Source: Paratractidigestivibacter faecalis
GTDB taxonomy: Bacteria; Actinomycetota; Coriobacteriia; Coriobacteriales; Atopobiaceae
Length of the DNA stretch: 64,000 nucleotides
Direction: 5' to 3'
NCBI RefSeq assembly: GCF_003416765.1
Contig: NZ_QSNG01000001.1
Location: 1,762,742-1,826,741 of the forward strand
Part shown: in pieces, positions 1-64,000 of the stretch
Numbering within the stretch: the stretch's first letter is position 1
Layout of the letters: every line of letters begins with the position of its first letter
Notes under the pieces: generated by a model
The model's input: only the letters and a program-made list of their open reading frames with translations
Told to the model about the DNA's origin: nothing
The model's database searches: none
Made by a program: the position numbers and the translations under genes

Positions 1-89
1 GCGAGCTCCATGGCCTCCTTGGGGGTGTAGAGCTTGGTGGAGTCGACCTTCTCGGCGGCGCCCTTGTAGTTCTTTCCGTGCTTAGCCAT
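1..89 (-). CDS. rplA: 50S ribosomal protein L1 (N-terminal fragment, runs off window)
   Basis: Only the first 29 or so codons are inside the window. They read MAKHGKNYKGAAEKVDSTKL and onward, the usual start of bacterial L1, which binds 23S rRNA at the L1 stalk and represses its own operon. An AGGAGGT ribosome binding site lies 7 bases upstream of the ATG. The gene follows rplK by about 110 bases, the usual L11-L1 order. The C-terminal part is beyond the left edge. Confidence 0.9.
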   Translation of the reverse strand, partial: MAKHGKNYKGAAEKVDSTKLYTPKEAMEL

Positions 90-199
90 TGTGTTACCTC
101 CTGTGGTCAACGGGCGGCTGCGCCCTCCCACATCTTTGACGGATACCCGTCACTATCAGAGAGGCGCCCCCGGCCGGGGGCGCTTGAAACCAAAAGGTG

Positions 200-625
200 C
201 TACTCGGCGATGGTGACGCCCATGGAGCGAGCGGTGCCGGCAACGATCTTCTTGGCGGCCTCAATGTCGTTGGCGTTGAGGTCGGGCATCTTGATCTCGG
301 CGATCTTGGTGAGCTGCTCCTGGGAGAGCTGGCCGACCTTGTCGCGCTGGGGGACGCCGGAGCCGCTCTTGAGGCCGAGCTCCTTCTTGATCAGCTGGGC
401 CGCGGGAGGGGTCTTGCAGATGAAGTCGAAGGTGCGGTCCTCGTAGACGGTGATCTCGACGGGGATGATGTCGCCCTGCTTGTCAGACGTAGCAGCGTTG
501 AACGCCTGGCAGAACTGCATGATGTTGACCTGGGCAGCACCGAGGGCGGGGCCGACGGGAGGAGCGGGGTTGGCGGCGCCAGCCGGAATCTGGAGCTTGA
601 TGAAAGCGGTAACCTTCTTGGCCAT
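200..625 (-). CDS. rplK: 50S ribosomal protein L11
   Basis: A 141-residue protein, the normal length for L11, which forms the base of the GTPase-associated centre of the 50S subunit and stimulates RelA. The conserved proline-rich start ([20 protein letters not shown]) is near residues 9-28 and the C-terminal rRNA-binding domain contains the GTARSMG signature. An upstream in-frame ATG adds MEVE, but GGAGG sits properly spaced before the second ATG (MAKKVT), so the shorter start is chosen. It lies between nusG and rplA, as in most bacteria. Confidence 0.97.
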
Positions 626-714
626 TTCTACCTCCAAAAGGGGTTGAACGAAATCTTTCTATCTACGCGCCGGACCCGAGAAGCCTCCTTGCGGAGCAGG
701 CCGACGAAGAACAA

Positions 715-1266
715 CTAGCCGATGACGCTGACCTGGTCGGCCGTGAGCTCGACCGGGGTCTCGCGACCAAAGATGGTGAGCATGACCTTGATCTTGCCGG
801 ACTCGGCGTTGACCTCGGACACGACGCCGTCGAAGTCGGCAAGGGGACCAGAGAGGACCTTGATGGACTGGCCGGCCTCGATGTTGGAGGCGGTGCGCTT
901 GGGGGCGGCTGCGGCAGCGGCCGCGCGGTTGCCGCCACGACGGATCATCTTTTCGAACTCGTCACGACGGAGCGGAGAGGGCTTGCCGTCAAGACCGACG
1001 AAGCCAGTCACGCCCGGCGTGTTGCGCACGACGGCCCAGGTGTTGTCATCCATCTCCATGCGAACCAGGACGTAGCTCGGGAAGACCTTGTTCTCCTTGG
1101 TCTCCCTCTTGCCTCCGTCCTTGAGCTCGGTGACCTGCTCGGTCGGAATCTGGATGTCAACGACCTTGTCCTCAAGGCCGTAGATCTCAATGCGGTGCTC
1201 GAGGTCGGTCTTGACCTTGTTCTCGTAGCCGGAGTAGGTGTGAACGACATACCAGCGCTTAGCCAT
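715..1266 (-). CDS. nusG: Transcription termination/antitermination factor NusG
   Basis: A 183-residue NusG that binds the RNA polymerase clamp and couples transcription to translation or Rho. The N-terminal NGN domain (MAKRWYVVHTYSGYENKVK, conserved VFPSYVLVRM near residues 61-71) is joined by an alanine-rich linker (about residues 115-122) to a C-terminal KOW domain near residues 130-160. A GAGGGGG ribosome binding site precedes the ATG, and the start is 2 bases after the secE stop, so the two are translated as an operon. Confidence 0.97.
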   Translation of the reverse strand: MAKRWYVVHTYSGYENKVKTDLEHRIEIYGLEDKVVDIQIPTEQVTELKDGGKRETKENKVFPSYVLVRMEMDDNTWAVVRNTPGVTGFVGLDGKPSPLRRDEFEKMIRRGGNRAAAAAAAPKRTASNIEAGQSIKVLSGPLADFDGVVSEVNAESGKIKVMLTIFGRETPVELTADQVSVIG

Positions 1267-1268
1267 GA

Positions 1269-1631
1269 CTACCCCCTCAGACCGGTAAAGCCAGCGATAA
1301 GAGCGACGATGCCCGTGTCAACAAGCCAGATGACGACGCCAAAGACGACGAGCATGGCGATGATGGCCACGGTGTAGGTCTTGAGCTCGTCCTTGGAGGG
1401 CCACACGACCTTGTGCATCTCGGTGCGGACATCGCCAAACCAGTTGGCAATGCGGCGGAAGAAGCCCGGCTTCTTGTCGGACTTCTTGGAGGCCTTGGCC
1501 TTGCTCTCAGCCTTGGCCTGGGAGGCGTTGGAAGAGGAAGCAGGCTGTGCGGCCAGCTGAGCCTCGCGCTTGGCGCGCTCCTCGGCGCGGGCCTTGCGCG
1601 CGCTCCTCTTGTTGCGGTCCTTGTTGGCCAT
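1269..1631 (-). CDS. secE: Preprotein translocase subunit SecE
   Basis: A 120-residue single-span SecE, the clamp subunit of SecYEG. The signature KVVWPSKDE is at residues 74-82, followed by one membrane segment at about 86-112. The first 60 residues are a charged Ala/Lys/Arg-rich extension that is longer than in minimal SecE proteins. An AGGGAGA ribosome binding site fits the ATG. It is located between tRNA-Trp and nusG, the standard rpmG-trnW-secE-nusG order. Confidence 0.95.
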   Translation of the reverse strand: MANKDRNKRSARKARAEERAKREAQLAAQPASSSNASQAKAESKAKASKKSDKKPGFFRRIANWFGDVRTEMHKVVWPSKDELKTYTVAIIAMLVVFGVVIWLVDTGIVALIAGFTGLRG

Positions 1632-1699
1632 TCGGTCTCCCTAAAAACTTGACTTACATAGAAACCGGCTAACCCCGAAGGGAAAGCCGGTGAAAAATC

Positions 1700-1775
1700 T
1701 GGCAGGCCAGGAAGGACTCGAACCCTCAACAAACGGTTTTGGAGACCGCCGCTCTACCATTGGAGCTACTGGCCT
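1700..1775 (-). tRNA. trnW: tRNA-Trp (CCA anticodon)
   Basis: The reverse strand folds as a 76-nt cloverleaf with acceptor AGGCCAG/CTGGCCT, discriminator G, an encoded CCA end and anticodon loop CTCCAAA, giving anticodon CCA. It lies between rpmG and secE and is probably processed from the operon transcript. Confidence 0.95.
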
Positions 1776-1795
1776 GTAAATAACCCGGCTAGTTT

Positions 1796-1945
1796 CTAGC
1801 GGGTCTCACGGTGCAGCGTGTGCTTGCGGCACCAGGGGCAGTACTTCTTCAACTCCATACGATCGGGGTTGTTGGACTTGTTCTTATTAGTGGTGTAGTT
1901 GCGGCGCTTGCACTCAGTGCACGCAAGAGTAACCAGTGTACGCAT
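1796..1945 (-). CDS. rpmG: 50S ribosomal protein L33
   Basis: A 49-residue L33 beginning [20 protein letters not shown]. It keeps two CxxC pairs (CTEC and CPWC), so it is the zinc-binding C+ type. An AGGAGG ribosome binding site is seen 6 bases before the ATG. It is the first gene of the rpmG-trnW-secE-nusG-rplK-rplA operon and is preceded by a TTGACA promoter. Confidence 0.95.
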
Positions 1946-2005
1946 GAATCCTCCTGAAAGAACCTTGCCAACCCCGAATCGTCTTTCGGAGTGACGCGGT
2001 GTTAA

Positions 2006-2035
2006 ACACTACCTGACCAAGTCCTCTTCTGTCAA
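2006..2035 (-). promoter_or_regulatory. Promoter of the rpmG-secE-nusG operon
   Basis: On the minus strand a perfect -35 TTGACA (2030-2035) is followed after 18 bases by TAGTGT (2006-2011), about 60 bases before the rpmG start. The -10 is only a partial match, but the perfect -35 and the position make it a good candidate. Confidence 0.6.
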
Positions 2036-2121
2036 GGACGCCGGTCCAACAACTTGCTTCTCACAAAACCGTCACAGCCTCACCCTTTCCAGGCGAGAAG
2101 ATCGGGCTCGTGGCTGGGAGC

Positions 2122-2157
2122 AAAAAAGAACCCGACACCCCAGAGGGTGCCGGGTTC
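2122..2157 (-). terminator. Intrinsic terminator after tuf
   Basis: A GAACCCGGCACCC/GGGTGTCGGGTTC stem (2128-2157) is followed on the minus strand by TTTTTT, 20 bases past the tuf stop. Confidence 0.9.
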
Positions 2158-2177
2158 GAAAGTGCCTACGAGTAAGT

Positions 2178-3383
2178 CTACTCGATGATGGTGGTCACGC
2201 GGCCGTCGCCGACGGTGTGGCCGCCCTCGCGGATAGCGAACTTGAGGCCCTCCTCCATGGCGATGGCGTGGATGAGCTCGCAGGTGACGGTGATGTGGTC
2301 GCCAGGCATAGCCATCTCAACCTTGTTGCCGTTGGAGTCGGTGAGCTCCTGCACGTCACCGGTGATGTCGGTGGTGCGGAAGTAGAACTGCGGACGGTAA
2401 CCAGCGAAGAACGGGGTGTGACGGCCGCCCTCCTCCTTGGTCAGAACGTAGATCTCACCGGTGAACTTGGTGTGCGGGGTAACGGAGCCGGGCTTGCAGA
2501 GAACCTGGCCGCGCTCGATGTCCTCGCGCTTGATGCCGCGGAGCAGGATGCCCACGTTGTCGCCAGCCTCGCAGAAGTCCATGGTCTTGCGGAACATCTC
2601 GATGCCGGTGGCAACGGAGGTCTGGGTCGGCTTGATGCCGACGATCTCGACGGGCTCGTTGAGCTTGAGCTCACCGCGCTCGACACGGCCGGTGGCGACG
2701 GTGCCGCGGCCGGAGATGGTCATGACATCCTCGATGGCCATCAGGAACGGCTTGTCGTTGTCACGCGGCGGCGTCGGGATGTAGGAGTCGACGGTGTGCA
2801 TGAGCTCGACGATGGAGTTGGTCCACTTCTCCTCGCCGTTGAGAGCGCCGAGGGCGGAACCACGGACGATGGGCAGGTCGTCTCCGGGGAAGCCGTACTC
2901 GGAGAGGAGGTCACGGGTCTCCATCTCGACGAGGTCGATGAGCTCCTCATCGTCGACCATGTCGCACTTGTTCAGGAAGACGACGATGTACTTAACGCCG
3001 ACCTGACGGGCGAGCAGGATGTGCTCGCGGGTCTGAGCCATAGGGCCGTCGGTAGCGGCGATGACCAGGATGGCGCCGTCCATCTGAGCAGCACCGGAGA
3101 TCATGTTCTTGATGTAGTCGGCGTGGCCCGGGCAGTCGACGTGAGCGTAGTGGCGCTCCCAGGTCTCGTACTCGATGTGGGCAACGTTAATGGTGATGCC
3201 GCGCTGACGCTCCTCGGGAGCCTTGTCGATGTTCTCGAAGGCGGTGAAGTCGGCCTTGCAGCCCTCGGTCTCAGAGAGGACCTTGGTGATGGCCGCGGTC
3301 GTGGTGGTCTTGCCGTGGTCGACGTGACCAATGGTACCAATGTTTACGTGGGGCTTAGAACGATCGAACTTCTCCTTGGCCAT
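2178..3383 (-). CDS. tuf: Elongation factor Tu
   Basis: A 401-residue EF-Tu, the GTPase that delivers aminoacyl-tRNA to the ribosome. The P-loop GHVDHGKT is at residues 19-26, with DCPGH and NKCD following in domain 1 and the beta-barrel domains 2 and 3 intact to the end. Two ATGs lie 6 bases apart. AGGAGG abuts the first and is correctly spaced for the second (MAKEKF), so the second is chosen. The gene is the last of a unit that starts with three tRNA genes, an arrangement like the tRNA-tufB operon of E. coli. Confidence 0.98.
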
Positions 3384-3476
3384 TGCCATCCTCCTTTAGG
3401 AACAACCTCGCGGGCAGTCCATGGGACTTACTACCTACATATGCTTAGCGGCGACCGAAGCCGCCGCCTGAAGCTC

Positions 3477-3553
3477 TGGTACCGGTGACTGGATTCGAAC
3501 CAGTGACATCGCGGGTATGAGCCGCGTGCTCTAACCAGCTGAGCTACACCGGC
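3477..3553 (-). tRNA. tRNA-Met (CAT anticodon), probably elongator
   Basis: A 77-nt cloverleaf with encoded CCA and anticodon CAT (plus-strand atg at 3517-3519). The anticodon stem is CGCGG/CCGCG and lacks the three G-C pairs of initiator tRNA. Position 1-72 is a G-T pair rather than the initiator C-A mismatch. An Ile2 (lysidine) identity cannot be excluded by eye. Confidence 0.85.
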
Positions 3554-3573
3554 ATGGTGCCTTGCGCTTGAAA

Positions 3574-3649
3574 TGGAGCCCGCGACCGGATTCGAACCGG
3601 TGACCTCTTCGTTACCAACGAAGTGCTCTACCTACTGAGCTACACGGGC
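3574..3649 (-). tRNA. tRNA-Thr (GGT anticodon)
   Basis: A 76-nt cloverleaf with acceptor GCCCGTG/CGCGGGC, encoded CCA, and loop TTGGTAA giving anticodon GGT. It is the second tRNA of the Tyr-Thr-Met-tuf unit. Confidence 0.95.
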
Positions 3650-3652
3650 GAA

Positions 3653-3736
3653 TGGTGGGGATGCTTGGACTCGAACCAAGGAACCCAGAGGGAGCGGATT
3701 TACAGTCCGCCGCAGTTGCCGCTGTGCCACATCCCC
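3653..3736 (-). tRNA. tRNA-Tyr (GTA anticodon)
   Basis: An 84-nt class II tRNA with a long variable arm, acceptor GGGGATG/CATCCCC, encoded CCA and anticodon GTA. It is the first gene of the tRNA-tuf unit, 52 bases after the predicted -10. Confidence 0.95.
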
Positions 3737-3787
3737 ATTCAGTTTTCAAGCACCTGCGAAGTGCCTTGCACCCCGCAAGCGAGAAGG

Positions 3788-3817
3788 ATAATACGCTGCA
3801 ATCAAGAAACTTGTCAA
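3788..3817 (-). promoter_or_regulatory. Strong promoter of the tRNA-Tyr/Thr/Met-tuf unit
   Basis: On the minus strand, TTGACA (3812-3817), 18 bases, then TATTAT (3788-3793). This is the best sigma-70-type match noticed in the window and suits a highly expressed unit. Confidence 0.8.
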
Positions 3818-3911
3818 CGTATACCCCGCATCCGGGCGTATCCTCCCCACGATTTGACCACATTCCCAGCTCAGAGGGCATGCACTTGTCACCTAATGCG
3901 GACTCAGGCAC

Positions 3912-3944
3912 AAAAAACGGCCCCAGAGAAATCTCTCTGGGGCC
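3912..3944 (-). terminator. Intrinsic terminator after tRNA-Thr(TGT)
   Basis: The stem GGCCCCAGAGA/TCTCTGGGGCC (3919-3944) is followed on the minus strand by GTTTTTT. It closes the transcription unit that ends with tRNA-Thr and separates it from the tRNA-tuf promoter. Confidence 0.85.
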
Positions 3945-3955
3945 AAAAAAGTTTC

Positions 3956-4030
3956 TGGAGCCGGTAGAGGGAGTCGAACCCCCAACCCACGGTTTACAAA
4001 ACCGTTGCTCTGCCATTGAGCCATACCGGC
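3956..4030 (-). tRNA. tRNA-Thr (TGT anticodon)
   Basis: A 75-nt cloverleaf with acceptor GCCGGTA/TACCGGC, encoded CCA and loop TTTGTAA giving anticodon TGT. It lies 23 bases downstream of yacP with no separate promoter apparent, so it may be cut from the yacP transcript. Confidence 0.95.
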
Positions 4031-4053
4031 AGCTACCCACTGATAGTAACCGA

Positions 4054-4590
4054 TTATTGCCTGAGGAGCTTCCAGAGCTTTTCTCGCTGGTCGGGCGACA
4101 GGCGGTCTTCCAGGGTCATGCGCTGGTGCTGGCGGCTGGCGTTCTCGCGCTCGTACTCAACGGCGAGCTCATCCACGTCATGGACCAGCACGTCGCTGGA
4201 GATCTTGGTGACCGGAATGCCTCCGACGGTTGCCCTGATGGTGCTGTCGCTGGTGACCACGGTGACGGCGCGGGGCACCAGGCGCTCCTCGGTGACCAGC
4301 CGCTCGATCACGCTGTCCGCGCTCTCCCCCGTTGCCGAGAAGATCGTGCGCACGCCGCCCCTGGTGGTGTAGGGGCGGTCGGGAGAGACGTTTCCGGCAG
4401 CGTCGAAGACCACGACGGGCTCGTACTTGCCCTTGGCGTAGGCCGCGACGTCCGAGATGAGCAGCTCGCGGGCCTGCTCGAAGGGATCAGAGACCCCCGA
4501 GCGGTCCATGCGCGCCATGTAGCGCTCGGACTTGAAGATGACGTTGTACCCGTCGACCACCAGGAGGTCAAGGCGATGCTTAGACGCCAC
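4054..4590 (-). CDS. yacP: YacP/Rae1-family NYN-domain endoribonuclease
   Basis: A 178-residue NYN (PIN-like) domain protein. The family member Rae1 of Bacillus cleaves mRNA in the ribosomal A site. Conserved acidic positions are visible in LVVDGYNVI (residues 10-18, Asp13), ESADSVIERL (89-98, Asp92) and TSDSTIR (113-119). The chosen start is GTG at 4590, which has GGGAGG six bases upstream and overlaps the end of rlmB by 11 bases. The order cysS-rlmB-yacP is the same as in Bacillus, which supports the call. Confidence 0.88.
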   Translation of the reverse strand: MASKHRLDLLVVDGYNVIFKSERYMARMDRSGVSDPFEQARELLISDVAAYAKGKYEPVVVFDAAGNVSPDRPYTTRGGVRTIFSATGESADSVIERLVTEERLVPRAVTVVTSDSTIRATVGGIPVTKISSDVLVHDVDELAVEYERENASRQHQRMTLEDRLSPDQREKLWKLLRQ

Positions 4591-5542
4591 GGGCGCCCTC
4601 CCCGCACATCTCTCGGCGCAGCCACTCGTAGCACATGACCGTGCAGGCCTGCGCCACGTTGAGCGACTCCACGCGCCCGCGCTGCGGCAGCTTGCAGGCA
4701 AAGTCGCACTTCTCGAGCACCAGGCGAGAGATGCCCTCGCCCTCCGAGCCCATGACCAGGGCCACCCTGCCCACCAGGGGCGCGCTCCAGACGTCGTCTG
4801 TGGCATGCTCCGTGGAGGCGCAGGCCCAGAAGCCGGCCGCCTTGAGCTCCTCGACGGCGCGGGCCAGGTTGGAGACCTGCGCGATGGGGATGTGCAGGAC
4901 GGCGCCGGCGGACGTCTTGTAGGCGCCCACGCCGACGCTGGCGGAGCGGGCCTTGGCAATGACCACGCCCGCCGCGCCCACGACCTCGGCCGTGCGCACG
5001 ATGGCGCCGAAGTTGCCCTCGTCGGTCACGTGGTCCAGCACGAGCACGAGGGCGTTGCCCTTGCCTGCTGCGGCAATGACGTCGCCGAGCTCAGCGTACT
5101 GGAACGGCTTTGCTCGCACGATGACGCCCTGGTGGGCGCCGTGGCTGGAGAGCTGGTCCAGGCGGTTTCTGGGCACGCGCTCGACGGAGACGCCGGCGGC
5201 GTCCAGGCGCTGGGCAAGGCGCTCGAGCGCCGGGTCCGCGTCAAGGGACTGAATCTGCACCAGGGCGCTCTTGAGGGGCACGCCCGCGCCGAGGGCCTCC
5301 TCGACCGCGCGGCGCCCCTCTATGAGGTCGGAGCGGCCCGCGGAGCCCCTGCCCTGCGGGCGCTGCCCACCCCTGCCCTGCTGCCGAGCCCCGTAGCCTC
5401 CCTGCGGCTTGCCGCCTCGCGCGGGCGAGAAGCCCTGGCGCTGTCCGGAGCGCTGGCCCTGCCGCTGGCCGCGGGTGCGGCCGCCCTGGCCGGCGGCGCC
5501 GAACCTGCCGCGACCGCCCACCTGCTGCTGTCTTCTTGCCAT
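4580..5542 (-). CDS. rlmB: 23S rRNA 2'-O-ribose G2251 methyltransferase (SpoU/TrmH family), with Arg/Gly-rich tail
   Basis: A 320-residue SPOUT-fold methyltransferase expected to methylate G2251 (E. coli numbering) in the 23S P loop. SAM-knot motifs are EGNFGAIVRTA (175-185), VMGSEGEGIS (263-272) and ESLNVAQAC (292-300). The substrate-binding domain starts near residue 72. Residues 1-72 are an unusual Arg/Gly/Gln-rich low-complexity extension with several RGG/RGR units, probably an RNA-binding tail. RBS AGAAGG overlaps the cysS stop; the genes are 3 bases apart. Confidence 0.92.
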   Translation of the reverse strand: MARRQQQVGGRGRFGAAGQGGRTRGQRQGQRSGQRQGFSPARGGKPQGGYGARQQGRGGQRPQGRGSAGRSDLIEGRRAVEEALGAGVPLKSALVQIQSLDADPALERLAQRLDAAGVSVERVPRNRLDQLSSHGAHQGVIVRAKPFQYAELGDVIAAAGKGNALVLVLDHVTDEGNFGAIVRTAEVVGAAGVVIAKARSASVGVGAYKTSAGAVLHIPIAQVSNLARAVEELKAAGFWACASTEHATDDVWSAPLVGRVALVMGSEGEGISRLVLEKCDFACKLPQRGRVESLNVAQACTVMCYEWLRREMCGEGARGV

Positions 5543-5545
5543 GGG

Positions 5546-7024
5546 CTACGCCTTCTTGTGGAGACGGGCGCCGGAGGCGGTGTCCTCGACCACCAGGCCC
5601 AGGGCGGCGATGCCGTCGCGGATGGCGTCGGCGCGGCCCCAGTCCTTGGCGGCGCGGGCCGCCTGGCGGGCGGACAGAAGGGCCTCGGCGGCCTCGGCGG
5701 CAGAGTCGCCCTGGTAGGCTGCGTGCTCGGCGGCAAGCGCCACCAGCTCGGCGGGGAGCTCCTCGCCCTCGGAGTCGGCGGCCAGCTCGATGCCCAGGAC
5801 GCCGGCGAGCTCGCAGAGCATGTCGGCGGCGCGCAGGCACACGGCCGTGGCGGCGTTGTCGCCTGCGTCGGCCAGGTAGGTGTTGGCGGCCGTCACCAGT
5901 GCGAAGACGGCAGCCAGGCCACCCGCGGTGTTGAAGTCGTCGTCCATCTGACGGCAGAAGTCCTCGTGGGCCTCGTCGATGGCGCGGCCGAGGGTGCGGT
6001 CGGTCTCGTTGAGCTCGCCGTCCTGCGGGGCGTTCTGGGCGGCCCAGCGCAGGTTACGCACGCAGGTCTGCAGGCGCTCGAGGGTGCCCACGGTGCCGTC
6101 CAGGCGCTCGAAGGAAAAGTCCAGCGGGGCGCGGTACTGGGTCTGCAGCATGAGCAGGCGCACGGCGTCGGCCGGGTACTTGTCCAGGACCTCCTTGAGC
6201 GTGTAGAAGTTGCCCAGGGACTTGGACATCTTCTCGCCGTCCACACGCAGCATGCCGGCGTGCATCCAGGTGTTGGCAAGGGCCTTGTCCCAAGCGCACA
6301 TGGCCTGGGCGGTCTCGTTCTCGTGGTGCGGGAAGATGAGGTCGGCGCCGCCGCCGTGGATGTCGATGGGCGTGCCCAGGTAGCGGTGGATCATCGCGCA
6401 GCACTCGGTGTGCCAGCCGGGGCGCCCCTCGCCCCACGGGGAGGGCCAGCTGGGCTCGCCGGGCTTGGCGGCCTTCCAGAGGGCAAAGTCAAACGGGTCG
6501 CGCTTCTCGTCGTTGACCTCGACGCGCTCGCCGGCACGCAGCTGGTCCAGGTCGCGGCCAGAGAGGATGCCGTAGTTGTGGTCGGAGCGCACGGAGAAGT
6601 ACACGTCGCCGGAGGGCACCGGGTAGGCAAAGCCCTTCTGGATGAGCAGGGAGATCATCTCCTGCATGGCCTCGATCTCGCGCGTGGCGCGCGGGCGGAT
6701 GTCGGGGTCCATGATGCCGAAGCGGTGCATCTGCTCGATGAAGGCAGCCGAGAACTCCTCGGCCACGTCGGCCGCGGTGCGGCCCTGCTCGTTGGCGCGG
6801 TTGATGATCTTGTCGTCAACGTCCGTGAGGTTCTGGGCAAAGGTGACCTGGTATCCCTTGTACATGAGGTAGCGGCGGATGACGTCGAAGGACAGGAAGG
6901 TCCTGGCGTTGCCGATGTGGATCTGGTCGTAGACCGTGGGGCCGCAGACGTACATGCGGATCTTGCCCTCCTCGATGGGGACAAGCTCCTCCTTGCGGTG
7001 CGTCTGGCTATTGTAGACGAGCAC
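5546..7024 (-). CDS. cysS: Cysteine--tRNA ligase
   Basis: A 492-residue class I synthetase that charges tRNA-Cys. It has the zinc ligand Cys27 (VCGPTVYD), the HIGH variant HIGN at 36-39 and KMSKS at 265-269, followed by the helical anticodon-binding region and an Ala-rich C-terminus. The start is GTG at 7024 with AAGGAG six bases before. It lies 114 bases after ispF, so it may have its own promoter. No T-box was recognised in that gap. Confidence 0.96.
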   Translation of the reverse strand: MLVYNSQTHRKEELVPIEEGKIRMYVCGPTVYDQIHIGNARTFLSFDVIRRYLMYKGYQVTFAQNLTDVDDKIINRANEQGRTAADVAEEFSAAFIEQMHRFGIMDPDIRPRATREIEAMQEMISLLIQKGFAYPVPSGDVYFSVRSDHNYGILSGRDLDQLRAGERVEVNDEKRDPFDFALWKAAKPGEPSWPSPWGEGRPGWHTECCAMIHRYLGTPIDIHGGGADLIFPHHENETAQAMCAWDKALANTWMHAGMLRVDGEKMSKSLGNFYTLKEVLDKYPADAVRLLMLQTQYRAPLDFSFERLDGTVGTLERLQTCVRNLRWAAQNAPQDGELNETDRTLGRAIDEAHEDFCRQMDDDFNTAGGLAAVFALVTAANTYLADAGDNAATAVCLRAADMLCELAGVLGIELAADSEGEELPAELVALAAEHAAYQGDSAAEAAEALLSARQAARAAKDWGRADAIRDGIAALGLVVEDTASGARLHKKA

Positions 7025-7138
7025 GAGAGACTCCTTGCTGACGGCGCCCGCGCGGGGCGCGCTGCCTGTTACCTAAGAATCGACCGCCTATTGTCGCACG
7101 GTTTTGGGCGGGGTGCCACGGAAGGGGCGACGGCGTGC

Positions 7139-7636
7139 CTACTCCCGAGCCCCCTCGGTACAGCCGTCGTCCAGAAGCGCCACGGCCCAGGCCTCCATGC
7201 CCTCCTCGCGCCCGACAAAGCCCAGGCGCTCGGTGGTGGTTGCCTTGAGGCCGACGCTTCCCAGGTCAAGGCCCATGGCGTCCGCCATGTTCCGGCGCAT
7301 CTGCTCACGGTAGGGGGCGAGCTTTGGTGCCTGCGCGCCAATGGTGCAGTCGCAATCCAGGATGCGGTAGCCGCGGCTGCGGGCGAGCTCGGCCACGCGG
7401 GAGAGCAGCTTGATGCTGTCGGCCCCCTCGTAGGCCGGGTCGGTGTCGGGGAAGAGCTTGCCTATGTCGCCGGCGCGCATGGCGCCCAGGATGGCGTCCA
7501 TGAGGGCGTGGGTCACCACGTCCGCGTCCGAGTGGCCCAGAAGGCCGCGCTCGCAGGGGATGTCCACCCCGCCCAGGACGAGGCGGCGCCCCTCCTGCAT
7601 GCGGTGGACGTCATAGCCGTGCCCGATGCGGATCAT
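7139..7636 (-). CDS. ispF: 2-C-methyl-D-erythritol 2,4-cyclodiphosphate synthase
   Basis: A 165-residue MEP-pathway enzyme that cyclises CDP-ME 2-phosphate. Zinc ligands Asp9 and His11 (GHGYDVHR) and His43, and the FPDTD loop (62-66), are present, as is the C-terminal TTTERLGF signature. The ATG overlaps the ispD stop by 4 bases (ATGA), so the two MEP enzymes are translationally coupled. Confidence 0.95.
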   Translation of the reverse strand: MIRIGHGYDVHRMQEGRRLVLGGVDIPCERGLLGHSDADVVTHALMDAILGAMRAGDIGKLFPDTDPAYEGADSIKLLSRVAELARSRGYRILDCDCTIGAQAPKLAPYREQMRRNMADAMGLDLGSVGLKATTTERLGFVGREEGMEAWAVALLDDGCTEGARE

Positions 7637-8448
7637 TGCACGTCCCTTCCGGGCCGCCTGCCGCAGCCCTCCTCCACGAGGCGCTGCTCCAGCGTGGCCT
7701 CGGCCACGGCGAGGTCCTCGGGAATGGTCACCTTGATGTTGTCGCGCGAGCACTCCACGCAGCGGACGCGGCCGCCGTGGCGCTCCACCAGGGAGGAGTC
7801 GTCCGTTCCCTGGTAGCCGTCCCAGAGGGCGGCCTTGTACGCCGCCACGACCTCGCGCGTGCGGAAGACCTGCGGGGTCTGCGCCGCCCAATAGAAGGTG
7901 CGGTCCGGCGTGGCGATGATGTCGGTGCCCTCAACGAGCTTGAGGGTGTCTATGGACCTGGCCGCGCAGATGGCCCCGGCAAGGCGGCCGTCCTGGCGCA
8001 CGGCGGCTACGGCGCCCTCGATCATGGGCACCTCCACCAGCGGCCGGGCCGCGTCGTGGACGGCCACGAAGGGGTAGCCCGCCGGCATCTGGGAGAGGCC
8101 CGAGTAGACCGAGTCCTGGCGGGTGGCGCCCGAGGGGGCAATGCTCACCGGGGTCTTGAGCACCACGCGAGAAAGGACGTCCGACTTCACGACGTCGGCC
8201 TTGTCGGGCGCGCAGACGATGACGATGTGGGCCACCGAGGGGGCACGGTCCAGGGCCATGAGGGGCCAGCACATGAGGGGCAGGCCGCAGAGGTCAACGA
8301 ACTGCTTGCCCCGGGGGTCACCAAAGCGCTCGCCGGAGCCTCCGGCGACCACGATGGCAACGGTGTCTGCCTGCGGCTTGCTGTTGTCCACACGCTCCGT
8401 GCAGGGGCAGGTGCAGGACGTGCGGCCGGACTCTTCAGACGCGGCCAT
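7633..8448 (-). CDS. ispD: 2-C-methyl-D-erythritol 4-phosphate cytidylyltransferase
   Basis: A 271-residue IspD that makes CDP-methylerythritol in isoprenoid synthesis. The nucleotide-binding loop VVAGGSGERFG is at residues 33-43 with KQF following, and VHDAARPLV lies near residue 127. About 26 residues precede the usual start and include three Cys; a later start is not obvious because no other good RBS-ATG pair was found. It begins 3 bases after disA. Confidence 0.94.
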   Translation of the reverse strand: MAASEESGRTSCTCPCTERVDNSKPQADTVAIVVAGGSGERFGDPRGKQFVDLCGLPLMCWPLMALDRAPSVAHIVIVCAPDKADVVKSDVLSRVVLKTPVSIAPSGATRQDSVYSGLSQMPAGYPFVAVHDAARPLVEVPMIEGAVAAVRQDGRLAGAICAARSIDTLKLVEGTDIIATPDRTFYWAAQTPQVFRTREVVAAYKAALWDGYQGTDDSSLVERHGGRVRCVECSRDNIKVTIPEDLAVAEATLEQRLVEEGCGRRPGRDVQ

Positions 8449-8451
8449 GCG

Positions 8452-9531
8452 CTACTCGCCCTTTCCCCACATGCGGTGGAGGCTGTTGGCCAGCACGCCG
8501 GGGTTCTTGACGCCGATCTCTCCCAGGCGGGACGGGTCGTCGTCGACGGCCTCCAGGATCTCCTGCAGTGAGCCGTACTGGTCGACGATCTTGTCGGCCA
8601 TGCCCTCGCGCACCACGGGCACGCGGGAGAGGGTGCGCAGGCCGAGCGGGGTCATGACGCTGTCCTCGCCGCGCTCGTCGGTGAAGCCCAGAATCTTGGC
8701 CACGGACTTGGCGGAGCGGATCTTGGTGTTGTCGGTCTCGTGCAGGCGACGGCGGATGGCCAGGGCGTTCTCCTCCGAGGAGTCCGCCGCGTAGTCCCTG
8801 ATCATGAGGGTGTAGGCCTCATCCATGCCGCCGAGGAACTCCTCGCGCTGCATGAGGGTGATCTTGCCCTCGCTGCCCAGCTGGATGATGCAGTCGTTGA
8901 GCTCCTCACCGGCGGTCATGAGCACCTCGAAGAGGTACAGGATGCTCGTGACGTCGCCGAGCGTGACGAAGTTGTCCAGCTCGAGGCTGGTGAGGCGCAA
9001 GAGGCTGCGGTCCAGCTGCTGGCGGGTGTTCTGCATGGCCACCACGATCTGGTTGACCGAGGCCATGATGTCGCTCACGGGCTTGAGCTCGAAGCCCTTG
9101 CCGTCCACGTAGACGTTGACAACGGCGCGGCGCTCGGAGACCGAGATGACGGTGGCGTGCGTGAGCAGGCTCATGCGCGCGGCCGTACGGTGGCGGGTGC
9201 CCGTCTCGGACGTGGGCAGCGACGGGTTGGGGTTGAGGTGGTAGTTGGCGCGCAGGATCTTGGTGAGGTCCTTGTCCACCACGATGGCGCCGTCCATCTT
9301 GCAGAGCTCGAAGAGGCGGTTGGCCGTGAAGGAGACGTCGAGCTTGAAGCCGTCGTCTCCGGCGGCGAGCACGTTGTCGGTGTCTCCGACGCAGATGAGC
9401 GCCCCCATGTGGCCGGCGATGATCATGTCCAGGGCGTGGCGCAGGGCCGTGCCGGGCGCCGTCTTCTTGATGGCGTCCTCCAGGCGGGTGTCGCGGTCCG
9501 CGCCGATGGCCTCAAACTGTCCGGTGTCCAT
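8452..9531 (-). CDS. disA: DNA integrity scanning protein DisA, diadenylate cyclase
   Basis: A 359-residue DisA that makes c-di-AMP from two ATP and scans DNA for branched lesions. The catalytic DGA motif is at residues 80-82 and RHR at 113-115. A central helical spine and a C-terminal helix-hairpin-helix region (SRLGEIGVKNPGVLANSLHR) are intact. GGAGG is seen upstream of the ATG. radA, which often precedes disA, is absent here; clpC is upstream instead. Confidence 0.95.
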   Translation of the reverse strand: MDTGQFEAIGADRDTRLEDAIKKTAPGTALRHALDMIIAGHMGALICVGDTDNVLAAGDDGFKLDVSFTANRLFELCKMDGAIVVDKDLTKILRANYHLNPNPSLPTSETGTRHRTAARMSLLTHATVISVSERRAVVNVYVDGKGFELKPVSDIMASVNQIVVAMQNTRQQLDRSLLRLTSLELDNFVTLGDVTSILYLFEVLMTAGEELNDCIIQLGSEGKITLMQREEFLGGMDEAYTLMIRDYAADSSEENALAIRRRLHETDNTKIRSAKSVAKILGFTDERGEDSVMTPLGLRTLSRVPVVREGMADKIVDQYGSLQEILEAVDDDPSRLGEIGVKNPGVLANSLHRMWGKGE

Positions 9532-9617
9532 GCGGCATACCTCCGTATAGGAGCCGGCCCCGCGTGGGGGCCGGCAGTGGTCTTTCTAGAGTATAAGGCG
9601 AGAAGCCCGTCCGGCCG

Positions 9618-12218
<2,601 letters not shown>

Positions 12219-12346
12219 GTGGGTGGTTCCCTTTCGCGCAAGCCCCGCGGGCGGGGCAGAGTGTGCAATGTAAGTGTGTACCCGCCGCGCCGGGTTGGCA
12301 AACCGGCGACACCTGACGGCAACGGCCGGGGCAGGGCGGGCCTTCC

Positions 12347-12366
12347 GGCGAGAAGCGCTTCTCGCC
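12347..12366. repeat. Perfect 20-bp palindrome upstream of clpC
   Basis: GGCGAGAAGCGCTTCTCGCC is a perfect palindrome between lysS and clpC. The same half-site occurs as an inverted pair in other intergenic spots (26313-26329 and 30704-30733). It could be an operator or a member of a genome-wide motif family. Confidence 0.6.
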
Positions 12367-12393
12367 CGGCGCCTGGCTTTGCGCCCACGAGAC

Positions 12394-12430
12394 AAAAACG
12401 GCCCGGTCCGGGAGTGCCGGATCGGGCCGT
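12394..12430 (-). terminator. Intrinsic terminator after lysS
   Basis: On the minus strand the stem ACGGCCCGATCCGG/CCGGACCGGGCCGT (12399-12430) is followed by TTTTTG, 27 bases past the lysS stop. Confidence 0.88.
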
Positions 12431-12456
12431 CGGGTCTTTGGCCTGTGCGCGAGGCG

Positions 12457-14676
12457 CTACTCCACGCCCTCGCAGGTGGGCTGGATGGCCTTCATGGCCT
12501 CGATGACGCTGGCAAAGAGGTCGTCGAGCTCCATGCCGTTGAGCTCGGCGCCCCTGCGGATGACGTCGCGGTCGCAGCCGGCGGCAAAGCGCTTGTCCTT
12601 GAACTTCTTCTTGAGCGACTTGAGCTCGAAGTCCATGACGGACTTGGACGGGCGCATGAGCACGGCAGCCTGGATGAGGCCGGACAGCTCGTCGCAGGCA
12701 AACAGGACGCACTCCATCTTGCAGCTGGGAGCCGGAAGGTCCGGGTTGTTGTCGGAGTTGTGCGTCTGGATGGCGCGGGCCAGCTCCTTGGTGCCGCCAG
12801 CCTCCTCGATGAGCTCGGCCGCCTTCACGGTGTGCTGGACCTCGTCCTGGAACTTCTCCCAGTCAAGGTCGTGGAGAAGGCCGACCTGGCCCCAGAACTC
12901 CACGTTTGCCGGGTCGTACTTCTGCGCGTAGTAGCGCATGAGGCCCTCGAGGGTCTGGCCGTGGGCAATGTGGAACGGGTCCTCGTTGTACTTCTTCAGC
13001 AGGTCGAAGGCCTGGTCGCGCGTGAGGCCGGTCTCAAGCGCGGGGGCGTCGGCGTGGGCGGCGGCAGCCTCGTTGGAGGCGCCGTGCTCGGCGTCGTCGG
13101 CCAGCGCGTCCACGGAGGCGGCGGCGTTGTCGGTGGTCTCGGGCAGCTGAGAAGCAATGTCGGCGCGGGTGATGACCTCGGGCTTCATCTGCGGGAAGAG
13201 AAGGACGTCGCGGATGGCCGGGGCATCGCAGAACAGCATGATCATGCGGTCGATGCCGTAGCCGATGCCGCCTGCGGGGGGCATGCCGTACTCGAGGGCG
13301 CGCACGTAGTCGTAGTCATAGCCCATGGCCTCGTCGTCGCCGAAGCCCTTGGCCGCGACCTGCTCGGCAAAGCGGCCGGCCTGGTCGACGGGGTCGTTGA
13401 GCTCGGAGAAGGCATTGGCGTACTCGTGGCCGCAGATGACCAGCTCAAAGCGGTCGGTCAGGCGCGGGTCGTCGTCCTTGCGCTTGGAGAGGGGGCTGAC
13501 CTCCTCGGGGTAGTCGCAGACGAAGGTCGGGTTGACCAGCGTGGCCTCGCCCAGCTCGTCGTAGAGCTCGAAGACCAGCTTGCCGGCGCCCCAGTTCTCC
13601 TGCCACTCGATGCCGTGCTTCTCGCAGATCTGGCGCAGGCGCTCGATAGGGGTGTCCATGTCCACGTGCTCGCCGCAGGCGCGGGAGGCAACCTCGGAGA
13701 GGGGCAGGGACTCCCAGGTGCCGGACATGTCGACGGTCTGGCCCTGGTAGGTGATGACCTCGTGGCCCTCCTCGCAGCCGCAGACCTCGCGGGCGATGGT
13801 CTTGAAGAGGCCCTGGGTGAGCTCCTTCATGCCGTCCAGGTCGGAGTAGGCGCAGTAGGCCTCCATGGAGGTGAACTCGGGATTGTGGGTGAGGTCCATG
13901 CCCTCGTTGCGGAACTGGCGGCCGATCTCAAAGACGCGCTCGAGGCCGCCCACGATGCAGCGCTTGAGGGGCAGCTCGGTGGCGATGCGCAGATAGAAGT
14001 CGCGGTCGAGCGCGTTGAAGTGCGTGACAAACGGCTTGGCGTTGGCACCGCCCAGGATGGCGTGCATCATGGGGGTCTCGACCTCCATGTAGCCGTCGGC
14101 CTCCATGTAGCGGCGGATGAGGCTGATGATCTGGCTGCGCTTGCGGAAGGTGTCGCGGACCTCGGGGTTCATGATGAGGTCGACGTAGCGCTGGCGGTAG
14201 CGAACCTCGCGGTCGGTCAAGCCGTGGAACTTCTCGGGCAGCGGGCGCAGGGACTTGGAGAGCAGCTCGACGTGCGTGGGGGCAATGGAGAGCTGGCCAC
14301 GGCGGGTGCGCAGCACGGCACCGGTGGCGCCGATGATGTCGCCCAGGTCAAGCTGGCCCAGGAGCGCCCACTCGTCCTCGGGCAGGTCGTTCACGCGGCA
14401 GAAGAGCTGAATCTGCGCGGTGCAATCCTCGAGCACGATAAAGGCGGCCTTGCCCTGCTTGCGGAAGGCGCGGATGCGGCCGGTGAGGGAGTAGACGTCC
14501 TCAGTGTCGGTGCCGTCGGGGAGGTCTGCGTAGCGCTCCTCGAGGTCGGCGGCGTGGGCCGTCACCGTGGAGTGGATGGGGTAGGGCTGGACGCCCGCGT
14601 CGATAAGTGCCTGGCGGCGGGCGCGGCGCTGCGCCCTCTCGTCGTTGGTGCTGGGGGTTGCGGTCTTCTCGGCCAT
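12457..14676 (-). CDS. lysS: Lysine--tRNA ligase (class II) fused to a C-terminal HD domain
   Basis: A 739-residue protein; ordinary class II LysRS is about 500. Residues 1 to about 505 are a complete enzyme: OB-fold anticodon domain, motif 2 (FEIGRQFRNEGMDLTHNPEF) and motif 3 (GGIGYGIDRMIML near 465-476). An Ala/Asp-rich linker (about 505-560) leads to an HD-type domain (about 563-739). That domain has His569 and His572, the HD pair His602-Asp603 in VGLLHDLDW, His639 in QTHNSD and CDEL further on. The second part resembles stand-alone HDIG-type hydrolases of anaerobes. Its substrate is unknown. There is no stop or frameshift between the halves. ATG at 14676 was chosen over an upstream TTG because of AGGA spacing. 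Confidence 0.92.
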   Translation of the reverse strand: MAEKTATPSTNDERAQRRARRQALIDAGVQPYPIHSTVTAHAADLEERYADLPDGTDTEDVYSLTGRIRAFRKQGKAAFIVLEDCTAQIQLFCRVNDLPEDEWALLGQLDLGDIIGATGAVLRTRRGQLSIAPTHVELLSKSLRPLPEKFHGLTDREVRYRQRYVDLIMNPEVRDTFRKRSQIISLIRRYMEADGYMEVETPMMHAILGGANAKPFVTHFNALDRDFYLRIATELPLKRCIVGGLERVFEIGRQFRNEGMDLTHNPEFTSMEAYCAYSDLDGMKELTQGLFKTIAREVCGCEEGHEVITYQGQTVDMSGTWESLPLSEVASRACGEHVDMDTPIERLRQICEKHGIEWQENWGAGKLVFELYDELGEATLVNPTFVCDYPEEVSPLSKRKDDDPRLTDRFELVICGHEYANAFSELNDPVDQAGRFAEQVAAKGFGDDEAMGYDYDYVRALEYGMPPAGGIGYGIDRMIMLFCDAPAIRDVLLFPQMKPEVITRADIASQLPETTDNAAASVDALADDAEHGASNEAAAAHADAPALETGLTRDQAFDLLKKYNEDPFHIAHGQTLEGLMRYYAQKYDPANVEFWGQVGLLHDLDWEKFQDEVQHTVKAAELIEEAGGTKELARAIQTHNSDNNPDLPAPSCKMECVLFACDELSGLIQAAVLMRPSKSVMDFELKSLKKKFKDKRFAAGCDRDVIRRGAELNGMELDDLFASVIEAMKAIQPTCEGVE

Positions 14677-14700
14677 TTGGTTCCTGCCTTTCAATAGAAA

Positions 14701-14734
14701 CGCCCCGTATCTGCAGCTATGCAGGCACGGGGCG
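14701..14734 (-). terminator. Stem-loop between greA and lysS
   Basis: The stem CGCCCCGT/ACGGGGCG (14701-14734), with an inner CTGCA hairpin, is followed on the minus strand by TTTCTATT. It looks like a partial terminator that could let some greA transcript read into lysS. Confidence 0.6.
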
Positions 14735-14757
14735 TCAGCACTCGGTTGGGCTTGCGC

Positions 14758-15237
14758 TTAGCGGGTGATCGCCGTGATGGTGTACTTTTTGGCCTTGCCC
14801 GTCGGGGTGACGAACTCGACCTCCTCACCCTCGCCGTGGCCGATGAGGGCCTGACCGGCAGGAGACTCGTTGGAGATCTTGTGCTCCAGGGAGTTGGTCT
14901 CGGTGGTGCCCACGATGGTGAACTCCGTGGTCTTGCCCTTGGCGTCAACCAGGGTGACAGTGGTGCCGATGGAGACCTTCAGGTTGGCGTGGCTGCCGGC
15001 GGCGACGACGGTGGCGACGGAGAGAATCTGGCGAATCTCGTTGATGCGGGACTCGTTGTGGGACTGCTCCTCCTTGGCGGCGTCGTACTCGGAGTTCTCG
15101 GAGAGATCGCCGAAGCCGCGGGCCTCCTTGATGCGCTCGACGATCTCGTCGTGCTTCTCGCCCTCGCGGTACGCGAGCTCCTCCACCAGCTTCTGGCGGC
15201 CTTCGGGGGTGAGCTCGATCTTCTTGGAGTTGTCCAT
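14758..15237 (-). CDS. greA: Transcription elongation factor GreA
   Basis: A 159-residue GreA, which enters the RNA polymerase secondary channel and stimulates transcript cleavage in backtracked complexes. The N-terminal coiled coil (about 1-75) carries FGDLSENSEYDAAKEEQ with the acidic tip residues near 42-48, and the C-terminal FKBP-like domain ends at residue 159. Length and motifs are typical. It lies between tatA and lysS, all leftward. Confidence 0.96.
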   Translation of the reverse strand: MDNSKKIELTPEGRQKLVEELAYREGEKHDEIVERIKEARGFGDLSENSEYDAAKEEQSHNESRINEIRQILSVATVVAAGSHANLKVSIGTTVTLVDAKGKTTEFTIVGTTETNSLEHKISNESPAGQALIGHGEGEEVEFVTPTGKAKKYTITAITR

Positions 15238-15291
15238 GTTCTGCTCTCTACTTGACGCGGTCTTGCGGGGTTGGTGGTGCGGGCGCGACGG

Positions 15292-15609
15292 CTACTCGCC
15301 GAACTTGTGGCCGCACTTGCTGCAGAAGGCAGCACCGGCGGGGTTCTTGGCGCCGCACTCGCCGCAGAACTGGGTGTCCTCGACGTCGGCGTCGGCGTCG
15401 TCCTCGTCGGCGACGACCTCGACGGCGTCATCGTCGGAGGCGGGCTTCTTGGCGGACTTCTCGTCCTCGCCCTCCTCCATGCCCTCGCGGACGTTCTTCA
15501 CGGTCTTGCCGAGGGCGGAGCCGATCTTCGGGAGGTTCTTGGGCCCGAAGATGACCAGGACGACGACAAGGATGATGACGAGCTCGGGAACGCCAAGACC
15601 AAGAATCAT
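15292..15609 (-). CDS. tatA: TatA-family twin-arginine translocase subunit with C-terminal zinc ribbon
   Basis: A 105-residue protein. Residues 5-21 are the short TatA membrane helix, followed by the hinge FGPKNLPKIG (21-30) and an amphipathic helix. An acidic linker (about 58-79) leads to a zinc-ribbon-like tail with two CxxC pairs, Cys82/Cys85 and Cys96/Cys99. Plain TatA ends in a disordered tail, so the ribbon is unusual. GGAGG precedes the ATG. It would form the Tat pore with TatC, which is not in this window, and could serve the Tat substrate at 19300. Confidence 0.88.
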   Translation of the reverse strand: MILGLGVPELVIILVVVLVIFGPKNLPKIGSALGKTVKNVREGMEEGEDEKSAKKPASDDDAVEVVADEDDADADVEDTQFCGECGAKNPAGAAFCSKCGHKFGE

Positions 15610-15671
15610 GTGAATTCCTCCGTTTGTGGTGATGTGCGACGGCCCGCTGGGGCCGCACAGACGTATGGGCT

Positions 15672-15701
15672 AGTATAGCCGAGGTTCGGGCATACTCACA
15701 A
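15672..15701 (-). promoter_or_regulatory. Candidate promoter of tatA
   Basis: Minus strand TTGTGA (15696-15701), 18 bases, TATACT (15672-15677), about 60 bases upstream of tatA. An inverted repeat CAATCTC/GAGATTG (15699-15720) overlaps the -35 edge and sits between the divergent genes, so it may be an operator. Confidence 0.5.
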
Positions 15702-15760
15702 TCTCTAAAACGCGAGATTGCAACCTAATAATTTACCTCAATGAGAAGGGACGTGGCCCC

Positions 15761-16564
15761 GTGGGACCCCTCTTTGTGTGGAGCACCGTCATTGGACTCG
15801 TTCTTGTCGCCATAGTGGCGGCGCTGCCGTGGCTGCTCAAGAAGCGCGGCGTGACCATGTGCCAAACAAAGTTTGGCACCACGCTCATCTTTGAGTCGGA
15901 GAACGCCGACGGAACGCCGGTGCGCCTCATCAACGTAAACGGGACCTTCCAGTCCGTGTGCTACCTGCCCGATGAACTGCACTTTGAGCTGGCGTGCCTC
16001 TACCACAGGGAGATGGCCGACGTCATCGACCAGATGGCAAGAAGCGCCCAGGGCCAGGGGCGACAGCTCCGCGTGCTGGTCATGGGCGGCGGCGGCTATT
16101 CTCTGCCCAAGTACCTGGCCGCCTACGTGCCCAACGCACACGTGGAGGTCATCGAGGTCGACCCGGCCATGACCAAGATTGCCCGCGAGCAGTTCTTCCT
16201 GGACGAGTGCCTAGAAGTCACGGGCGCCGAAGGGGACGGGCGCCTCGTGCTGGTAAACGACGACGCCTGGGGCTACCTGCAGCGCCAAGACGAGCCCTAC
16301 GACGTCATCGTCAACGACGCGTTCTCGGGCAAGAGGCCGCTGGGTCCCATGAAGACCGACGAGGGCGCCCGCGTGGTGCGCGCGCACCTGGCCGACGGCG
16401 GTGCCTACCTGGCAAACGTCCGCAGCGCCTGCGAGGGGCGCCGCGCCGCCACGCTGCGCGAGGTGCGGGAGGCCTTCGGCCGCGAGTTCGCTAGCTGCCG
16501 CGTGGTTCCGGAGTGGGAGGACGAGCCGGAGAAGCCCGGAAACAATGTGTTTATAGCCAGGTAG
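15761..16564 (+). CDS. Spermidine synthase-like SAM-dependent methyltransferase-fold protein, membrane-anchored
   Basis: A 267-residue protein with one N-terminal membrane segment (about 5-27) and a Rossmann domain of the spermidine synthase superfamily: VLVMGGGGYSLPKYL (105-119), VEVIEVDPAMTKIA (128-141) and VIVNDAFSGKR (near 187). True spermidine synthases have GGGDG at the loop, while this has GGGGYSLP, so polyamine synthesis is doubtful and the acceptor is unknown. The start is GTG at 15761 with GAAGGGA about 10 bases upstream; the nearby ATG at 15741 is out of frame. Confidence 0.75.
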   Translation: MGPLFVWSTVIGLVLVAIVAALPWLLKKRGVTMCQTKFGTTLIFESENADGTPVRLINVNGTFQSVCYLPDELHFELACLYHREMADVIDQMARSAQGQGRQLRVLVMGGGGYSLPKYLAAYVPNAHVEVIEVDPAMTKIAREQFFLDECLEVTGAEGDGRLVLVNDDAWGYLQRQDEPYDVIVNDAFSGKRPLGPMKTDEGARVVRAHLADGGAYLANVRSACEGRRAATLREVREAFGREFASCRVVPEWEDEPEKPGNNVFIAR

Positions 16565-16623
16565 GCGGCCTCGGAGCCAACTAACGACCAGGCCGTGGCC
16601 TCAACTCGGCGGTTCCAATTTAG

Positions 16624-17541
16624 TCACCCATTTTCAACGGTTTTGCCAGATAGAACAAAGCCAAGGACTTCTCCATCCATATTTGCTTCCAGGGTCCATC
16701 CCATGTCCTCGGCCAGCTTTTTTGCCGTCGAGAGGCCAAGTCCCAAGCCGCCATTGAGCCGTTTTGTACCCTCTCCTCGAAAACGTTCAAATAGACCAGA
16801 CTCATCGGGTCTGGCGTCGCCCTTGATTAGGTTCGCTATTTCGAGAGTCCACGTGCTACCGTTTGACTTTTGAATTAGCCTTAGGGACCCATTTCCATGC
16901 CTAAGTGCATTGGAGACAAGATTGTCGATGATGCGCTTTAGCGCGCCCTCATCCGCCTCTACAAGGATTGCCTCATCCGCAAAGCCGATGACGGGCTCCC
17001 AGGCTCTTCTCGCGAGGTCTTCTTCGTAACCCCCCAACACCTCAAGGGTCACCGGCAGCAGCGCGACTGTTTTGAACTCATACTTCCGTTCCGGATCGCT
17101 CGCACGGACATAGAGGGCAAGCTGGTCAATCAGGTTTTCGACATCCCCGATTCTTCTTTCGGCGGCCCTCAGACGCGCCTGAGCCACTTCGGGTTTGCAT
17201 TCCCCCATAGCCAGTTGAAGGTAGCCCTTAGCGCCCGTCAGGGGCGTACGCACGTCATGCGCCAGAGAAGATAAACCGCGCGAATATTCTATTGCCTCAT
17301 TGCGAGCACCCGCAGCGGCAACCCGCGCTTTGTTCATATAGACGGACGCTTCGCGACAAAGCGCCTTCCACCCTTCTGTGGGAATCGACACCTTCAGGTC
17401 CTCTGATTCAAGCCCCTGGTTTTGGCGCATTGCATCAGCAACGCCATTGAGCTGCCGCTCGTAGATGAGGCATGCCAAGAAGAAGCCCAAGAAAAAGGAT
17501 GCACCCACAATCGAATAGAACACTGCCGACGCCCTCTCCAC
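16624..17541 (-). CDS. Sensor histidine kinase of the low-GC island
   Basis: A 305-residue kinase with one N-terminal membrane segment (about 8-27), almost no extracellular part and no recognisable sensor domain. The H box LSSLAHDVRTPLTGAKGY holds His95. The N box IIDNLVSNALRHG is near 204-216 and the G box GGLGLGLSTAKKLAEDMGW near 267-285. It starts with GTG 11 bases after the ATPase gene and ends the response regulator-ATPase-kinase operon. The lack of a sensor domain suggests it senses in or at the membrane or through a partner; the adjacent ATPase is a candidate. Codon use is more AT-rich than in flanking genes. Confidence 0.85.
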   Translation of the reverse strand: MERASAVFYSIVGASFFLGFFLACLIYERQLNGVADAMRQNQGLESEDLKVSIPTEGWKALCREASVYMNKARVAAAGARNEAIEYSRGLSSLAHDVRTPLTGAKGYLQLAMGECKPEVAQARLRAAERRIGDVENLIDQLALYVRASDPERKYEFKTVALLPVTLEVLGGYEEDLARRAWEPVIGFADEAILVEADEGALKRIIDNLVSNALRHGNGSLRLIQKSNGSTWTLEIANLIKGDARPDESGLFERFRGEGTKRLNGGLGLGLSTAKKLAEDMGWTLEANMDGEVLGFVLSGKTVENG

Positions 17542-17552
17542 GACTCGCGTAT

Positions 17553-18440
17553 TTACTGATCAAGCAGCGAGACAGGCGTACGCCTCTGGTGCCTGAGCTC
17601 AATGACGACCGCCCCCAGCTCATGAAGCAGACGACCCAGCTCCGTCTCCCCGCACCCGGTGACCCTTATGAAGTGAAGCCCCTCGTCAGCGTCGAGCTCG
17701 ATTGAGAGCGCCGAGGCCGGTAGCCTTTCGGAGAGAGCGGCGAAATCTTTAGCGAGGTTTGTCGTCCTGACCATGTGTGACTCGCCTCCCGCCTCTGAAA
17801 GCTGGCTCCCCTTCACAATGCCCCTTAAAGAGGGGCCGTCAAACGCCGCATAGGAATCAGCTCGGCATCTCAGCGAATCGGGGGATTTTGTCCCGCACAC
17901 AAGAGTCAGCCCCATCTCTCTCGACACATCCCTGACCACTGACATGAACTCGCCTGCGTCGGCCGAGACGAGACCACGGCATGGTTCGTCAATCAACAGG
18001 ATGCGCGGCTTATCCACGAGGGCAAGCGCAAGGTGGCCCAGACGACGCTCCAGAATGCCACATTCAGACACTCGCTTATCCCGGAAGTCGACCCCGGCAA
18101 CATCCATTGCCTCAGCCGAGGCACTAACTGGATGTGGCACTCGGCGCCTCAGGGCGTAAGCCTGGACATTAGCGCGAAGGGTCGCATGCTCGAAGGCAAA
18201 CGAGTCGCTTCGCATAAACGCCGGCTTGTTGCACACCCTATGCGCCGGCCGACCAAATAGTAGCGCCGCGCCTAAATCAGGCCGAGCCGTGCCAGATACA
18301 AGTGAGAGCACCGCTGAAACGGAACGGCCAGATCCGGTTATCACCCAAAACGCCCCCATGGGAATACTCAGGGACACGGAGTTCAGAACGGTCTCCCCAC
18401 TATCGACTTTCGTAACGCCAGCGAGTTGGATGGCATTCAC
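17553..18440 (-). CDS. ABC-type ATPase homologue with degraded catalytic motifs
   Basis: A 295-residue protein laid out like BcrA/YhaQ-type ABC ATPases, including a C-terminal domain (about 220-295) ending in LGRLLHELGAVVIELRHQ. The key motifs have decayed. Walker A is VITGSGRSV (33-41) with Arg39 for the catalytic Lys. No Q-loop Gln is evident. The signature is SECGI (125-129) rather than LSGGQ, and the H-loop position is Lys185. Walker B RILLIDEP (146-153) is intact. No permease gene is nearby. It overlaps the regulator stop (GTGA, 18437-18440). This suggests a sensing or scaffolding role in the two-component system rather than transport. Confidence 0.75.
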   Translation of the reverse strand: MNAIQLAGVTKVDSGETVLNSVSLSIPMGAFWVITGSGRSVSAVLSLVSGTARPDLGAALLFGRPAHRVCNKPAFMRSDSFAFEHATLRANVQAYALRRRVPHPVSASAEAMDVAGVDFRDKRVSECGILERRLGHLALALVDKPRILLIDEPCRGLVSADAGEFMSVVRDVSREMGLTLVCGTKSPDSLRCRADSYAAFDGPSLRGIVKGSQLSEAGGESHMVRTTNLAKDFAALSERLPASALSIELDADEGLHFIRVTGCGETELGRLLHELGAVVIELRHQRRTPVSLLDQ

Positions 18441-19138
18441 TGAGCCCGTCCCTTCTCAGCCGGTCGTACACGAAAGCCGACTCCCCAAACTGTATTTAGA
18501 TAGGCATCCGTCCCCGTCGGTTTTAATTTTGATCGTATATTTGACACGTGAACATTGATCGTATTGGCATCGTCGCCGTAGGGTTGCCCCCATACCGCCT
18601 CAAATAGCTCAGGGCGCGTAAACACGCGGTTGGGCCTCTCCGCCATCAGGGCTATCAGGTCAAACTCCATTTTCGTTAACGGTATGAACTCTCCATCCAC
18701 GTAAAAGCTCCGCGTTGATTTGTTGAGCGACCAACGACCTAAGGTGAGTTCATCGCAGACGAGGGGAGCCACCCCCGCATGACGCAATTGAACGGCAACG
18801 CGAGCGGCCAGTTCATCCAAGTCGAAAGGCTTTGCCAAATAGTCGTCAGCCCCAAGAGTTAAGAGCTCGACCTTGTCTCCAGGAGTGTCGCGAGCCGACA
18901 TAATTAAAGTTGGCAAGCTGCGTCCGCTTGCGCGAATATAGCGAATCAGTGTCTCCCCGGGACAATCGGGAAGCATAAGATCACAAATCAGAACGTCGGG
19001 CCATTGCTTTGAGAGCCAACCAAGCGCCGAGACCCCATCGTGCATCACGACACACTTCAAACCATCCTTGTCCAATCGTTGGGCAACGACTTCAGCGATG
19101 TCTCGGTCATCCTCGACGATTAGGGCGAGCTTTTCCAT
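18437..19138 (-). CDS. OmpR/PhoB-family response regulator
   Basis: A 233-residue regulator. The receiver domain has the acidic pair Asp10-Asp11, phospho-acceptor Asp53 (LICDLMLP), Ser81 and Lys103 (LAKPFD). The C-terminal winged helix (about 130-230) has the recognition region NTINVHVSNIRSKLK. ATG at 19138 was chosen because homologues begin MEKxALIVEDD; a GTG one codon earlier is possible. It is first in the operon and faces the Tat-exported protein gene across a 161-base AT-rich gap, so that gene is a natural target. Confidence 0.9.
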   Translation of the reverse strand: MEKLALIVEDDRDIAEVVAQRLDKDGLKCVVMHDGVSALGWLSKQWPDVLICDLMLPDCPGETLIRYIRASGRSLPTLIMSARDTPGDKVELLTLGADDYLAKPFDLDELAARVAVQLRHAGVAPLVCDELTLGRWSLNKSTRSFYVDGEFIPLTKMEFDLIALMAERPNRVFTRPELFEAVWGQPYGDDANTINVHVSNIRSKLKPTGTDAYLNTVWGVGFRVRPAEKGRAQ

Positions 19139-19299
19139 CACAACCCCCGCTTCCCTCCGACGCAATCATACGCAAGAAGGGTTGCGCCAGAATAGAAGTT
19201 AGACTCTTATAACTTTCTTAATTCGCAGTTTAGCGCTGCCCAACTTATTTCGCTCACGCTTATCTACGTAGGCAGTACCCAGCAACGGAAAGGATTGAC
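19139..19299. promoter_or_regulatory. AT-rich divergent promoter region of the island
   Basis: The gap between the response regulator and the Tat substrate gene. TATGAT on the minus strand (about 19164-19169) and TATAAC on the plus strand (about 19208-19213) could be -10 boxes, but no convincing -35 was found for either. No clear operator repeat was recognised. Confidence 0.3.
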
Positions 19300-19956
19300 A
19301 TGAGCGAGAACGTCAGCAGAAGAGGCTTTGTAAAGATGGCCTTCCTCACGGCAACGGGAGCGGCAGCATTCGCCGTTGCTCCCGGGCGAATCGCTCTTGC
19401 AGAAGAACCGCAAGAGCTTACCGCCGCAGATGAAGATTCACTCATCATCGAAGACGAAACTGGGACCTTCATCATTACCGTTGAAGAGAGCGGCGAGGTT
19501 CGCACCGTAACTGTCACCAACGCCGAAACCGGCCATTCCGATCAAATCATTTACGACATCAATCAGTCGACCGTATATTCGACTTACACTCAAGAGACGA
19601 CAGCTCTAACCGGAGAGCTGGCCCTGCAGGACGAGAAACGAGTCGGCGGAGCAGCCCGAAGCCGCACGGCCTATTCGACAAGGCAAATTTCGTACGCTCA
19701 AATCAAGAGCGCGGCAGGAACAATCTCCTCTGCAGCGACACTCGCCGCTGCCATTCTCGCGTTTGTCCCCGGAGCTACCATGGCCGCAAGCGTCAGCAGT
19801 CTCGTAAGTGCGGTCGCGGGCGCGGTCAACAACGTAACCAGCCCCTCGACAAGCCACGGCGTTAAGGTGAGGATTGCAACGACCAAGTACTACCGTCGCG
19901 GCAACCACATCCCCTATCGAACTGTGAAGCAGGTAACCGGAGCGTCGCTGTATTAG
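19300..19956 (+). CDS. Tat-exported protein with C-terminal hydrophobic Gly/Ala-rich segment, unknown function
   Basis: A 218-residue protein with a clear twin-arginine signal: SRRGFVK at residues 6-12, a hydrophobic core, and a likely cleavage after Ala34 (RIALA/EE). The mature N-terminal half (about 35-110) is acidic and beta-rich. Residues 139-179 are a long uncharged Ala/Ser/Val segment that looks able to enter membranes, followed by a basic tail (KYYRRGNH). No family was recognised. Signal, amphipathic segment and neighbouring small membrane protein recall bacteriocin-immunity pairs, but that is inference. GGAAAGGA precedes the ATG. Confidence 0.7.
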   Translation: MSENVSRRGFVKMAFLTATGAAAFAVAPGRIALAEEPQELTAADEDSLIIEDETGTFIITVEESGEVRTVTVTNAETGHSDQIIYDINQSTVYSTYTQETTALTGELALQDEKRVGGAARSRTAYSTRQISYAQIKSAAGTISSAATLAAAILAFVPGATMAASVSSLVSAVAGAVNNVTSPSTSHGVKVRIATTKYYRRGNHIPYRTVKQVTGASLY

Positions 19957-19983
19957 AACATGTACCCGAAGGCGTGACCAGAT

Positions 19984-20283
19984 ATGACTCGCGAGAAGCT
20001 GAAGGCTCACATCAAACTCTGCGCCAAAGACCCACTTTGGTGGCTTCTCTTGCTTTGCATTGCCCTCTCGCTTTTCTTCAATATCCGCGAGAGGCTCGGG
20101 CTGGGCACGCCCAGCAAATGGGGAGGCTGGCTTTGCATCGCAACCGGGGCAACCGTTCTTGGTTCATGCGTTAGAAAGATATTCGTCGGCTCTTCTCGAG
20201 AAAGCACCGTCGAGAGTCGCGCAGCTTTGGGCGCCCTCGCCATCCTGACTTGCCTCTTTGGAATTGACGTCCTGCTTATGTAG
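19984..20283 (+). CDS. Small membrane protein, three predicted spans, possible immunity protein
   Basis: A 99-residue protein with hydrophobic segments at about 18-34, 47-66 and 80-98 and a basic N-terminus (MTREKLKAHIKLCAK). No family was recognised. It follows the Tat-exported protein by 27 bases with a GAAGG-like ribosome binding site and is closed by its own terminator, so the two form a bicistron. Its size and topology would fit an immunity or accessory protein. Confidence 0.6.
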   Translation: MTREKLKAHIKLCAKDPLWWLLLLCIALSLFFNIRERLGLGTPSKWGGWLCIATGATVLGSCVRKIFVGSSRESTVESRAALGALAILTCLFGIDVLLM

Positions 20284-20288
20284 TCACC

Positions 20289-20327
20289 GTGCCGCCCGTG
20301 CCATCAGACGTGGGCGGCACTTCTTTG
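20289..20327 (+). terminator. Intrinsic terminator after the Tat-protein bicistron
   Basis: The stem GTGCCGCCC/GGGCGGCAC (20289-20320) is followed by TTCTTTGTT, 6 bases past the stop of the membrane protein. Confidence 0.8.
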
Positions 20328-20354
20328 TTACGCACTTCTCGACTTTCCGAGCGC

Positions 20355-20385
20355 TTGACTTGGAGCTGCTCCAGGGTGCGACAAT
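20355..20385 (+). promoter_or_regulatory. Candidate promoter with palindrome upstream of the DUF362 gene
   Basis: TTGACT (20355-20360) and GACAAT (20380-20385), 19 bases apart, flank a perfect TGGAGC-T-GCTCCA palindrome (20361-20373) that could be an operator in the spacer. The spacing is long, so confidence is low. Confidence 0.35.
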
Positions 20386-20447
20386 CTCGTTGCTGTCGCG
20401 CGGCTGAGGGGCCGGCGGAGCGGACACCACCAACGAGAGGAGAGCGC

Positions 20448-21632
20448 ATGGAGCCGTCGAAGGTCTACTTCTGCGACCTGCACACGCACATGGGCGATGG
20501 CCTGCCCAACAAGCTCAAGAGGCTCATCAAGGCAGCCGGCATCGGCCAGATTGACTTTGAGAACAAGTTCGTCGCCATCAAGATGCACCTGGGAGAGCCG
20601 GGCAACCTCAGCTACCTGCGGCCCAACTATGCTCGCGCCGTCGTGGACGTGGTGCGCGAGCTGGGCGGCAAGCCGTTCATCACCGACTGCAACACGCTCT
20701 ACGTGGGTGGCCGCAAGAACGCCCTGGACCACCTGGACAGTGCCTACGCCAACGGCTTCAACCCCTTCCAGACCGGATGCCACACCATCATCGCCGACGG
20801 CCTCAGGGGCCTGGACGAGGTCGAGGTGCCCGTCGAGGGCGGCGAGTACGTCAAGAACGCCAAGATCGGCCGCGCCCTCATGGATGCCGACGTGGTCATC
20901 AGCCTCACCCACTTCAAGGGCCACGAGCAGGCCGGCTTTGGCGGCACCATGAAGAACCTGGGCATGGGCGGCGGCTCGCGCGCGGGCAAGATGGAGCAGC
21001 ATGCCGCCGGCAAGCCCAGCGTCTCGCAGAAGAGGTGCATCGGGTGCCGCCAGTGCGAGAAGATCTGCGCCCACAGCGCCTTCTCGTTTGACCAGACCCA
21101 CGAGCATGAGTTTGCCAACGGCAAGGTTCGCGAGGTCCACGTGGCCAGCATCGACCACAGCAAGTGCGTGGGCTGCGGCCGCTGCATCGCCGTGTGCAAC
21201 CAGGACGCCATCCGCCCGGACTACAACCAGGCCGCTGAGGTGCTTAACTACAAGATCGCCGAGTACACCAAGGCCATCGTGGACGGCCGCCCGTGCTTCC
21301 ACATCAGCCTGGCCATTGACGTGAGCCCCAACTGCGACTGCCACGACGAGAACGACAAGCCCATCGTCGGGGACATCGGCTTCTTTGCCAGCTTTGACCC
21401 CGTAGCCCTTGACCAGGCCTGCATTGACGCCGTCCAGGCCGCTGCCGCCCTGCCCGACACCGAGTACACCCACATGCACGACAAGCTCGAGGAGGCGGGC
21501 GAGCTGGACGAGGCCCACGCCAGCGACAAGTTCCACATCACCCACCCGGACACCGACTGGAAGTCCTGCATCGACCACGCCGAGATGATCGGCATCGGCA
21601 CGCACGAGTACGAGCTCATCCGCGTGAAGTAG
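20448..21632 (+). CDS. DUF362-family protein with two 4Fe-4S clusters
   Basis: A 394-residue protein with a DUF362 body and an inserted bacterial ferredoxin domain. Cluster 1 is Cys197/200/203/207 (CIGCRQCEKIC) and cluster 2 is Cys240/243/246/250 (CVGCGRCIAVC). GHEQAGFGGTMKNLGMG (158-174) is typical of DUF362. The family is widespread in anaerobes and thought to act in electron transfer or metal-cofactor work, but no reaction is established. GAGAGGAGAG precedes the ATG. GC content returns to the genome norm here. Confidence 0.85.
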   Translation: MEPSKVYFCDLHTHMGDGLPNKLKRLIKAAGIGQIDFENKFVAIKMHLGEPGNLSYLRPNYARAVVDVVRELGGKPFITDCNTLYVGGRKNALDHLDSAYANGFNPFQTGCHTIIADGLRGLDEVEVPVEGGEYVKNAKIGRALMDADVVISLTHFKGHEQAGFGGTMKNLGMGGGSRAGKMEQHAAGKPSVSQKRCIGCRQCEKICAHSAFSFDQTHEHEFANGKVREVHVASIDHSKCVGCGRCIAVCNQDAIRPDYNQAAEVLNYKIAEYTKAIVDGRPCFHISLAIDVSPNCDCHDENDKPIVGDIGFFASFDPVALDQACIDAVQAAAALPDTEYTHMHDKLEEAGELDEAHASDKFHITHPDTDWKSCIDHAEMIGIGTHEYELIRVK

Positions 21633-22140
21633 ACCGGGCCAAGCGAGACAAGGGGGGGCGGGGTGGATGTCTCATCCGACGAGGCGTCCACCCCGCCACC
21701 TTCACCGGGGGCGGCCAAAAATGGCGGCACGCTGCTGACCTGCGGTTTTCTCGACAGGTCTTGCCGGCGCGTCCAAAACCGCGAACCCAAAACGTTTTTA
21801 TCCCCGGTTAAGCACCCCGTTGGCACCGCAGCGGGCGGCCGCGAGAGATGCGGGGGCGCCCCGGAAGGGCAAAGACGCTGCGCGCCACGTCCTCGAGACG
21901 GGCTTGGCGCTCCCGGCCCTCCCCCGCGCTGGCGCGGCCCAGCGCCGCGTCATCGTCCAGGGCAATGGCAACCAGAAAGATCCTCCCCACCGCCGTGTTC
22001 GGCACGTTCCAGCGCATCCTCGACGTCGTTCTCATGAGAGCCCCTTCTCGCTTCTGGCCTGGCCCAAGCGCCCGGCGCATGGCCCGATGGTCTCCCACGC
22101 CGTGAGATCTCGGTAGGTTACAAACGTCCCAAACTTGGCG
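21633..22140. other. 508-base gap between convergent genes, no supported gene
   Basis: The left part holds an inverted repeat GGCGGGGTGGATG/CGTCCACCCCGCC (21657-21696) that may act as a factor-independent terminator for the DUF362 gene, although there is no U-tract. A minus-strand reading frame from about 22035 to 21808 begins MRTTSRMRWNVPNTAVGRIF. It has no recognised family and only a weak ribosome binding site, so it may be a decayed fragment. Nothing else was supported. Confidence 0.5.
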
Positions 22141-23583
22141 TCAGCGCTGGTCAGATGTACCATCCTGCGGCCCGGGAACCCAGTCAAAGAAGAAGTGCAT
22201 GAGCTCCACGCGATTTGCGGTGCCGGTCTTGGCATTCATGCTGGCCACGTGCCGGTAGAACGCCGTGCGAGAAAGGCACAGGGTTCGCGCGAGGTCCTGC
22301 ACGCTCTGGCGCGAGGTCACCATGGCCTGGAGCACCTCGGTCTCCCGCTCGGTGAGCGCGAACTCGAGGGCAAAGGCCGCCAGGCGCTCGTCGCTGGTGG
22401 GGGCGGCCAAGACAGGCGCGTCCTTCTCGTCAAACAGGGGAAGGGCCGGCTCCGGCCGCGGTCCCAGGATGACCAGGAAGGTCACGGCGAGCATGGCCGC
22501 AAGGATTGCCAGGATGACGGCGGTCTCGGCCAGAGCGCTTCTCTCCGAAACGAGCGCGAGCGCCGGTGCGGCCATCAGGAGCGAGACCGCGCTGTTGAGG
22601 GCGCCGCCCATGCCCGACCACAGCGCGTAGCAGCCGGACTCCCTCGCCACGAGCATGAAGGCCGAGGTGTAGAACACCACGAAGAAGCCCGAACCCAGAT
22701 AGTAGACCGCGCTCGCCAGAGCCCACTGCGCTCCCTGCATCACCGCAAAGACGGCAAAACTTGCGAGCGTGGTCACCACCGCCATGAGCCCAGGCTCCCA
22801 GCGGTGGTCAAGGCGGTCCGTGACCTCGCCGGCAACCAGGGCAGATATTGCCAGGAGGAGCCTGGTCCAGGCGCCCAGGTCGGCCAGGCCGTCCGCCTGC
22901 GCGCTGGTGAGGTTGACGTCCACCGTAGAGAACACACAGGTCATGAGCGCTATAAGCAAGGCGAGAAGTGCCACTCCCCGCACGGGACGGCCCTGGCCGC
23001 CGGGTGCGGGAGGCCCCTCCAGGCCGACGCCGTCCTCCCCGAGGCAGCACGCGGCCAGGACGGGCATGGCAGCGGCAGGGGCCGCAAGCAGAAGAACCAG
23101 GACAACGGGTGTGGGCACCACGGCCATCAGCAGGCACTGGACCACGATGCCCGCGGCATACGCGCCGCCAACGGCGCGGGCGATTTCCGGTCCGTCGGCA
23201 AAGCGCCTGGCCAGCGCCTCATGGGCAGCGGCTCCGGCAAATCCCACGAAGAGCATGGTCGCAAGGCCGCTGGCCAGGAGCGCCAGGGCGCCCGGCACCA
23301 GGGATGTTGCCAGCAGGCCCACGGCAGACAGCGTGCCCGAGGCGTGGATCAGCGACGCAAACCCTGGCACGCGCATCCGGACGAGGGCATACAGCAGAAA
23401 GCCAACCAGGCTCGCGGTGGCAGCTACGGACTCGGCAAAGGCCACCGCGTCAGGCGGCAGAAAGGCCGCGGCGCGCTCGTCAAGAAGGGATTCCATGGAG
23501 AGAAACAGCACGTAGAACAGCGAGAGCGACACAATGGGGCGCATGGAGGCAAAGCCATCCTCCAACCTGGCCTTCCGTTCCAT
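22141..23583 (-). CDS. MFS-type membrane domain fused to LuxR-family HTH
   Basis: A 480-residue protein. Residues 15 to about 385 form around ten to twelve hydrophobic segments in an MFS-like arrangement. Residues about 412-480 are a LuxR/GerE helix-turn-helix starting LTERETEVLQAMV, with recognition region SVQDLARTLCLSRTAFYRHV. Such membrane-tethered LuxR regulators are abundant in Coriobacteriia (Eggerthellaceae and relatives) and are presumed one-component membrane sensors; ligands are largely unknown. It is monocistronic with nothing adjacent that names its target. Confidence 0.88.
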   Translation of the reverse strand: MERKARLEDGFASMRPIVSLSLFYVLFLSMESLLDERAAAFLPPDAVAFAESVAATASLVGFLLYALVRMRVPGFASLIHASGTLSAVGLLATSLVPGALALLASGLATMLFVGFAGAAAHEALARRFADGPEIARAVGGAYAAGIVVQCLLMAVVPTPVVLVLLLAAPAAAMPVLAACCLGEDGVGLEGPPAPGGQGRPVRGVALLALLIALMTCVFSTVDVNLTSAQADGLADLGAWTRLLLAISALVAGEVTDRLDHRWEPGLMAVVTTLASFAVFAVMQGAQWALASAVYYLGSGFFVVFYTSAFMLVARESGCYALWSGMGGALNSAVSLLMAAPALALVSERSALAETAVILAILAAMLAVTFLVILGPRPEPALPLFDEKDAPVLAAPTSDERLAAFALEFALTERETEVLQAMVTSRQSVQDLARTLCLSRTAFYRHVASMNAKTGTANRVELMHFFFDWVPGPQDGTSDQR

Positions 23584-23696
23584 GGTGCCCTCCCCTCTCG
23601 GGTGCTTTTGGCCATTCTAGGCGGGCGGCGCGCCAGATACCCCGACGGCACGGGGCGGAATCGCCACGTTGACCCGAGTCAACGGCGGGCGGCAAC

Positions 23697-23726
23697 AAAA
23701 AAGGCCGCCGGCAGACGCCGACGACC
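23697..23726 (-). terminator. Intrinsic terminator after tRNA-Pro
   Basis: The stem GGTCGTCGGC/GCCGGCGGCC (23703-23726) with two G-T pairs is followed by TTTTTT on the minus strand. Confidence 0.85.
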
Positions 23727-23737
23727 TTGTGCAATCG

Positions 23738-23814
<77 letters not shown>

Positions 23815-23829
23815 ATGCAAGGGAGAAGT

Positions 23830-24711
23830 TTAGCAGACTTTTTGCGGCTCGCCAACCGTCAATGTGGCAAAAGACCACCAGCCGCGCTTCTGGGCGGCGC
23901 GCTCGGCCAGCGCCCGCGCGTCCCCAAGGCTCTGGCAAACCGCAAAGACGCAGCTACCGGAGCCAGTCACCATGGCGGTGAGGGCCTCAGGCTGCTCGGC
24001 CATCCAGGCCTCGACCTCGGCGCAACCCGGCTGCAGGCGCTTGGCGGCCGGCGCCAGGTTGTTGTAGAGAAGCCCGCGCGCGGCTGCGGCGTCACCGGCG
24101 CGCAGCGCCTCGCAGATGGCGTCGTAGTCGGCGGGCACGGTGGGCTCCAGGTCAAACTCGTCGTAGGCGGCCTTGGCGGAGACGCCCTCGCCCTCGGGCA
24201 TGACCAGCGCGACGGGCAGCGCCAGCCCGCCGAAGCGCTCCGTGAGGACGTCGCCTGCGCCCAGGTGCAGGGAGGGCACCGGGTCAAGGAAGAACGCCAC
24301 GTCGGCTCCCACGCGGCGGGCGACTGCAACAACGCGCGGGTCGAGCGGCTCTGCGCCCCAGCGCTCGGCCAGCGCGCGGAGGGTGGCACCGGCGTCCGCG
24401 GACGAGCCGCCCAGGCCGGCCTTCTCGGGGATGCGGGCCGTCACGGTGATGCTGACGGCAGGCTCCACGCCCAGCTCCTCGGCCAAAAGGCACGCGGCCT
24501 TCCAGACCGTGGTCTTCTGCGGCGGCACGCACAGCGCGGGCTCATGCGTGACGGAGAGAGCGGGCGCGTCCTCTATGACGATGGTGTCAAACAGCGCGAC
24601 GGGCGCCATAACGGAGTCGACGCGGTGGTAGCCGCGCTCGTCAAGCTGGGAGTGAATGCCCAGGTGGAGGTTGATTTTGCAAGGTGTCTGGACAGTCTGG
24701 CGACCTGGCAT
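23830..24711 (-). CDS. ispE: 4-diphosphocytidyl-2-C-methyl-D-erythritol kinase
   Basis: A 293-residue GHMP kinase of the MEP isoprenoid pathway, acting between IspD and IspF, which are encoded at 7-8.4 kb. The ATP-binding glycine loop PEKAGLGGSSADAGATL is near residues 94-110, the N-terminal CKINLHLGI near 11-19, and the C-terminal GSGSCVFAV near 253. It is 13 bases downstream of veg, the same neighbourhood as in Bacillus. Confidence 0.94.
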   Translation of the reverse strand: MPGRQTVQTPCKINLHLGIHSQLDERGYHRVDSVMAPVALFDTIVIEDAPALSVTHEPALCVPPQKTTVWKAACLLAEELGVEPAVSITVTARIPEKAGLGGSSADAGATLRALAERWGAEPLDPRVVAVARRVGADVAFFLDPVPSLHLGAGDVLTERFGGLALPVALVMPEGEGVSAKAAYDEFDLEPTVPADYDAICEALRAGDAAAARGLLYNNLAPAAKRLQPGCAEVEAWMAEQPEALTAMVTGSGSCVFAVCQSLGDARALAERAAQKRGWWSFATLTVGEPQKVC

Positions 24712-24724
24712 GTCCTAGGCCTTC

Positions 24725-25021
24725 CTACTGCTGCTCCTCGGCCACGTAGTCAAAGAGGCGCTCGCCGGAGTCAATGTCAAAGAGCTCGACGGTGCCGGTC
24801 AGGATGTCCACGTACTGGTAGGACTGGCGGGCGGTGCGGCCGCGGCGTTCCTCGACCTCGACCACAAAGAGGGAGGGGTGCACGTGCACGAGGGTGCCGG
24901 CGCGCTCGACGATGCGAGAGCGACCCATGTTGGCACGGACCTTGATGCGCTGGCCCTCGAGGTCCCTGAGTCGGTCTTTGATTTCGTCAACGCGGTTGAC
25001 GGACGGAATCTCGTTCTCCAT
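24725..25021 (-). CDS. veg: Veg family protein
   Basis: A 98-residue protein of the Veg family (DUF1021), known in B. subtilis as a very highly expressed small protein that promotes biofilm matrix gene expression. The basic stretch RDLEGQRIKVRANMGR (about 19-34) and the SYQYVDILTGTVEL segment are typical. GGAGGG precedes the ATG at 25021. The veg-ispE order is conserved with Firmicutes. A small hairpin GCCCAAGCTGGGC lies in the 5' leader (25036-25048). Confidence 0.85.
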   Translation of the reverse strand: MENEIPSVNRVDEIKDRLRDLEGQRIKVRANMGRSRIVERAGTLVHVHPSLFVVEVEERRGRTARQSYQYVDILTGTVELFDIDSGERLFDYVAEEQQ

Positions 25022-25213
25022 GGATACCCTCCAACGCCCAGCTTGGGCGGTAAACAGTCATATACGATTCTAAATGATACCCGCAAACGGTATTGACCTT
25101 GCACGCCTTTAGTGCTTCCCCACGACAAGAACACGGCCAAATACCACTTGCCAACGGGAGTCCGCCGCAGGCGGTCTACAATGCCCGTGAACGCCCGAGA
25201 GAAAGGACTTCCC

Positions 25214-26293
25214 ATGAACCAGGACCGTCTTGCAAAGGTCAGGGCAAACCTCAGGAACCAGGGTCTTGAGCAGGCGCTTCTTGTCGACCCGCTCTCCATC
25301 TGGTGGCTGTGCGGCTACTACACCGAGCCCTACGAGCGCTTCCTTGCGCTCTACGTCCCCGCCGAGGGCACCCCGACGCTCTTCCTCAACCGCCTCTTCC
25401 CGGAGGCCGGCGGCGCCTGCGAGGACGTGCGCACCTTCAGCGACACCGACAACCCGGTGGCCCTGGTGGCCCAGGTCACCGACCACGCAAAGCCGCTCGG
25501 CGTGGACAAGGAGCTTGCGGCCCGCTGGCTCGTGCCCCTCATGGATGCCGGCTGCGCCACGACGTTTAGCCTGGCCAGCGCCGCCGTTGACGACGCCCGC
25601 TCCATCAAGGACGCCCGCGAGCGGGAGCTCATGCGCCACGCCTCCGCCACCAACGACGCCGCCATGGAGTGGCTGGCGTCCCAGGTGCGCCCCGGCGTGA
25701 CCGAGCTCGAGATTGCCGACGGCCTCCTGGGCGAGTACCGTCGCCTGGGCGCCCAGGACCACTCGTTTGCGCCCATCGTGAGCTTTGGCGCCAACGGCGC
25801 GGACCCGCACCACGGCCCCGACGGCACCGCCTTCAACCGCGGCGACGTGGTCCTCTTTGACGTGGGCTGCAAGCAGGACTGGTACTGCTCCGACATGACA
25901 CGCACGTTCTTCACCGCCGAGCCCACCGAGCACCAGCGCGCCGTCTACGAGACCGTGCGCCGCGCCAACGAGGCTGCCGAGAAGATCGTCCGACCCGGCG
26001 TGACGTTTGCCCAGATCGACCTCACCGCACGCAAGGTCATCGAGGACGCCGGCTGGGGCGAGTACTTCACGCATCGCCTTGGCCACCAGATCGGCCTCGT
26101 CGACCACGAGCCGGGCGACGTCTCCGCCACGCACGACGAGCCCGTCCGCGAGGGGCAGGTCTTCTCCATCGAGCCCGGCATCTACCTGCCCGGAGACATC
26201 GGCGTTCGCGTGGAGGACCTGGTCATCGTGACCGCCGACGGTTGCGAGGTCCTCAACCACTACAGCAAAGACCTCACGGTCCTCAACGTCTAG
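25214..26293 (+). CDS. M24-family aminopeptidase (Xaa-Pro peptidase type)
   Basis: A 359-residue protein with a creatinase-like N-terminal domain (1 to about 125) and a pita-bread catalytic domain. Metal ligands are seen in LFDVGCKQDWYCSDMTR (two Asp), HRLGHQIGLVDHEPG (His), FSIEPGIYL (Glu) and VRVEDLV (Glu). It is expected to release the N-terminal residue before proline in the cytoplasm. ATG at 25214 has GAAAGGACTT upstream. It is monocistronic and convergent with nagB. Confidence 0.9.
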   Translation: MNQDRLAKVRANLRNQGLEQALLVDPLSIWWLCGYYTEPYERFLALYVPAEGTPTLFLNRLFPEAGGACEDVRTFSDTDNPVALVAQVTDHAKPLGVDKELAARWLVPLMDAGCATTFSLASAAVDDARSIKDARERELMRHASATNDAAMEWLASQVRPGVTELEIADGLLGEYRRLGAQDHSFAPIVSFGANGADPHHGPDGTAFNRGDVVLFDVGCKQDWYCSDMTRTFFTAEPTEHQRAVYETVRRANEAAEKIVRPGVTFAQIDLTARKVIEDAGWGEYFTHRLGHQIGLVDHEPGDVSATHDEPVREGQVFSIEPGIYLPGDIGVRVEDLVIVTADGCEVLNHYSKDLTVLNV

Positions 26294-26334
26294 CGGCGCG
26301 AACAGCGCGCACTTCTCGCCTGGCGAGAAACACA

Positions 26335-26369
26335 AGAAGCGCCGCAGGCCACTGACCTGCGGCGCTTCT
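26335..26369. terminator. Bidirectional stem-loop between the M24 peptidase and nagB
   Basis: A 14-bp stem AGAAGCGCCGCAGG/CCTGCGGCGCTTCT (26335-26369) is shared by the two convergent genes. It is preceded by an inverted pair TTCTCGCC/GGCGAGAA (26313-26329). U-tracts are weak on both strands. Confidence 0.65.
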
Positions 26370-26403
26370 GCTTTGCCTGGGAAGGCTGCCCTCGGGACGC
26401 GAC

Positions 26404-27138
26404 CTACGCCTCCGGGCAGAGGGCGAGGGCAGCCTCGTCGGCGACCACGACGCAGTTGGTGTGCAGCTGCAGGATGGACGCGGGGCACTGCGGGGTGACC
26501 GGACCAAAGCACATGTCACGCACGGCCTGGGCCTTCTTCTCGCCGTTGGCCACGATGACGATCATGCGGGCGTACATGATGGTCTGGGTGCCCATGGTGT
26601 AGGCCTGGCGCGGGACCTGGTCGATGCTGTCGAACAGGCGGCTGTTGGCCTGAATGGTGCTCTCGGTGAGGTCCACGCAGTGCGTGCCCTTGGAGAAGTG
26701 GTCATCGGGCTCGTTGAAGCCGATGTGGCCGTTGTTGCCGATGCCAAGGAGCTGCAGGTCAGGGTAGCCGGCGGCAGCGACCATGGCGTCGTACTCGGCG
26801 CAGGCGGCAGCGGCGTCGGGGTTGGCGCCGTCGGGCACGTGCGTGTTGTTGATGTCGATGTTGATGTGGTTGAAGAAGTTGTCGCGCATGAAGTAGTGGT
26901 AGCTCTGCGGGTCATCGTGGGAGAGGCCGCGGTACTCGTCCAGGTTGTAGGTGCTGACCTGCGAGAAGTCCACGTCGCCCTTCTGATACCACTCGGAGAG
27001 CTGCTTGTAGGCGCCAATGGGCGTGCTGCCGGTGGCAAGGCCGAGCACGCAGTCAGGCTTGAGGATGACCTGCGCGGAGATGAGGTTTGCGGCCTTGCGG
27101 CTCATGTCGGCATAGTCTTTTGCACGGACGATCTTCAT
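26404..27138 (-). CDS. nagB: Glucosamine-6-phosphate deaminase
   Basis: A 244-residue NagB that converts glucosamine 6-phosphate to fructose 6-phosphate and ammonia. The signature loop LATGSTPIGAYK (34-45), NLDEYRGL, and LGIGNNGHIGFNEP (about 131-144) are present. AGAAGGGG precedes ATG 27138. No nagA or N-acetylglucosamine transporter is adjacent. The enzyme may work with the mannose-type PTS in this window, though that is only a guess. Confidence 0.93.
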   Translation of the reverse strand: MKIVRAKDYADMSRKAANLISAQVILKPDCVLGLATGSTPIGAYKQLSEWYQKGDVDFSQVSTYNLDEYRGLSHDDPQSYHYFMRDNFFNHINIDINNTHVPDGANPDAAAACAEYDAMVAAAGYPDLQLLGIGNNGHIGFNEPDDHFSKGTHCVDLTESTIQANSRLFDSIDQVPRQAYTMGTQTIMYARMIVIVANGEKKAQAVRDMCFGPVTPQCPASILQLHTNCVVVADEAALALCPEA

Positions 27139-27265
27139 GGGTGCACCCCTTCTGTTGGCGACCACCAGGGCGAGGTCGCAAAGACGGTGAGACGCACCCG
27201 CCACGTCGAGGCCCCTGCCCGTCCATGGCGGCCCGGGACGCGCCCGGTCGGCACCATCATGCCGC

Positions 27266-27308
27266 AAAAAGGTGCCGCTTGCCATGACTTTCAGGCAAGC
27301 GGCACACC
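27266..27308 (-). terminator. Intrinsic terminator after rdgB (or of a small RNA)
   Basis: A long stem, GGTGTGCCGCTTGCC/GGCAAGCGGCACC (27271-27308), is followed by TTTTT on the minus strand, 120 bases beyond rdgB and 128 bases before nagB. The distance from rdgB leaves room for a short independent transcript ending here. Confidence 0.85.
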
Positions 27309-27429
27309 TTGGCGACAAATACTCTGAGCTGGTATTTCTTTAGCGATGCCACCGTTGCGGGATGCCTGCGGGTGGCTCAGATTTAAGAACCAGGGAAGGG
27401 CTGTCCGGGGCCTTCCGGCCACCCCGGCG

Positions 27430-28047
27430 CTAGAGCCTGGAGGCAAGGTCCTTGAGCGCGTGGTAGCGGTGCGAGAGGTGGTTCTTCTCGCCGGGAGAAA
27501 GCTCGGCCATGGTGCGGCCCGGGGTCTCCACGGGCCAGAAGAGCGGGTCGTAGCCAAAGCCGTTGGAGCCGCGCAGCTCGTGGCCGATGACGCCCTGGAC
27601 GTCGCCGTCGCCGCGCAGGACCTCCTGGCCGCGGACGAACACCACGCTGGAGTGGAAGTGCGCCGTGCGCTCCTCGTCGGCCACGTCCGTGAGCTCGACC
27701 AGCAGCTTCTGGTTGTTGGCCGCGTCGTTTCCGTGCTCGCCGGCCCAGCGCGCCGAGAAGATGCCCGGGGCGCCGTCCAGGGCGTCCACGCACAGGCCGG
27801 AGTCATCGGCCACGGCCATGGAGAGGCCCGTCTGCTCCTGGGCAGCACGCGCCTTGATGAGGGCGTTCTCGTAGAAGTCCGCGCCGTCCTCCACCGGGTC
27901 GGGGAAGTCCCCCAGCTCGCCGAGGGCCACAAAGCGCACGCCCGGCATGACCTCGGAGAGGATGGCCTCTATCTCCACGACCTTGTGCGCGTTGCCCGTG
28001 GCAACCACCACGGTCTTCTGCGGGTCAAGCGTCTTGATGTCAATCAT
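27430..28047 (-). CDS. rdgB: XTP/dITP diphosphatase (RdgB/HAM1 family)
   Basis: A 205-residue enzyme that removes non-canonical purine NTPs. Substrate loop VVATGNAHKVVEIEAIL (13-29), SMAVADDSGLCVDAL (about 75-89), and SNGFGYDPLF (about 165-174) are the family signatures. Length is typical. It follows rph, as in many Gram-positive genomes, where the two are often co-transcribed. Confidence 0.95.
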   Translation of the reverse strand: MIDIKTLDPQKTVVVATGNAHKVVEIEAILSEVMPGVRFVALGELGDFPDPVEDGADFYENALIKARAAQEQTGLSMAVADDSGLCVDALDGAPGIFSARWAGEHGNDAANNQKLLVELTDVADEERTAHFHSSVVFVRGQEVLRGDGDVQGVIGHELRGSNGFGYDPLFWPVETPGRTMAELSPGEKNHLSHRYHALKDLASRL

Positions 28048-28102
28048 TGATGTGGTTCCCTTCTGAATGAGAGAAAGGGACTGTTCCTTTTTCTCATCTG
28101 GA

Positions 28103-28135
28103 AAGTTGACAAAGGGACTGTCCCTTTGTCAACTT
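28103..28135. repeat. Perfect 33-bp palindrome overlapping the rph stop codon
   Basis: Arms AAGTTGACAAAGGGAC (28103-28118) and its exact complement (28120-28135) flank a single T. A partial copy AAAGGGACTGTTCCTTT lies just before (28075-28091). The palindrome supplies the rph stop codon. It may serve as a terminator or be a mobile REP-like unit. Confidence 0.75.
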
Positions 28136-28905
28136 CTGAAGCCGGTGACCTGGTTCTGGATTTCGATGAGGTGGGCGACGCCGGCCTGGCCCATGTCCAG
28201 GAGGGCGTCCAGCTCGGCGCGGCTGAGCGTGGAGCGCTCGCCGGTGCCCTGGACCTCCACGATGCCGCCGACGTCGGTGCGGACCAGGTTGAGGTCCACG
28301 TCGGCGTGGCTGTCCTCGGGATAGTCCAGGTCAAGCAGGGGCTTGCCGCCCACGATGCCGCAGGAGACCGCGGCCACCTGGCCGGTCAGGGGCAGGCGCG
28401 GCAGCTTGCCGGCGTCCACCAGGCCCATGAGCGCGTCGTGCAGGGCCACCCAGGCACCCGTGACCGAGGCGGTACGGGTGCCGCCGTCCGCCTGGATGAC
28501 GTCGCAGTCCAGGGTGATGGTGTACTCGCCCAGCTTGTCCAGGCGGCAGACGGCGCGCAGGCTGCGGCCGATGAGGCGCTCAATCTCCATGGAGCGGCCC
28601 TTGCGACCCTTGTACTCGCGCGGGGTGCGGCGGTTGGTGCTGGCGGGCAGCATGGCGTACTCGGCCGTGACCCATCCGGCGCCCTGGCCCTTGCGCCAGC
28701 GCGGCACGCACTCCTCAACGGTGGCGCAGCACAGCACGCGCGTGTCGCCGAACTCGGCCATGCAGGACCCGCTTGCGTTCTTGATGACGCCGGGAGTCAG
28801 CGTGACCGGGCGCATCTGGTCCGCGGCGCGGCCAAAGCTGCGCGCGGGCTTCTCGCCTGACGCGCCGTCCGGGGCACCGGTTGGGTTCTTGATGATGATG
28901 GGCAC
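28129..28905 (-). CDS. rph: Ribonuclease PH
   Basis: A 258-residue phosphorolytic 3'-5' exoribonuclease that trims tRNA 3' ends. RNase PH core motifs are visible: [21 protein letters not shown] (32-52), [14 protein letters not shown], and [19 protein letters not shown]. The start is GTG at 28905 with AAGGA upstream. The last codons and stop lie inside the AAGTTGACAAAGGGAC palindrome, so the C-terminus may have been altered by that element. Confidence 0.94.
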
Positions 28906-28966
28906 GTGAGTCCTTTCATCCAACAAGGCCCCCGGCCGCAAGCGCGGGCCGAGGGCCGGATTCTTC

Positions 28967-29042
28967 TGGTGGGCGATGAGGGGTTCGAACCCCCGACCTT
29001 GTGCGTGTAAGGCACCTGCGCTAGCCACTGCGCCAATCGCCC
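28967..29042 (-). tRNA. tRNA-Val (TAC anticodon)
   Basis: A 76-nt cloverleaf with acceptor GGGCGAT/ATCGCCC, encoded CCA, and loop CTTACAC giving anticodon TAC. It lies 61 bases upstream of rph and may share its transcript. Confidence 0.93.
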
Positions 29043-29113
29043 GAACAATGTGCGAGTGTACCATACGCCCGGCTTGGCGCCGCCAACGCCGTCCCAGGCC
29101 GTATACTGGAGCC

Positions 29114-30661
29114 ATGAATACGACAAACCTCAGCGGCATCGCCGAGCTTCTCCGCGCGCGGGGGACGCTCGCCGAGGTCCGCAACCTCACGCAAGAGGCG
29201 GGCGCCACGCCCGTCACCGGCTGCGACTGCGACTCCCGCGTCGTCCGCCCGGGGCACGTCTTCGTGTGCAAGGGCCAGGCATTCCGCCCGGCCTACCTCG
29301 TGAGCGCGCTCGAGAAGGGCGCTGTCGCCTATCTGTGCGACGAGGAGCACGCAGACTCCCTGGAGCAGGCGGCCCCCGGCGTGCCCGCCCTCGTGGCCTC
29401 CGACCTGCGCCGCGCCATGGCATATGCCTCCGCGGACGCCTTCGGCCACCCCGACCACGACATCAAGGTCGTGGGCATCACGGGCACCAAGGGCAAGTCC
29501 ACGGTCTCCTACATGCTGCGCTCCGTGCTGGACGGCGAGGAGCCCTACTCCGGCACGGGCGTCATCGGCTCCATTGACACCTTTGACGGCGTGGAGAACT
29601 CCGAGAGCCACAACACCACCCCAGAGAGCCCGGACCTCTGGCGTCACCTGGCCAACGCGCGCGAGGCCGGCCTGCCCTACATGGACATGGAGGTCTCGAG
29701 CCAGGGCCTCAAGTACGACCGCGTGCTGGGCCTCACGCTTGACGTGGCCTGCTTCCTCAACATCGGGCGCGACCACATCTCTCCCGTGGAGCACCCGGAC
29801 TTTGAGGACTACTTCGAGAGCAAGCTGCGCATCTTTGACATCTGCCGCTCCGCCGTGATCAACATGGACTGCGAGCATGCCGACGTCATTGCCGAGCGCG
29901 CCAGCCGCTGCCCGCGCGTGCTGCGCTTCTCTGCGGAGGGGCGCAAGGGCGCTGACGTCTGGGCCTCGGACATCCAGTCCGGCTATGGCTACGTGCAGTT
30001 TGTTGCCCACACCCCCAGCTGGGAGGGCAGCTGCGTGCTCTCCATGCCGGGCCTCTTCAACGTGGACAACGCGCTGGCCACCATTGCCATCTGCGAGCTG
30101 CTGGGCATCCCGGAGGAGGACATCGTGGGGCCGCTCTCGCGCGCCAAGGTACCCGGGCGCATGGAGCTTCTCTCCACGCCGGACCAGAAGGTGACGGCGC
30201 TCGTTGACTACGCCCACAACAAGCTGTCCTACCAGCGGTTCTTCCCGTCTGTGAAGAAGGAGTTCCCGGGCTACCGGATCATCGCCCTCTTTGGCGCGCC
30301 GGGAGGCAAGGCCTACGAGCGCCGCACGGAGCTGCCGCAGGAGGCCGCCAAGTGGGCCGACTACCTCATCTACACCGAGGAGGACCCGGCCAACGACCCG
30401 CTGGAGGAAATCTGCCAGCAGATGGCCGACGCCACGCCGGCCGGCACCCCCTACGAGGTCATTCTTGACCGCGAGGCTGCTGTGCGCCGCGCGACGGAGC
30501 TTGCCTACGAGGGCGAGGGCCCGGCCATCGTCTGCCTGCTTGCCAAGGGCGACGAGACCCGCCAGCACGAGGGCAACGACTTCGTCCCCTGCCGCCCCGA
30601 CGGCGACATCTTCCAGGACGCCGTCCGCGAGCACGCCGCCAAGGCCAAGTCCGAGCAGTAA
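29114..30661 (+). CDS. murE: UDP-N-acetylmuramoyl-tripeptide synthetase (MurE family)
   Basis: A 515-residue Mur ligase that adds the third stem-peptide residue of peptidoglycan. The ATP loop [13 protein letters not shown] is at 121-133, with HNTTPESP and the C-terminal ligase domain following. The substrate motif reads DPAND (424-428) rather than the DNPR of diaminopimelate enzymes. It resembles the L-Lys type of S. aureus, so lysine or ornithine is the likely substrate. The ATG has GGAG four bases upstream. It stands apart from any dcw cluster. Confidence 0.88.
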
Positions 30662-30703
30662 ACGGCGTCGCAGGCAGCATCTACACAGACAAGATGACTC
30701 ATC

Positions 30704-30738
30704 AGAGGCGAGAAGCGCGAGTTTCTCGCCTCTTTTTT
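30704..30738 (+). terminator. Intrinsic terminator after murE
   Basis: The stem AGAGGCGAGAA/TTTCTCGCCTCT (30704-30733) runs into TTTTTT, 43 bases past the murE stop. Confidence 0.9.
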
Positions 30739-30748
30739 GCCGCCGCAC

Positions 30749-30872
30749 GCTACGTTTGCGTTTTGTAGCGGAAGGACGAGTAGCGGCCCAATTTCTAGGC
30801 ACGTTTGCCCAGTTGGCAGAGGTGCAGATTGGGCCGCTACCGGGCGCTCCCGCAATAAAACGCAAACGTAGC
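30749..30872. repeat. Nested inverted-repeat element A (124 bp)
   Basis: The outer arms are GCTACGTTTGCGTTTT (30749-30764) and its exact complement (30857-30872). Inside are perfect 13-bp arms GTAGCGGCCCAAT (30780-30792) and complement (30828-30840), and within those a smaller TGCC/GGCA hairpin. No open reading frame fits. It lies between convergent genes, outside the murE terminator. Confidence 0.7.
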
Positions 30873-30959
30873 TGCCAACCCGCACCCCAGGCGGCAACAG
30901 GCCCTCTGCTACCCCGACACTCCCATCGGCTTCCAAGTCCGGCGACAGCGTCAACAGCA

Positions 30960-31050
30960 GGGCGCCCCCACTCGACCTCTCCTAAGAAAGTGCTTCTGAG
31001 CGCGTACTTTGCGCGAGGTCACTTTCGTGGAGAGGCGAGTGGGGGCGCCC
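30960..31050. repeat. Nested inverted-repeat element B (91 bp)
   Basis: The 22-bp outer arms start GGGCGCCCCCACTCG (30960-30982, one bulged A) and pair with 31029-31050. Inner arms GAAAGTG/CACTTTC are at 30986-30992 and 31020-31026, and the core is GCGCG-rich. It sits 24 bases after the alcohol dehydrogenase stop codon on that gene's downstream side, so it may also terminate it. Unit 2 of the 34.6-kb repeat region shares AAGTGCTTCT with its interior. Confidence 0.7.
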
Positions 31051-31073
31051 GTCAGGAACGTTAACTCCCGGAC

Positions 31074-32297
31074 TTAGAAGTCGATGTCCGTGTCGTAGTA
31101 GCAGGCCTTCAGGATCTTCTCGAAGTCAGCGGCCTTGGTCTCACGCGGGTTCTCCGGCGTGCAGGCGTCCTGCTCGGCGTTGGCGGCGATGGTCGGCAGC
31201 TTGGCGAGGAACTCCTCCTCGGAGACCATCTGCGGGTGCTCGGCGTCCACCTTGACGCCGCCGTTGGCATAGTCCTTGATGGACTGCGGGATGTTGAGCT
31301 GGTCGTTCATGTCGCGGATCTTCTGAACCAGAGCGGCAACGAGCTCCTCGGTGGTCTCGCCCGGAAGGTGCAGGACCTCCTTGGCAACGTAGGCGTAGCG
31401 CTCGGCAGCGCGCGGGTCCTTGGAGTTCCACTGGATGACCTTGCCCAGGTACATGGCGTTGGCGGCACCGTGGATGATGTGGCCGTTCTCAAAGGCGGCA
31501 CCGGTCTTGTGGGCCATGGAGTGGACGATGCCCAGCAGGCCAGAGGAGAAGGCGATGCCGGCGATGCACTGGGCCTCGTGCATGTGCTGACGGGCCTCCT
31601 TGTCGCCGGTGTAGGACTTGGGCAGCCACTCGACGATCTCACGGATGCCGTGGAGGGCGTTGGCATCGGTGAACATGGAGGCGAAGGTGGAGACGTAGGC
31701 CTCCATGCAGTGGGTCAGGGCGTCCATGCCGGTGTGGGCGCAGAGCTTGGCGGGCATGCTGTAGGTCAGCTCGGGGTCGACGATGGCCACGTCAGGGGTG
31801 ATGTTGAAGTCGGCCAGCGGGTACTTGATGCCCTTGTCGTAGTCCGTGATGACGGAGAACGCGGTGACCTCGGTAGCGGTGCCGGAGGTAGAGGAGATGG
31901 CGCAGAAGTGAGCCTTCTGGCGCAGCTCAGGGAAGGAGAACGGCTGGATGATGTTCTCGAAGGACTCCTCGGGGTACTCGTAGAAGACCCACATGGCCTT
32001 TGCGGCGTCGATCGGGGAGCCGCCGCCCAGGGCGATGATCCAGTCGGGCTCGAACTCGCGCATGGCCTCGGCGCCCTTCATCACCGTGGTGATGGAAGGA
32101 TCGGACTCGACGCCCTCGAAGAGCTTGACCTCAAAGCCGGCGTCCTCGAGGTCCTTCTGGATGTCCTGAAGGAAGCCGCCGCGACGCATGGAGCCGCCGC
32201 CAGAGACGATGATGGCCTTGCTACCCTTGAGGTTCTTGACCTCGTGGCGGGCGCCCTCTCCAAAGTAAAGGTCACGCGGGTTGGTAAAACGTCCCAT
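31074..32297 (-). CDS. Iron-containing alcohol dehydrogenase
   Basis: A 407-residue group III (Fe-dependent) NAD(P)H alcohol dehydrogenase. The nucleotide site ALGGGSPIDAAKAMW and SSTSGTATEVTAFSV are clear, as are metal-ligand histidines in AHTGMDALTHCMEAY and HSMAHKTGAAFENGHIIHG. It probably reduces an aldehyde such as acetaldehyde or butyraldehyde, or lactaldehyde, to balance NADH in fermentation; the substrate cannot be fixed by sequence. GGAGGAG precedes ATG 32297, and an upstream extension to 32486 lacks a ribosome binding site. Confidence 0.93.
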   Translation of the reverse strand: MGRFTNPRDLYFGEGARHEVKNLKGSKAIIVSGGGSMRRGGFLQDIQKDLEDAGFEVKLFEGVESDPSITTVMKGAEAMREFEPDWIIALGGGSPIDAAKAMWVFYEYPEESFENIIQPFSFPELRQKAHFCAISSTSGTATEVTAFSVITDYDKGIKYPLADFNITPDVAIVDPELTYSMPAKLCAHTGMDALTHCMEAYVSTFASMFTDANALHGIREIVEWLPKSYTGDKEARQHMHEAQCIAGIAFSSGLLGIVHSMAHKTGAAFENGHIIHGAANAMYLGKVIQWNSKDPRAAERYAYVAKEVLHLPGETTEELVAALVQKIRDMNDQLNIPQSIKDYANGGVKVDAEHPQMVSEEEFLAKLPTIAANAEQDACTPENPRETKAADFEKILKACYYDTDIDF

Positions 32298-32586
32298 AAC
32301 TCCTCCAATTCGTATGCCGTCGCCCCCGCGACGGATTGCAAACAAGAGGCGAGCCCCCTTGTTTTTGGCAAAGTTGGAAGTCCTTGACCTGAGGCTTATC
32401 CCCTCGCCCCAGTCAGCCGTAAGCATAGCAGTCCGGGGAAGCCGCGGCCGGCCCAAGTCGGTTGCGTAAAAAATCGCCCCGCTCAAGGTTTTTTGCTAGC
32501 CAAGAAGAACGCGCCGTGCATGGGTGGGTATAAGTCAGGTTTAGCTCGCTCATGTCAGGTACCATAGGGGCCTGAGAGGAGACCCC

Positions 32587-33630
32587 ATGGCACATGACCC
32601 CAGACGCGAGGACTACCAGCGCCTTGCGCTGCGCTTCGTTCGCACCATAGACCCGCTGGACCTGGCAGCGGCCAGGGAGTTCACGGACTTTGGCCGGCGC
32701 TTTGCCCAGGAGAGGGACTCCCTTCCCCAGACCGACGCGGACCGCGCCTTCCACCTGGTGTGCCGTGCCACCGAGCTCATTGACTACAAGCTGCCGTTTG
32801 CCGAGCCCGACCAGGCGGCCGAGCTCATCCGCCACGGCCAGTCCCTGCTGGACGAGGCCCTCTCGCTCGACGAGAAGTGCTTTGACGCCCTGCGCATGAA
32901 GTCCGGGCCGGAAGTCGCGGGGCTCGACGCCCGCCACGAGTTCCTGGTCAAGCGGGAGCCCGAGGTGCGCGCCGCCTGCGAGCAGGCCCGCGACGCGCAG
33001 GACCCCTCGGAGGACGAGGAGCGCGTGGCCCTGTGCCGCGCGCTGGCCATGCGCCCCTACTGGCGCTGGCTTGCATCGCTTGCCGAGGGCGCGCTCATCT
33101 GCGGCCGCAACCGCGAGGCCATCAGCTGGTGCGAGCGCCTGCTCCAGAGCGACCCGGCCGACACCTGCGACGTGCGCTTCACCTACGCCTACGCGCTGGC
33201 AAAGCTCGAGGACGAGTCCGGGCTGGACGCCCTCGAGGCGCGCTACGCCAAGATCTCCCCCACGCGCGGGGCCGACGACGCCTGGATGCTCATGGCCCGC
33301 ATGGCGCTTGCCCACAAGGCCTGCCACATGGAGGAGGCCCAGGGGCTTCTCGCCCACATCTGCAGGACGTACCCCGAGGCCGCCGTCACGCTGCTGCGCC
33401 AGACGGAGCTGCCGGACGGTGAGTTTGCCCGCCTGTACGTGGCGCCCTACAGCGCCGACGAGCTGATCATTGCCGCCAGCGAGGGCATCGTCTTGCTGCA
33501 GGAGGGCGCGGACCGCACCGGTCGCGGCGTCTTGGGCGCCTGGGTTGCCGCGCAGGTGGCCGGGATGTACCCCGCCGTTGCCCTGCAGGTGGCGGCCGAG
33601 ATGCGCCAGGAGGGGGTGCAGGGCAAGTGA
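32587..33630 (+). CDS. Helical-repeat (TPR-like) protein, paralogue 1
   Basis: A 347-residue acidic, helix-rich soluble protein with no signal or membrane segment and no recognised catalytic motif. Features such as ALSLDEKCFDAL, REAISWCERLLQSDPADTC and ALAKLEDESGLDALEARY look like degenerate TPR repeats. It is followed, with a 4-base overlap, by a second protein that shares these phrases, so the pair arose by tandem duplication. GAGAGGAG lies upstream of the ATG. Function unknown; a protein-binding role is inferred. Confidence 0.7.
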   Translation: MAHDPRREDYQRLALRFVRTIDPLDLAAAREFTDFGRRFAQERDSLPQTDADRAFHLVCRATELIDYKLPFAEPDQAAELIRHGQSLLDEALSLDEKCFDALRMKSGPEVAGLDARHEFLVKREPEVRAACEQARDAQDPSEDEERVALCRALAMRPYWRWLASLAEGALICGRNREAISWCERLLQSDPADTCDVRFTYAYALAKLEDESGLDALEARYAKISPTRGADDAWMLMARMALAHKACHMEEAQGLLAHICRTYPEAAVTLLRQTELPDGEFARLYVAPYSADELIIAASEGIVLLQEGADRTGRGVLGAWVAAQVAGMYPAVALQVAAEMRQEGVQGK

Positions 33631-34592
33631 ACGTGCACGAGGAGCTTATCCAGCGCTGCGCGGCCCGCAGGCGCAAGGCCTTGGGCGACCTCTCTGACCA
33701 GGGGTTTGCCGAGCTGCTGCTTGCGGTGAGGGAGAACCCCTCCGCGTTTGTGGACTCCCCCGCCGAGGAGGCCTACGTGGAGCTCGAGCGCGCCTTCTCG
33801 GCCTACGACGCCTCGCTCAACAACGACGACCTGCTTGAGGACGACGAGTACCAGAAGGCCCGGCAGAAGCGCCTGACCAACCTGCAGGCCGGCTGCGCCC
33901 GCGCCCTTGCCCTTGACGAGAAGTGCCTGGACGCGCAGCTCGTGGGCACCCTGGCGGCAGACCTTGACCCGGACTCGCTGCTGGAGCAGCTGCTGGGCCT
34001 GCACGACGGCACGGACGCCGCCAGCGACGCGCCCGAGGGATGCGACCTCTGGGCGGACGTCTTTTCTCGCCCCAAGCTGAGGCTGGAGGCGGCCATCAGC
34101 CGCACGCTGCTCGACGGCGCGCGCTACCGGCTGGCCGCCCAGGCCTGCGAGCGCGTGATTGCCGTGGCGCCCACCGACGAGCTCGGCTGCCGGCACACGG
34201 AGGCCATCGCGCTGGCTCGCCTTGAGGACGAGGAGGGCTTTGACCAGCTTGACGCCCGCTTTGGCAGGCACGACAACGCGTGGACGAGCCTCTCCAGGTG
34301 CGTGCTGATGTACAAGCTGGGCCGCATGAGCGCGGCCAGGCGCGCGCTGGCGGGCTTTGACCGGCTGTGCCAGGGCGGCTCGTATGCCCTGATGAGGCCC
34401 GTGTTTGTGGAGGTCTACCTGCCCGACCGTCCTCCCGTGGCGGTGAACTCCCTGGAGGAGGCCACGCTGGCCGTGCACGAGATGGAGCCCACCATCGCCG
34501 ACGTGCCCGACTTCATCAACTGGGCCGCCGCCCAGCCCGGCATCTCCGCCAGCGCCGAGGCCTTTGCCCAGCGCAACGACCTGGACTGGTAG
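33627..34592 (+). CDS. Helical-repeat (TPR-like) protein, paralogue 2
   Basis: A 321-residue protein starting with GTG inside the stop of the preceding gene (GTGA). It shares LDEKCLDAQ, YRLAAQACERVIAVAPTDEL and ALARLEDEEGFDQLDARF with paralogue 1 at matching positions, but overall similarity is modest. It ends INWAAAQPGISASAEAFAQ. No catalytic residues, signal or membrane segment were seen. Translational coupling suggests the two act together, for instance as a heterodimer; the partner is unknown. Confidence 0.7.
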   Translation: MNVHEELIQRCAARRRKALGDLSDQGFAELLLAVRENPSAFVDSPAEEAYVELERAFSAYDASLNNDDLLEDDEYQKARQKRLTNLQAGCARALALDEKCLDAQLVGTLAADLDPDSLLEQLLGLHDGTDAASDAPEGCDLWADVFSRPKLRLEAAISRTLLDGARYRLAAQACERVIAVAPTDELGCRHTEAIALARLEDEEGFDQLDARFGRHDNAWTSLSRCVLMYKLGRMSAARRALAGFDRLCQGGSYALMRPVFVEVYLPDRPPVAVNSLEEATLAVHEMEPTIADVPDFINWAAAQPGISASAEAFAQRNDLDW

Positions 34593-34623
34593 CCGAGACC
34601 GGGGACGGGGCCGGACAGTCGCC

Positions 34624-34790
34624 CCGCTCAGATTTGGCTTCCGCTGGAAGGCGTTTCTGCGCGAAAGGCCCAAAGTGCTTCTCGGCGCTCAAGTTTCGCC
34701 TCCACTGGAGGGCAACTTTGAGCAAACGCACCGAAAACCACCTCGCGCGCAAATACGGCCTCCAGCGGAAGGCTCTTTTGCGCAGATCCC
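34624..34790. repeat. Three tandem hairpin repeats with ~60-bp period
   Basis: Units are centred near 34644, 34705 and 34765. Each has an inner hairpin (CTTCCgctGGAAG, CCTCCactGGAGG, GCCTCCAGCGGAAGGC) bracketed by looser outer arms (GCTCAA/TTGAGC in unit 2, GCGCAAA/TTTTGCGC in unit 3). No coding frame fits. They lie between the paralogue pair and the hairpin hit by the IS element. Confidence 0.65.
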
Positions 34791-34801
34791 AAGGCACACG
34801 C

Positions 34802-34823
34802 CCCTCAAATTGGGGACGTGTTC
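34802..34823. repeat. Left arm of an interrupted 22-bp palindrome
   Basis: It starts CCCTCAAATTGGGGAC and is exactly complementary to 36283-36304, on the other side of the IS element. Without the IS, the arms would flank an 18-base AT-rich loop containing TTTGCGCAAA. Confidence 0.85.
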
Positions 34824-34826
34824 GTT

Positions 34827-36265
34827 GGGGGTGCGGACAATTTCTTAGACACTACGGAGAGAGTACCCCAGGTCCCTGCGGTACTGCTCCGGGCTCCTCC
34901 ACCCCAGGCTCCGCTTGATCCTGCCCGAGTTGTAGTAGGCGAGGTAGCCCGCCAGGCGCCGCCGGAACTCCTCGAAGCCCACCCCGGACCAGTCCCTGCC
35001 GTGGTAGAACTCCTGCTTGAGCCGGCCGAAGAAGCCCTCGGCCGCGGCGTTGTCGGGGCTGCGGCCCTTCCTCGACATGCTGCGCACCAGGCCGTGGCGC
35101 TCGCATATCGCCGCCCAGCCCGGCCACCTGTAGTGGCAGCCGCGGTCGGTGTGGACCACGGGCCGCTCGCCGGCCGCGAGCGTCGAGGCCGCCGCCTCCA
35201 GCATCGAGTCGGCCATGCGGGCGTCGGGGGACTCCGACAGGGTCCACGCCACGACCGCCCCGTCGAAGCAGTCGACCACCGGCGACAGCCAGCAGCGCCC
35301 CGACCCTATCGTGAACATGGTGACGTCGGTGACCCACAGCTCGTTGGGGCGCGAGGCGGAGAAGTCGTGGGTGCCGTCGGGGCGCAGCGGCAGGTTGGGA
35401 GGGGCCTCGGAGACCTCGCCGGCATAGCTGCTCCAGCGCCTGCGGCGCCTCAGGTAGCGCACCTCGAGCCCCTCCTCGCGCATGACGCGCCTCACGACCT
35501 TCTCGGAGACCGCCAGGGGCTCGTCGGGGTCCAGGCGCAGCCTCGCCCATATCGTGCGGTAGCCCCAGGCCCCGCCCCCGGCCTCGAACAGGGCGCGCAC
35601 CCGCGCCCTCAGGGCGGCCAGGCGGTCGGGGGCGCCCCTGCGGGCGCGGTGGTAGTAGTAGGTGCTGCGCGCCACGCCGGCCGCGCGCAGGGCGTCCTCC
35701 AGGCCGAACCCGGGCCTAAGGGCGTCGGCGACCAGCGCCCTCTCCGCCGCCGTCAGCGAGTCCGGGCCCCGCCCCGGGCCGCCTCCTTTTAGGACGTCCA
35801 ACACCGCCTCGGCCCTGGCGAGCTCCAGCCTCAGGGCCCGGTTCTCGGCCCTGAGGGCCTCCAGGTCCCCGGGGTCGGCCGGCGGCGGCACGCGCGGGGC
35901 GCCCCGTCCGTTCGCGAGCGACACCTCGCCCTCCCTCCCCGCGGCGCGGGCCCAGCCGCGCACGGTCTCCGGGTGGCAGCCGATCGACGCGGCGACCTCG
36001 GCGGGGTCCTCCCCGGCGAGCGCCCTGCGCGCGGCGTCGGCCCTCTGGGCAAGAGTATAGGGGGCGTGCCAGCCGACGCCCAGGTCGCCGGACGCCCAGC
36101 GCCTGATCGACTCGGCGGAGGCGAGCCCCGACTCCCTGGCGAACCTGTGGGCCGGCCGGCCGGACTCGCGCCAGAGCCCCAGGATGGCGTCCCTCTCGTC
36201 GCTCGAGTACATTGCGGGCTCCAATCCGGACGCCTGTCGGCGTCCAACTTTTCGTCCGCACCCCC
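34827..36265 (-). mobile_element. IS3-family insertion sequence (1439 bp), complete
   Basis: The ends are imperfect inverted repeats beginning GGGGGTGCGGACAA on the left and ending TTCGTCCGCACCCCC on the right. The 3-bp direct repeat GTT (34824-34826 and 36266-36268) fits an IS3-type target duplication. One intact transposase gene fills the element. The insertion is in the loop of the 22-bp palindrome whose arms are 34802-34823 and 36283-36304. Exact ends were set by the GTT duplication and could shift by a few bases. Confidence 0.85.
34845..36212 (-). CDS. IS3-family transposase (single-frame, DDE integrase core)
   Basis: A 455-residue transposase with two N-terminal helix-turn-helix regions (RFARESGLASAESIRRW and PAEVAASIGCHPETVRGW), a leucine-zipper-like stretch (EALRAENRALRLELARAEAV), an HTH_21 region and an rve core. 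DDE residues are in NELWVTDVTMF (Asp), VVHTDRGCHY (Asp) and DNAAAEGFFGRLKQE (Glu). Many IS3 members need a -1 frameshift between orfA and orfB, but here both parts are one frame. GGAG lies six bases before ATG 36212. Confidence 0.93.
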   Translation of the reverse strand: MYSSDERDAILGLWRESGRPAHRFARESGLASAESIRRWASGDLGVGWHAPYTLAQRADAARRALAGEDPAEVAASIGCHPETVRGWARAAGREGEVSLANGRGAPRVPPPADPGDLEALRAENRALRLELARAEAVLDVLKGGGPGRGPDSLTAAERALVADALRPGFGLEDALRAAGVARSTYYYHRARRGAPDRLAALRARVRALFEAGGGAWGYRTIWARLRLDPDEPLAVSEKVVRRVMREEGLEVRYLRRRRRWSSYAGEVSEAPPNLPLRPDGTHDFSASRPNELWVTDVTMFTIGSGRCWLSPVVDCFDGAVVAWTLSESPDARMADSMLEAAASTLAAGERPVVHTDRGCHYRWPGWAAICERHGLVRSMSRKGRSPDNAAAEGFFGRLKQEFYHGRDWSGVGFEEFRRRLAGYLAYYNSGRIKRSLGWRSPEQYRRDLGYSLRSV

Positions 36266-36282
36266 GTTTTTTGCGCAAATTT

Positions 36283-36304
36283 GAACACGTCCCCAATTTG
36301 AGGG
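36283..36304. repeat. Right arm of the interrupted 22-bp palindrome
   Basis: The exact reverse complement of 34802-34823. It is followed by GCTTTCTTTTTTGG, so the intact structure would have been a strong rightward terminator for the helical-repeat gene pair. Confidence 0.85.
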
Positions 36305-36407
36305 CTTTCTTTTTTGGCTACAGTGCGACCGTGAAAAAGAAAGAAATGGCCTATTTTTTCTTTTTGGTGGCTATACTCTCTCCTAAAAAGAAAAGATTGG
36401 GGACGCT

Positions 36408-37655
36408 TTGGCCTATCAGACGCTCAAGAAAACGTTCTATGCAGACCCGACCAGCCAGCGCTTTCAGAACCACGACGCCGAGGCGGCGAGGAGACTTGGA
36501 GACCCCTCCACCTTCCGCACGGGCATAGCCCTTGAGCACGGGGAGCTGTTCTGCGCGATGCCCAAGGAGCTGTCCCTTGCCAGCGAGCAGGTCATTCGCC
36601 GCGAGAGGGACGTTTCCGAGCTCTGGGGTCGCCTGCCCAGGACCGCGCGCGGGGCGTTTCTCCGCAGCCTCATCCTTGACGAGGTGGTCTGCAGCAACGA
36701 GATGGAGGGCGTCCACAGCACCCGCAAGCAGATCGAGGTTGCGCTTGAGGCCGGGCGCGCGACCCGTGGCAACAACGTGGGTGCGGCTGAGGCGACGCGC
36801 GCGCCGTTCTTCGAGCTGGCACAGCTCTACTTGGGACTCACCGACAATCCCGTGCCCCCACAGTCGCTTCAAGAGATCAGGACCATCTACGACTCCGTGG
36901 TCAAGGGCTCCATTGACGAGAAGGACCTGGTCGGAGGCATCCTCTTTCGCACCGGTCCCGTAGTCATAGAGAAGCGCGGGGGCAGGGTCGTCCACCGGGG
37001 CGTTGAGCCGGAGGCAAGAATCGAAGAGCTGCTGGGAGACATGATCTCGCTCTCGAAACGCAACGACGTGCCCGAGCTCTGCCGAGCCGCGCTCTGCCAC
37101 TTTCTCTTCGAGTACGTCCACCCCTTCTACGACGGCAACGGGCGCACCGGACGCTACCTGCTTGCGCTGCAGCTGAGTCACCTGCTCTCTCAGCCCACGG
37201 TGCTTTCTCTCTGCCGCACCATCTCCGAACACAAGAGCGCCTACTACAAGGCGTTTGACACCACCGAGGACAGGCTCAACTGCTCCGAGGGCACCCATTT
37301 TGTCCTCATGCTCCTTGAACTGGTCTCCGTTGCCCAAGAAGATTTGATTACAGATCTTGCCGAGAAGCACCTGGCGGTGGAGCTGCTTGAACAGAGGCTG
37401 GCGAATCTTGAGGCGGCGTCGGAAGAACGTGGGCGGAGGCTCCTTGGGTTTGGCGCCGAGCGCGAGCTCTTCTCGCTGCCCGATGGATTCACGCAAAGAG
37501 AGGCCTGCGAGCACCTGGGCGTCTCGGCCCCCACCACAAGAAAGGAGCTCGAGCGACTTGAGGCCAAGGGCCTATTGGCGAGAACGACGCGCCGACCCTC
37601 CCGCTACGTTCTAACGCCGCAGGCCAAGGAGCTGTTGGGGCTTTCCGCAGAGTGA
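36408..37655 (+). CDS. Fic-family AMP-transferase-like protein with winged-helix C-terminus
   Basis: A 415-residue protein with the catalytic motif HPFYDGNGRTGR at 238-249 (HxFxDGNGRxxR intact) and an N-terminal inhibitory helix motif SNEMEG at 96-101, so it is a class II Fic protein kept inactive by its own Glu100. The last 80 residues (FTQREACEHLGVSAPTTRKE) are a winged helix. Class II Fic proteins AMPylate proteins such as gyrase or themselves. The first in-frame start is TTG at 36408 with GGGGA four bases upstream, inside a TTGGGGACG motif that recurs in this region. It is a solitary gene after an AT-rich leader, consistent with transfer. Confidence 0.88.
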   Translation: MAYQTLKKTFYADPTSQRFQNHDAEAARRLGDPSTFRTGIALEHGELFCAMPKELSLASEQVIRRERDVSELWGRLPRTARGAFLRSLILDEVVCSNEMEGVHSTRKQIEVALEAGRATRGNNVGAAEATRAPFFELAQLYLGLTDNPVPPQSLQEIRTIYDSVVKGSIDEKDLVGGILFRTGPVVIEKRGGRVVHRGVEPEARIEELLGDMISLSKRNDVPELCRAALCHFLFEYVHPFYDGNGRTGRYLLALQLSHLLSQPTVLSLCRTISEHKSAYYKAFDTTEDRLNCSEGTHFVLMLLELVSVAQEDLITDLAEKHLAVELLEQRLANLEAASEERGRRLLGFGAERELFSLPDGFTQREACEHLGVSAPTTRKELERLEAKGLLARTTRRPSRYVLTPQAKELLGLSAE

Positions 37656-37721
37656 CTGCGCAGTGAGCCCGGCAGGAGTGTCCCTTTTACCTGCAAATAA
37701 TCAACGTCCCCATTGGCAGGT

Positions 37722-37758
37722 CAAAAAAGCGCCCCGGCAGGGATGACTGCCGGGGCGC
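37722..37758 (-). terminator. Intrinsic terminator downstream of the CW_7-LysM remnant
   Basis: The stem GCGCCCCGGCA/TGCCGGGGCGC (37729-37758) is followed by TTTTTT on the minus strand. Confidence 0.88.
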
Positions 37759-37846
37759 GGGCGTTTGGGTGCACCGTTTGCGCATCTCCTCGAACCGAGG
37801 TGTGCGCCGTTGGCACAATCGTCTTCGTTAGGATACCACGAGCGGC

Positions 37847-38160
37847 CTAGGAGACAACCAGGCGCATGCCGGGGTAGATTAGGTTCGGGTTACCGATGCC
37901 GTTCTTCGCGGCGAGATCCTGATACGTGGTGCCGTACTTGGACGCGATGCCGCTGAGGGTGTCTCCGCTCTGAACCACGTAGACCTGCTCGGTCTTGGTC
38001 TGCCCGTTGATAACGGCCATAACCTCGTCGTAGCGCGGCCCAAGCACGGCCTTGCGGCGGCTGCCGTTACCGTAATCGCCCGCCCAGGTCTCCTTCGCGA
38101 GATCATCGGCTTGTGCGGGCCGCTGCCGTTCGCCGAATCGTGCGAGGGCGGGAAGGTCGA
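37847..38160 (-). pseudogene. Remnant of a cell-wall hydrolase: CW_7-type repeat plus LysM
   Basis: The frame ends in a full LysM domain ([20 protein letters not shown] and on to GMRLVVS). Before it is a CW_7/Cpl-7-like wall-binding repeat ([20 protein letters not shown]). Upstream of that there is no catalytic domain, and the only in-frame Met upstream lies far back inside the antiparallel-frame region of sdpI. The gene therefore looks 5'-truncated. Such tails belong to endolysin or autolysin amidases and muramidases. The left part of the gene is gone, not split by a frameshift that I could see. Confidence 0.7.
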
Positions 38161-38195
38161 TGCTTGGGCCTGGCGGGGCGAGTGCGGATGATCTC

Positions 38196-38891
38196 TTAGC
38201 GAATCTTGCCGACAAACAGCAGGTAGGAATAGGCGTACATCGCGATGCATCCCCCAAGGCAGACCACGCTGATCGCCGCTGCGACAACAGCGTCCGTGAG
38301 GTATGGTCCTGCGAGGCCAAATGCTGCGACGGCAATTCCCATAAGCACGAAACACTTGCCACCAAAGCGCTGGGTGCGGCGCCAGTTCTCCGGATCGTTG
38401 AGGGCCCAGGGGGTCTTCACGCCCATTGTGTAGTTCTGGCCGATACGGGGCATGTAGTTGCCGATGCCGACGAGCAGCGCGCCAATCAGCACGGAGACGA
38501 TGACGTTCGTGGAGCCCTTGGCCGCTATCGCGCCCCAGACGGTAAGCTCGGGAAGCCAGCTGATGACGATCGTGAGCAGGGTAAAGCCCACAACGAAGTG
38601 CTGGTAGAACTTCCCGGCGCGGACATAGCCATTGCCTCTGGGATCGATGCGCGGAATCACGTAGAAGAGGACGAGCATCCCGAGGGGCAGCGCGCCTAAG
38701 GCGGCTGCCGTCCAGCTTGGCCCCCAGCCGTTGACCTCGCCGCTCGCACCCCAATGGGTGGGAATTTGTGCGGGCAAGCTTGGGAGCGCGATGAGGTGCG
38801 CGATGACGTTCACGCCGGAAAGCGTGGCGAGCGCGATGAGGCAGTTGCGTGAGATGAGGCCGTGGGTGCTGTCGTTGTTGGCGCTATTCAT
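38196..38891 (-). CDS. sdpI: SdpI-family immunity/membrane protein
   Basis: A 231-residue protein with about six hydrophobic segments. It starts with a DUF1648-type unit ([22 protein letters not shown]) and ends with the SdpI domain ([27 protein letters not shown]). In Bacillus, SdpI gives immunity to the SdpC toxin and captures the SdpR repressor at the membrane. GGAGGA precedes ATG 38891, which overlaps the sdpR stop by 8 bases. No sdpABC toxin genes are present, so it may defend against toxins of others. Confidence 0.87.
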
Positions 38892-39153
38892 GAGAGTCCT
38901 CCGTGAAGCCAAGGAACCAACCAATCAGGTCCTGCATGACGGTGGTGTTGAGGCTATAGACGATGTTCTGGCCGTGGCGCTCGTCTGTGACGAGGCCGGC
39001 GGCCTTGAGTGTTGCCAAGTGGTGGCTGAGTGTTGGCTTGCTGACGTCAAAGTTCTTGGCGAGTTCACCCACCGTGAGGTCGCCCGACTTGAGTAGCTCG
39101 AGGATGCGTCTGCGCGTTGGGTCGGCGAGTGCCTTGAATCCCTCTCCTGCCAT
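38884..39153 (-). CDS. sdpR: ArsR/SdpR-family transcriptional repressor
   Basis: An 89-residue winged-helix repressor: FKALADPTRRRILELLKSGD, then LAKNFDVSKPTLSHHLATLK (recognition helix) and a C-terminal dimerisation helix. It lacks the ArsR metal-binding cysteines, in line with SdpR. It is the first gene of the sdpR-sdpI pair and is expected to bind the 48-bp operator upstream. GGGAGGCGTT lies before ATG 39153. Confidence 0.88.
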   Translation of the reverse strand: MAGEGFKALADPTRRRILELLKSGDLTVGELAKNFDVSKPTLSHHLATLKAAGLVTDERHGQNIVYSLNTTVMQDLIGWFLGFTEDSHE

Positions 39154-39180
39154 AACGCCTCCCTGGTTGGTCGTCTTTGT

Positions 39181-39228
39181 ACTTCTCTGTTATTAGATAG
39201 TTAGACAACCATCTAATAACAGAGAAGT
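39181..39228. promoter_or_regulatory. Operator of sdpRI: perfect 18-bp inverted repeat
   Basis: ACTTCTCTGTTATTAGAT (39181-39198) and its exact complement (39211-39228) are separated by 12 bases. The repeat starts in the -10 box and covers the likely transcription start, the expected place for a repressor. Confidence 0.8.
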
Positions 39229-39253
39229 ATAGCTTCATTGCCGGGGGAGTCAA
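39226..39253 (-). promoter_or_regulatory. Promoter of sdpRI
   Basis: Minus-strand TTGACT (39248-39253), 16 bases, TATACT (39226-39231). The operator palindrome begins at the -10. Confidence 0.75.
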
Positions 39254-39315
39254 CGGCCGGGTTTTGCATCTGCGGAGTACGGCGTAACGCTGCGCAACTC
39301 CATGCGGCGTACCGC

Positions 39316-39357
39316 GAAAAAAGAAGCAGGCCAGAGGCTCAAATTCCTCTGACCTGC
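39316..39357 (-). terminator. Intrinsic terminator after tRNA-Glu
   Basis: The stem GCAGGTCAGAGG/CCTCTGGCCTGC (39326-39357, one G-T pair) is followed by TTCTTTTTT on the minus strand. Confidence 0.88.
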
Positions 39358-39366
39358 TGCAATGTC

Positions 39367-39442
39367 TGGTGCCCCCAACGGGAATCGAACCCGTGTTACA
39401 GCCTTGAAAGGGCCGTGTCCTAGGCCTCTAGACGATGGGGAC
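39367..39442 (-). tRNA. tRNA-Glu (TTC anticodon)
   Basis: A 76-nt cloverleaf with acceptor GTCCCCA/TGGGGGC, encoded CCA and loop CTTTCAA giving anticodon TTC. Confidence 0.95.
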
Positions 39443-39468
39443 GCAAGCTCTGAGTATATCAGAGGTAC

Positions 39469-39553
39469 TGGTAGGGGCGGTGGGACTCGAACCCACAATC
39501 CTTTCGGCCGTGGATTTTAAGTCCACTGCGTATGCCAATTCCGCCACGCCCCC
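39469..39553 (-). tRNA. tRNA-Leu (TAA anticodon)
   Basis: An 85-nt class II tRNA with a long variable arm, acceptor GGGGGCG/CGCCCCT (terminal G-T pair), encoded CCA and loop CTTAAAA giving anticodon TAA. Confidence 0.94.
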
Positions 39554-39583
39554 AGGGGTCCATTTAGTCTAGCGCAAGCCCGG

Positions 39584-40627
39584 CTAGCCCTGCGGCGAGA
39601 CGAGCGGGCGCATCTCGGGCTTCCAGATGACCGGCGAGTCGCGGCGCTCGAGCGCGGCCGCGGCGGCAAGGGAGAGCCCAAAGAGAAGGTCGCTCTCGCT
39701 AACCGTGAGCTGGTCAAACCCGGTCTGGGCCATGAGCTCGGCCACGGCGCAGACGCCGCCCAGGATGACGGACGCGCGCTTGGGCTGGATGCCCGGCAGC
39801 GCCGCGCGCTTCTCCACAGAAAGGCTTGCGAGCTGGTCCTGAATGCCCTGGACGTCTGCCGCGCAGAGCGTGGCTAGGTGGACCTGCGCGGGGTCGTAGG
39901 GGTCAAGCGCCTTCTTGACGGCAACCATCGTGGTCACCGTTCCGCCGCAGACCACCAGGCGCTCGGGGGCGGCGGACGGAGCGGTGCCGCCCGCAGCTGC
40001 CGCGGCGCCTGCCGCACGCAGGCCGCCCTCGGCGATCACAGGCGCAAACTTCTGGCCGGCAAGCTCCCGCGCGGACAGAAGCGCGCCAGCGGCGGCCGGA
40101 CCCTCCCCCGCAAGGAAGCGCTCGGTCAGCCTGCGGCAGCCAACGTCAACGGAGCGAACAAAGTCAAGCTCAAGGATGCCGTCCGTTCCCAGGCAGCCCA
40201 TTGCCAGCTCCGTGGAGCCGCCGCCGTTGTCGGCCACGAGGATGCGGTGGCCCACAAAGTCCTGCGCCACGCCCAGGAAGGTGAGCGAGCCCTCAACCGC
40301 GCCCGGGATGACCATAGGCTCAAGGCCCAGCGAGGCCAGGGCGGCGCCCAGTTCGCGGGCGTTCTGCGCGTCGCGGGCGGCGCTGGTCAGCGTGCAGCAC
40401 GCCGAGGTGGCGCCGGCGCGACGGGCCTCCTCAAGATAGGCTGCCACGCAGCCAAAGACGCGCTCCATGGCGTCCTGGCGCAGGCGGTGGGTCTTGTCCA
40501 CGTCCTGCCCCAGGTTGCAGATCTGCGAGCGCTTGGCCAGGCGCACCACGCGCCCGTCCTCGACGTCCGCCACGGCAAGGCGGGCGGTGACGGTTCCAAT
40601 GTCTATGCAGGCTACCCTGGTCATCAT
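39584..40627 (-). CDS. ppx: Exopolyphosphatase / guanosine pentaphosphatase family (Ppx/GppA)
   Basis: A 347-residue ASKHA-fold phosphatase. Phosphate loop CIDIGTVTARLAVAD (7-21) and VADNGGGSTELAMG (about 131-144) are the two nucleotide-binding motifs; VCGGTVTTM follows in the second lobe. It has only the two N-terminal domains, as in short GppA/Ppx proteins of Gram-positives, and hydrolyses polyphosphate or pppGpp. The start overlaps the FtsB-like stop by 4 bases. The mazG - ftsB/divIC-like - ppx order is common in actinobacteria-like genomes. Confidence 0.9.
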   Translation of the reverse strand: MMTRVACIDIGTVTARLAVADVEDGRVVRLAKRSQICNLGQDVDKTHRLRQDAMERVFGCVAAYLEEARRAGATSACCTLTSAARDAQNARELGAALASLGLEPMVIPGAVEGSLTFLGVAQDFVGHRILVADNGGGSTELAMGCLGTDGILELDFVRSVDVGCRRLTERFLAGEGPAAAGALLSARELAGQKFAPVIAEGGLRAAGAAAAAGGTAPSAAPERLVVCGGTVTTMVAVKKALDPYDPAQVHLATLCAADVQGIQDQLASLSVEKRAALPGIQPKRASVILGGVCAVAELMAQTGFDQLTVSESDLLFGLSLAAAAALERRDSPVIWKPEMRPLVSPQG

Positions 40628-41319
40628 TGCCCCTCGTATCCAAAGATCACGTCGCCCACGCCCACGTACCAGGGGTATTCCGGAGTGGCATCAGGAGAGC
40701 TGGCGGAGTCGTCCGGCAGACCCTCCACTACGACGCCCGTCTCGCCGGCACCCACGTAGCCGCGGCGGCGAGCCTCCTCCTCTATGCCCTCGCGCGTGAG
40801 AAGCGCATCGTTCTGCTGCTGGATCTGGTCATTGCTCTGGGCCAGCGCGTCGTACTGGGCCTGCAGGTCAAGCCCGGCGCGCCAGGCGCGGTAGTAGGTG
40901 GCCGCCGGACCGTAGAGCAGCACCGCGGCGGCGACCAGCACGCCCACCACAATGCACAGCAGCTTGTGGCTGGCATAGAAGCCGCCCACCGCGTCGGCCT
41001 TTGCGGCCACGGCGTCCTTGGCCTGCCGCGCGGCCTCCACACGAGCCGTGGCGTTGTGGCGCTCCGGCCTCTCCGCACGGCGAGAAGTGCGCGCCGCGGC
41101 AGCGGGACGGCCCGACGCGGCGCGACTGCCCCGGCCCAGAACGGAGCCCAGGCTCTTTGCGGCGGCGCCGGTGTGGGTTGCAAACTCCTGCGAGACGGTG
41201 GTCTTCGACCCCCGCCGAGAGAACTCGGTCACGGCCGGGCGAGGCCGGTCATAGACGCGTGGAGCGCCCTGCTCTGCAGAGGAGCGCCTGGTAGAAGAGT
41301 CAATCATGCCCTGGTTCAT
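40624..41319 (-). CDS. FtsB/DivIC-family septum formation initiator
   Basis: A 231-residue bitopic protein with a long basic disordered N-terminus (1 to about 115), one membrane helix (about 119-139) and an extracytoplasmic coiled coil (about 145-180; QAQYDALAQSNDQIQQQNDA), then GYVGAGETGVVV, a DivIC/FtsB hallmark. It should help FtsL and FtsQ/DivIB assemble the divisome. ATG 41319 is the likely start; ATG 41307 is possible since neither has a strong ribosome binding site. Confidence 0.82.
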   Translation of the reverse strand: MNQGMIDSSTRRSSAEQGAPRVYDRPRPAVTEFSRRGSKTTVSQEFATHTGAAAKSLGSVLGRGSRAASGRPAAAARTSRRAERPERHNATARVEAARQAKDAVAAKADAVGGFYASHKLLCIVVGVLVAAAVLLYGPAATYYRAWRAGLDLQAQYDALAQSNDQIQQQNDALLTREGIEEEARRRGYVGAGETGVVVEGLPDDSASSPDATPEYPWYVGVGDVIFGYEGQ

Positions 41320-41406
41320 TTCTAGTTCGATGTTGGCGTGACGACGGCGCACGCTTGCGCGGCGCAGCCCTCAACCCTGTTATACCAAAGGCCACGCGGA
41401 CGTCGG

Positions 41407-42354
41407 CTACTCCGCGGGCTTCTCCTCACCCTTAGCACGGTCCCAGAGCTCGTTCTGCTCGACGGTCGAGAGGTCCTCCACGGCACGGCCCTGCGCGCGG
41501 GCGAGCTCCTCCATGCGCGCCCAGCGGCGGCGGAACTTGCGGTTTGACGCGGCCAGGGCCTCCTCGGCGTCCACGCCAGACCAGCGCGCGACGTTGACCA
41601 GCGCAAACAGCAGGTCTCCGAACTCCTCCTGCGATGCCGCGGTGCCCGGCTCCTCCGCCTCGAACTCCGCGCGCTCCTCGGCCACCTTGTCCCAGACGCC
41701 GGCCAGGTCGGCCCACTCAAAGCCGGCCTTTGCCGCTCGCTTCGAGATCTTCTGCGCCTGCATGAGGGCGGGCAGGCTCTGGGGCACGGAGTCAAGCAGG
41801 CCCGGCTCGACGTCGCTCAGCTGGCCGCGGGCCTCGCGCTCAAGGCGCTTGACGTCATCCCAGATGTCCAGGACGCGATCGCCGTCGTGAGCCTGCTCGT
41901 AGCCGGCGGGCGCCTGGCCGTCCGAGGCTGCCGCGAGGTCTCCAAAGACGTGCGGGTGCCTGCGGACGAGCTTCTCGTTGAGGCCGTGGGCCACGTCCTC
42001 GATGGTGAACTCGCCGGCGTCGGCGGCTATCTGCGCGTGGAGAAGCACCTGCTCGAGCACGTCGCCGAGCTCCTCGCAGAGATGCGCGACGTCGTTTGCC
42101 TCGATGGCGTCAACGGCCTCGTAGGCCTCCTCGACCATGTTCTTGGTGATGGAGCCGTGGGTCTGCTCGCGGTCCCAGGGGCAGCCGTCGGCCTGGCGCA
42201 GCCGCCAGATGGTGCGGACGAGCCGGTCCATCTCGGGATTGCCCGCCGGTGCCTCCGCGCGCGACGCGTTCTGCTCGTCTACCAGGTCAGACAGGGCACG
42301 CCCGTCGTCAAGCCTGCACTCCGGCTGGTTAAACTTGCCCGACACGAACTCCAT
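41407..42354 (-). CDS. mazG: Nucleoside triphosphate pyrophosphohydrolase MazG
   Basis: A 315-residue two-domain MazG. The first MazG domain has WRLRQADGCPWDREQTHGS and VEEAYEAVDAIEANDVAHLCEELGD; the second has ASQEEFGDLLFALVNVARW near residue 245. It hydrolyses NTPs and can lower ppGpp signalling in E. coli. AGGGGAG precedes ATG 42354. It is first in a leftward operon with the FtsB-like gene and ppx. The direct repeat at 42401 starts 47 bases upstream of its ATG. Confidence 0.92.
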   Translation of the reverse strand: MEFVSGKFNQPECRLDDGRALSDLVDEQNASRAEAPAGNPEMDRLVRTIWRLRQADGCPWDREQTHGSITKNMVEEAYEAVDAIEANDVAHLCEELGDVLEQVLLHAQIAADAGEFTIEDVAHGLNEKLVRRHPHVFGDLAAASDGQAPAGYEQAHDGDRVLDIWDDVKRLEREARGQLSDVEPGLLDSVPQSLPALMQAQKISKRAAKAGFEWADLAGVWDKVAEERAEFEAEEPGTAASQEEFGDLLFALVNVARWSGVDAEEALAASNRKFRRRWARMEELARAQGRAVEDLSTVEQNELWDRAKGEEKPAE

Positions 42355-42400
42355 TTGCTCCCCTTTCGGCGTTTCTCCGCCGTCATTGTATCGCGGGGAC

Positions 42401-42428
42401 TGCGCACTTTCCGCCTCCGGGCCACGCC
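42401..42428. repeat. 28-bp direct repeat, left copy, at the PTS-module boundary
   Basis: Contains CTTTCCGCCTCCGGGCC and matches 48418-48445 at 27 of 28 positions. The two copies bracket the PTS-SIS-GntR-YitT module. Confidence 0.8.
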
Positions 42429-42449
42429 CCCCCTGCCGTGCGCGCGCAT

Positions 42450-42483
42450 TAAAAAATCGCCCGGCCAGGAACGGCCGGGCGAT
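42450..42483 (-). terminator. Intrinsic terminator after the PTS operon
   Basis: The stem ATCGCCCGGCC/GGCCGGGCGAT (42456-42483) is followed by TTTTTT on the minus strand, 25 bases past the EIID stop. Confidence 0.92.
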
Positions 42484-42508
42484 CAAAGAGGATGCTGGTT
42501 CAGGCGCC

Positions 42509-43324
42509 TTACACCAAGCCGAGGGCGACCAGCACAATGCCCAGGACCAGCAGGCCGAACATGACGGCCGTGCCGGACTTGCCCTTCTTGAGCAAGCTGT
42601 AGCAGCCACCCACGAGACCAAGAGGCAGGATGAACGGGCAAATCTGGTCGATGATCTCCTGCAACACGACCTGTGCGCCGTTGATGTCGACAGTCGCGCC
42701 CAAGGTCAGGGTAACCATTGAGGGAATCATGGCCCCGATAACCATAAGGCCCATGATGCGCGCAGCCTCAGTCACCTTCTGGAGGGTTCCGTCGCTGGAG
42801 ATGCGCTCAAGGAACTTCGAGCCGCCGTCATAGCCGATCTTGAAGCCCACGCGACGCACGACCTCGGACGGGATCACGTTAATGAGGGCGTAGATGATGG
42901 GGCCCAGAACGTTCCCGGCAACAGCCAGGGGAGCGCCGATACCCGCGCCGATGACGCGGAACGTACCCCAGAAGAACGAGTCGCCGATGCCGGCAAGCGG
43001 GCCCATGAGGGCGGCCTTGACGGAGGTGATGGAGCCGGCGTCGTACTCCTCCGGCTCGGAGGCGTTCTGCTCCTCCATGGCGCAGGTCAGGCCGATGAGG
43101 AACGGGCTCGTGGAGGTCGCGCAGTTATAGAACTCGAGATGGCGCTTGACGGCCTCCTTCAGACCCTCCGGGTCATCTTTGTAGAGCTCCTTCAGCGCCG
43201 GCATCATCGTGTAGGCATAGCCGGTAGACATCTGGCGCTCGTAGTTGAAGCAGCCAAGGAGCTGGTAGTGGCGGTTGAAGACATGACGCAGAGTCTTCTG
43301 GCTAAGCTTCTTCTCTTCTGCCAT
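42509..43324 (-). CDS. PTS mannose-family transporter, EIID component
   Basis: A 271-residue EIID membrane subunit. The N-terminal LRHVFNRHYQLLGCFNYERQ and the MGPLAGIGDSFFWGTFRVI motif near residue 107 are characteristic of the family, and hydrophobic helices fill the C-terminal half. With EIIC it forms the sugar channel. It is 2 bases after the EIIC gene. Substrate not determined by sequence; mannose-family PTSs carry mannose, fructose, amino sugars and Amadori products. Confidence 0.93.
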   Translation of the reverse strand: MAEEKKLSQKTLRHVFNRHYQLLGCFNYERQMSTGYAYTMMPALKELYKDDPEGLKEAVKRHLEFYNCATSTSPFLIGLTCAMEEQNASEPEEYDAGSITSVKAALMGPLAGIGDSFFWGTFRVIGAGIGAPLAVAGNVLGPIIYALINVIPSEVVRRVGFKIGYDGGSKFLERISSDGTLQKVTEAARIMGLMVIGAMIPSMVTLTLGATVDINGAQVVLQEIIDQICPFILPLGLVGGCYSLLKKGKSGTAVMFGLLVLGIVLVALGLV

Positions 43325-43326
43325 GG

Positions 43327-44124
43327 TTACAGCTCCTCATCATCTTCGTCGTCGATGGGCTCGGACGCGGCGCCCTGGGTCGCAAGGGCGGCCGCGGGGG
43401 CCTGCTTGCCGCTGAGCATGTAGTAAATGACCGCGGCGATGGCGCCAAAGAACGCGGCGCCGAGGGTGCTCACGTTAAGGAACGCGGCAAGGGCAAAGCC
43501 AAGGAACAGGAACACGCCGAACTTCTTGTCCCAGGTCAGCTGGATCAGCATGGCAACGCCGAGCGCGGGAAGGAGGTTGCCGGACTGGTTGAGGCCGTCC
43601 TGGATGACGGGCGGAATCTGGTCGACGAAGCTGGTGATGACGCCAGAGCCGAGAACGTAGCCCAGGAAGATGGGCACGAACTTAAAGAGGAAGTAGACGA
43701 TACCGCCGCCCCAAATGCACAGGTCGATGCCGTGGTAGTTCTCCTGGTCGGCAAAGCGGTCGGCCTGGTGAGCAAAGAACGTGTTCACGATGGGCGCTGC
43801 GATGTCGCACAGCTGAGCCACGACGGCGATGGGCACGGCAAGCGCAAGCGTGGTCTCGTAAGAGGCGCCGGTGCTGATGGCGAGCGCCGTCGCGAGAGCG
43901 GAGCCGACGACGACGTTCGGCGGCGTGGTGGTGCCGATGCCGTTCAGGCCCATCCACACGAGCTCAAGCTGACCGCCGACCACAAGGCCGGTCACGGGGT
44001 CGCCCATGATGAGGCCGACGACGGGGCCGATGATGATCGGGCGGTCCAGCATGTGTTGGCCGACTAGGCGCGACTCAAGGTAAATCAGCGCCGAAACAAG
44101 GGCGACCAAGAATCCTTGCAGCAT
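43327..44124 (-). CDS. PTS mannose-family transporter, EIIC component
   Basis: A 265-residue polytopic EIIC. The start LVALVSALIYLESRLVGQHMLDRP and GLNGIGTTTPPNVVVGSALATA match the family, and about eight hydrophobic segments are visible. An acidic tail (DDEDDEEL) ends the protein. GAAAGGAAGC precedes ATG 44124. It is followed immediately by EIID and preceded by the EIIAB gene, 89 bases away. Confidence 0.93.
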   Translation of the reverse strand: MLQGFLVALVSALIYLESRLVGQHMLDRPIIIGPVVGLIMGDPVTGLVVGGQLELVWMGLNGIGTTTPPNVVVGSALATALAISTGASYETTLALAVPIAVVAQLCDIAAPIVNTFFAHQADRFADQENYHGIDLCIWGGGIVYFLFKFVPIFLGYVLGSGVITSFVDQIPPVIQDGLNQSGNLLPALGVAMLIQLTWDKKFGVFLFLGFALAAFLNVSTLGAAFFGAIAAVIYYMLSGKQAPAAALATQGAASEPIDDEDDEEL

Positions 44125-44213
44125 AGTGCTTCCTTTCTCCTTCTACTCTTGTTGAAAACCTCAGGGAGCAGCGGCCCGGGGCAAGAAGCACGACGCCCGC
44201 GGACCGCCTCCCG

Positions 44214-45167
44214 TTAGTTCAGAGCGTGCTCGATGGCCGCGAAATCGGCCTTCTCGAGCGTGGGGTTGGCCTGACCAAAGACGTTGACGCCAGCGTCGTG
44301 CAGCTTCTTTGCCGCGGCGAACTCCTCGGCGGTGGTGTACACCTGCGGGATGATGGCAACGTACTTCTCGCCGGGCTTCTTGTTTACGCCGGCGGTGCCG
44401 ATGTTGAGCTTGCTGAACTTGCGGGCATCGTCGAGCAGGCTGTACAGACGCTCGGCGTCCTCGACGGTCTGGGTAACCACAAAGATCCTCTTGCCGTCGT
44501 TGACGGGGTTGTTGAGGGCCTTGGCGGCCTTCTCGATAGGCTTGATGAAGAGCTTCACGCCTGCGGGCTTGGCCAGCTTGAGGGCGTTTTTCTTGAAGTC
44601 GTCGGCAGCGGCGGCGTCATTGGCAACGAGGATGGTCTCCGGCGCCAGGTGAGAAGTCCAAGCAACCGCGACCAGGCCATGAATAAGACGGTCGTCGGCG
44701 CGAACGAGCACGATTGACGGCTTGCCCTTGCCAGCCTTTGCGGATGCCTTGGCGACAGGGTCCTTGGCAGCCGGAGCCACGGGCTTGACATCCTGCGCCA
44801 ACGGCAGCATGAGCTGCTCGCGAGCGTTGGCCACCGTCGCGGCCAGAGCGCCGTAAGTGACGTCGTCACTATAGGCAAGCTCGAGCATAAACGGCATGTT
44901 CACGCCGCTGACCAGCATAAACCCGTATTCGTCGGCCAGCTTCATGGCCACCTGGTTGACAGAACCGCCGGGGATGTCGGTGCAAACCACCACAGGCTCG
45001 CCCTTGGGCAGCGCATCGAGCTGCTCGCGGAGCTCGCGCTCGAACTCCTGGCTCTGGACGTACCCGTTGAGGAAGTGGACGTTGTCTGCGTCCGCTTTGA
45101 AGAACTTCACGGCCTGCGCGAAACCTTCCGCGAGCGTGGAGTGGGTGGCGACGAGGATCTGGCTCAT
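44214..45167 (-). CDS. PTS mannose-family EIIAB fusion
   Basis: A 317-residue cytoplasmic phosphocarrier. The EIIA domain (1 to about 125) has active His9 (ILVATHSTLAEG), then an Ala/Lys/Pro linker (about 126-150) and an EIIB domain with active His163 (VRADDRLIHGLVAVAW). The layout is that of ManX. GGAGG lies before ATG 45167. Phosphate would pass from HPr to His9 to His163 to the sugar carried by EIIC/EIID. Confidence 0.94.
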   Translation of the reverse strand: MSQILVATHSTLAEGFAQAVKFFKADADNVHFLNGYVQSQEFERELREQLDALPKGEPVVVCTDIPGGSVNQVAMKLADEYGFMLVSGVNMPFMLELAYSDDVTYGALAATVANAREQLMLPLAQDVKPVAPAAKDPVAKASAKAGKGKPSIVLVRADDRLIHGLVAVAWTSHLAPETILVANDAAAADDFKKNALKLAKPAGVKLFIKPIEKAAKALNNPVNDGKRIFVVTQTVEDAERLYSLLDDARKFSKLNIGTAGVNKKPGEKYVAIIPQVYTTAEEFAAAKKLHDAGVNVFGQANPTLEKADFAAIEHALN

Positions 45168-45181
45168 ACGAATGCCTCCGC

Positions 45182-46288
45182 TTAGTCGAGGTGGGCGAAC
45201 GAGGTGCGGTTTGCCGGGCGGTAGCGCGTGTCGATCTTTGCGTTGATGCAGTTGCGACAGGAGATGATTTGGAACGGGATTGCCATCGCCAGCGGGGTGA
45301 GCTCGTCAGAGATCTCCTCCTCGAAGCAGATGGACTTCGGGCCGAACTCGCCCTTGTGGTCGCCGCAAGTGACGACAAAGACGTGCTCGGTCACCTTGTT
45401 GTCCTCGTACCACTTGAGGAAGGACGGAATGCGCTCGATACCGGGGCCGTCGGGGGCGACAAAGAATGTGTAGTTGTTCTCGTCGAGGGCATAGTGCGGG
45501 CCGTGGATCATCTCCTCGAGCTCGTAACCGCGAACCGGCTTGTGGTAGGTCTCGTTCATCTTGAGCTCGGCCTCCTCGGCGGTGCAGACGTTGATGCCGT
45601 AGGTGCACACATAGCCGCGGGTAAGGGCCATGAGCTCAAAGACGTTCTCGTCGTACCAGGCGTCCGCCTGCTCAACGAGGTGGTCGTAGGACTCGGCGAG
45701 GGCGCGCGCCGCCTCAAGACGAGCCTTAAAGGAAGCGTCGTCGATGGTGCCGAGGGCGTGACCGGCGGACATGGCCAGCAGGTAGCCCTCAAAGAGGCTG
45801 ACCTGATAGCCGCGGGTCTCGACGTGGACCTCCTCCTTGCCGGTGAGCAGGCGGATGGCGGAGTCGACGGACTCGGTCACGGGGCTGTCCATAACATCGG
45901 TAAGCGCGAGGGCGCAGAAGCCCGCCTCGTGGGCGCGGCGCATGACGTCGATGGTCGAGACGGAGGTGCCGGACTGAGAAACGCCGATGACCAGGACCTG
46001 ATCGGGGCGATAGGCGCCGGAGGTTGCGATGTCGCTCTCGTCAAAGCGGGTCGGGAAGCCCGCGGAGGCCTCGACCTTGCAGTAGCGCTGGAACAGCGTG
46101 GCGATGTAAAGGGAGGCGTTGTAGCTGGTGCCGGAGCCCACGAGATAGACGCGCTTAAAGTCGTGGCTCTTCATGAGATCGACGAAGGGGTCACAGAACA
46201 GGGCACGCTCCTTGTAGGCATTGCGCAGCGCGTGGCCCGTGTCCTTGATGTAGCCGTACATGCTGGGGTCGTCGAGCTTGGTAATCAT
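45182..46288 (-). CDS. SIS-domain sugar isomerase/deglycase (GlmS-C/FrlB-like)
   Basis: A 368-residue protein with two SIS domains. Sugar-phosphate loops are seen in VYLVGSGTSYNASLYIA (47-63) and VLVIGVSQSGTSVSTIDVM (98-116), and ELEEMIHGPHYALDE marks the second domain. Without a glutaminase domain it is not GlmS. In PTS-linked clusters such proteins deglycate fructoselysine- or glucoselysine-6-phosphate or isomerise amino sugar phosphates, so it probably processes the product of the adjacent PTS. First gene of the leftward operon; GGGAGGC precedes ATG 46288. Confidence 0.85.
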   Translation of the reverse strand: MITKLDDPSMYGYIKDTGHALRNAYKERALFCDPFVDLMKSHDFKRVYLVGSGTSYNASLYIATLFQRYCKVEASAGFPTRFDESDIATSGAYRPDQVLVIGVSQSGTSVSTIDVMRRAHEAGFCALALTDVMDSPVTESVDSAIRLLTGKEEVHVETRGYQVSLFEGYLLAMSAGHALGTIDDASFKARLEAARALAESYDHLVEQADAWYDENVFELMALTRGYVCTYGINVCTAEEAELKMNETYHKPVRGYELEEMIHGPHYALDENNYTFFVAPDGPGIERIPSFLKWYEDNKVTEHVFVVTCGDHKGEFGPKSICFEEEISDELTPLAMAIPFQIISCRNCINAKIDTRYRPANRTSFAHLD

Positions 46289-46599
46289 AGTGCCTCCCGT
46301 TTGGTGGTCGTCAGTCTCGCTCGTGTTTTCCGTGCTTGACGTATTTGTATATATATAGACTTGCTTTGTAATGGCAATAGCGGATGAGCGGTATTATTCA
46401 GCCGGTAAGCGGCATTTTACCAGTTGGTAATGGTTCAATATGGACCTCCCGACACTTGAGAATCCTCCGGACACGAATCATATCCCGGTTATCTTTTGAT
46501 ATCTATTGCACTTCTTTTCTTCTTTGTTACAGATTTGTCTATATATTTCATCGACGATTGTGTACCTTTGTGCCAAGCAATACATGAAGGAGGCGCACT
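46289..46599. promoter_or_regulatory. Divergent control region between the SIS/PTS operon and gntR
   Basis: A 311-base AT-rich gap. TTTGTATATATATAGAC (46344-46360) and the similar TTTGTCTATATATTTC (46534-46549) lie near the two ends, and TTACCA-GT-TGGTAA (46417-46430) is a palindrome in the middle. All are candidate GntR sites. Promoter boxes could not be assigned with confidence among the many AT-rich hexamers. Confidence 0.45.
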
Positions 46600-47313
46600 T
46601 TGTCCAAGGAACCTAAATACCGGCAGGTCGAGGAGAGCATCCGCCAGATGATCCAGCTCGGCACGCTTAAGGTCGGGGATCAGATTCCCACCGAGGAGGA
46701 GCTGTGCGAGAAGTTCGGGTTCTCGCGCATGACGGTTAACAAGGCCCTCTCGAACCTCTCTGCAAGCGGATATATCGAGCGCGTCCCCGGACGAGGTAGC
46801 TTCGTACGGCGTCACCATGTGGATAAGAGCCTCTCTGCCGGCACGAGCTTCACAGAGGACATGGCGGCGATTGGGCTCAAGGCCGGCTCCAAGCTCCTCA
46901 CGTACGAGGTCGTCCCTGCCTCCACTTACCCCAAGGCCCAAGAAGCGCTCGAGCTCACCGACGATGACCTCATCCACCACTTCGTGCGTCTGCGCACCGG
47001 CGACGACATTCCCGTGGCTATCAGCGACACCTGCATCTCGGCGGCGGTCATCCCCGCAATCAGCGTTGAGTGCCTCAACGGCTCGTTTTACGAGTACGTG
47101 CGCTCACTCGGCATCAACACCGGTCTGTGCCGCATGTCCATAAGTGCCGTCATCCCGACCCCCGAGCAGCAAAACCTACTGCGCGCCAAGGACATCGCCC
47201 TTCTGGCGGTACGTCACACCACCTGCGCCGATATCGGCGGTGAGCAGGTGCCGTACGAGTACATCACCACGTACTACAACGGCGACTCCTACACCTACGA
47301 CTACACGATATAG
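46600..47313 (+). CDS. GntR/HutC-family transcriptional regulator
   Basis: A 237-residue regulator: winged helix (KYRQVEESIRQMI, SRMTVNKALSNLSASGYIER) in residues 1-70 and a UTRA effector-binding domain (about 90-237). The start is TTG at 46600, supported by GGAGG five bases upstream. It is divergent from the SIS-EIIAB-EIIC-EIID operon and most likely controls it in response to a phosphorylated sugar. Confidence 0.9.
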   Translation: MSKEPKYRQVEESIRQMIQLGTLKVGDQIPTEEELCEKFGFSRMTVNKALSNLSASGYIERVPGRGSFVRRHHVDKSLSAGTSFTEDMAAIGLKAGSKLLTYEVVPASTYPKAQEALELTDDDLIHHFVRLRTGDDIPVAISDTCISAAVIPAISVECLNGSFYEYVRSLGINTGLCRMSISAVIPTPEQQNLLRAKDIALLAVRHTTCADIGGEQVPYEYITTYYNGDSYTYDYTI

Positions 47314-47362
47314 CCAGAAGAACACGTCGGCTACCGGCGCAAACGCGTAGAAAGGGATCGTC

Positions 47363-48406
47363 GTGAAGCTGCCCAGCGTACTCGCCTCCGCCCGCGACGG
47401 AAGGAGCGCGCCCGCCACACCTGTCGAAAACCTGAGCGACTTCGAGGTTGCGCCCCATGAGGCAGAGCCCGCGTTCGAGGGAGCCTCCCTCATTCATGGT
47501 GCGGCGCTGCTTACGCCCGAGGAAGACGCGAGGAGCACCCGCACCATCGAGCGACGCGACAGCGTCGGCGCCGCAAAGACAGCCGTCGTGTTGAACTTTG
47601 CCGTGATTATGGCGGCTATCGCCTATGTGCTGTTCACCGCGCCGAACAACTTGGCGCTCGGCGGTGCGTCGGGCCTCTCCATCGTGATCGCGGGGCTCGT
47701 TCCGGGATTGCCCAGCGCCGTCGCGCTCTGGGGAGTGAATCTTGCGTGCATCGTCATCGGGTCGGTGCTTACCGGAAAGAGGGCTGTCGCATGGAGCGTC
47801 GCAGCATCGCTCGCGCTCTCCGCGTACGTATCGCTCTTTTCGCAGGTCATGCCCATTGTCAGCTCGATAACAGGCGACCTGTGGATTGACCTTCTGTGCG
47901 CCGTGGTCTTAACCGCCGTAAGCGCAGCAATGGCCTATAGCGTCGGCGCCTCCACAGGCGGGACAGACATCATCATCGTTGCGCTTGCCAAGCGCACGAG
48001 CCTGACAACGGGCATAGCGACACTGCTCGTCAATTCGACGTCAGTCGTAGGGAGTCTATTGCTGTTTGACCTGCGCACGGGCATCTACTGCGTAATCGGT
48101 CTGCTCATCATGACGGTTGTAGTCAACGGCGTGCTCGACGGCATGAAGCAGCACAAGGTCGTGACCGTGATTTGCAAGCAGCCGGCGCGCGTAGAGGAGT
48201 TCATCATCCGCGATCTCCAGCGAACCGCGACCATCTCGGAGGCGTACGGCGCGTACTCGGGCAATAAAGTGACCTCGATCATGACGGTACTCAACCCACG
48301 CGAGACGCTGCGGCTCGAGAAGCACATCCGCGGGATCGACCCGACGGCCTTCATCACCTACGTGAACACGTCGCAGATCACCGGACGCGGATTCAGACTG
48401 GTCTAA
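47363..48406 (+). CDS. YitT-family membrane protein (DUF161/DUF2179)
   Basis: A 347-residue protein. Residues 1-70 are a hydrophilic extension, residues about 72-255 contain five or six membrane segments with the YitT signature LALGGASGLSIVIAGL, and residues about 265-347 are a DUF2179 domain ending GRGFRLV. Function of the family is not established. GTG 47363 with AGAAAGGG upstream is the likely start. It follows gntR by 49 bases and so shares its regulation. Confidence 0.85.
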   Translation: MKLPSVLASARDGRSAPATPVENLSDFEVAPHEAEPAFEGASLIHGAALLTPEEDARSTRTIERRDSVGAAKTAVVLNFAVIMAAIAYVLFTAPNNLALGGASGLSIVIAGLVPGLPSAVALWGVNLACIVIGSVLTGKRAVAWSVAASLALSAYVSLFSQVMPIVSSITGDLWIDLLCAVVLTAVSAAMAYSVGASTGGTDIIIVALAKRTSLTTGIATLLVNSTSVVGSLLLFDLRTGIYCVIGLLIMTVVVNGVLDGMKQHKVVTVICKQPARVEEFIIRDLQRTATISEAYGAYSGNKVTSIMTVLNPRETLRLEKHIRGIDPTAFITYVNTSQITGRGFRLV

Positions 48407-48417
48407 GTGCAAGCTCC

Positions 48418-48445
48418 TGCGCGCTTTCCGCCTCCGGGCCACGCC
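48418..48445. repeat. 28-bp direct repeat, right copy, at the PTS-module boundary
   Basis: It matches 42401-42428 with one mismatch. A second short match, GGCGCCTTACGCCAAGC (48452-48468), resembles the 3' end of the EIID gene (42503-42519, one mismatch), so the copy seems to be a shortened duplicate of the left boundary. Confidence 0.78.
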
Positions 48446-48483
48446 GGAGCGGGCGCCTTACGCCAAGCAGGCCCGCCGCCCTC

Positions 48484-51400
48484 CTACTCGTCCACCTCGT
48501 CATCGCCGCCGACCTGCTCCAGGACGCCGACGGCGGCGGGCATGACCTCGCCGTCGCCGCGATGGAAGGGATAGGCCAGCTTGTGGCTCTTGGGGTAGTT
48601 GAGCGCGCCCTGCCCGCGGAGCTTGAGCGCCACGTCGCGCGGGACCTCTATGCCCTGGTAGATGAGGCGGCCGTTGGTCAGGCTCACGCTCGTCACGCCC
48701 AGGCGCTGGCCGCGGATGCGGATGCGCGCGCGGTCAAAGAGGTTGCGGCCGGCCAGCGGCAGCGCGCCAAAGCTGTCCTCGGTCTCCTTCTGCAGCTCGT
48801 CCACCTCGGCCAGGTCCACGGCGGCCGCCAGCTTGCGGTAGACCAGCACGCGGCGGTCCACCTCGGGCAGGTACTCCTCGGCCAGGTAGAAGTCGGCCGG
48901 AAGGTTGATGGTGACCTCGGCCTCCTCGACCTCGCGCGTCTCGCCGCGCGCCTCGGCCACGGCCTCGCCCAGCATCTGGGTGAAGAGGTCAAAGCCCACG
49001 GAGCTGAGGTTGCCGTGCTGCTCGGCGCCCATGAGCGAGCCCGCGCCGCGGATCTCCAGGTCGCGCATGGCAATCTTCATGCCGCTGCCCAGGTCCTGGT
49101 ACTCGTTGATGGCCGTCAGGCGGTCGGTCGCCTCGGGCGTGAGGGGCGTCTCGCCGGGGAACATGAAGTACGCGTAGGCCTGCGTGCGACCGCGGCCCAC
49201 GCGGCCCTTGAGCTGGTAGAGCTGGGCCAGGCCCAGGCGCTGGGAGTCCTCGATGATGAGCGTGTTGGTGTGCGGGTTGTCGATGCCGCTCTCGATGATG
49301 GTCGTCGCCACCAGCACGTCTATCTCGTGCTCGGCAAACTCCAGCATCACGTCCTCGACCTCGCGTGCGGTCATCTTGCCGTGCGCCACGCCGATGCGGG
49401 CCTCGGGCGCCGCCTCGCGCACGCGCTCCACCGCGTCGTCGATGGTGTGAACGCGGTTGCTCACGTAGTAGACCTGCCCGTGGCGGCCCATCTCCTGGCG
49501 GATGGCGGCGCTCACCAGGTCGGGGTCGTACTCCCCCACCGTGACCTTGACCGGCAGGCGGCCCGGCGGCGGCGTCATGATGAGGCTCATGTCGCGCACG
49601 CCGCTCATGACCATCTGCATGGTGCGCGGGATGGGCGTGGCCGAGAGCGTCAGCACGTCCACCTGCTCGCGCATGTTCTTGAGCTGCTCCTTGTGCTGCA
49701 CGCCAAAGCGCTGCTCCTCGTCGATGACAACCATGCCCAGGTCATGGGGGTTGACGTCGGCAGACAGCAGGCGGTGCGTACCAATGAGCACGTCCACCGA
49801 GCCCTCCGCAAAGCCCTCCAGCGCCCGCCTCTGCTGGGCCGGCGTCACAAACCTGGAGAGCACGGCCACCTTGAGGTCAAACGGTGCAAACCGCGAGAAG
49901 AACGTCTCGTAGTGCTGCTGCGCCAGGATGGTGGTGGGGCACAGCACCATGACCTGCTTGCCGTCCTGGCAGCACTTGAAGGCCGCGCGCAGGGCCACCT
50001 CGGTCTTGCCGAAGCCCACGTCTCCGCAGAGCAGGCGGTCCATGGGCTTTCTGGCCTCCATGTCGGCCTTGATGTCGGCCACGGCGCTTGCCTGGTCGGG
50101 CGTAAGCTCGTAGCTGAAGCTGGACTCCATCTCCTGCTGGACGGGGGTGTCCAGGCCAAAGGCGTAGCCGCTGACGGAAGCACGGCGCGTGTAGAGGTCC
50201 ACCAGGTCAAACGCCAGCTTCTTGGCGCTCTTGCGGGCCTTGCCGGTGGCGCGGCTCCAGTCGGCGGTGTTCAGGCGCGTGAGGCGTGGGCTCTTGCCGT
50301 CCGGGCCCACGTAGCGCGTGATGCGGTCCACCTGCTCAAGAGGCACGTAGAGCTTGTCGCCGCCCGCGTACTCAAGCAGGAAGTAGTCGCGGTCCTTGCC
50401 GGCCACGTCCTGGCGCACGATGTCGGCAAAGAGGGCGATGCCGTGCGTGGCGTGGACGACGTAGTCTCCCGGCTTGAAGGGGAAGGTCACGCTCGTGGGG
50501 TCTACGCGACGCGCGCGGCGGCGGGACTTTGCCGTGCGGGAGCTGAGGTCGCTCACCGAGAAGACCGCCAGGCCCGCGGACGGGATGACGATGCCCGCCG
50601 GCACCGGCGCGTCAAAGAACGTGACCTGGCCGCGCGGCAGGGGCCGGCCGGAGTCGGGCGCCGCCGGGTCCGTGATGCGGCAGGCGTTGTCCTCGGCCGA
50701 GCCCAGGGACTCCGCAAACGGGATGGACTCGTCATTGAAGCGCAGCTCAAGGGCCTTGCGGGCCGCTCGATCCGGCACGGCAAAGAGCACCGAGCCGTTG
50801 TCTGCCAGAAGCTGGCGCACACGACCCAGCAGCTTGGCGTCGGAGCCCGCGATGCCCGGCTGGCGCACGGGCAGCTCCGCCGTCACGGCACCGGACCCCG
50901 CACGCAGGATGGACGAGAAGGAAAGCCTCTGCTGGCGGCCAAAGTCCATCTGGCGCGGCGGCGTGTAGAGCCCCTCGGTGCTGACGTGGGCGCTTCCGGC
51001 GGCGACCATGACCTCGTCCATGGCGCGCATGCAGTCGTCAAAGAGGGCGCGCGGCTCGGCCAGGACCACCAGGGCCTCCTCGCACATGTGCTCCAGCGGC
51101 GAGGCGCTGCCGCCGTAGAGCACGGGCAGGTAGCGCTCCAGGGTAGGCTGCGGGGCGCGGCGCTCAATGAGGTCCAGGTCGGCAGCTATGCGGTCGTCGT
51201 TCTGGGCGCGGTTGTACAGGGCGCGGGAGGCGCGGCGCACCGTCTCGTCCGTGAAGGCCATCTCGCGGCAGGGGCTCACCGTGACGGACTCCAGCTCGCC
51301 GATGGTCTGGCCCGTGGAGGGCACCATGCGGCGGATGCGGTCGATCTCGTCGCCAAAGAACTCCAGGCGCACGGGCGAGGTGGACTGGGCGGGCCAGACG

Positions 51401-51945
51401 TCCACCACGTCGCCGTGGACGTGGAAGGCGCCGGCCGCGTCCGCCTCGCCGTTGTCCGCGTAGCCCATGCCGACGAGAAGCGCCGGCACGTCCTCGAAGG
51501 GCACCTCGTCCCCCACGGCAAACGTGCTGGAGGCAAAGTAGCCGCTGCCCACGGGCGGCACGCGGCGCAAAAGTGCGTGGGCGCTGGCCACCACCAGGCA
51601 CTTCTCGCCAGAGGCAAGGCGGCTCACGGCCTGGCAGCGCGCGCCGATGACGGCGTCGTCCGGGGCAGCCTCCGACCAGGGACGGTCCTTGCGCTCCGGG
51701 TAGCGGCAGACCATGTCCTGGCCCAGCCATGCGGCAAGCGAGCGCGCCGTGCGGTCGGCCGCCTCCTCGCCGGAGACCACCAGGAGGCACGGCCGCGGGT
51801 CCTTGGCCCAGAGCGCGGCCAGCACCAGCGGGCGGGCGGACTGCGCCACGGCCAGCGTGGCGTCGTTTCCGGCAGCAAGCTCCCTCAGCAGGGGCGCCAT
51901 CTCGGGCGCGGCCAGCAGTCGGCGAGAAACGCGGTTGATGAACAT
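48484..51945 (-). CDS. mfd: Transcription-repair coupling factor Mfd
   Basis: A 1153-residue Mfd that removes stalled RNA polymerase and recruits UvrA. The UvrB-like N-terminal module, RNA polymerase interaction domain (YVVHATHGIALFADI region), translocase P-loop GDVGFGKT at 641-648, DEEQ box, VGRGRTQAYAYFM motif VI and C-terminal D7 domain are all present. ATG 51945 (MFINRV) has GAAAGG 8 bases before it; a longer frame upstream lacks one. It is monocistronic, and mazG would be its left neighbour without the PTS module. Confidence 0.95.
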   Translation of the reverse strand: MFINRVSRRLLAAPEMAPLLRELAAGNDATLAVAQSARPLVLAALWAKDPRPCLLVVSGEEAADRTARSLAAWLGQDMVCRYPERKDRPWSEAAPDDAVIGARCQAVSRLASGEKCLVVASAHALLRRVPPVGSGYFASSTFAVGDEVPFEDVPALLVGMGYADNGEADAAGAFHVHGDVVDVWPAQSTSPVRLEFFGDEIDRIRRMVPSTGQTIGELESVTVSPCREMAFTDETVRRASRALYNRAQNDDRIAADLDLIERRAPQPTLERYLPVLYGGSASPLEHMCEEALVVLAEPRALFDDCMRAMDEVMVAAGSAHVSTEGLYTPPRQMDFGRQQRLSFSSILRAGSGAVTAELPVRQPGIAGSDAKLLGRVRQLLADNGSVLFAVPDRAARKALELRFNDESIPFAESLGSAEDNACRITDPAAPDSGRPLPRGQVTFFDAPVPAGIVIPSAGLAVFSVSDLSSRTAKSRRRARRVDPTSVTFPFKPGDYVVHATHGIALFADIVRQDVAGKDRDYFLLEYAGGDKLYVPLEQVDRITRYVGPDGKSPRLTRLNTADWSRATGKARKSAKKLAFDLVDLYTRRASVSGYAFGLDTPVQQEMESSFSYELTPDQASAVADIKADMEARKPMDRLLCGDVGFGKTEVALRAAFKCCQDGKQVMVLCPTTILAQQHYETFFSRFAPFDLKVAVLSRFVTPAQQRRALEGFAEGSVDVLIGTHRLLSADVNPHDLGMVVIDEEQRFGVQHKEQLKNMREQVDVLTLSATPIPRTMQMVMSGVRDMSLIMTPPPGRLPVKVTVGEYDPDLVSAAIRQEMGRHGQVYYVSNRVHTIDDAVERVREAAPEARIGVAHGKMTAREVEDVMLEFAEHEIDVLVATTIIESGIDNPHTNTLIIEDSQRLGLAQLYQLKGRVGRGRTQAYAYFMFPGETPLTPEATDRLTAINEYQDLGSGMKIAMRDLEIRGAGSLMGAEQHGNLSSVGFDLFTQMLGEAVAEARGETREVEEAEVTINLPADFYLAEEYLPEVDRRVLVYRKLAAAVDLAEVDELQKETEDSFGALPLAGRNLFDRARIRIRGQRLGVTSVSLTNGRLIYQGIEVPRDVALKLRGQGALNYPKSHKLAYPFHRGDGEVMPAAVGVLEQVGGDDEVDE

Positions 51946-52042
51946 GAACGGGGCCTTTCGCACGCAAAGCGGCCGAGGTTCCACGGAACCCCGGCTCGCT
52001 CGTTAGGTTTTATCTGCGGTTATTGTAGCCGAGAAGCCCCAG

Positions 52043-52930
52043 TTACTCGCTCATGGCCTCCTCGAAGGCGGAGGCAAAGCGCGGGTCGGCCTGTGCCATG
52101 CGGGCGTTGGTGGCAATCCAGCCCGCGACGGTGCCCGTGTCGTAGCCCTCCTTGGGGTCGATGACCAGGGCGTAGAACTCCTCCTCGGCCAGGCAGCGCT
52201 CCATGGCGTCGGTAAGCTGGATCTCGTTGCCGGCACCCGGCTTCTGGTCCTTCAGCAGCTCCATGACGCGCGGGGAGAGCAGGTAGCGACCGACGATGAA
52301 CAGGCGGCTGGGAGCAAGGGCGGCCTTGGGCTTCTCGACCATGCCGGTGAGCTTCCAGACAGCGCCCTCGTCGTTCTCACCAGCCTCGGGGAACTCGGCG
52401 ATGGAGCCCACCTGCTTGCCGGCGATGATGCCGTAGCGGCTGACCTCCTCCTCCGGGCACGGGGCAACGGCGATGACGGACGCGCCGCCGTGGGCCTTGG
52501 AGACCTCCATCATGCGGGGCAGGATCTTCTTGTCGGGCACCATGTAGTCGCCCAGGAGCACGAAGAAGGGCTCGTCGCCGGTGGCGTAGGAGGCACAGCG
52601 GATGGCGTGGCCCAGGCCCAGGGGCTCGCTCTGGAAGCAGAAGTCCACGGGGAGGGACCCGGCCTCCTTGACGGCGTCGGCGTAGGCCTCCTTGCCGCGG
52701 GAGCGCAGCAGGTCCTCAAGGGCCAGGTCAGGGGTGAAGTAGCTCATGATCTGGGGCTTGGCCTGGGAAGAGACGATGATGCACTCGTCCACCTCCTCAG
52801 GCGCCAGGGCCTCCTCGACGACGTACTGGATGACCGGCTTGTCCAGCACCGGCAGCATCTCCTTGGGCGTCACCTTGGTGCCCGGCAGGAAGCGGGTGCC
52901 CAGGCCGGCGGCGGGGATGATTGACTTCAT
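52043..52930 (-). CDS. galU: UTP--glucose-1-phosphate uridylyltransferase
   Basis: A 295-residue GalU making UDP-glucose. Nucleotide loop IPAAGLGTRFLPGTKVTPKE (5-24), DKPVIQYVVEEAL, the FCFQSEPLGLGHA segment and VEKPK are clear. GAGAGGAGCG precedes ATG 52930. It follows the glycogen cluster in the same direction, 82 bases after the amylase-amylomaltase gene, linking glucose 1-phosphate to UDP-sugars. Confidence 0.95.
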   Translation of the reverse strand: MKSIIPAAGLGTRFLPGTKVTPKEMLPVLDKPVIQYVVEEALAPEEVDECIIVSSQAKPQIMSYFTPDLALEDLLRSRGKEAYADAVKEAGSLPVDFCFQSEPLGLGHAIRCASYATGDEPFFVLLGDYMVPDKKILPRMMEVSKAHGGASVIAVAPCPEEEVSRYGIIAGKQVGSIAEFPEAGENDEGAVWKLTGMVEKPKAALAPSRLFIVGRYLLSPRVMELLKDQKPGAGNEIQLTDAMERCLAEEEFYALVIDPKEGYDTGTVAGWIATNARMAQADPRFASAFEEAMSE

Positions 52931-53012
52931 GTTGCGCTCCTCTCGTCTTATAACGAGCTTTGCTTGCTTGCCTCGTGGCGCCGAGGCGCCAAATACTCTC
53001 AACTGCCCTAGG

Positions 53013-56000
53013 TTAGGGCGCGAAGGTACCCCCGCGCAACGCCTGGGCGCCGACCTCGCGGAATCTCCCGGAGGCCTGCGCCATCTGCGTGAGGCGCCCC
53101 GTTGCCGCGACGACGTCCTCCCACGCCGCCTGCCAGCTCCAGTTGCCCTCGGCCACGCCCGGCACGTTCATGCGGGCCGCGTCGTCCAGGCCAAGGACAT
53201 CCTGGAGCGGCATGATGGCCACGTCGTTCTTGCTGCCCAGGACGCTGGCGGCAATGCGGTCTGCCATCTGGGCGGCCTCGTCTCCCTCCAGGCCAAAGCG
53301 GCTCTGGCAGAAGCCCAGGAGGGTCTGGTTGTCGTGCGTGCCCGTGAAGGTCACCGTGCCCGGCTTGGGCTCGTAGCCCTCGCGCACGTCGCCATCGCTG
53401 AACTGCACGATGTCCATGCCCGGAATGCCAGTCTCGGCAATGAGGGCGCGCACGGCAGGCGTGATGACGCCCAGGTCCTCGGCTATGAAGGGCAGGGGGC
53501 CCAGCTTCTGGTACGCGGCACGGAACAGGTCAAGGCCCGGCCCAAACGAGAAGGACCCCTCGCGGGCGGGCTTGCCCTTGGCGATCTTGTAGTACGAGCT
53601 GAAGCCGATGAAGTGGTCAAGGCGCACGTAGTCGTAGGTCTCCATGGCGCGCTCCAGGCGGGCGAGCCACCAGTCGTAGCCACGGGCCGCAAGGACGTCC
53701 CAGCGGTAGGTGGGGTTGCCCCAGAGCTGGCCCTCCGGGTCAAAGCCGTCACCCGGGCACCCGGCCTGGACCTGGGCATAGCCCTTCTCGTCAAGCTCGA
53801 AGATGTCGCGCTCGGCCCAGACGTCGGCGGAGTCGCCGGAGACGTACATGGGCATGTCGCCCACTATCTTGACGCCGCGCCCGTTGGCGTAGGCGCGCAG
53901 CTCGTCCCACTCGCGCTGGAACTCGTACTGCAGCTTGCGGTGGCGGTCAACCCCGTCGGCCAGCTCCACTCGCCGCGCCAGCCCAGGCGAGAAGCGCGCG
54001 TAGGCGTCGGGCCACTCCTGCCACGGGCCCTCCCCCAGGAGGTCCTTGATGGCGCGGAAGGTGGCATAGGGCGTGAGCCAGTACTTGTTCTTCTCGAGAA
54101 ACGCCTGGTAGTCAGGGTCGTCGTCAGCGTCCTTGAGCTCTGCCAGGACGTCGGCGGGGTCCTTCTCCAGAAGGCAGGTGTTGCCCGCGAAGGCGGCGAG
54201 TCCGGCGTAGGGAGAGCCGTAGCCGTCGGCCGGGTTGACCGGCAGGACCTGCCAGTAGGTCTGGCCGCACTCGGCGAGCCAGTCCACGAAGCGGCGGGCC
54301 GGGGCGCCCAGCGTGCCGGGCCTGCCCTCGTTGGGAAGCGAGGTCACGTGGCAGAGCACGCCCATGCCGGGCTCGAGCGGCTCCTGCAGGCGGCGCTGCT
54401 TGTGGAAGTGCAGCACGGCGGTGCCCAAAGGCCAGAGGAAGGCCTCGGCGCAGCCGTCCACCACGGCGGGGGCAGCGCCGCTCACCACGTCGAGCACGGC
54501 CTCGCCGGCCATGGGGACGCGCACGGTGTGGGCGTCGTGTAGGCTGGCGTTGGCAAGCACGCAGACGCACTCGCCGTCCTCGCCGCGGCGCCAGAAGCCA
54601 AAGACGTCCTCGCCGTCGGCAAAGGGCTCGAAGTCACCCGCGGTCAGGACCGGCAGGGCCTTTCTCACGGCGATGGCGTTGCGGAAGACCGTGGCGCAGT
54701 CCATGCGGCCGCCGTCCCAGGGGAAGGCCGCGCGGTTGTACGGGTCTCGGAAGCCCTCCATGCCGCGCTCGTCGCCATAGTAGATGCAGGGCACGCCCGG
54801 AAGCGTCATCTGCAGCAGCACCGTGAGCCACAGGCGGCTCATGGCAAGGCTGGCGTGACCCTCGTCCAGGCGGAACGCCGCGCACTCCTCCTCGGGCAGG
54901 GTGTCGGGGTCGGGCGCGTCTCCCAGCATGGTGAAGAGGCGCTCGCGGTCATGGCTGCCCAGAAGGTTGAGGCAGGAGAAGAACGCGTCGCGCGGGTAGT
55001 TCTCGCGCAACTGCTCCAGGCGTGCAGCCATCTCCGGCGCGCCGATCTGGTTGCGCACGAAGGCCAGCAGCGCCGTGCGCAGCGGGTAGTTCATGGTGCC
55101 GTCGAGCTCGGTGCCCTCAAAGTACTGGCGCAGCTTGCCGTAGGCCATCTTGTTGGAGGCGTCCTCCCAGACCTCGCCCACGAGTGCGCCGTCCGGGCGC
55201 TCGGCAACCATTGCGGCCTTGATGTCCTCGATGAAGCCGTCGGAGAGCTCGTCGGCAACGTCCAGGCGCCAGCCGCGGGCGCCGGCGCGCAGCCACTTGC
55301 GCACCACGCCGTCCTGTCCGCAGATGAGCTCGTGGTACTCCGGGTTCTTCTCGTTTACGTCGGGAAGGTCGGGGTTGCCCCACCAGCCGTCATAGGTGCC
55401 GTCCTCGTTGAAGAAGAACCAGTCGCGGTAGGGAGACTCGTCGCCCTGCCAGGCACCCGGCTCGGGATAGTTGCCGTAGCGGTTGAAGTAGCGGGAGTCC
55501 TGGCCGCAGTGGTTGAAGACGCCGTCCAGCATGATGGAGATGCCGCGCTCAGCGGCCTCGCGGGCCAGGGCGCAGAACTCCTCCTCGTCACCCAGCATGG
55601 GGTCAATGCGCAGGTAGTCGGCCGTGTCGTAGCGGTGGTTGCTGGCCGCCTCAAAGATGGGGTTGAGGTAGATCACGGTCACGCCGAGGTCTGCCAGGTA
55701 GTCGAGCTTCTCGCGGACGCCACGCAGGGTGCCGCCGTAGAAGTCCCACTCCAGAATGTCCCCGTCCTCGCTCTTGCGGTAGGTGGGCGGCGTGTCCCAG
55801 TCCTCCACCAGCACGCGCGCAGGGCCCTCGCGGTGGGCGGCCAGCGCCTTCTCGGCACGCTCGCGCCAGTCCGCCCCACGGGCAAAGCGGTCGGGAAAGA
55901 CCTGGTAGACAATGCCGTTCTTGTACCAGTCTGGCTGGGTCTGGCGTGGGACGTAGACGGTCAGCTGGAAGGAGGGCGGGTTGCCGTAGGCAAAGTCTCC

Positions 56001-56312
56001 CTCGCCGGTGGTCCAGCCCTCGCGGGCGCCGTAGCGCCAGGTGGCGCCGTCGGACGCGGCCAGGTCAAAGCTGTACCAGACCACGCCCGTCTGCGCCGGC
56101 GTGTAGCTCACGGAGTAGTGGACGTAGTCGCCCTCGCAGGCCCCCTCCATGGGGAGAAGCTCTTCTCCCCGCTCGTCGGTCCAGACGCGCAGGGTGACGC
56201 CCACGGCGTCCTCTCCCCAGACGTCTATGCCCAGTACGACGGTGCCGCCCAGCTGGACGGCACCGAAGGGACTTCTGTACTCCGATCTTGAGGTTACGTG
56301 ACAAGCTCTCAA
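53013..56312 (-). CDS. Fused GH13 alpha-amylase/neopullulanase and GH77 4-alpha-glucanotransferase
   Basis: A 1099-residue fusion. Residues about 10-125 are a CBM34-like beta domain. About 130-630 is a GH13 barrel with DGVFNHC, nucleophile Asp351 (GWRLDVADE), acid/base Glu380 (VGEVWED) and Asp455 (LGSHDRERL). About 640-1099 is a GH77 amylomaltase with Asp899 (VRLDHFIGF), Glu945 (IAEDLG) and Asp994 (GTHDNQT). All six catalytic residues are present. It should debranch or hydrolyse and rearrange glucans released from glycogen. No ATG starts this frame near glgA; TTG 56312 with AGG nine bases upstream is the best choice, and overlaps nothing but follows the glgA stop by 5 bases. Confidence 0.9.
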   Translation of the reverse strand: MRACHVTSRSEYRSPFGAVQLGGTVVLGIDVWGEDAVGVTLRVWTDERGEELLPMEGACEGDYVHYSVSYTPAQTGVVWYSFDLAASDGATWRYGAREGWTTGEGDFAYGNPPSFQLTVYVPRQTQPDWYKNGIVYQVFPDRFARGADWRERAEKALAAHREGPARVLVEDWDTPPTYRKSEDGDILEWDFYGGTLRGVREKLDYLADLGVTVIYLNPIFEAASNHRYDTADYLRIDPMLGDEEEFCALAREAAERGISIMLDGVFNHCGQDSRYFNRYGNYPEPGAWQGDESPYRDWFFFNEDGTYDGWWGNPDLPDVNEKNPEYHELICGQDGVVRKWLRAGARGWRLDVADELSDGFIEDIKAAMVAERPDGALVGEVWEDASNKMAYGKLRQYFEGTELDGTMNYPLRTALLAFVRNQIGAPEMAARLEQLRENYPRDAFFSCLNLLGSHDRERLFTMLGDAPDPDTLPEEECAAFRLDEGHASLAMSRLWLTVLLQMTLPGVPCIYYGDERGMEGFRDPYNRAAFPWDGGRMDCATVFRNAIAVRKALPVLTAGDFEPFADGEDVFGFWRRGEDGECVCVLANASLHDAHTVRVPMAGEAVLDVVSGAAPAVVDGCAEAFLWPLGTAVLHFHKQRRLQEPLEPGMGVLCHVTSLPNEGRPGTLGAPARRFVDWLAECGQTYWQVLPVNPADGYGSPYAGLAAFAGNTCLLEKDPADVLAELKDADDDPDYQAFLEKNKYWLTPYATFRAIKDLLGEGPWQEWPDAYARFSPGLARRVELADGVDRHRKLQYEFQREWDELRAYANGRGVKIVGDMPMYVSGDSADVWAERDIFELDEKGYAQVQAGCPGDGFDPEGQLWGNPTYRWDVLAARGYDWWLARLERAMETYDYVRLDHFIGFSSYYKIAKGKPAREGSFSFGPGLDLFRAAYQKLGPLPFIAEDLGVITPAVRALIAETGIPGMDIVQFSDGDVREGYEPKPGTVTFTGTHDNQTLLGFCQSRFGLEGDEAAQMADRIAASVLGSKNDVAIMPLQDVLGLDDAARMNVPGVAEGNWSWQAAWEDVVAATGRLTQMAQASGRFREVGAQALRGGTFAP

Positions 56313-56317
56313 GTCTC

Positions 56318-57817
56318 TTACCTGTCTCTTCTCTTGTTGTAGCGGATGATCTCCGGGTGAAGACGGTGGTAGATGTCCATGTAGTCGTTTGCGGCGCGGC
56401 GCCAGCTGAAGTCGGCGGCCATGGCCTGCTGCTGCAGCCGGGACCAGGCCCTCTGGTCGGTCCAGAAGATCTCGCAAGCGCCCAGCAGGGTGTCTGCCAT
56501 CTCGTCGGCGTTCATGTTGGCAAAGCTGAAGCCGGTGCCCTCGCCGGTGAACTTGTTGTACGGCTGGACGGAGTCGCGCAGGCCGCCAGTCTCGCGCACC
56601 ACGGGCAGGGTGCCGTAGCGCATGGCGATCATCTGCGAGAGGCCGCACGGCTCAAACTCGGACGGCATGAGCAGCAGGTCACCGCCGGCGTACATGCGGT
56701 GCGAAAGCGCGTTGTCAAACGCGATGCGCGCGCACATCTGGCTGCCGTACTTGTTGCTGAAGTAGCTGAACGCCTCCTCCTGGTCAGCGTCGCCGGTGCC
56801 CAGCACGGCCACCTGCACGCCGCGGGCCATGAGGCCGTCCATGGCGTAGCGCACCAGGCCCAGGCCCTTCTGGTTGGTGAGGCGCCCGATGGAGACCACG
56901 AGCGGGCGGGTGGGGTCCTGGGCCAGGCCCAGCTCCTCCTGCAGGGCACGCTTGCACTCGGCCTTGCCGCTCATGTCCTTGGGCGAGAAGTTCCTGGGGA
57001 TCATGGAGTCTGTCGCGGGGTTCCAGATGCCCTGGTCGATGCCGTTCAGGATGCCGGAGAGGATGTTGCTGCGGCGGCGGAAGATGCCGTCGAGCCCCTC
57101 GCCGAAGAAGGGCATCTGCAGTTCGCAGGCATAGCTCGGGCTCACGGTGGTGAGCCAGTCGGAGTAGCAGAGCGCGCCCTTCATGAAGTTGATGGAGTCC
57201 GCGTCGCAGCGCAGCTGGTCGCGGGCGGCGGGGATGTCGTCCACGCCCAGGACGTCCTGGAGCATCTTGTCGCCGTACTGGCCCTGGAACTTGACGTTGT
57301 GCACGGTGAAGACGCACTTGACGTTGTTGCAGGCCGGCACCTCGCGGTAGAACTCGCGCAGGAAGACCGGGCACAGGGCCGTCTGCCAGTCGTTGCAGTG
57401 CAGGACGTCGCACTCCAGCTCGGGCACCCTGGCGATGGCCTCGCACACGGCCTTGGCAAAGAACGCAAAGCGCTCGCCGTCGTCAAAGTATCCGTAGAGC
57501 GAGTCGCGCTTGAAGTAGGACTCGTTGTCGACGAAGTAGAAGTCCAGTCCCTGCAGGGTGAGCTTCTCGATGCCGCAGTAGTCGTTTCTCCAGGCGAGGG
57601 GCACGTAGAAGTCGGCCACGTGCTTCATGCGGTCCTGGTACTCCTGCGGGATGGTGGAGTACTTGGGCAGGATGACGGCAGCCTTGGCGCCCGCGTGCTT
57701 GAGGGCGCGGGGAAGCGAGCCGGCGACGTCCCCGAGGCCGCCCGTCTTGGCAAACGGGACGGCCTCGGAGGACGCGAACAGCACCCTCATCTTCCTGCGC
57801 TTTGCGTTAGTAGACAT
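56318..57817 (-). CDS. glgA: Glycogen synthase (ADP-glucose)
   Basis: A 499-residue GT5 glycogen synthase that extends alpha-1,4 chains from ADP-glucose. The ADP-glucose motif KTGGLGD is at residues 24-30, LHCNDWQTAL and the C-terminal SEFEPCGLSQ with the STGGL counterpart ETGGLRD are present. It is 18 bases after glgD, and the next gene starts 5 bases after its stop. Confidence 0.95.
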   Translation of the reverse strand: MSTNAKRRKMRVLFASSEAVPFAKTGGLGDVAGSLPRALKHAGAKAAVILPKYSTIPQEYQDRMKHVADFYVPLAWRNDYCGIEKLTLQGLDFYFVDNESYFKRDSLYGYFDDGERFAFFAKAVCEAIARVPELECDVLHCNDWQTALCPVFLREFYREVPACNNVKCVFTVHNVKFQGQYGDKMLQDVLGVDDIPAARDQLRCDADSINFMKGALCYSDWLTTVSPSYACELQMPFFGEGLDGIFRRRSNILSGILNGIDQGIWNPATDSMIPRNFSPKDMSGKAECKRALQEELGLAQDPTRPLVVSIGRLTNQKGLGLVRYAMDGLMARGVQVAVLGTGDADQEEAFSYFSNKYGSQMCARIAFDNALSHRMYAGGDLLLMPSEFEPCGLSQMIAMRYGTLPVVRETGGLRDSVQPYNKFTGEGTGFSFANMNADEMADTLLGACEIFWTDQRAWSRLQQQAMAADFSWRRAANDYMDIYHRLHPEIIRYNKRRDR

Positions 57818-57835
57818 GGTGTGTTCTCTTTCGAC

Positions 57836-58930
57836 CTACTCGCTGGGCTTCTCCTTGACGAGGACGTCCTCGGGGGTGCCGCGAAGCTCCGTACCTGCGG
57901 AGACGACGTTGTTGCGGTCCACGATGGCGTTCTCTACGCGGGCACCCGTCTTGATGACGCAGCCCTGCATGATGATGGCGGAACGGACGGTGGCGCCAGG
58001 CTCGACGATGACGTCGCGGCCTAGGATGGAGTCGCTCACGTTGCCGTAGATGCGGCAGCCGGAGGACACGCGGGAGTTGGTGACGCGCGAGCCCACCTCG
58101 TTCTTGGCGGGAGGCGTGTCGTGCGCCTTGGTCTTGATGGAGCGCTCCTCCGGGAAGAGGTCGTCCTGGACGTCCATGTCGAGCATGGCCATGTTGGACT
58201 TGTAGTAGTCGCGCTTGGTGAAGATGGGCGCCACGTAACCCTTGAACTCGAAGGTCTGGACGTTGATGCGGCCGAAGTCGCCCGCCATGGCCTCGAAGAT
58301 GTCCAGGTAGTCCGTGGGGGCGTACCACTCGAACATGTCGAGCAGCAGCTTGCGGCTGATGACAAAGCAGTCCAGGAACATGCACTCGCCGAACTTGACG
58401 CCGTTGTGGACGCCCTTCACGCGGCCGTTCTCCACGTCAAAGCGAACGGCGTCGTCAAAGGTGCCGCAGGCGGAGCGCGTGACCACGGTCACGTCGGCAC
58501 CGGACTCCTTGTGGGCGGCGTAGACCTCGTTCAGGTCAATGTTGTAGACGAAGTTTGCCGAGGTCAGGATGACCGCGTCGGCCGTGCTGCGGGTGAAGAA
58601 GACCTTGTTGTGCACGAGGTCACGCAGCAGGAAGCGGGCGCCGGTGCGAGAAGTGCCGAAGGCGCTTCCGGGCAGGACGAAGAGGCCGCCGTTCTTGCGG
58701 TCCAGGTCCCATTCCTTGCCGGAGCCCACGTGGTCGATGAGCGAGCGGTAGTTGTAGGGCATGACCATGCCGACGGTGCGGATGCCGCAGTTGACCAGGT
58801 TGGAGAGCGCAAAGTCAACGAGGCGGTAGCGACCGAGGAACGGCATGGACGCCACGGGGCGGCTCGCGGAGAGCGGGCCGGACTCCTTGGCGGAGTAGTT
58901 GCAGGTGACGAGGCCGATGACCTTCTCCAT
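57836..58930 (-). CDS. glgD: Glucose-1-phosphate adenylyltransferase subunit GlgD
   Basis: A 364-residue nucleotidyltransferase-like protein. It keeps the fold of GlgC (YRLVDFALSNLVNCGIRTVG) and the left-handed beta-helix, but the N-terminal GGxGxRL nucleotide loop is changed to NYSAKESGPL, so it is the regulatory GlgD type that pairs with catalytic GlgC in Firmicutes. GGGGAGAA precedes the ATG, 2 bases after glgC. Confidence 0.92.
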   Translation of the reverse strand: MEKVIGLVTCNYSAKESGPLSASRPVASMPFLGRYRLVDFALSNLVNCGIRTVGMVMPYNYRSLIDHVGSGKEWDLDRKNGGLFVLPGSAFGTSRTGARFLLRDLVHNKVFFTRSTADAVILTSANFVYNIDLNEVYAAHKESGADVTVVTRSACGTFDDAVRFDVENGRVKGVHNGVKFGECMFLDCFVISRKLLLDMFEWYAPTDYLDIFEAMAGDFGRINVQTFEFKGYVAPIFTKRDYYKSNMAMLDMDVQDDLFPEERSIKTKAHDTPPAKNEVGSRVTNSRVSSGCRIYGNVSDSILGRDVIVEPGATVRSAIIMQGCVIKTGARVENAIVDRNNVVSAGTELRGTPEDVLVKEKPSE

Positions 58931-58932
58931 TG

Positions 58933-60081
58933 TTAGTTCTCCCCCCTACCAACGACGACATCGTTGCCGATGACGGCCGTGTCCTTCGTCGTGTCGACGC
59001 TGCCGAGGTTGACGTTCTCCTCCACCACGGAGTTCTCGCCAAGGATGGCGCGCACCACGTGGGCGCCGGCCTTGACCCTCGCGCCGGGGAGAAGGACGGA
59101 GTCCTCCACGGTGGCGCGCTCGCCGATGTAGCAGTCGGTCGAGAGGATGGAGTGCTTGGCGCGACCCAGGATCTTGCAGCCGTTGGACACCAGGCAGTCG
59201 TCGATGTCGCCGTCCTTGCCCACGTACGCGGGCGGGCGCATCGAGGAGTTGCTCATGATGGGGAACTCCTTGCTGTAGATGTCAAAGTCCGGGTTGGGGC
59301 CGAGGAGGTCCATGCTCGTCTCGTGGTAGCTGGAGATGGTGCCGACGTCACGCCAGAAGCCGTTGAACTCGTAGGTGAAGAGGCGCTTGTCCTCGGCCAG
59401 GAGCTTGGGGATGACGTTCTTGCCAAAGTCGTGCTCGGAGGTCTGGTCGACGGCGTCCTCCTTCAGCGCGCGGACCAGCAGGTCCGTGCTGAAGATGTAG
59501 ATGCCCATGGACGCGAGGTTGGAGTCCGGCTGCTTGGGCTTCTCGGTGAACTTGGTGATGCGGCCGGTGCCGTCCGCCGTGATGATGCCAAAGCGGGAGG
59601 CCTCCTCCCAGGGCACGGGCATGACCGCGATGGTGAGGTCGGCGTCGTTCTTCTTGTGCGTGGCCAGCATGTCGGCGTAGTCCATGCGATAGAGCTGGTC
59701 GCCGGAGAGGATGAGCACGTACTCGGGGTCGTTCTGCTCGATGTAGCCCAGGTTCTGGGTCACGGCGTCGGCCGTGCCCTCGTACCAGGCGCCGCCGGTC
59801 TGGGTGGCGTAGGGCGGCAGGATGGAGACGCCGCCCTCGCGGTCGTCGAGGTTCCAGGCGCCACCGGTGCCGATGTAGTTGTGCAGCAGGTACGGACGGT
59901 ACTGCGTGAGGACGCCCACCGTCGTGACCCCGGAGTTCGCGCAGTTGGAAAGCGCGAAGTCGATGATGCGGAACTTGCCGCCAAAAGAGACGGCCGGCTT
60001 CGCCACGTTGCTGGTCAGCGCACCCAACCTGCTGCCCTGACCTCCGGCGAGCAGCATGGCGATGCACTCCTTCTTGCTCAT
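58933..60081 (-). CDS. glgC: Glucose-1-phosphate adenylyltransferase, catalytic subunit
   Basis: A 382-residue GlgC making ADP-glucose. The nucleotide loop [16 protein letters not shown] (8-23), [15 protein letters not shown] and [10 protein letters not shown] are intact. The C-terminal beta-helix is typical. ATG 60081 with AAAGGAG upstream was chosen over the ATG seven codons earlier. With glgD it should form the heteromeric enzyme that controls glycogen synthesis. Confidence 0.95.
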
Positions 60082-60104
60082 ACCCCCACTCCTTTCAAAC
60101 AACT

Positions 60105-60134
60105 GGCGCCGGAGGCCGGGAAGCCCCCGGCGCC
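60105..60134 (-). promoter_or_regulatory. Intercistronic stem-loop between glgP and glgC
   Basis: GGCGCCGGGGGC/GGCCTCCGGCGCC arms (60105-60134) form a strong stem without a U-tract, 12 bases past the glgP stop and 24 before glgC. It may stabilise or attenuate the glgP-to-glgC transcript. Confidence 0.5.
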
Positions 60135-60146
60135 TTCTTTGCGTGT

Positions 60147-62594
60147 CTACTTGCCCTCAATGTGCCAGATGTCGGACATGTATTCCCTGATGGTTCTGTC
60201 ACTGGAGAAGAATCCGGCCTTGGCGGTATTGTGCAGGGCGCTCTTGTTCCAGGCGCGACGGTCCGCGTAGCCGCCCGTGAGCTCCTCCCACGCCTGGACG
60301 TAGGCGTAGAAGTCCTTCATGATCAGGTACGGGTCGTTCTCCACCATGAGGTGGTCGCGGACGCTCTCGAAGTTTCCGGAGAGGCGCGCCAGCGTGCCGT
60401 CGGTGAGCTGGTCCACGATGCGGCCAAGGCGGGCGCGGTCGGCGTTGTACATGTCCCAGGCGTAGTAGCGGCCCTCGCGCTGGATGGCCTCCACCTCGTC
60501 GGCGTGCAGGCCAAAGATCTTGATGTTCTGCGGGCCGACGAGCTCGGAGATCTCCACGTTGGAGCCGTCAAGGGTGCCCAGGGTGAGGGCACCGTTCATC
60601 ATGAGCTTCATGTTGGACGTGCCCGAGGCCTCGGTGCCGGCCAGAGAGATCTGCTCGGAGATCTCTGCCGCGGAGTAGATGTACTGCGCGTTGGAGACGG
60701 CAAAGTTGGGCACGAAGGCAACCTGGATCTTGTCGTTCACGCGCGGGTCATTGTTGATGGCGTCCGCCAGGGAGTTGATGAGGCGGATGACCTCCTTGGC
60801 AAAGGTATAGCTCTGGGCGGCCTTGCCCGAGAAGATGAATGCCGTCGGGCGCGGCGAGAAGGACGGGTCGTCCAGGATGCGGTTGCGCAGGTCCAAGATC
60901 TTGAAGACGGACAGCAGCTGGCGCTTGTAGGCGTGGAAGCGCTTGACCTGCACGTCGAAGACCATATCGGTGTTGAGCTTGGTGCCGGAGACCTTCTGGA
61001 CGTAGGCGGCGAGACGCTCCTTGTCGGCGCGCTTGGCCTGCTCCATGGCGTCCAGGAAGCTCGCGTCCTCCTCGAAGGGGACGAGCTTCTCGAGCTCGTT
61101 GGCGTCGTCCAGCCAGCCGGTGCCGATGGCGTCGGTGATGAGCTGGGAGTAGGCCGGGTTGGCCTCGCGCAGGAACCTGCGGTGCGTGACGCCGTTGGTC
61201 TTGTTGTTGAACATCTCGGGATAGAGCTTGTAGAACTCCTTGAAGGTGTCGCGCTTCAGGATGTCGGAGTGCAGCGCCGAGACGCCGTTGATGGAGTGGC
61301 TGAAGATGATGGACAGGTTGGCCATGCGCACCTGGCCGTCCCACAGGATGGCGGTGTTGCGCAGGACGTCGGTCCAGGAGCCGTCCTCCGGGGAGAGCTT
61401 CTCGGACAGGCCATCGCGGTAGCGGCGGTCGATCTCCTCAATGAACATGTACAGGCGCGGCAGCAGGGCGCGGAAGGTGTTGATGGGCCACTTCTCAAGC
61501 GCCTCGGGCATGACTGTGTGGTTGGTAAACGAGACGGTCTTCTTGGCGATCTCGAAGGCCTGGTCAAAGTCCACGCCCTTCTCGTCGACGAGAAGGCGCA
61601 TGAGCTCCGGGCCGCACATGGCGGGGTGGGTGTCGTTGGTGTGGACGCAGACATGGTCTCCCAGGTGCTCCCAGTCGGGGCCGAAGTCCTTCTCGTAGGT
61701 GCCCAGGATGGTCTGCAGGCCGGCGGAAACAAACAGGTACTCCTGCTTAAGGCGCAGGATGCGGCCGTGCTCGCCCGCGTCGTTGGGGTACAGGATGGTG
61801 GAGATGGCCTCCACGTCGGAGCGGAACTTGTTGGCCTTGGCGTAGTCGCCGGCGTTGAAGGCGTCCAGGTCAAAGTCCTCGGTGGCGGGCTCGGCGCTCC
61901 AGAGGCGCAGCTTGTTCACGGTCTTACCGCCAAAGCCGACGATGGGCACGTCGTAGGGCACGGCACGGACGACCTCGCCACCCTCCTGGGTGAACCAGAA
62001 CTTGCCGGTCTCGTCCTCGTGGCGGACGACCTGCGCGCCGAAGCGGATCTCGACGGCGCTGGCGTCCTTGCGGGTCTCCCAGGGGAAGCCGTTGGCAAGC
62101 CAGTTGTCGGTACGCTCCACCTGGCGGCCGCCCTCGATGTACTGGCGGAAGAGGCCGTAGCGGTAGCGCATGCCGTTGCCGTAGCCCGCGATGCCCTCGT
62201 GGGCCATGGAGTCGAGGAAGCACGCGGCCAGGCGGCCCAGGCCGCCGTTGCCCAGGCCCGGGTCGACCTCCTGCTGGCAGAGCTCGTCGAGGCTCATGCC
62301 GAGGGAGGCCATGCCCTCCTCAACGAGGTCGCGAACGCCCAGGTTGATGAGGTAGTTGTCAAGAAGGGGGCCAAGAAGGAACTCGAGCGAGAAGTAGTAG
62401 ACCTTCTTGGCGTCCTTTGCGTGAGAGGTTGCCTGGATGGCACGAGACTTGGAAGCCACGAGCTTTGCCAGGACGAAGTAGCGCTCGTTGTCGGAGCACT
62501 CCTCAAAGTCCTTGCCCAGCTCAAGAAGGCAGGCCTCCCTGTACTGGTTGATGAAGTCCAGCTTGGTCTCAAAGATCTTGTCGTTGTTCTCCAT
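60147..62594 (-). CDS. glgP: Glycogen/alpha-glucan phosphorylase
   Basis: An 815-residue PLP-dependent phosphorylase (GT35) that releases glucose 1-phosphate. [17 protein letters not shown] lies near residues 122-138, and the PLP lysine is Lys663 in [34 protein letters not shown] is also typical. GGGGGAACC precedes ATG 62594. It lies between glgB and glgC, so synthesis and breakdown genes share one operon. Confidence 0.96.
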
Positions 62595-62665
62595 GTGGTT
62601 CCCCCGGTTTGGTTCCAATTGCTATCAGGGGCCGGCGAGAAGAGCGGTCCCGCCGGCCGAGTGAC

Positions 62666-64000
62666 CTACTTCTTGCCGCGACCCTTCTTGTGGGGCCTCG
62701 GCTTTGTCTGCCTGCGCGCGGCGGGCTTGGCACCAGGCGCCGCCGTGGCGGTGGCGCCTGGTGCGGGCGCGGGCTTCTCGCCGGGCGCCGCGGGCTTGGC
62801 GGCTGCGGCGGCCGTCTTGCTGGCCGGCTTGCGCTGGGCCGCGACGCGCTTGAAGATGGCGCCGCCCAGCGGCGGGACGCGCACGACGATAGACTGCTCG
62901 CGACCGTTCCAGGGCACGTCCTCGCACTTGAGCCGACCCTCGTTCACCACGCCGGAGCCACCGAAGCGCTCCTCGTCGGAGTTGAAGACCTCGCCGTAGG
63001 TGCACCACTCGGGCACGCCCATACGGAAGTCCTCGCGTGCGTTGACGTCCATGTTGATGAGGATGACCAGGTCATCCTTGGGCTTGTCGCCGTGGCGGAC
63101 GAAGCTGATGATGGACTGGTCGGCGTTGTCGGCGTCGATCCACTCAAAGCCAGAGCCCTCAAAGGCGCGCTGCCACAGGGCGGGCTGCTCGTTGTAGACG
63201 GCGTTGAGCGCGGCGATGAACGCCTGCTGCCTGCGGTGGGTCTCGAACTGCTCCGTGAGGAAGTACTCGATGCCCTCGTAGTAGCGCCACTCGATGAACT
63301 GGCCGATCTCGTTGCCCATGAAGTTGAGCTTGCCGCCGGCGTGCGTCATCTGGTAGAGCGCCAGGGCGCGCAGGCCCGCAAACTGGCGCCAGGTGTCTCC
63401 CGGCATGCGCGTAATCAGCGAGCACTTGCCGTTGACCACCTCGTCGTGGCTAAGCGGCAGCACGAAGTTCTCGTTGAACTGGTACATGGTGGAGAAGGTC
63501 AGCATGCGGTGGTTGCCCGGGCGCCACGGGAAGTCGGTCTGCATGTAGTGCAGGGTGTCGTTCATCCAGCCCATGTCCCACTTGAAGTGGAAGCCCAGGC
63601 CGCCGTCCTTGGGCGGGTAGGTCACCAGCGGCCAGGCCGTGGACTCCTCGGCGATCATCATGACGTCGGGGTGGAGCCGACCCATCTCCAGGTTGGTCTG
63701 GCGGATGAAGGCGGACGCGTCCAGGTCCTCCTCGGTGCCGTTCTTGTTGAAGCGCTTCTGGCCCGGGTCGTCGATGCCGAAGTTCATGTACAGCATGGAG
63801 CTGACGCCGTCCATGCGGATGCCGTCGATGTGGTAGGCCTCAACCCAGTACAGGGCGTTGGAGACCAGGAAGCTGCGCACTTCTCCCCTGCTGAAGTCGA
63901 ACTTGTGGGTGCCCCAGTTGGGGTGGATCTCGTGCTCGTAGAGCATCTGGCCGTTGAAGGTGGCCAGGCCGTGGGCGTCCGCGCAGAAGCCGCCGGGCAC
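62666..64000 (-). CDS. glgB: 1,4-alpha-glucan branching enzyme, C-terminal part (runs off window)
   Basis: At least 444 residues are in the window. GH13 signatures are seen: nucleophile region YHIDGIRMDGVSSMLY, acid/base MIAEESTAW and LPLSHDEVVNGK, and the branching-enzyme marker GGKLNFMGNEIGQF. The last 60 or so residues are a Lys/Ala/Pro-rich tail ending RPHKKGRGKK that ordinary GlgB lacks. The N-terminal domains lie beyond the right edge. It is the upstream neighbour of glgP. Confidence 0.95.
   Translation of the reverse strand: MPGGFCADAHGLATFNGQMLYEHEIHPNWGTHKFDFSRGEVRSFLVSNALYWVEAYHIDGIRMDGVSSMLYMNFGIDDPGQKRFNKNGTEEDLDASAFIRQTNLEMGRLHPDVMMIAEESTAWPLVTYPPKDGGLGFHFKWDMGWMNDTLHYMQTDFPWRPGNHRMLTFSTMYQFNENFVLPLSHDEVVNGKCSLITRMPGDTWRQFAGLRALALYQMTHAGGKLNFMGNEIGQFIEWRYYEGIEYFLTEQFETHRRQQAFIAALNAVYNEQPALWQRAFEGSGFEWIDADNADQSIISFVRHGDKPKDDLVILINMDVNAREDFRMGVPEWCTYGEVFNSDEERFGGSGVVNEGRLKCEDVPWNGREQSIVVRVPPLGGAIFKRVAAQRKPASKTAAAAAKPAAPGEKPAPAPGATATAAPGAKPAARRQTKPRPHKKGRGKK

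Follow-up and report, generated by a model that had tools for sequence, protein, structure and literature searches.

A predicted two-component-controlled, Tat-exported candidate bacteriocin and its candidate immunity protein in a low-GC block of Paratractidigestivibacter faecalis

A low-GC block in the genome of Paratractidigestivibacter faecalis probably represents a bacteriocin-type locus, in which a two-component system would control a secreted antimicrobial protein together with its immunity protein; both killing and immunity are deduced from the gene layout. The block lies in the window, the 64,000-nucleotide stretch of DNA that was analysed, and holds five intact open reading frames in two divergent units, with a regulator, an ABC ATPase and a kinase on the left and a Tat protein and a 99-aa protein on the right. 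An earlier note on this DNA had delineated the same five frames, all of which were confirmed, and the bacteriocin/immunity-type system it proposed is still the best reading, with envelope stress kept as a rival. Both outcomes that the note had set against itself were found in part. The five genes never occurred together in the other genomes sampled, and the proposed recurrent five-gene unit was rejected in favour of two parts, each found elsewhere, that are joined by a predicted promoter. In addition, the left unit, which had been considered foreign to known kinase/ABC modules, has homologous operons, and these carry a permease.

The block extends from 16565 to 20434 and comprises the whole variable segment. 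The alignment with DNA of a genome of the same genus (G001) runs as far as 16565 and resumes at about 20434, with 82-84% identity on both sides. Between the two aligned flanks, G001 carries different genes, an amino-acid-permease-like gene and an amidohydrolase-like neighbour (named from the look of their sequences, without a family search), and genes similar to this pair adjoin the right-flank gene in G017. Because the flanks align while the interior genes differ, the segment is regarded as a replacement block. Its GC content is 0.561 compared with 0.653 for the window, and third-position GC amounts to 0.56-0.65 in its five genes versus 0.82-0.94 in the flanking genes checked. The AT-rich character noticed earlier was thereby confirmed, and the transfer that had been proposed is supported. 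The ends of the block are sharp against G001.

The left unit is encoded on the minus strand. Its histidine kinase (16624-17541) has one N-terminal membrane span, HisKA and HATPase_c domains in Pfam and intact catalytic boxes, with the H-, N- and G-box residues retained. The response regulator (18437-19138) is of the OmpR/PhoB type and contains Response_reg and Trans_reg_C domains, whereas the ATPase (17553-18440, ABC_tran) is a degenerate pseudo-ATPase that nevertheless matches the ATPases of intact operons over its full length. Catalytic residues are retained in both kinase and regulator, and all frames are open. The single span and missing sensor domain of the kinase, remarked on before, were observed again, but the view that this is unusual was rejected since both features are usual in the kinase family.

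The ATPase search, covering 100 relatives, returned full-length homologues in other Coriobacteriales genera, and most of their regions also hold regulator and kinase homologues, with a multi-span ORF between ATPase and kinase. These sister operons have the order regulator, ATPase, kinase on one strand, to which the window conforms, and their regulators are 44-52% identical to that of the window. Kinase homologues are present in 101 of the 297 Coriobacteriales genomes sampled. A 5-7-span ORF directly adjoins the kinase in all 29 readable kinase loci outside the window, which is the sole exception: no permease lies between its ATPase and kinase, separated by just 11 bases, in agreement with what had been noted. 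Because of these 29 loci, the missing permease is interpreted as a loss and not as the original state. The loss of key ATPase residues was likewise borne out, as Walker A (reading GSGRSVSA, with the Lys gone) and the signature (reading ECGILERR) are lost, the H-loop His is missing as well and Walker B (LLIDEP) is kept. From these motifs, the protein is predicted to be unable to act as a normal ATPase and transport would no longer be a function of the unit; it may be a remnant, or it may act in the cytoplasm as a partner of the kinase. A PADLOC match of the ATPase to mad8 reflected weak general ABC similarity and was discarded. What the window retains is a pared-down ABC-linked two-component system with one operator, and this operator now faces the Tat gene.

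This operator was recognized by comparison. G001, G037/G007 and the window all carry the word TAAGAAAGTYATAA upstream of the regulator; in the direction of the divergent gene, it reads TCTTATAACTTTCTTA in the window, and in L025, L028 and L029 the same kind of word precedes the ATPase gene. Spacings of 28-40 bp between the operator word and a -10-like hexamer were tried, and 34 bp separate the operator core from the hexamer at all operon sites. A second operator core, with a 35-bp spacing to TATACT, was seen at L025:1518 (G088). The search pattern WYTTNNNRCTTTCTTR-N34-YANRMT, drawn from six genomes and run over 297, gave 24 matches in 24 genomes, compared with none in the 297 genomes for the reversed control pattern. 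Twenty-two of these matches adjoin the two-component system, with a kinase homologue on the same contig within ~5 kb (judged by eye from coordinates), and those in G059 and G128 have none of these operon genes nearby. Downstream of the 22 system-linked sites lie an ABC ATPase ORF (18 cases), a peptide of 53-58 aa with an ABC ATPase behind it (three cases, in G007, G037 and G001, representing two lineages) or the Tat gene (one case). Sixteen of the 22 were independent of pattern building, and an ATPase is downstream in every one of them.

The full pattern, that is the cognate operator TCTTNNNRCTTTCTTR followed by 34 bp and a -10, matches only once in the window's genome. On the plus strand, the operator core with its 11-bp direct half-sites occupies 19205-19220, and the putative -10 element CACGCT (19255-19260), exactly 34 bp past the core, is separated from the Tat start codon by 39 bp. 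The 14-base reverse-strand word of the operator occurs once in the 64 kb, allowing up to 3 mismatches. Control of the Tat gene promoter by the two-component system is a well-supported prediction from operator and promoter spacing, as had been suspected when the Tat protein was named as the regulatory output, and the operator probably acts in activation instead of repression. The operator was sought at the other secreted-family loci read and was absent there, so the link between Tat protein and two-component system is limited to one genome.

The direction in which the operator faces also bears on the ATPase. By direct reading, its motifs are intact in 17 of the 18 operons with an operator in front of the ATPase, and in the remaining one (G095) the ATPase (L029) is intact by alignment. 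In contrast, operons with the operator facing another product have a degenerate ATPase signature and H-loop, to which the window adds the loss of Walker A and the permease. Comparison of these three lineages with 18 operons, many of them related, is suggestive of ATPase decay accompanying an operator that faces a secreted product. In the kinase tree, the window groups with both epipeptide-linked lineages (96/94, with a long-branch warning).

The first gene of the right unit (19300-19956, plus strand) encodes the 218-aa candidate bacteriocin, which carries the twin-arginine signal MSENVSRRGFVKM. By sequence, its SRRGFVKM fits the S/TRRxFLK-type motif with a hydrophobic stretch; the TIGR01409 score was 15.1 bits, slightly below the cut-off of 16.7, and TatC is present in the genome (184 bits). 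Pfam assigned zero domains to this protein and to the small membrane protein, no usable name for either was obtained from Pfam, NCBIfam, PHROGs and PADLOC, and comparison of the Tat protein with known bacteriocins gave no significant match. Profile searches detected relatives in eight other loci, all in Coriobacteriales (five intact, one truncated and two fragments), most of which were backed by pairwise BLAST. The family architecture consists of a beta-rich N-terminal part, Ala/Gly-rich hydrophobic helices and a C-terminal stretch in which His-Gly is conserved, two members having Gly-Gly or Ser-Gly instead; the last residue is Tyr in all members. Tat-like signals are carried by the members in the window, G083 and G281, Sec-like ones by those in G011, G226 and G123. 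A phylum-wide draw of 296 genomes gave matches in G000 and G083 alone, scans of genome contigs found solely the SIG40 locus, which is the same as that of G226, and the plasmid records and viral contigs searched contained no relatives; the counts refer to species-representative genomes sampled, with Bacillota outside the sample. These comparisons place the Tat protein in a secreted family that has no name as yet. An AlphaFold model, built from a two-sequence alignment, had a mean pLDDT of 54.6, and a PDB fold search started from it was set aside as meaningless.

The second gene (19984-20283, plus strand) encodes the 99-aa small membrane protein, a candidate immunity protein. The three spans attributed to it earlier are better described as two strong spans plus a weak third one. 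In every family locus read, the gene directly after the secreted gene is small and has 2-5 hydrophobic spans, and in G011, G083, G226, G123, G281 and G182 the pair occurs without the two-component system. The secreted gene of G182 is an N-terminally truncated copy, and in G198 and a second G011 locus it is a C-terminal fragment beside an open membrane gene, of which G198 has two copies. Most of the small membrane proteins cannot be aligned with one another. Retention of immunity genes beside broken bacteriocin genes is a familiar pattern, and it is mainly because the membrane genes persist beside broken secreted genes that the pair is read as bacteriocin and immunity protein. Among the loci read, L049:4578-5219 contains two tandem small membrane protein genes, ~31% identical, beside a broken secreted gene, and a second small membrane-like ORF of 113 aa (L104:5238-5579) lies downstream of the SIG40 family member.

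Among known systems, the geobacillin-26 family of class III bacteriocins (NF035925), which includes Geo26 and alicyclobacillin 24 (PMC13176240), provides a parallel in layout. Like the Tat protein, its members are exported, of similar size and built from a polar N-terminal stretch followed by hydrophobic Ala/Gly helices, and as in the window, a small ORF with membrane spans comes after the bacteriocin gene. The window family differs by extra C-terminal strands ending in Tyr and by its Tat or Sec signals. NF035925 (curated cut-off 40 bits) gave no match to the window Tat protein and five relatives at E up to 1 and none across the window's genome, and hhalign of the mature parts of the two families gave a P of 0.06, which is not significant, with only the N-terminal stretch collinear. 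The resemblance may therefore serve as a lead and not as proof of membership. Alicyclobacillin 24 itself, taken from its plasmid record, scored 124 bits to NF035925. Directly after its gene and on the same strand lies an unannotated ORF, ~50-60 aa long and containing two hydrophobic stretches (L106:25951-26139, minus strand, Alicyclobacillus acidoterrestris plasmid NZ_CP080468), which is possibly the immunity gene of alicyclobacillin 24. The two plasmid relatives of this bacteriocin have similar ORFs behind their genes, of 54 aa and 131 aa.

The left unit recalls the BceRS-BceAB type of antimicrobial sensing and resistance modules (PMC7828314, PMC3023708), in which a kinase without sensor domain, a regulator and ABC genes also stand together and the operator precedes the ABC genes, as in most sister operons. 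Unlike BceB, however, the sister permeases measured have 5-7 spans in ~285-300 aa, leaving no room for an outer loop of 200-250 residues, and the window has neither permease nor ATPase function. No Bce-type permease with a large extracellular loop was found in the window, and since the permease is absent, Bce-type transporter sensing (PMC7828314) cannot operate there. A further parallel is offered by epipeptide loci, exemplified by yydFGHIJ of Bacillus subtilis (PMC7026026), as the operator seen in the window recurs in the sister operons of G001 and G007/G037, where it faces an epipeptide-like cluster. The window product, in contrast, is a 218-aa Tat-exported protein without genes for a radical SAM enzyme, protease or exporter, and no YydG-type radical SAM epimerase is encoded in the block, whereas like genes are found in G001 and G037. 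The G001 cluster scored 182 bits for a YydI-type ATPase (cut-off 240) and 122 for a YydG-type radical SAM epimerase (cut-off 300), and the G037 cluster 68 bits for a YydH/LiaK-type protease (cut-off 225); because all scores are below the curated cut-offs, the clusters are termed epipeptide-like and not confirmed epipeptides. These RiPP clusters of Coriobacteriales are located at L101:5783-9000 (G001), L020:2767-5973 (G037) and L021 (G007), with precursors of 53-58 aa that end in ...SPVYxxxNVNAxxIG(L/W) and YydI-, YydG- and YydH/LiaK-like genes alongside.

In the proposed mechanism, the one-span kinase would phosphorylate the response regulator, which would then bind the 11-bp-repeat operator at 19205-19220 and activate the promoter with its -10 at 19255-19260, giving a transcript that encodes both the Tat protein and the 99-aa protein. 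Following export through Tat, the larger protein may attack neighbouring, probably related, bacteria at the membrane via its Ala/Gly-rich hydrophobic helices, while the 99-aa membrane protein would shield the producer. The two-component system itself would derive from an ABC-linked operon since stripped of its permease. A wider proposal, that Coriobacteriales possess a new family of exported bacteriocins with small membrane immunity proteins and that the ABC part, once a pump, here serves in signalling, is more tentative; the change of role would agree with the loss of ATPase motifs in the secreted-product lineages and the absence of the permease in the window's genome.

Alternatively, the Tat protein and its membrane partner could protect or repair the envelope upon damage sensed by the kinase, without killing. 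Most sister operators precede the operon's own ABC transporter, a detoxification-type layout, and BceS-type kinases, which have no sensor domain, depend on their transporter for the response to antimicrobials (PMC7828314). The permease needed for such sensing is missing here, however, and the gene behind this promoter in G001, of the same genus, encodes an epipeptide-like precursor. Two loci with a broken secreted gene and open membrane genes also fit immunity better than a two-part repair system, and an envelope-stress function is considered unlikely.

Somewhat less likely still is that the three regulatory genes are a remnant in decay, with the Tat/membrane pair expressed without the regulator and alone of importance. 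The permease and the ATPase motifs are gone, secreted/membrane pairs elsewhere lack this two-component system, and with such decay the regulator too could be on its way out. Against this, kinase and regulator keep their catalytic residues, every frame is open and the operator is retained with exact spacing. The least probable of these alternatives holds the Tat protein to be an extracellular signal that is sensed by the kinase in an autoinduction circuit, with or without killing. Signal, kinase and regulator would then be adjacent and share an intergenic operator, which is the layout of peptide-induced bacteriocin loci, but the kinase has no extracellular domain for binding a folded protein, and no kinase of this kind is linked to the other family members.

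On the bacteriocin-type reading, a bacterial group common in the animal and human gut has a family of secreted candidate bacteriocins that is still without a name; the titles and abstracts shown by literature searches contained no bacteriocin from this group. The predicted operator marks a single promoter in each genome, which makes it possible to list what a widespread two-component system controls, and the natural series of intact pump, degenerate pump and no pump allows the role of the ABC part in kinase signalling to be asked. Two further genes of the window were noticed outside the block. A lysyl-tRNA synthetase gene (12457-14694), 90% identical in G001, has a long C-terminal extension resembling an HD-type hydrolase domain (LLHDLDW), and ~1 kb from the block, a TatA-like protein with a zinc-ribbon-like CxxC...CxxC C-terminal tail (15292-15609) is encoded, which is present in G001 too.

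Follow-up and report, generated by a model that had tools for sequence, protein, structure and literature searches.

What are the palindromic repeats that stand at nearly regular intervals between two genes of Paratractidigestivibacter faecalis, and which molecule, if any, recognizes them? The organism has a genome of 2.1 Mb (G000 in our numbering) and belongs to the family Atopobiaceae, which takes in Olsenella and Thermophilibacter. The repeats lie in a stretch of 64 kb, which was analyzed as a whole and is referred to as the window in the following. In principle, such units might represent a structured RNA, a REP-like array, or the binding sites of a protein reading phased positions; these are the three possibilities that the initial annotation had raised.

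The three-unit array and its copies in the genome

The array in the window is composed as follows (positions in the window):

34626-34662, no strand: array unit 1, a 37-bp degenerate palindrome, YGCKCA..GCYTCCRSYGGARSGC..TGMGCR (unit consensus including flanks)
34687-34723, no strand: array unit 2, 61 bp after unit 1
34747-34783, no strand: array unit 3, 60 bp after unit 2

The units can be related to one another without gaps, with start-to-start distances of 61 and 60 bp, and the centre of unit 3 (AGC) is the reverse complement of that of unit 1 (GCT). The claim of three related units at a period of about 60 bp is therefore borne out, and the array lies outside both neighbouring genes (picked by their coding bias). 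Compared with dinucleotide shuffles, each unit also folds better than most: the z values on the + strand were -2.1, -2.8, and -2.2 for units 1, 2, and 3, respectively, and 6, 3, and 4 out of 200 shuffles folded as well as the unit.

The whole genome was then probed with R1, a sequence-only model of the unit. The search retrieved 36 units, all of them within 11 arrays (ten of three units and one of six); the best match outside the arrays had an E value of only 0.05, and one unit, at genome position 475939, is interrupted by an insertion sequence. The position of the array outside the neighbouring genes, together with the recurrence of the unit in ten further arrays, excludes chance: the three-unit array is one of eleven scattered copies of a binding-site-like array. 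The 25 start-to-start distances are 61 bp (13 cases), 60 bp (7), and 50 bp (5), so that the class of 60-61 bp and that of 50 bp differ by one helical turn. According to a count by eye, the centre of the first unit is ACT or GCT in nine arrays out of 11 and that of the last unit is AGC in eight, which makes most arrays roughly inverted as a whole. The arrays are about 70% alike, implying that none of them is a recent copy. They are mostly intergenic and stand beside different genes in various orientations, also downstream of the gene described below.

As regards the relatives, a search with the unit sequence gave matches in three of 40 genomes and, on a larger set, in seven of 140, the own genome being counted in both cases; the six other genomes had single weak matches (E 0.003-0.01), so that the unit is not convincingly matched in the 139 other genomes of the family. 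The absence of similar units from relatives, which had been named as a sign against the repeats, thus holds for the exact unit, whereas relatives possess equivalent arrays of other sequence at homologous genes.

A duplex site rather than an RNA hairpin

The initial annotation had described covarying outer arms, with structure rather than sequence being kept. Units of this kind would be transcribed hairpins maintained for their RNA structure, and the somewhat better folding of each unit compared with shuffles is in line with this idea. The 29 ungapped units, however, pair no better than expected: palindromic pairing involves 70.4% of the cells, compared with 71.6% when the partners are shuffled among units, and 427 of 500 partner shuffles pair at least as well. 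The covariation score is 0.127, compared with 0.131 after shuffling; no compensatory change keeping the hairpin was found above the shuffles, and the RNAalifold consensus retains just the three innermost pairs. The two halves of the unit vary independently, most strongly at base 3 of the outer half-site: columns 3 and 35 (mainly G/T versus C/A) are unpaired in 14 of the 29 units.

The claim of covariation consequently did not survive. The pairing of the units stems from a symmetric column composition, as in the binding site of a dimer, and the way in which the half-sites vary is that of a symmetric target of a protein rather than of a conserved stem. Given the lack of covariation above shuffles, a structured RNA was rejected for the array units; the array has no Rfam match, the spacing is quantised in helical turns, and we regard this explanation as very improbable.

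The insertion sequence and a second palindrome family

The palindrome near 34802, previously taken as a fourth unit, belongs to a different dispersed family and has the following surroundings (positions in the window):

34800-34823, + strand: left arm of a second-family doublet (GCCCCTCAAATTGGGGACGTGTTC family)
34829-36266 (ends approximate), - strand: insertion sequence with an rve-type transposase, inside the second-family doublet
36283-36305 (genome 1799024-1799045), - strand: right arm of the doublet, beyond the insertion sequence

The insertion sequence is not part of the array. At least five copies of it are 100% identical (1437-1438 bp compared); four (in the window and in loci L018, L006, and L007) are located at GCCCCTCAAATTGGGGACGTGTTC arms of the second family and the fifth (L015) lies within unit 1 of an own-family array. 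These locations suggest a preference of the insertion sequence for such repeats. Roughly 40 matches to the second family are present in the genome, many of them paired in inverted orientation at distances of about 35 or 100-127 bp (e.g., G000:C1 573081/573195 and 1423161/1423275); no such doublet was seen next to the seven paralogs, in the own genome, of the protein family described in the next section, and the partner gene of the second family may have been lost.

A gene enclosed by two arrays

Two of the 11 arrays enclose one single gene (genome positions):

1619628-1619775: left bracketing array, three units (model R1)
1619988-1621060: bracketed gene, start set by comparison with homologs
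1621088-1621235: right bracketing array, three units (model R1)

No second gene lies between the arrays (1619628-1621235), and hence no toxin gene adjoins the bracketed one; for this reason, a type IV toxin-antitoxin system was rejected at this locus. Neither an intron nor an intein was seen around the gene. Its protein belongs to no family of Pfam, NCBIfam, or PADLOC at cut-off, and three members of the protein family had no match in PADLOC. Six Pfam families matched 28 homologs at E up to 0.1, and the Y1 transposase is absent among them; MTES_1575 REase was weakly matched by nine of the 28 (best E 0.0073). Since no Y1 family is represented and the nuclease domain (see below) resembles EDxHD, the identification of the gene as a RAYT was rejected.

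The protein family is widespread. At E 1e-5, homologs were retrieved from 126 of 140 genomes of the Atopobiaceae, single genomes having as many as 12 matches, and in the order as a whole a profile of the protein family (E 1e-15) matched 160 of 197 genomes. The own genome harbors seven paralogs.

Most homologous genes in Atopobiaceae are bracketed by private repeats

The flanks of six homologs from other species were read, and all had repeats on both sides, with a different sequence each time. Plain palindrome scoring of such flanks turned out to be insensitive and was replaced by two tests: the first looks for an identical word, no shorter than 14 bp, in the 600 bp before and the 600 bp after the gene, the second (a unit finder) for at least three unit copies over both flanks. 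The set was obtained from 66 loci (L056-L121), four of which (L071, L076, L088, and L094) gave no gene by the start-motif rule; from the remaining 62 genes, 15 duplicates and three with flanks shorter than 400 bp were removed, leaving 44 non-redundant genes. These are close homologs and not a random sample, because the loci had been picked as the top hits of one protein or one alignment.

A shared word was found in 35 of the 44 genes, compared with four of 123 windows slid along the 64-kb window and one of 22 shifted windows within the same loci, while the flanks of different genes share a word in 12% of pairs. The unit finder was positive for 40 of the 44, compared with three of 62 window controls. 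When units were sought on both sides with no copy count, 30 of the 62 controls were positive; owing to this weakness, only the criterion of at least three copies was used. The gene at 1619988-1621060 itself fails the exact-word test, its longest shared word being 13 bp because its units are degenerate, and its bracketing rests on R1. In the same genome, repeats can be seen on either side of six of the seven paralogs, with a different sequence for each, and the paralog at 507749 has them only downstream.

The test was extended to 17 further loci, 16 of which could be used (L166 gave no gene by the start-motif rule). All five further Atopobiaceae loci (two of them near-duplicates) were bracketed according to the shared word and three of five according to the unit count. 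Among the homologs from other families of the order (f2, f5, and f6; L159-L171, L168 excepted), only one of 11 was bracketed by the first test and two of 11 by the second. Judging from these sequences, bracketing by private repeats is general in Atopobiaceae homologs; the distant ones being mostly unbracketed, it does not extend to the protein family as a whole and may have been gained later in Atopobiaceae or lost elsewhere.

Each protein has its own repeat, set in helical phase

Those repeats of other family members that were searched are dispersed as well. Copies of the repeat belonging to the paralog at 535311 are present at several further sites of the genome, one of which lies inside the window, and the repeat of the 392880 paralog was retrieved from more than ten. 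In the window, we found (window positions):

30749-30872, no strand: element of the repeat family of the paralog at 535311, CTACGTTTGCGTTTTG ... CGTTTGCCCAGTTGGC ... AAAACGCAAACGTAG
21779-21795, no strand: short match to the repeat of the paralog at 392880, CGAACCCAAAACG, a weak single match (E 3.6 and 6.7)

The former has the same outer-centre-outer plan as in the own array and is located 4 kb upstream of the array. The repeat of the homolog L066, which resides in another genome, was matched there 69 times, on 14 contigs; among seven other genomes, G127 had 17 matches, G100 two, and five none. The copy in G127 adjoins a homolog whose identity to the L066 protein is 68%, and the two repeats, compared by eye, have one half in common and the other half different.

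This, in turn, raises the issue of whether repeat and protein diverge together. Among 40 genes, the repeats match at 15 or more of 20 bases in 11 of 14 ordered pairs with a protein identity of 70-85%, in nine of 36 with 60-70%, and in 50 of 1498 below 60%. For pairs below 85% identity, the rank correlation between repeat and protein similarity is 0.15 (Mantel test, 1/999), small overall because the repeats diverge quickly; part of it may come from loci inherited together.

The spacing of the units is quantised. In 43 homologs other than the own gene (L056 was left out of the 44), the distances between neighbours on the same strand peak at 31, 41-42, and 62 bp (12, 58, and 12 of 117). The phase coherence R of the 117 distances is 0.80 at 10.4 bp, and with one spacing per gene (n = 38) it is 0.75, a value reached by none of 5000 uniform simulations. 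Such spacing points to an oligomer lying on one face of double-stranded DNA. The proposal of binding sites for a phased protein holds as far as the helical phase is concerned; binding itself is addressed below.

The motif CGAGAAG and its complement occur 89 times in the 64-kb window, i.e., 1.39 per kb, about 12 times the estimate from base composition, with a higher density near arrays (3.7 per kb) and in the flanks of homologs (3.1 per kb). The motif being frequent everywhere, no claim of a tie to the insertion of arrays is made.

Arrays turn over between close relatives

The repeat of the homolog L058 forms an element of about 200 bp in two close relatives, with 55 matches in G113 and 31 in G106. 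Fifteen of the G113 copies were fetched, and for nine of them the corresponding site of G106 also carries an array; the other six comprise four sites compared with G106, and, besides, L186 and L200. At the four sites, the following were found in G106: an array of reduced length; 106 bp with a different repeat; about 1.8 kb embedding a complete divergent paralog and its own bracketing repeats, within flanks that are 95% identical over 1446 bp and 78% over 954 bp; and about 1.7 kb with a transposase, IS110-type by our own reading. None of the four represents a clean empty site with a target duplication; they hold other repeats or genes. The comparison of L213:2249-4058 with L190 concerns one and the same intergenic site, with an array in G113 and the full paralog gene with repeats in G106. 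According to these differences, arrays and gene-plus-bracket units come and go at the same intergenic sites, which suggests that arrays and paralog genes share landing sites.

The arrays might also be the debris of mobile elements, moved in trans by another transposase or by recombination, with genes carried between two copies in a composite-like fashion. The own arrays are indeed old and diverged, and the orthologous G106 sites hold several kinds of insert, one of them with a transposase. Passengers, however, would not be expected to show one repeat per protein and a joint divergence of protein and repeat, and we consider this origin improbable.

The predicted structure combines a nuclease-like domain with an AbiEi-like half

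A structure model was built for the homolog L089 from 31 sequences (pLDDT 89.2, pTM 0.88). Foldseek retrieved no PDB match at E 0.001 or better for this model, nor did a sequence-level search of the PDB give a useful match. By structural alignment, residues 180-303 match the catalytic domain of I-Bth0305I (3r3p_A; Z 9.7, rmsd 2.8, 95 aligned residues of 97) and NGO0050 (3hrl; Z 8.7, rmsd 2.6, 93 aligned). In the numbering of the protein at 1619988, E181, D226, and H248 are invariant in 28 of 28 homologs and D257 is present in 27 of 28; their assignment to the EDxHD motif is our own. The best reading of the C-terminal part is that of a predicted EDxHD homing-endonuclease-like domain of the I-Bth0305I/Vsr type. 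Residues 1-175 align with AbiEi over residues 67-195 only (6y8q_A; Z 7.6, rmsd 3.5, 118 aligned), a Z value in the range that the tool describes as a possibly common arrangement, so that an AbiEi-like N-terminal half is suggestive only.

AbiEi-type proteins are autoregulators. This resemblance brings in a further explanation, in which the arrays are operators and the protein is a site-specific DNA-binding regulator or chromosome organizer, controlling its own gene from the brackets and other loci from the dispersed copies, the nuclease being silent or otherwise used and the arrays having spread by recombination. Phased duplex sites in sets of at least three would suit cooperative binding, and the arrays are mostly found between genes. 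Against it stand the arrays downstream of the gene, beside different genes and in various orientations, the conserved catalytic E-D-H-D residues, the turnover of site occupancy between close relatives, and the difference of the repeats even between paralogs of one genome; on balance, operator arrays seem rather unlikely.

Discussion

Set beside the dispersal, the bracketing, the one repeat per protein, the phasing, the conserved catalytic residues, and the array turnover, all obtained directly, the interpretation that we prefer (with a probability of roughly 60%) is that the array is a non-coding dispersed copy of the putative cognate target of the protein at 1619988-1621060, in a partnership like that of REPINs and RAYTs but with an unrelated nuclease. 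The protein would assemble as dimers or higher oligomers on duplex palindromes whose spacing follows the helical phase, with distances of 50 or 60-61 bp in the own arrays and mainly of 31, 41-42, and 62 bp around other homologs. Its nuclease would drive the spread of the array, by copying or by gene conversion, to further intergenic positions. The array would thus be a non-autonomous element, and the gene with its two arrays the parent unit. The parts of this scheme differ in strength: the protein probably binds the arrays; it is likely to be an active nuclease; and the chances that it moves or multiplies the arrays are about even.

The REP/REPIN and RAYT (TnpA-REP) systems, as outlined in one account (PMC3116915), consist of dispersed short palindromes, with inverted sets as the unit and several gene-repeat pairs per genome; the RAYT gene is single-copy and has its own repeat type next to it. 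Another (PMC3733652) gives REP repeats a GTAG or CGTC tag at one end. The arrays described here are likewise dispersed, adjoin a cognate gene, and differ from gene to gene, and to this extent the REP-like option of the initial annotation stands; the hairpin covariation is the part that fell. In contrast to those systems, the predicted nuclease domain is EDxHD-like and not a Y1/HUH transposase, the units are helically phased in sets of at least three, the gene is bracketed on both sides, and no GTAG or CGTC end tag was found in 35 units with flanks, the outer bases being YGCKCA.

The nuclease fold (in the model) and the E-D-H-D residues are shared with the EDxHD homing endonuclease I-Bth0305I, which, according to a review (PMC3943268), dimerizes on a target that is exceptionally long, at nearly 60 bp. 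Homing endonucleases of this type differ in that, here, no intron or intein was seen at the gene examined, many paralogs occur per genome, and the target-like sites flank the gene on both sides and recur elsewhere in dispersed arrays. Apart from the alignment of the N-terminal half, the AbiEi antitoxins of type IV systems are also different: the gene examined has no toxin gene within its brackets, and the AbiEi-like half is joined to a predicted nuclease domain. The 60-bp period of the palindromic repeats recalls CRISPR arrays, whereas the present units are about 70% alike, degenerate, usually three in number, found in 11 places, and spaced in helical phase; near-identical direct repeats with unique spacers are not what we observed, and a CRISPR array was rejected.

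The association of a nuclease with private repeats looks like a previously undescribed partnership, and, as far as we searched the literature, the scattered intergenic repeats of Atopobiaceae were not found described. A wider possibility, to which we give somewhat less than even odds, is that of a second, independently evolved bacterial class of repeat plus nuclease, i.e., a radiating EDxHD homing-type family, represented by as many as a dozen paralogs in one genome. Each paralog would have re-specified its duplex target, which would serve both as gene brackets and as a self-propagating scattered array, read by a phase-measuring oligomer. If true, repeat-nuclease partnerships would have evolved repeatedly, and through recognition of duplex DNA. 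The family would offer dozens of natural protein-target pairs diverging together, as data for learning the re-targeting of a compact nuclease to long sites, and the scattered intergenic repeats of Atopobiaceae would gain a testable partner protein.
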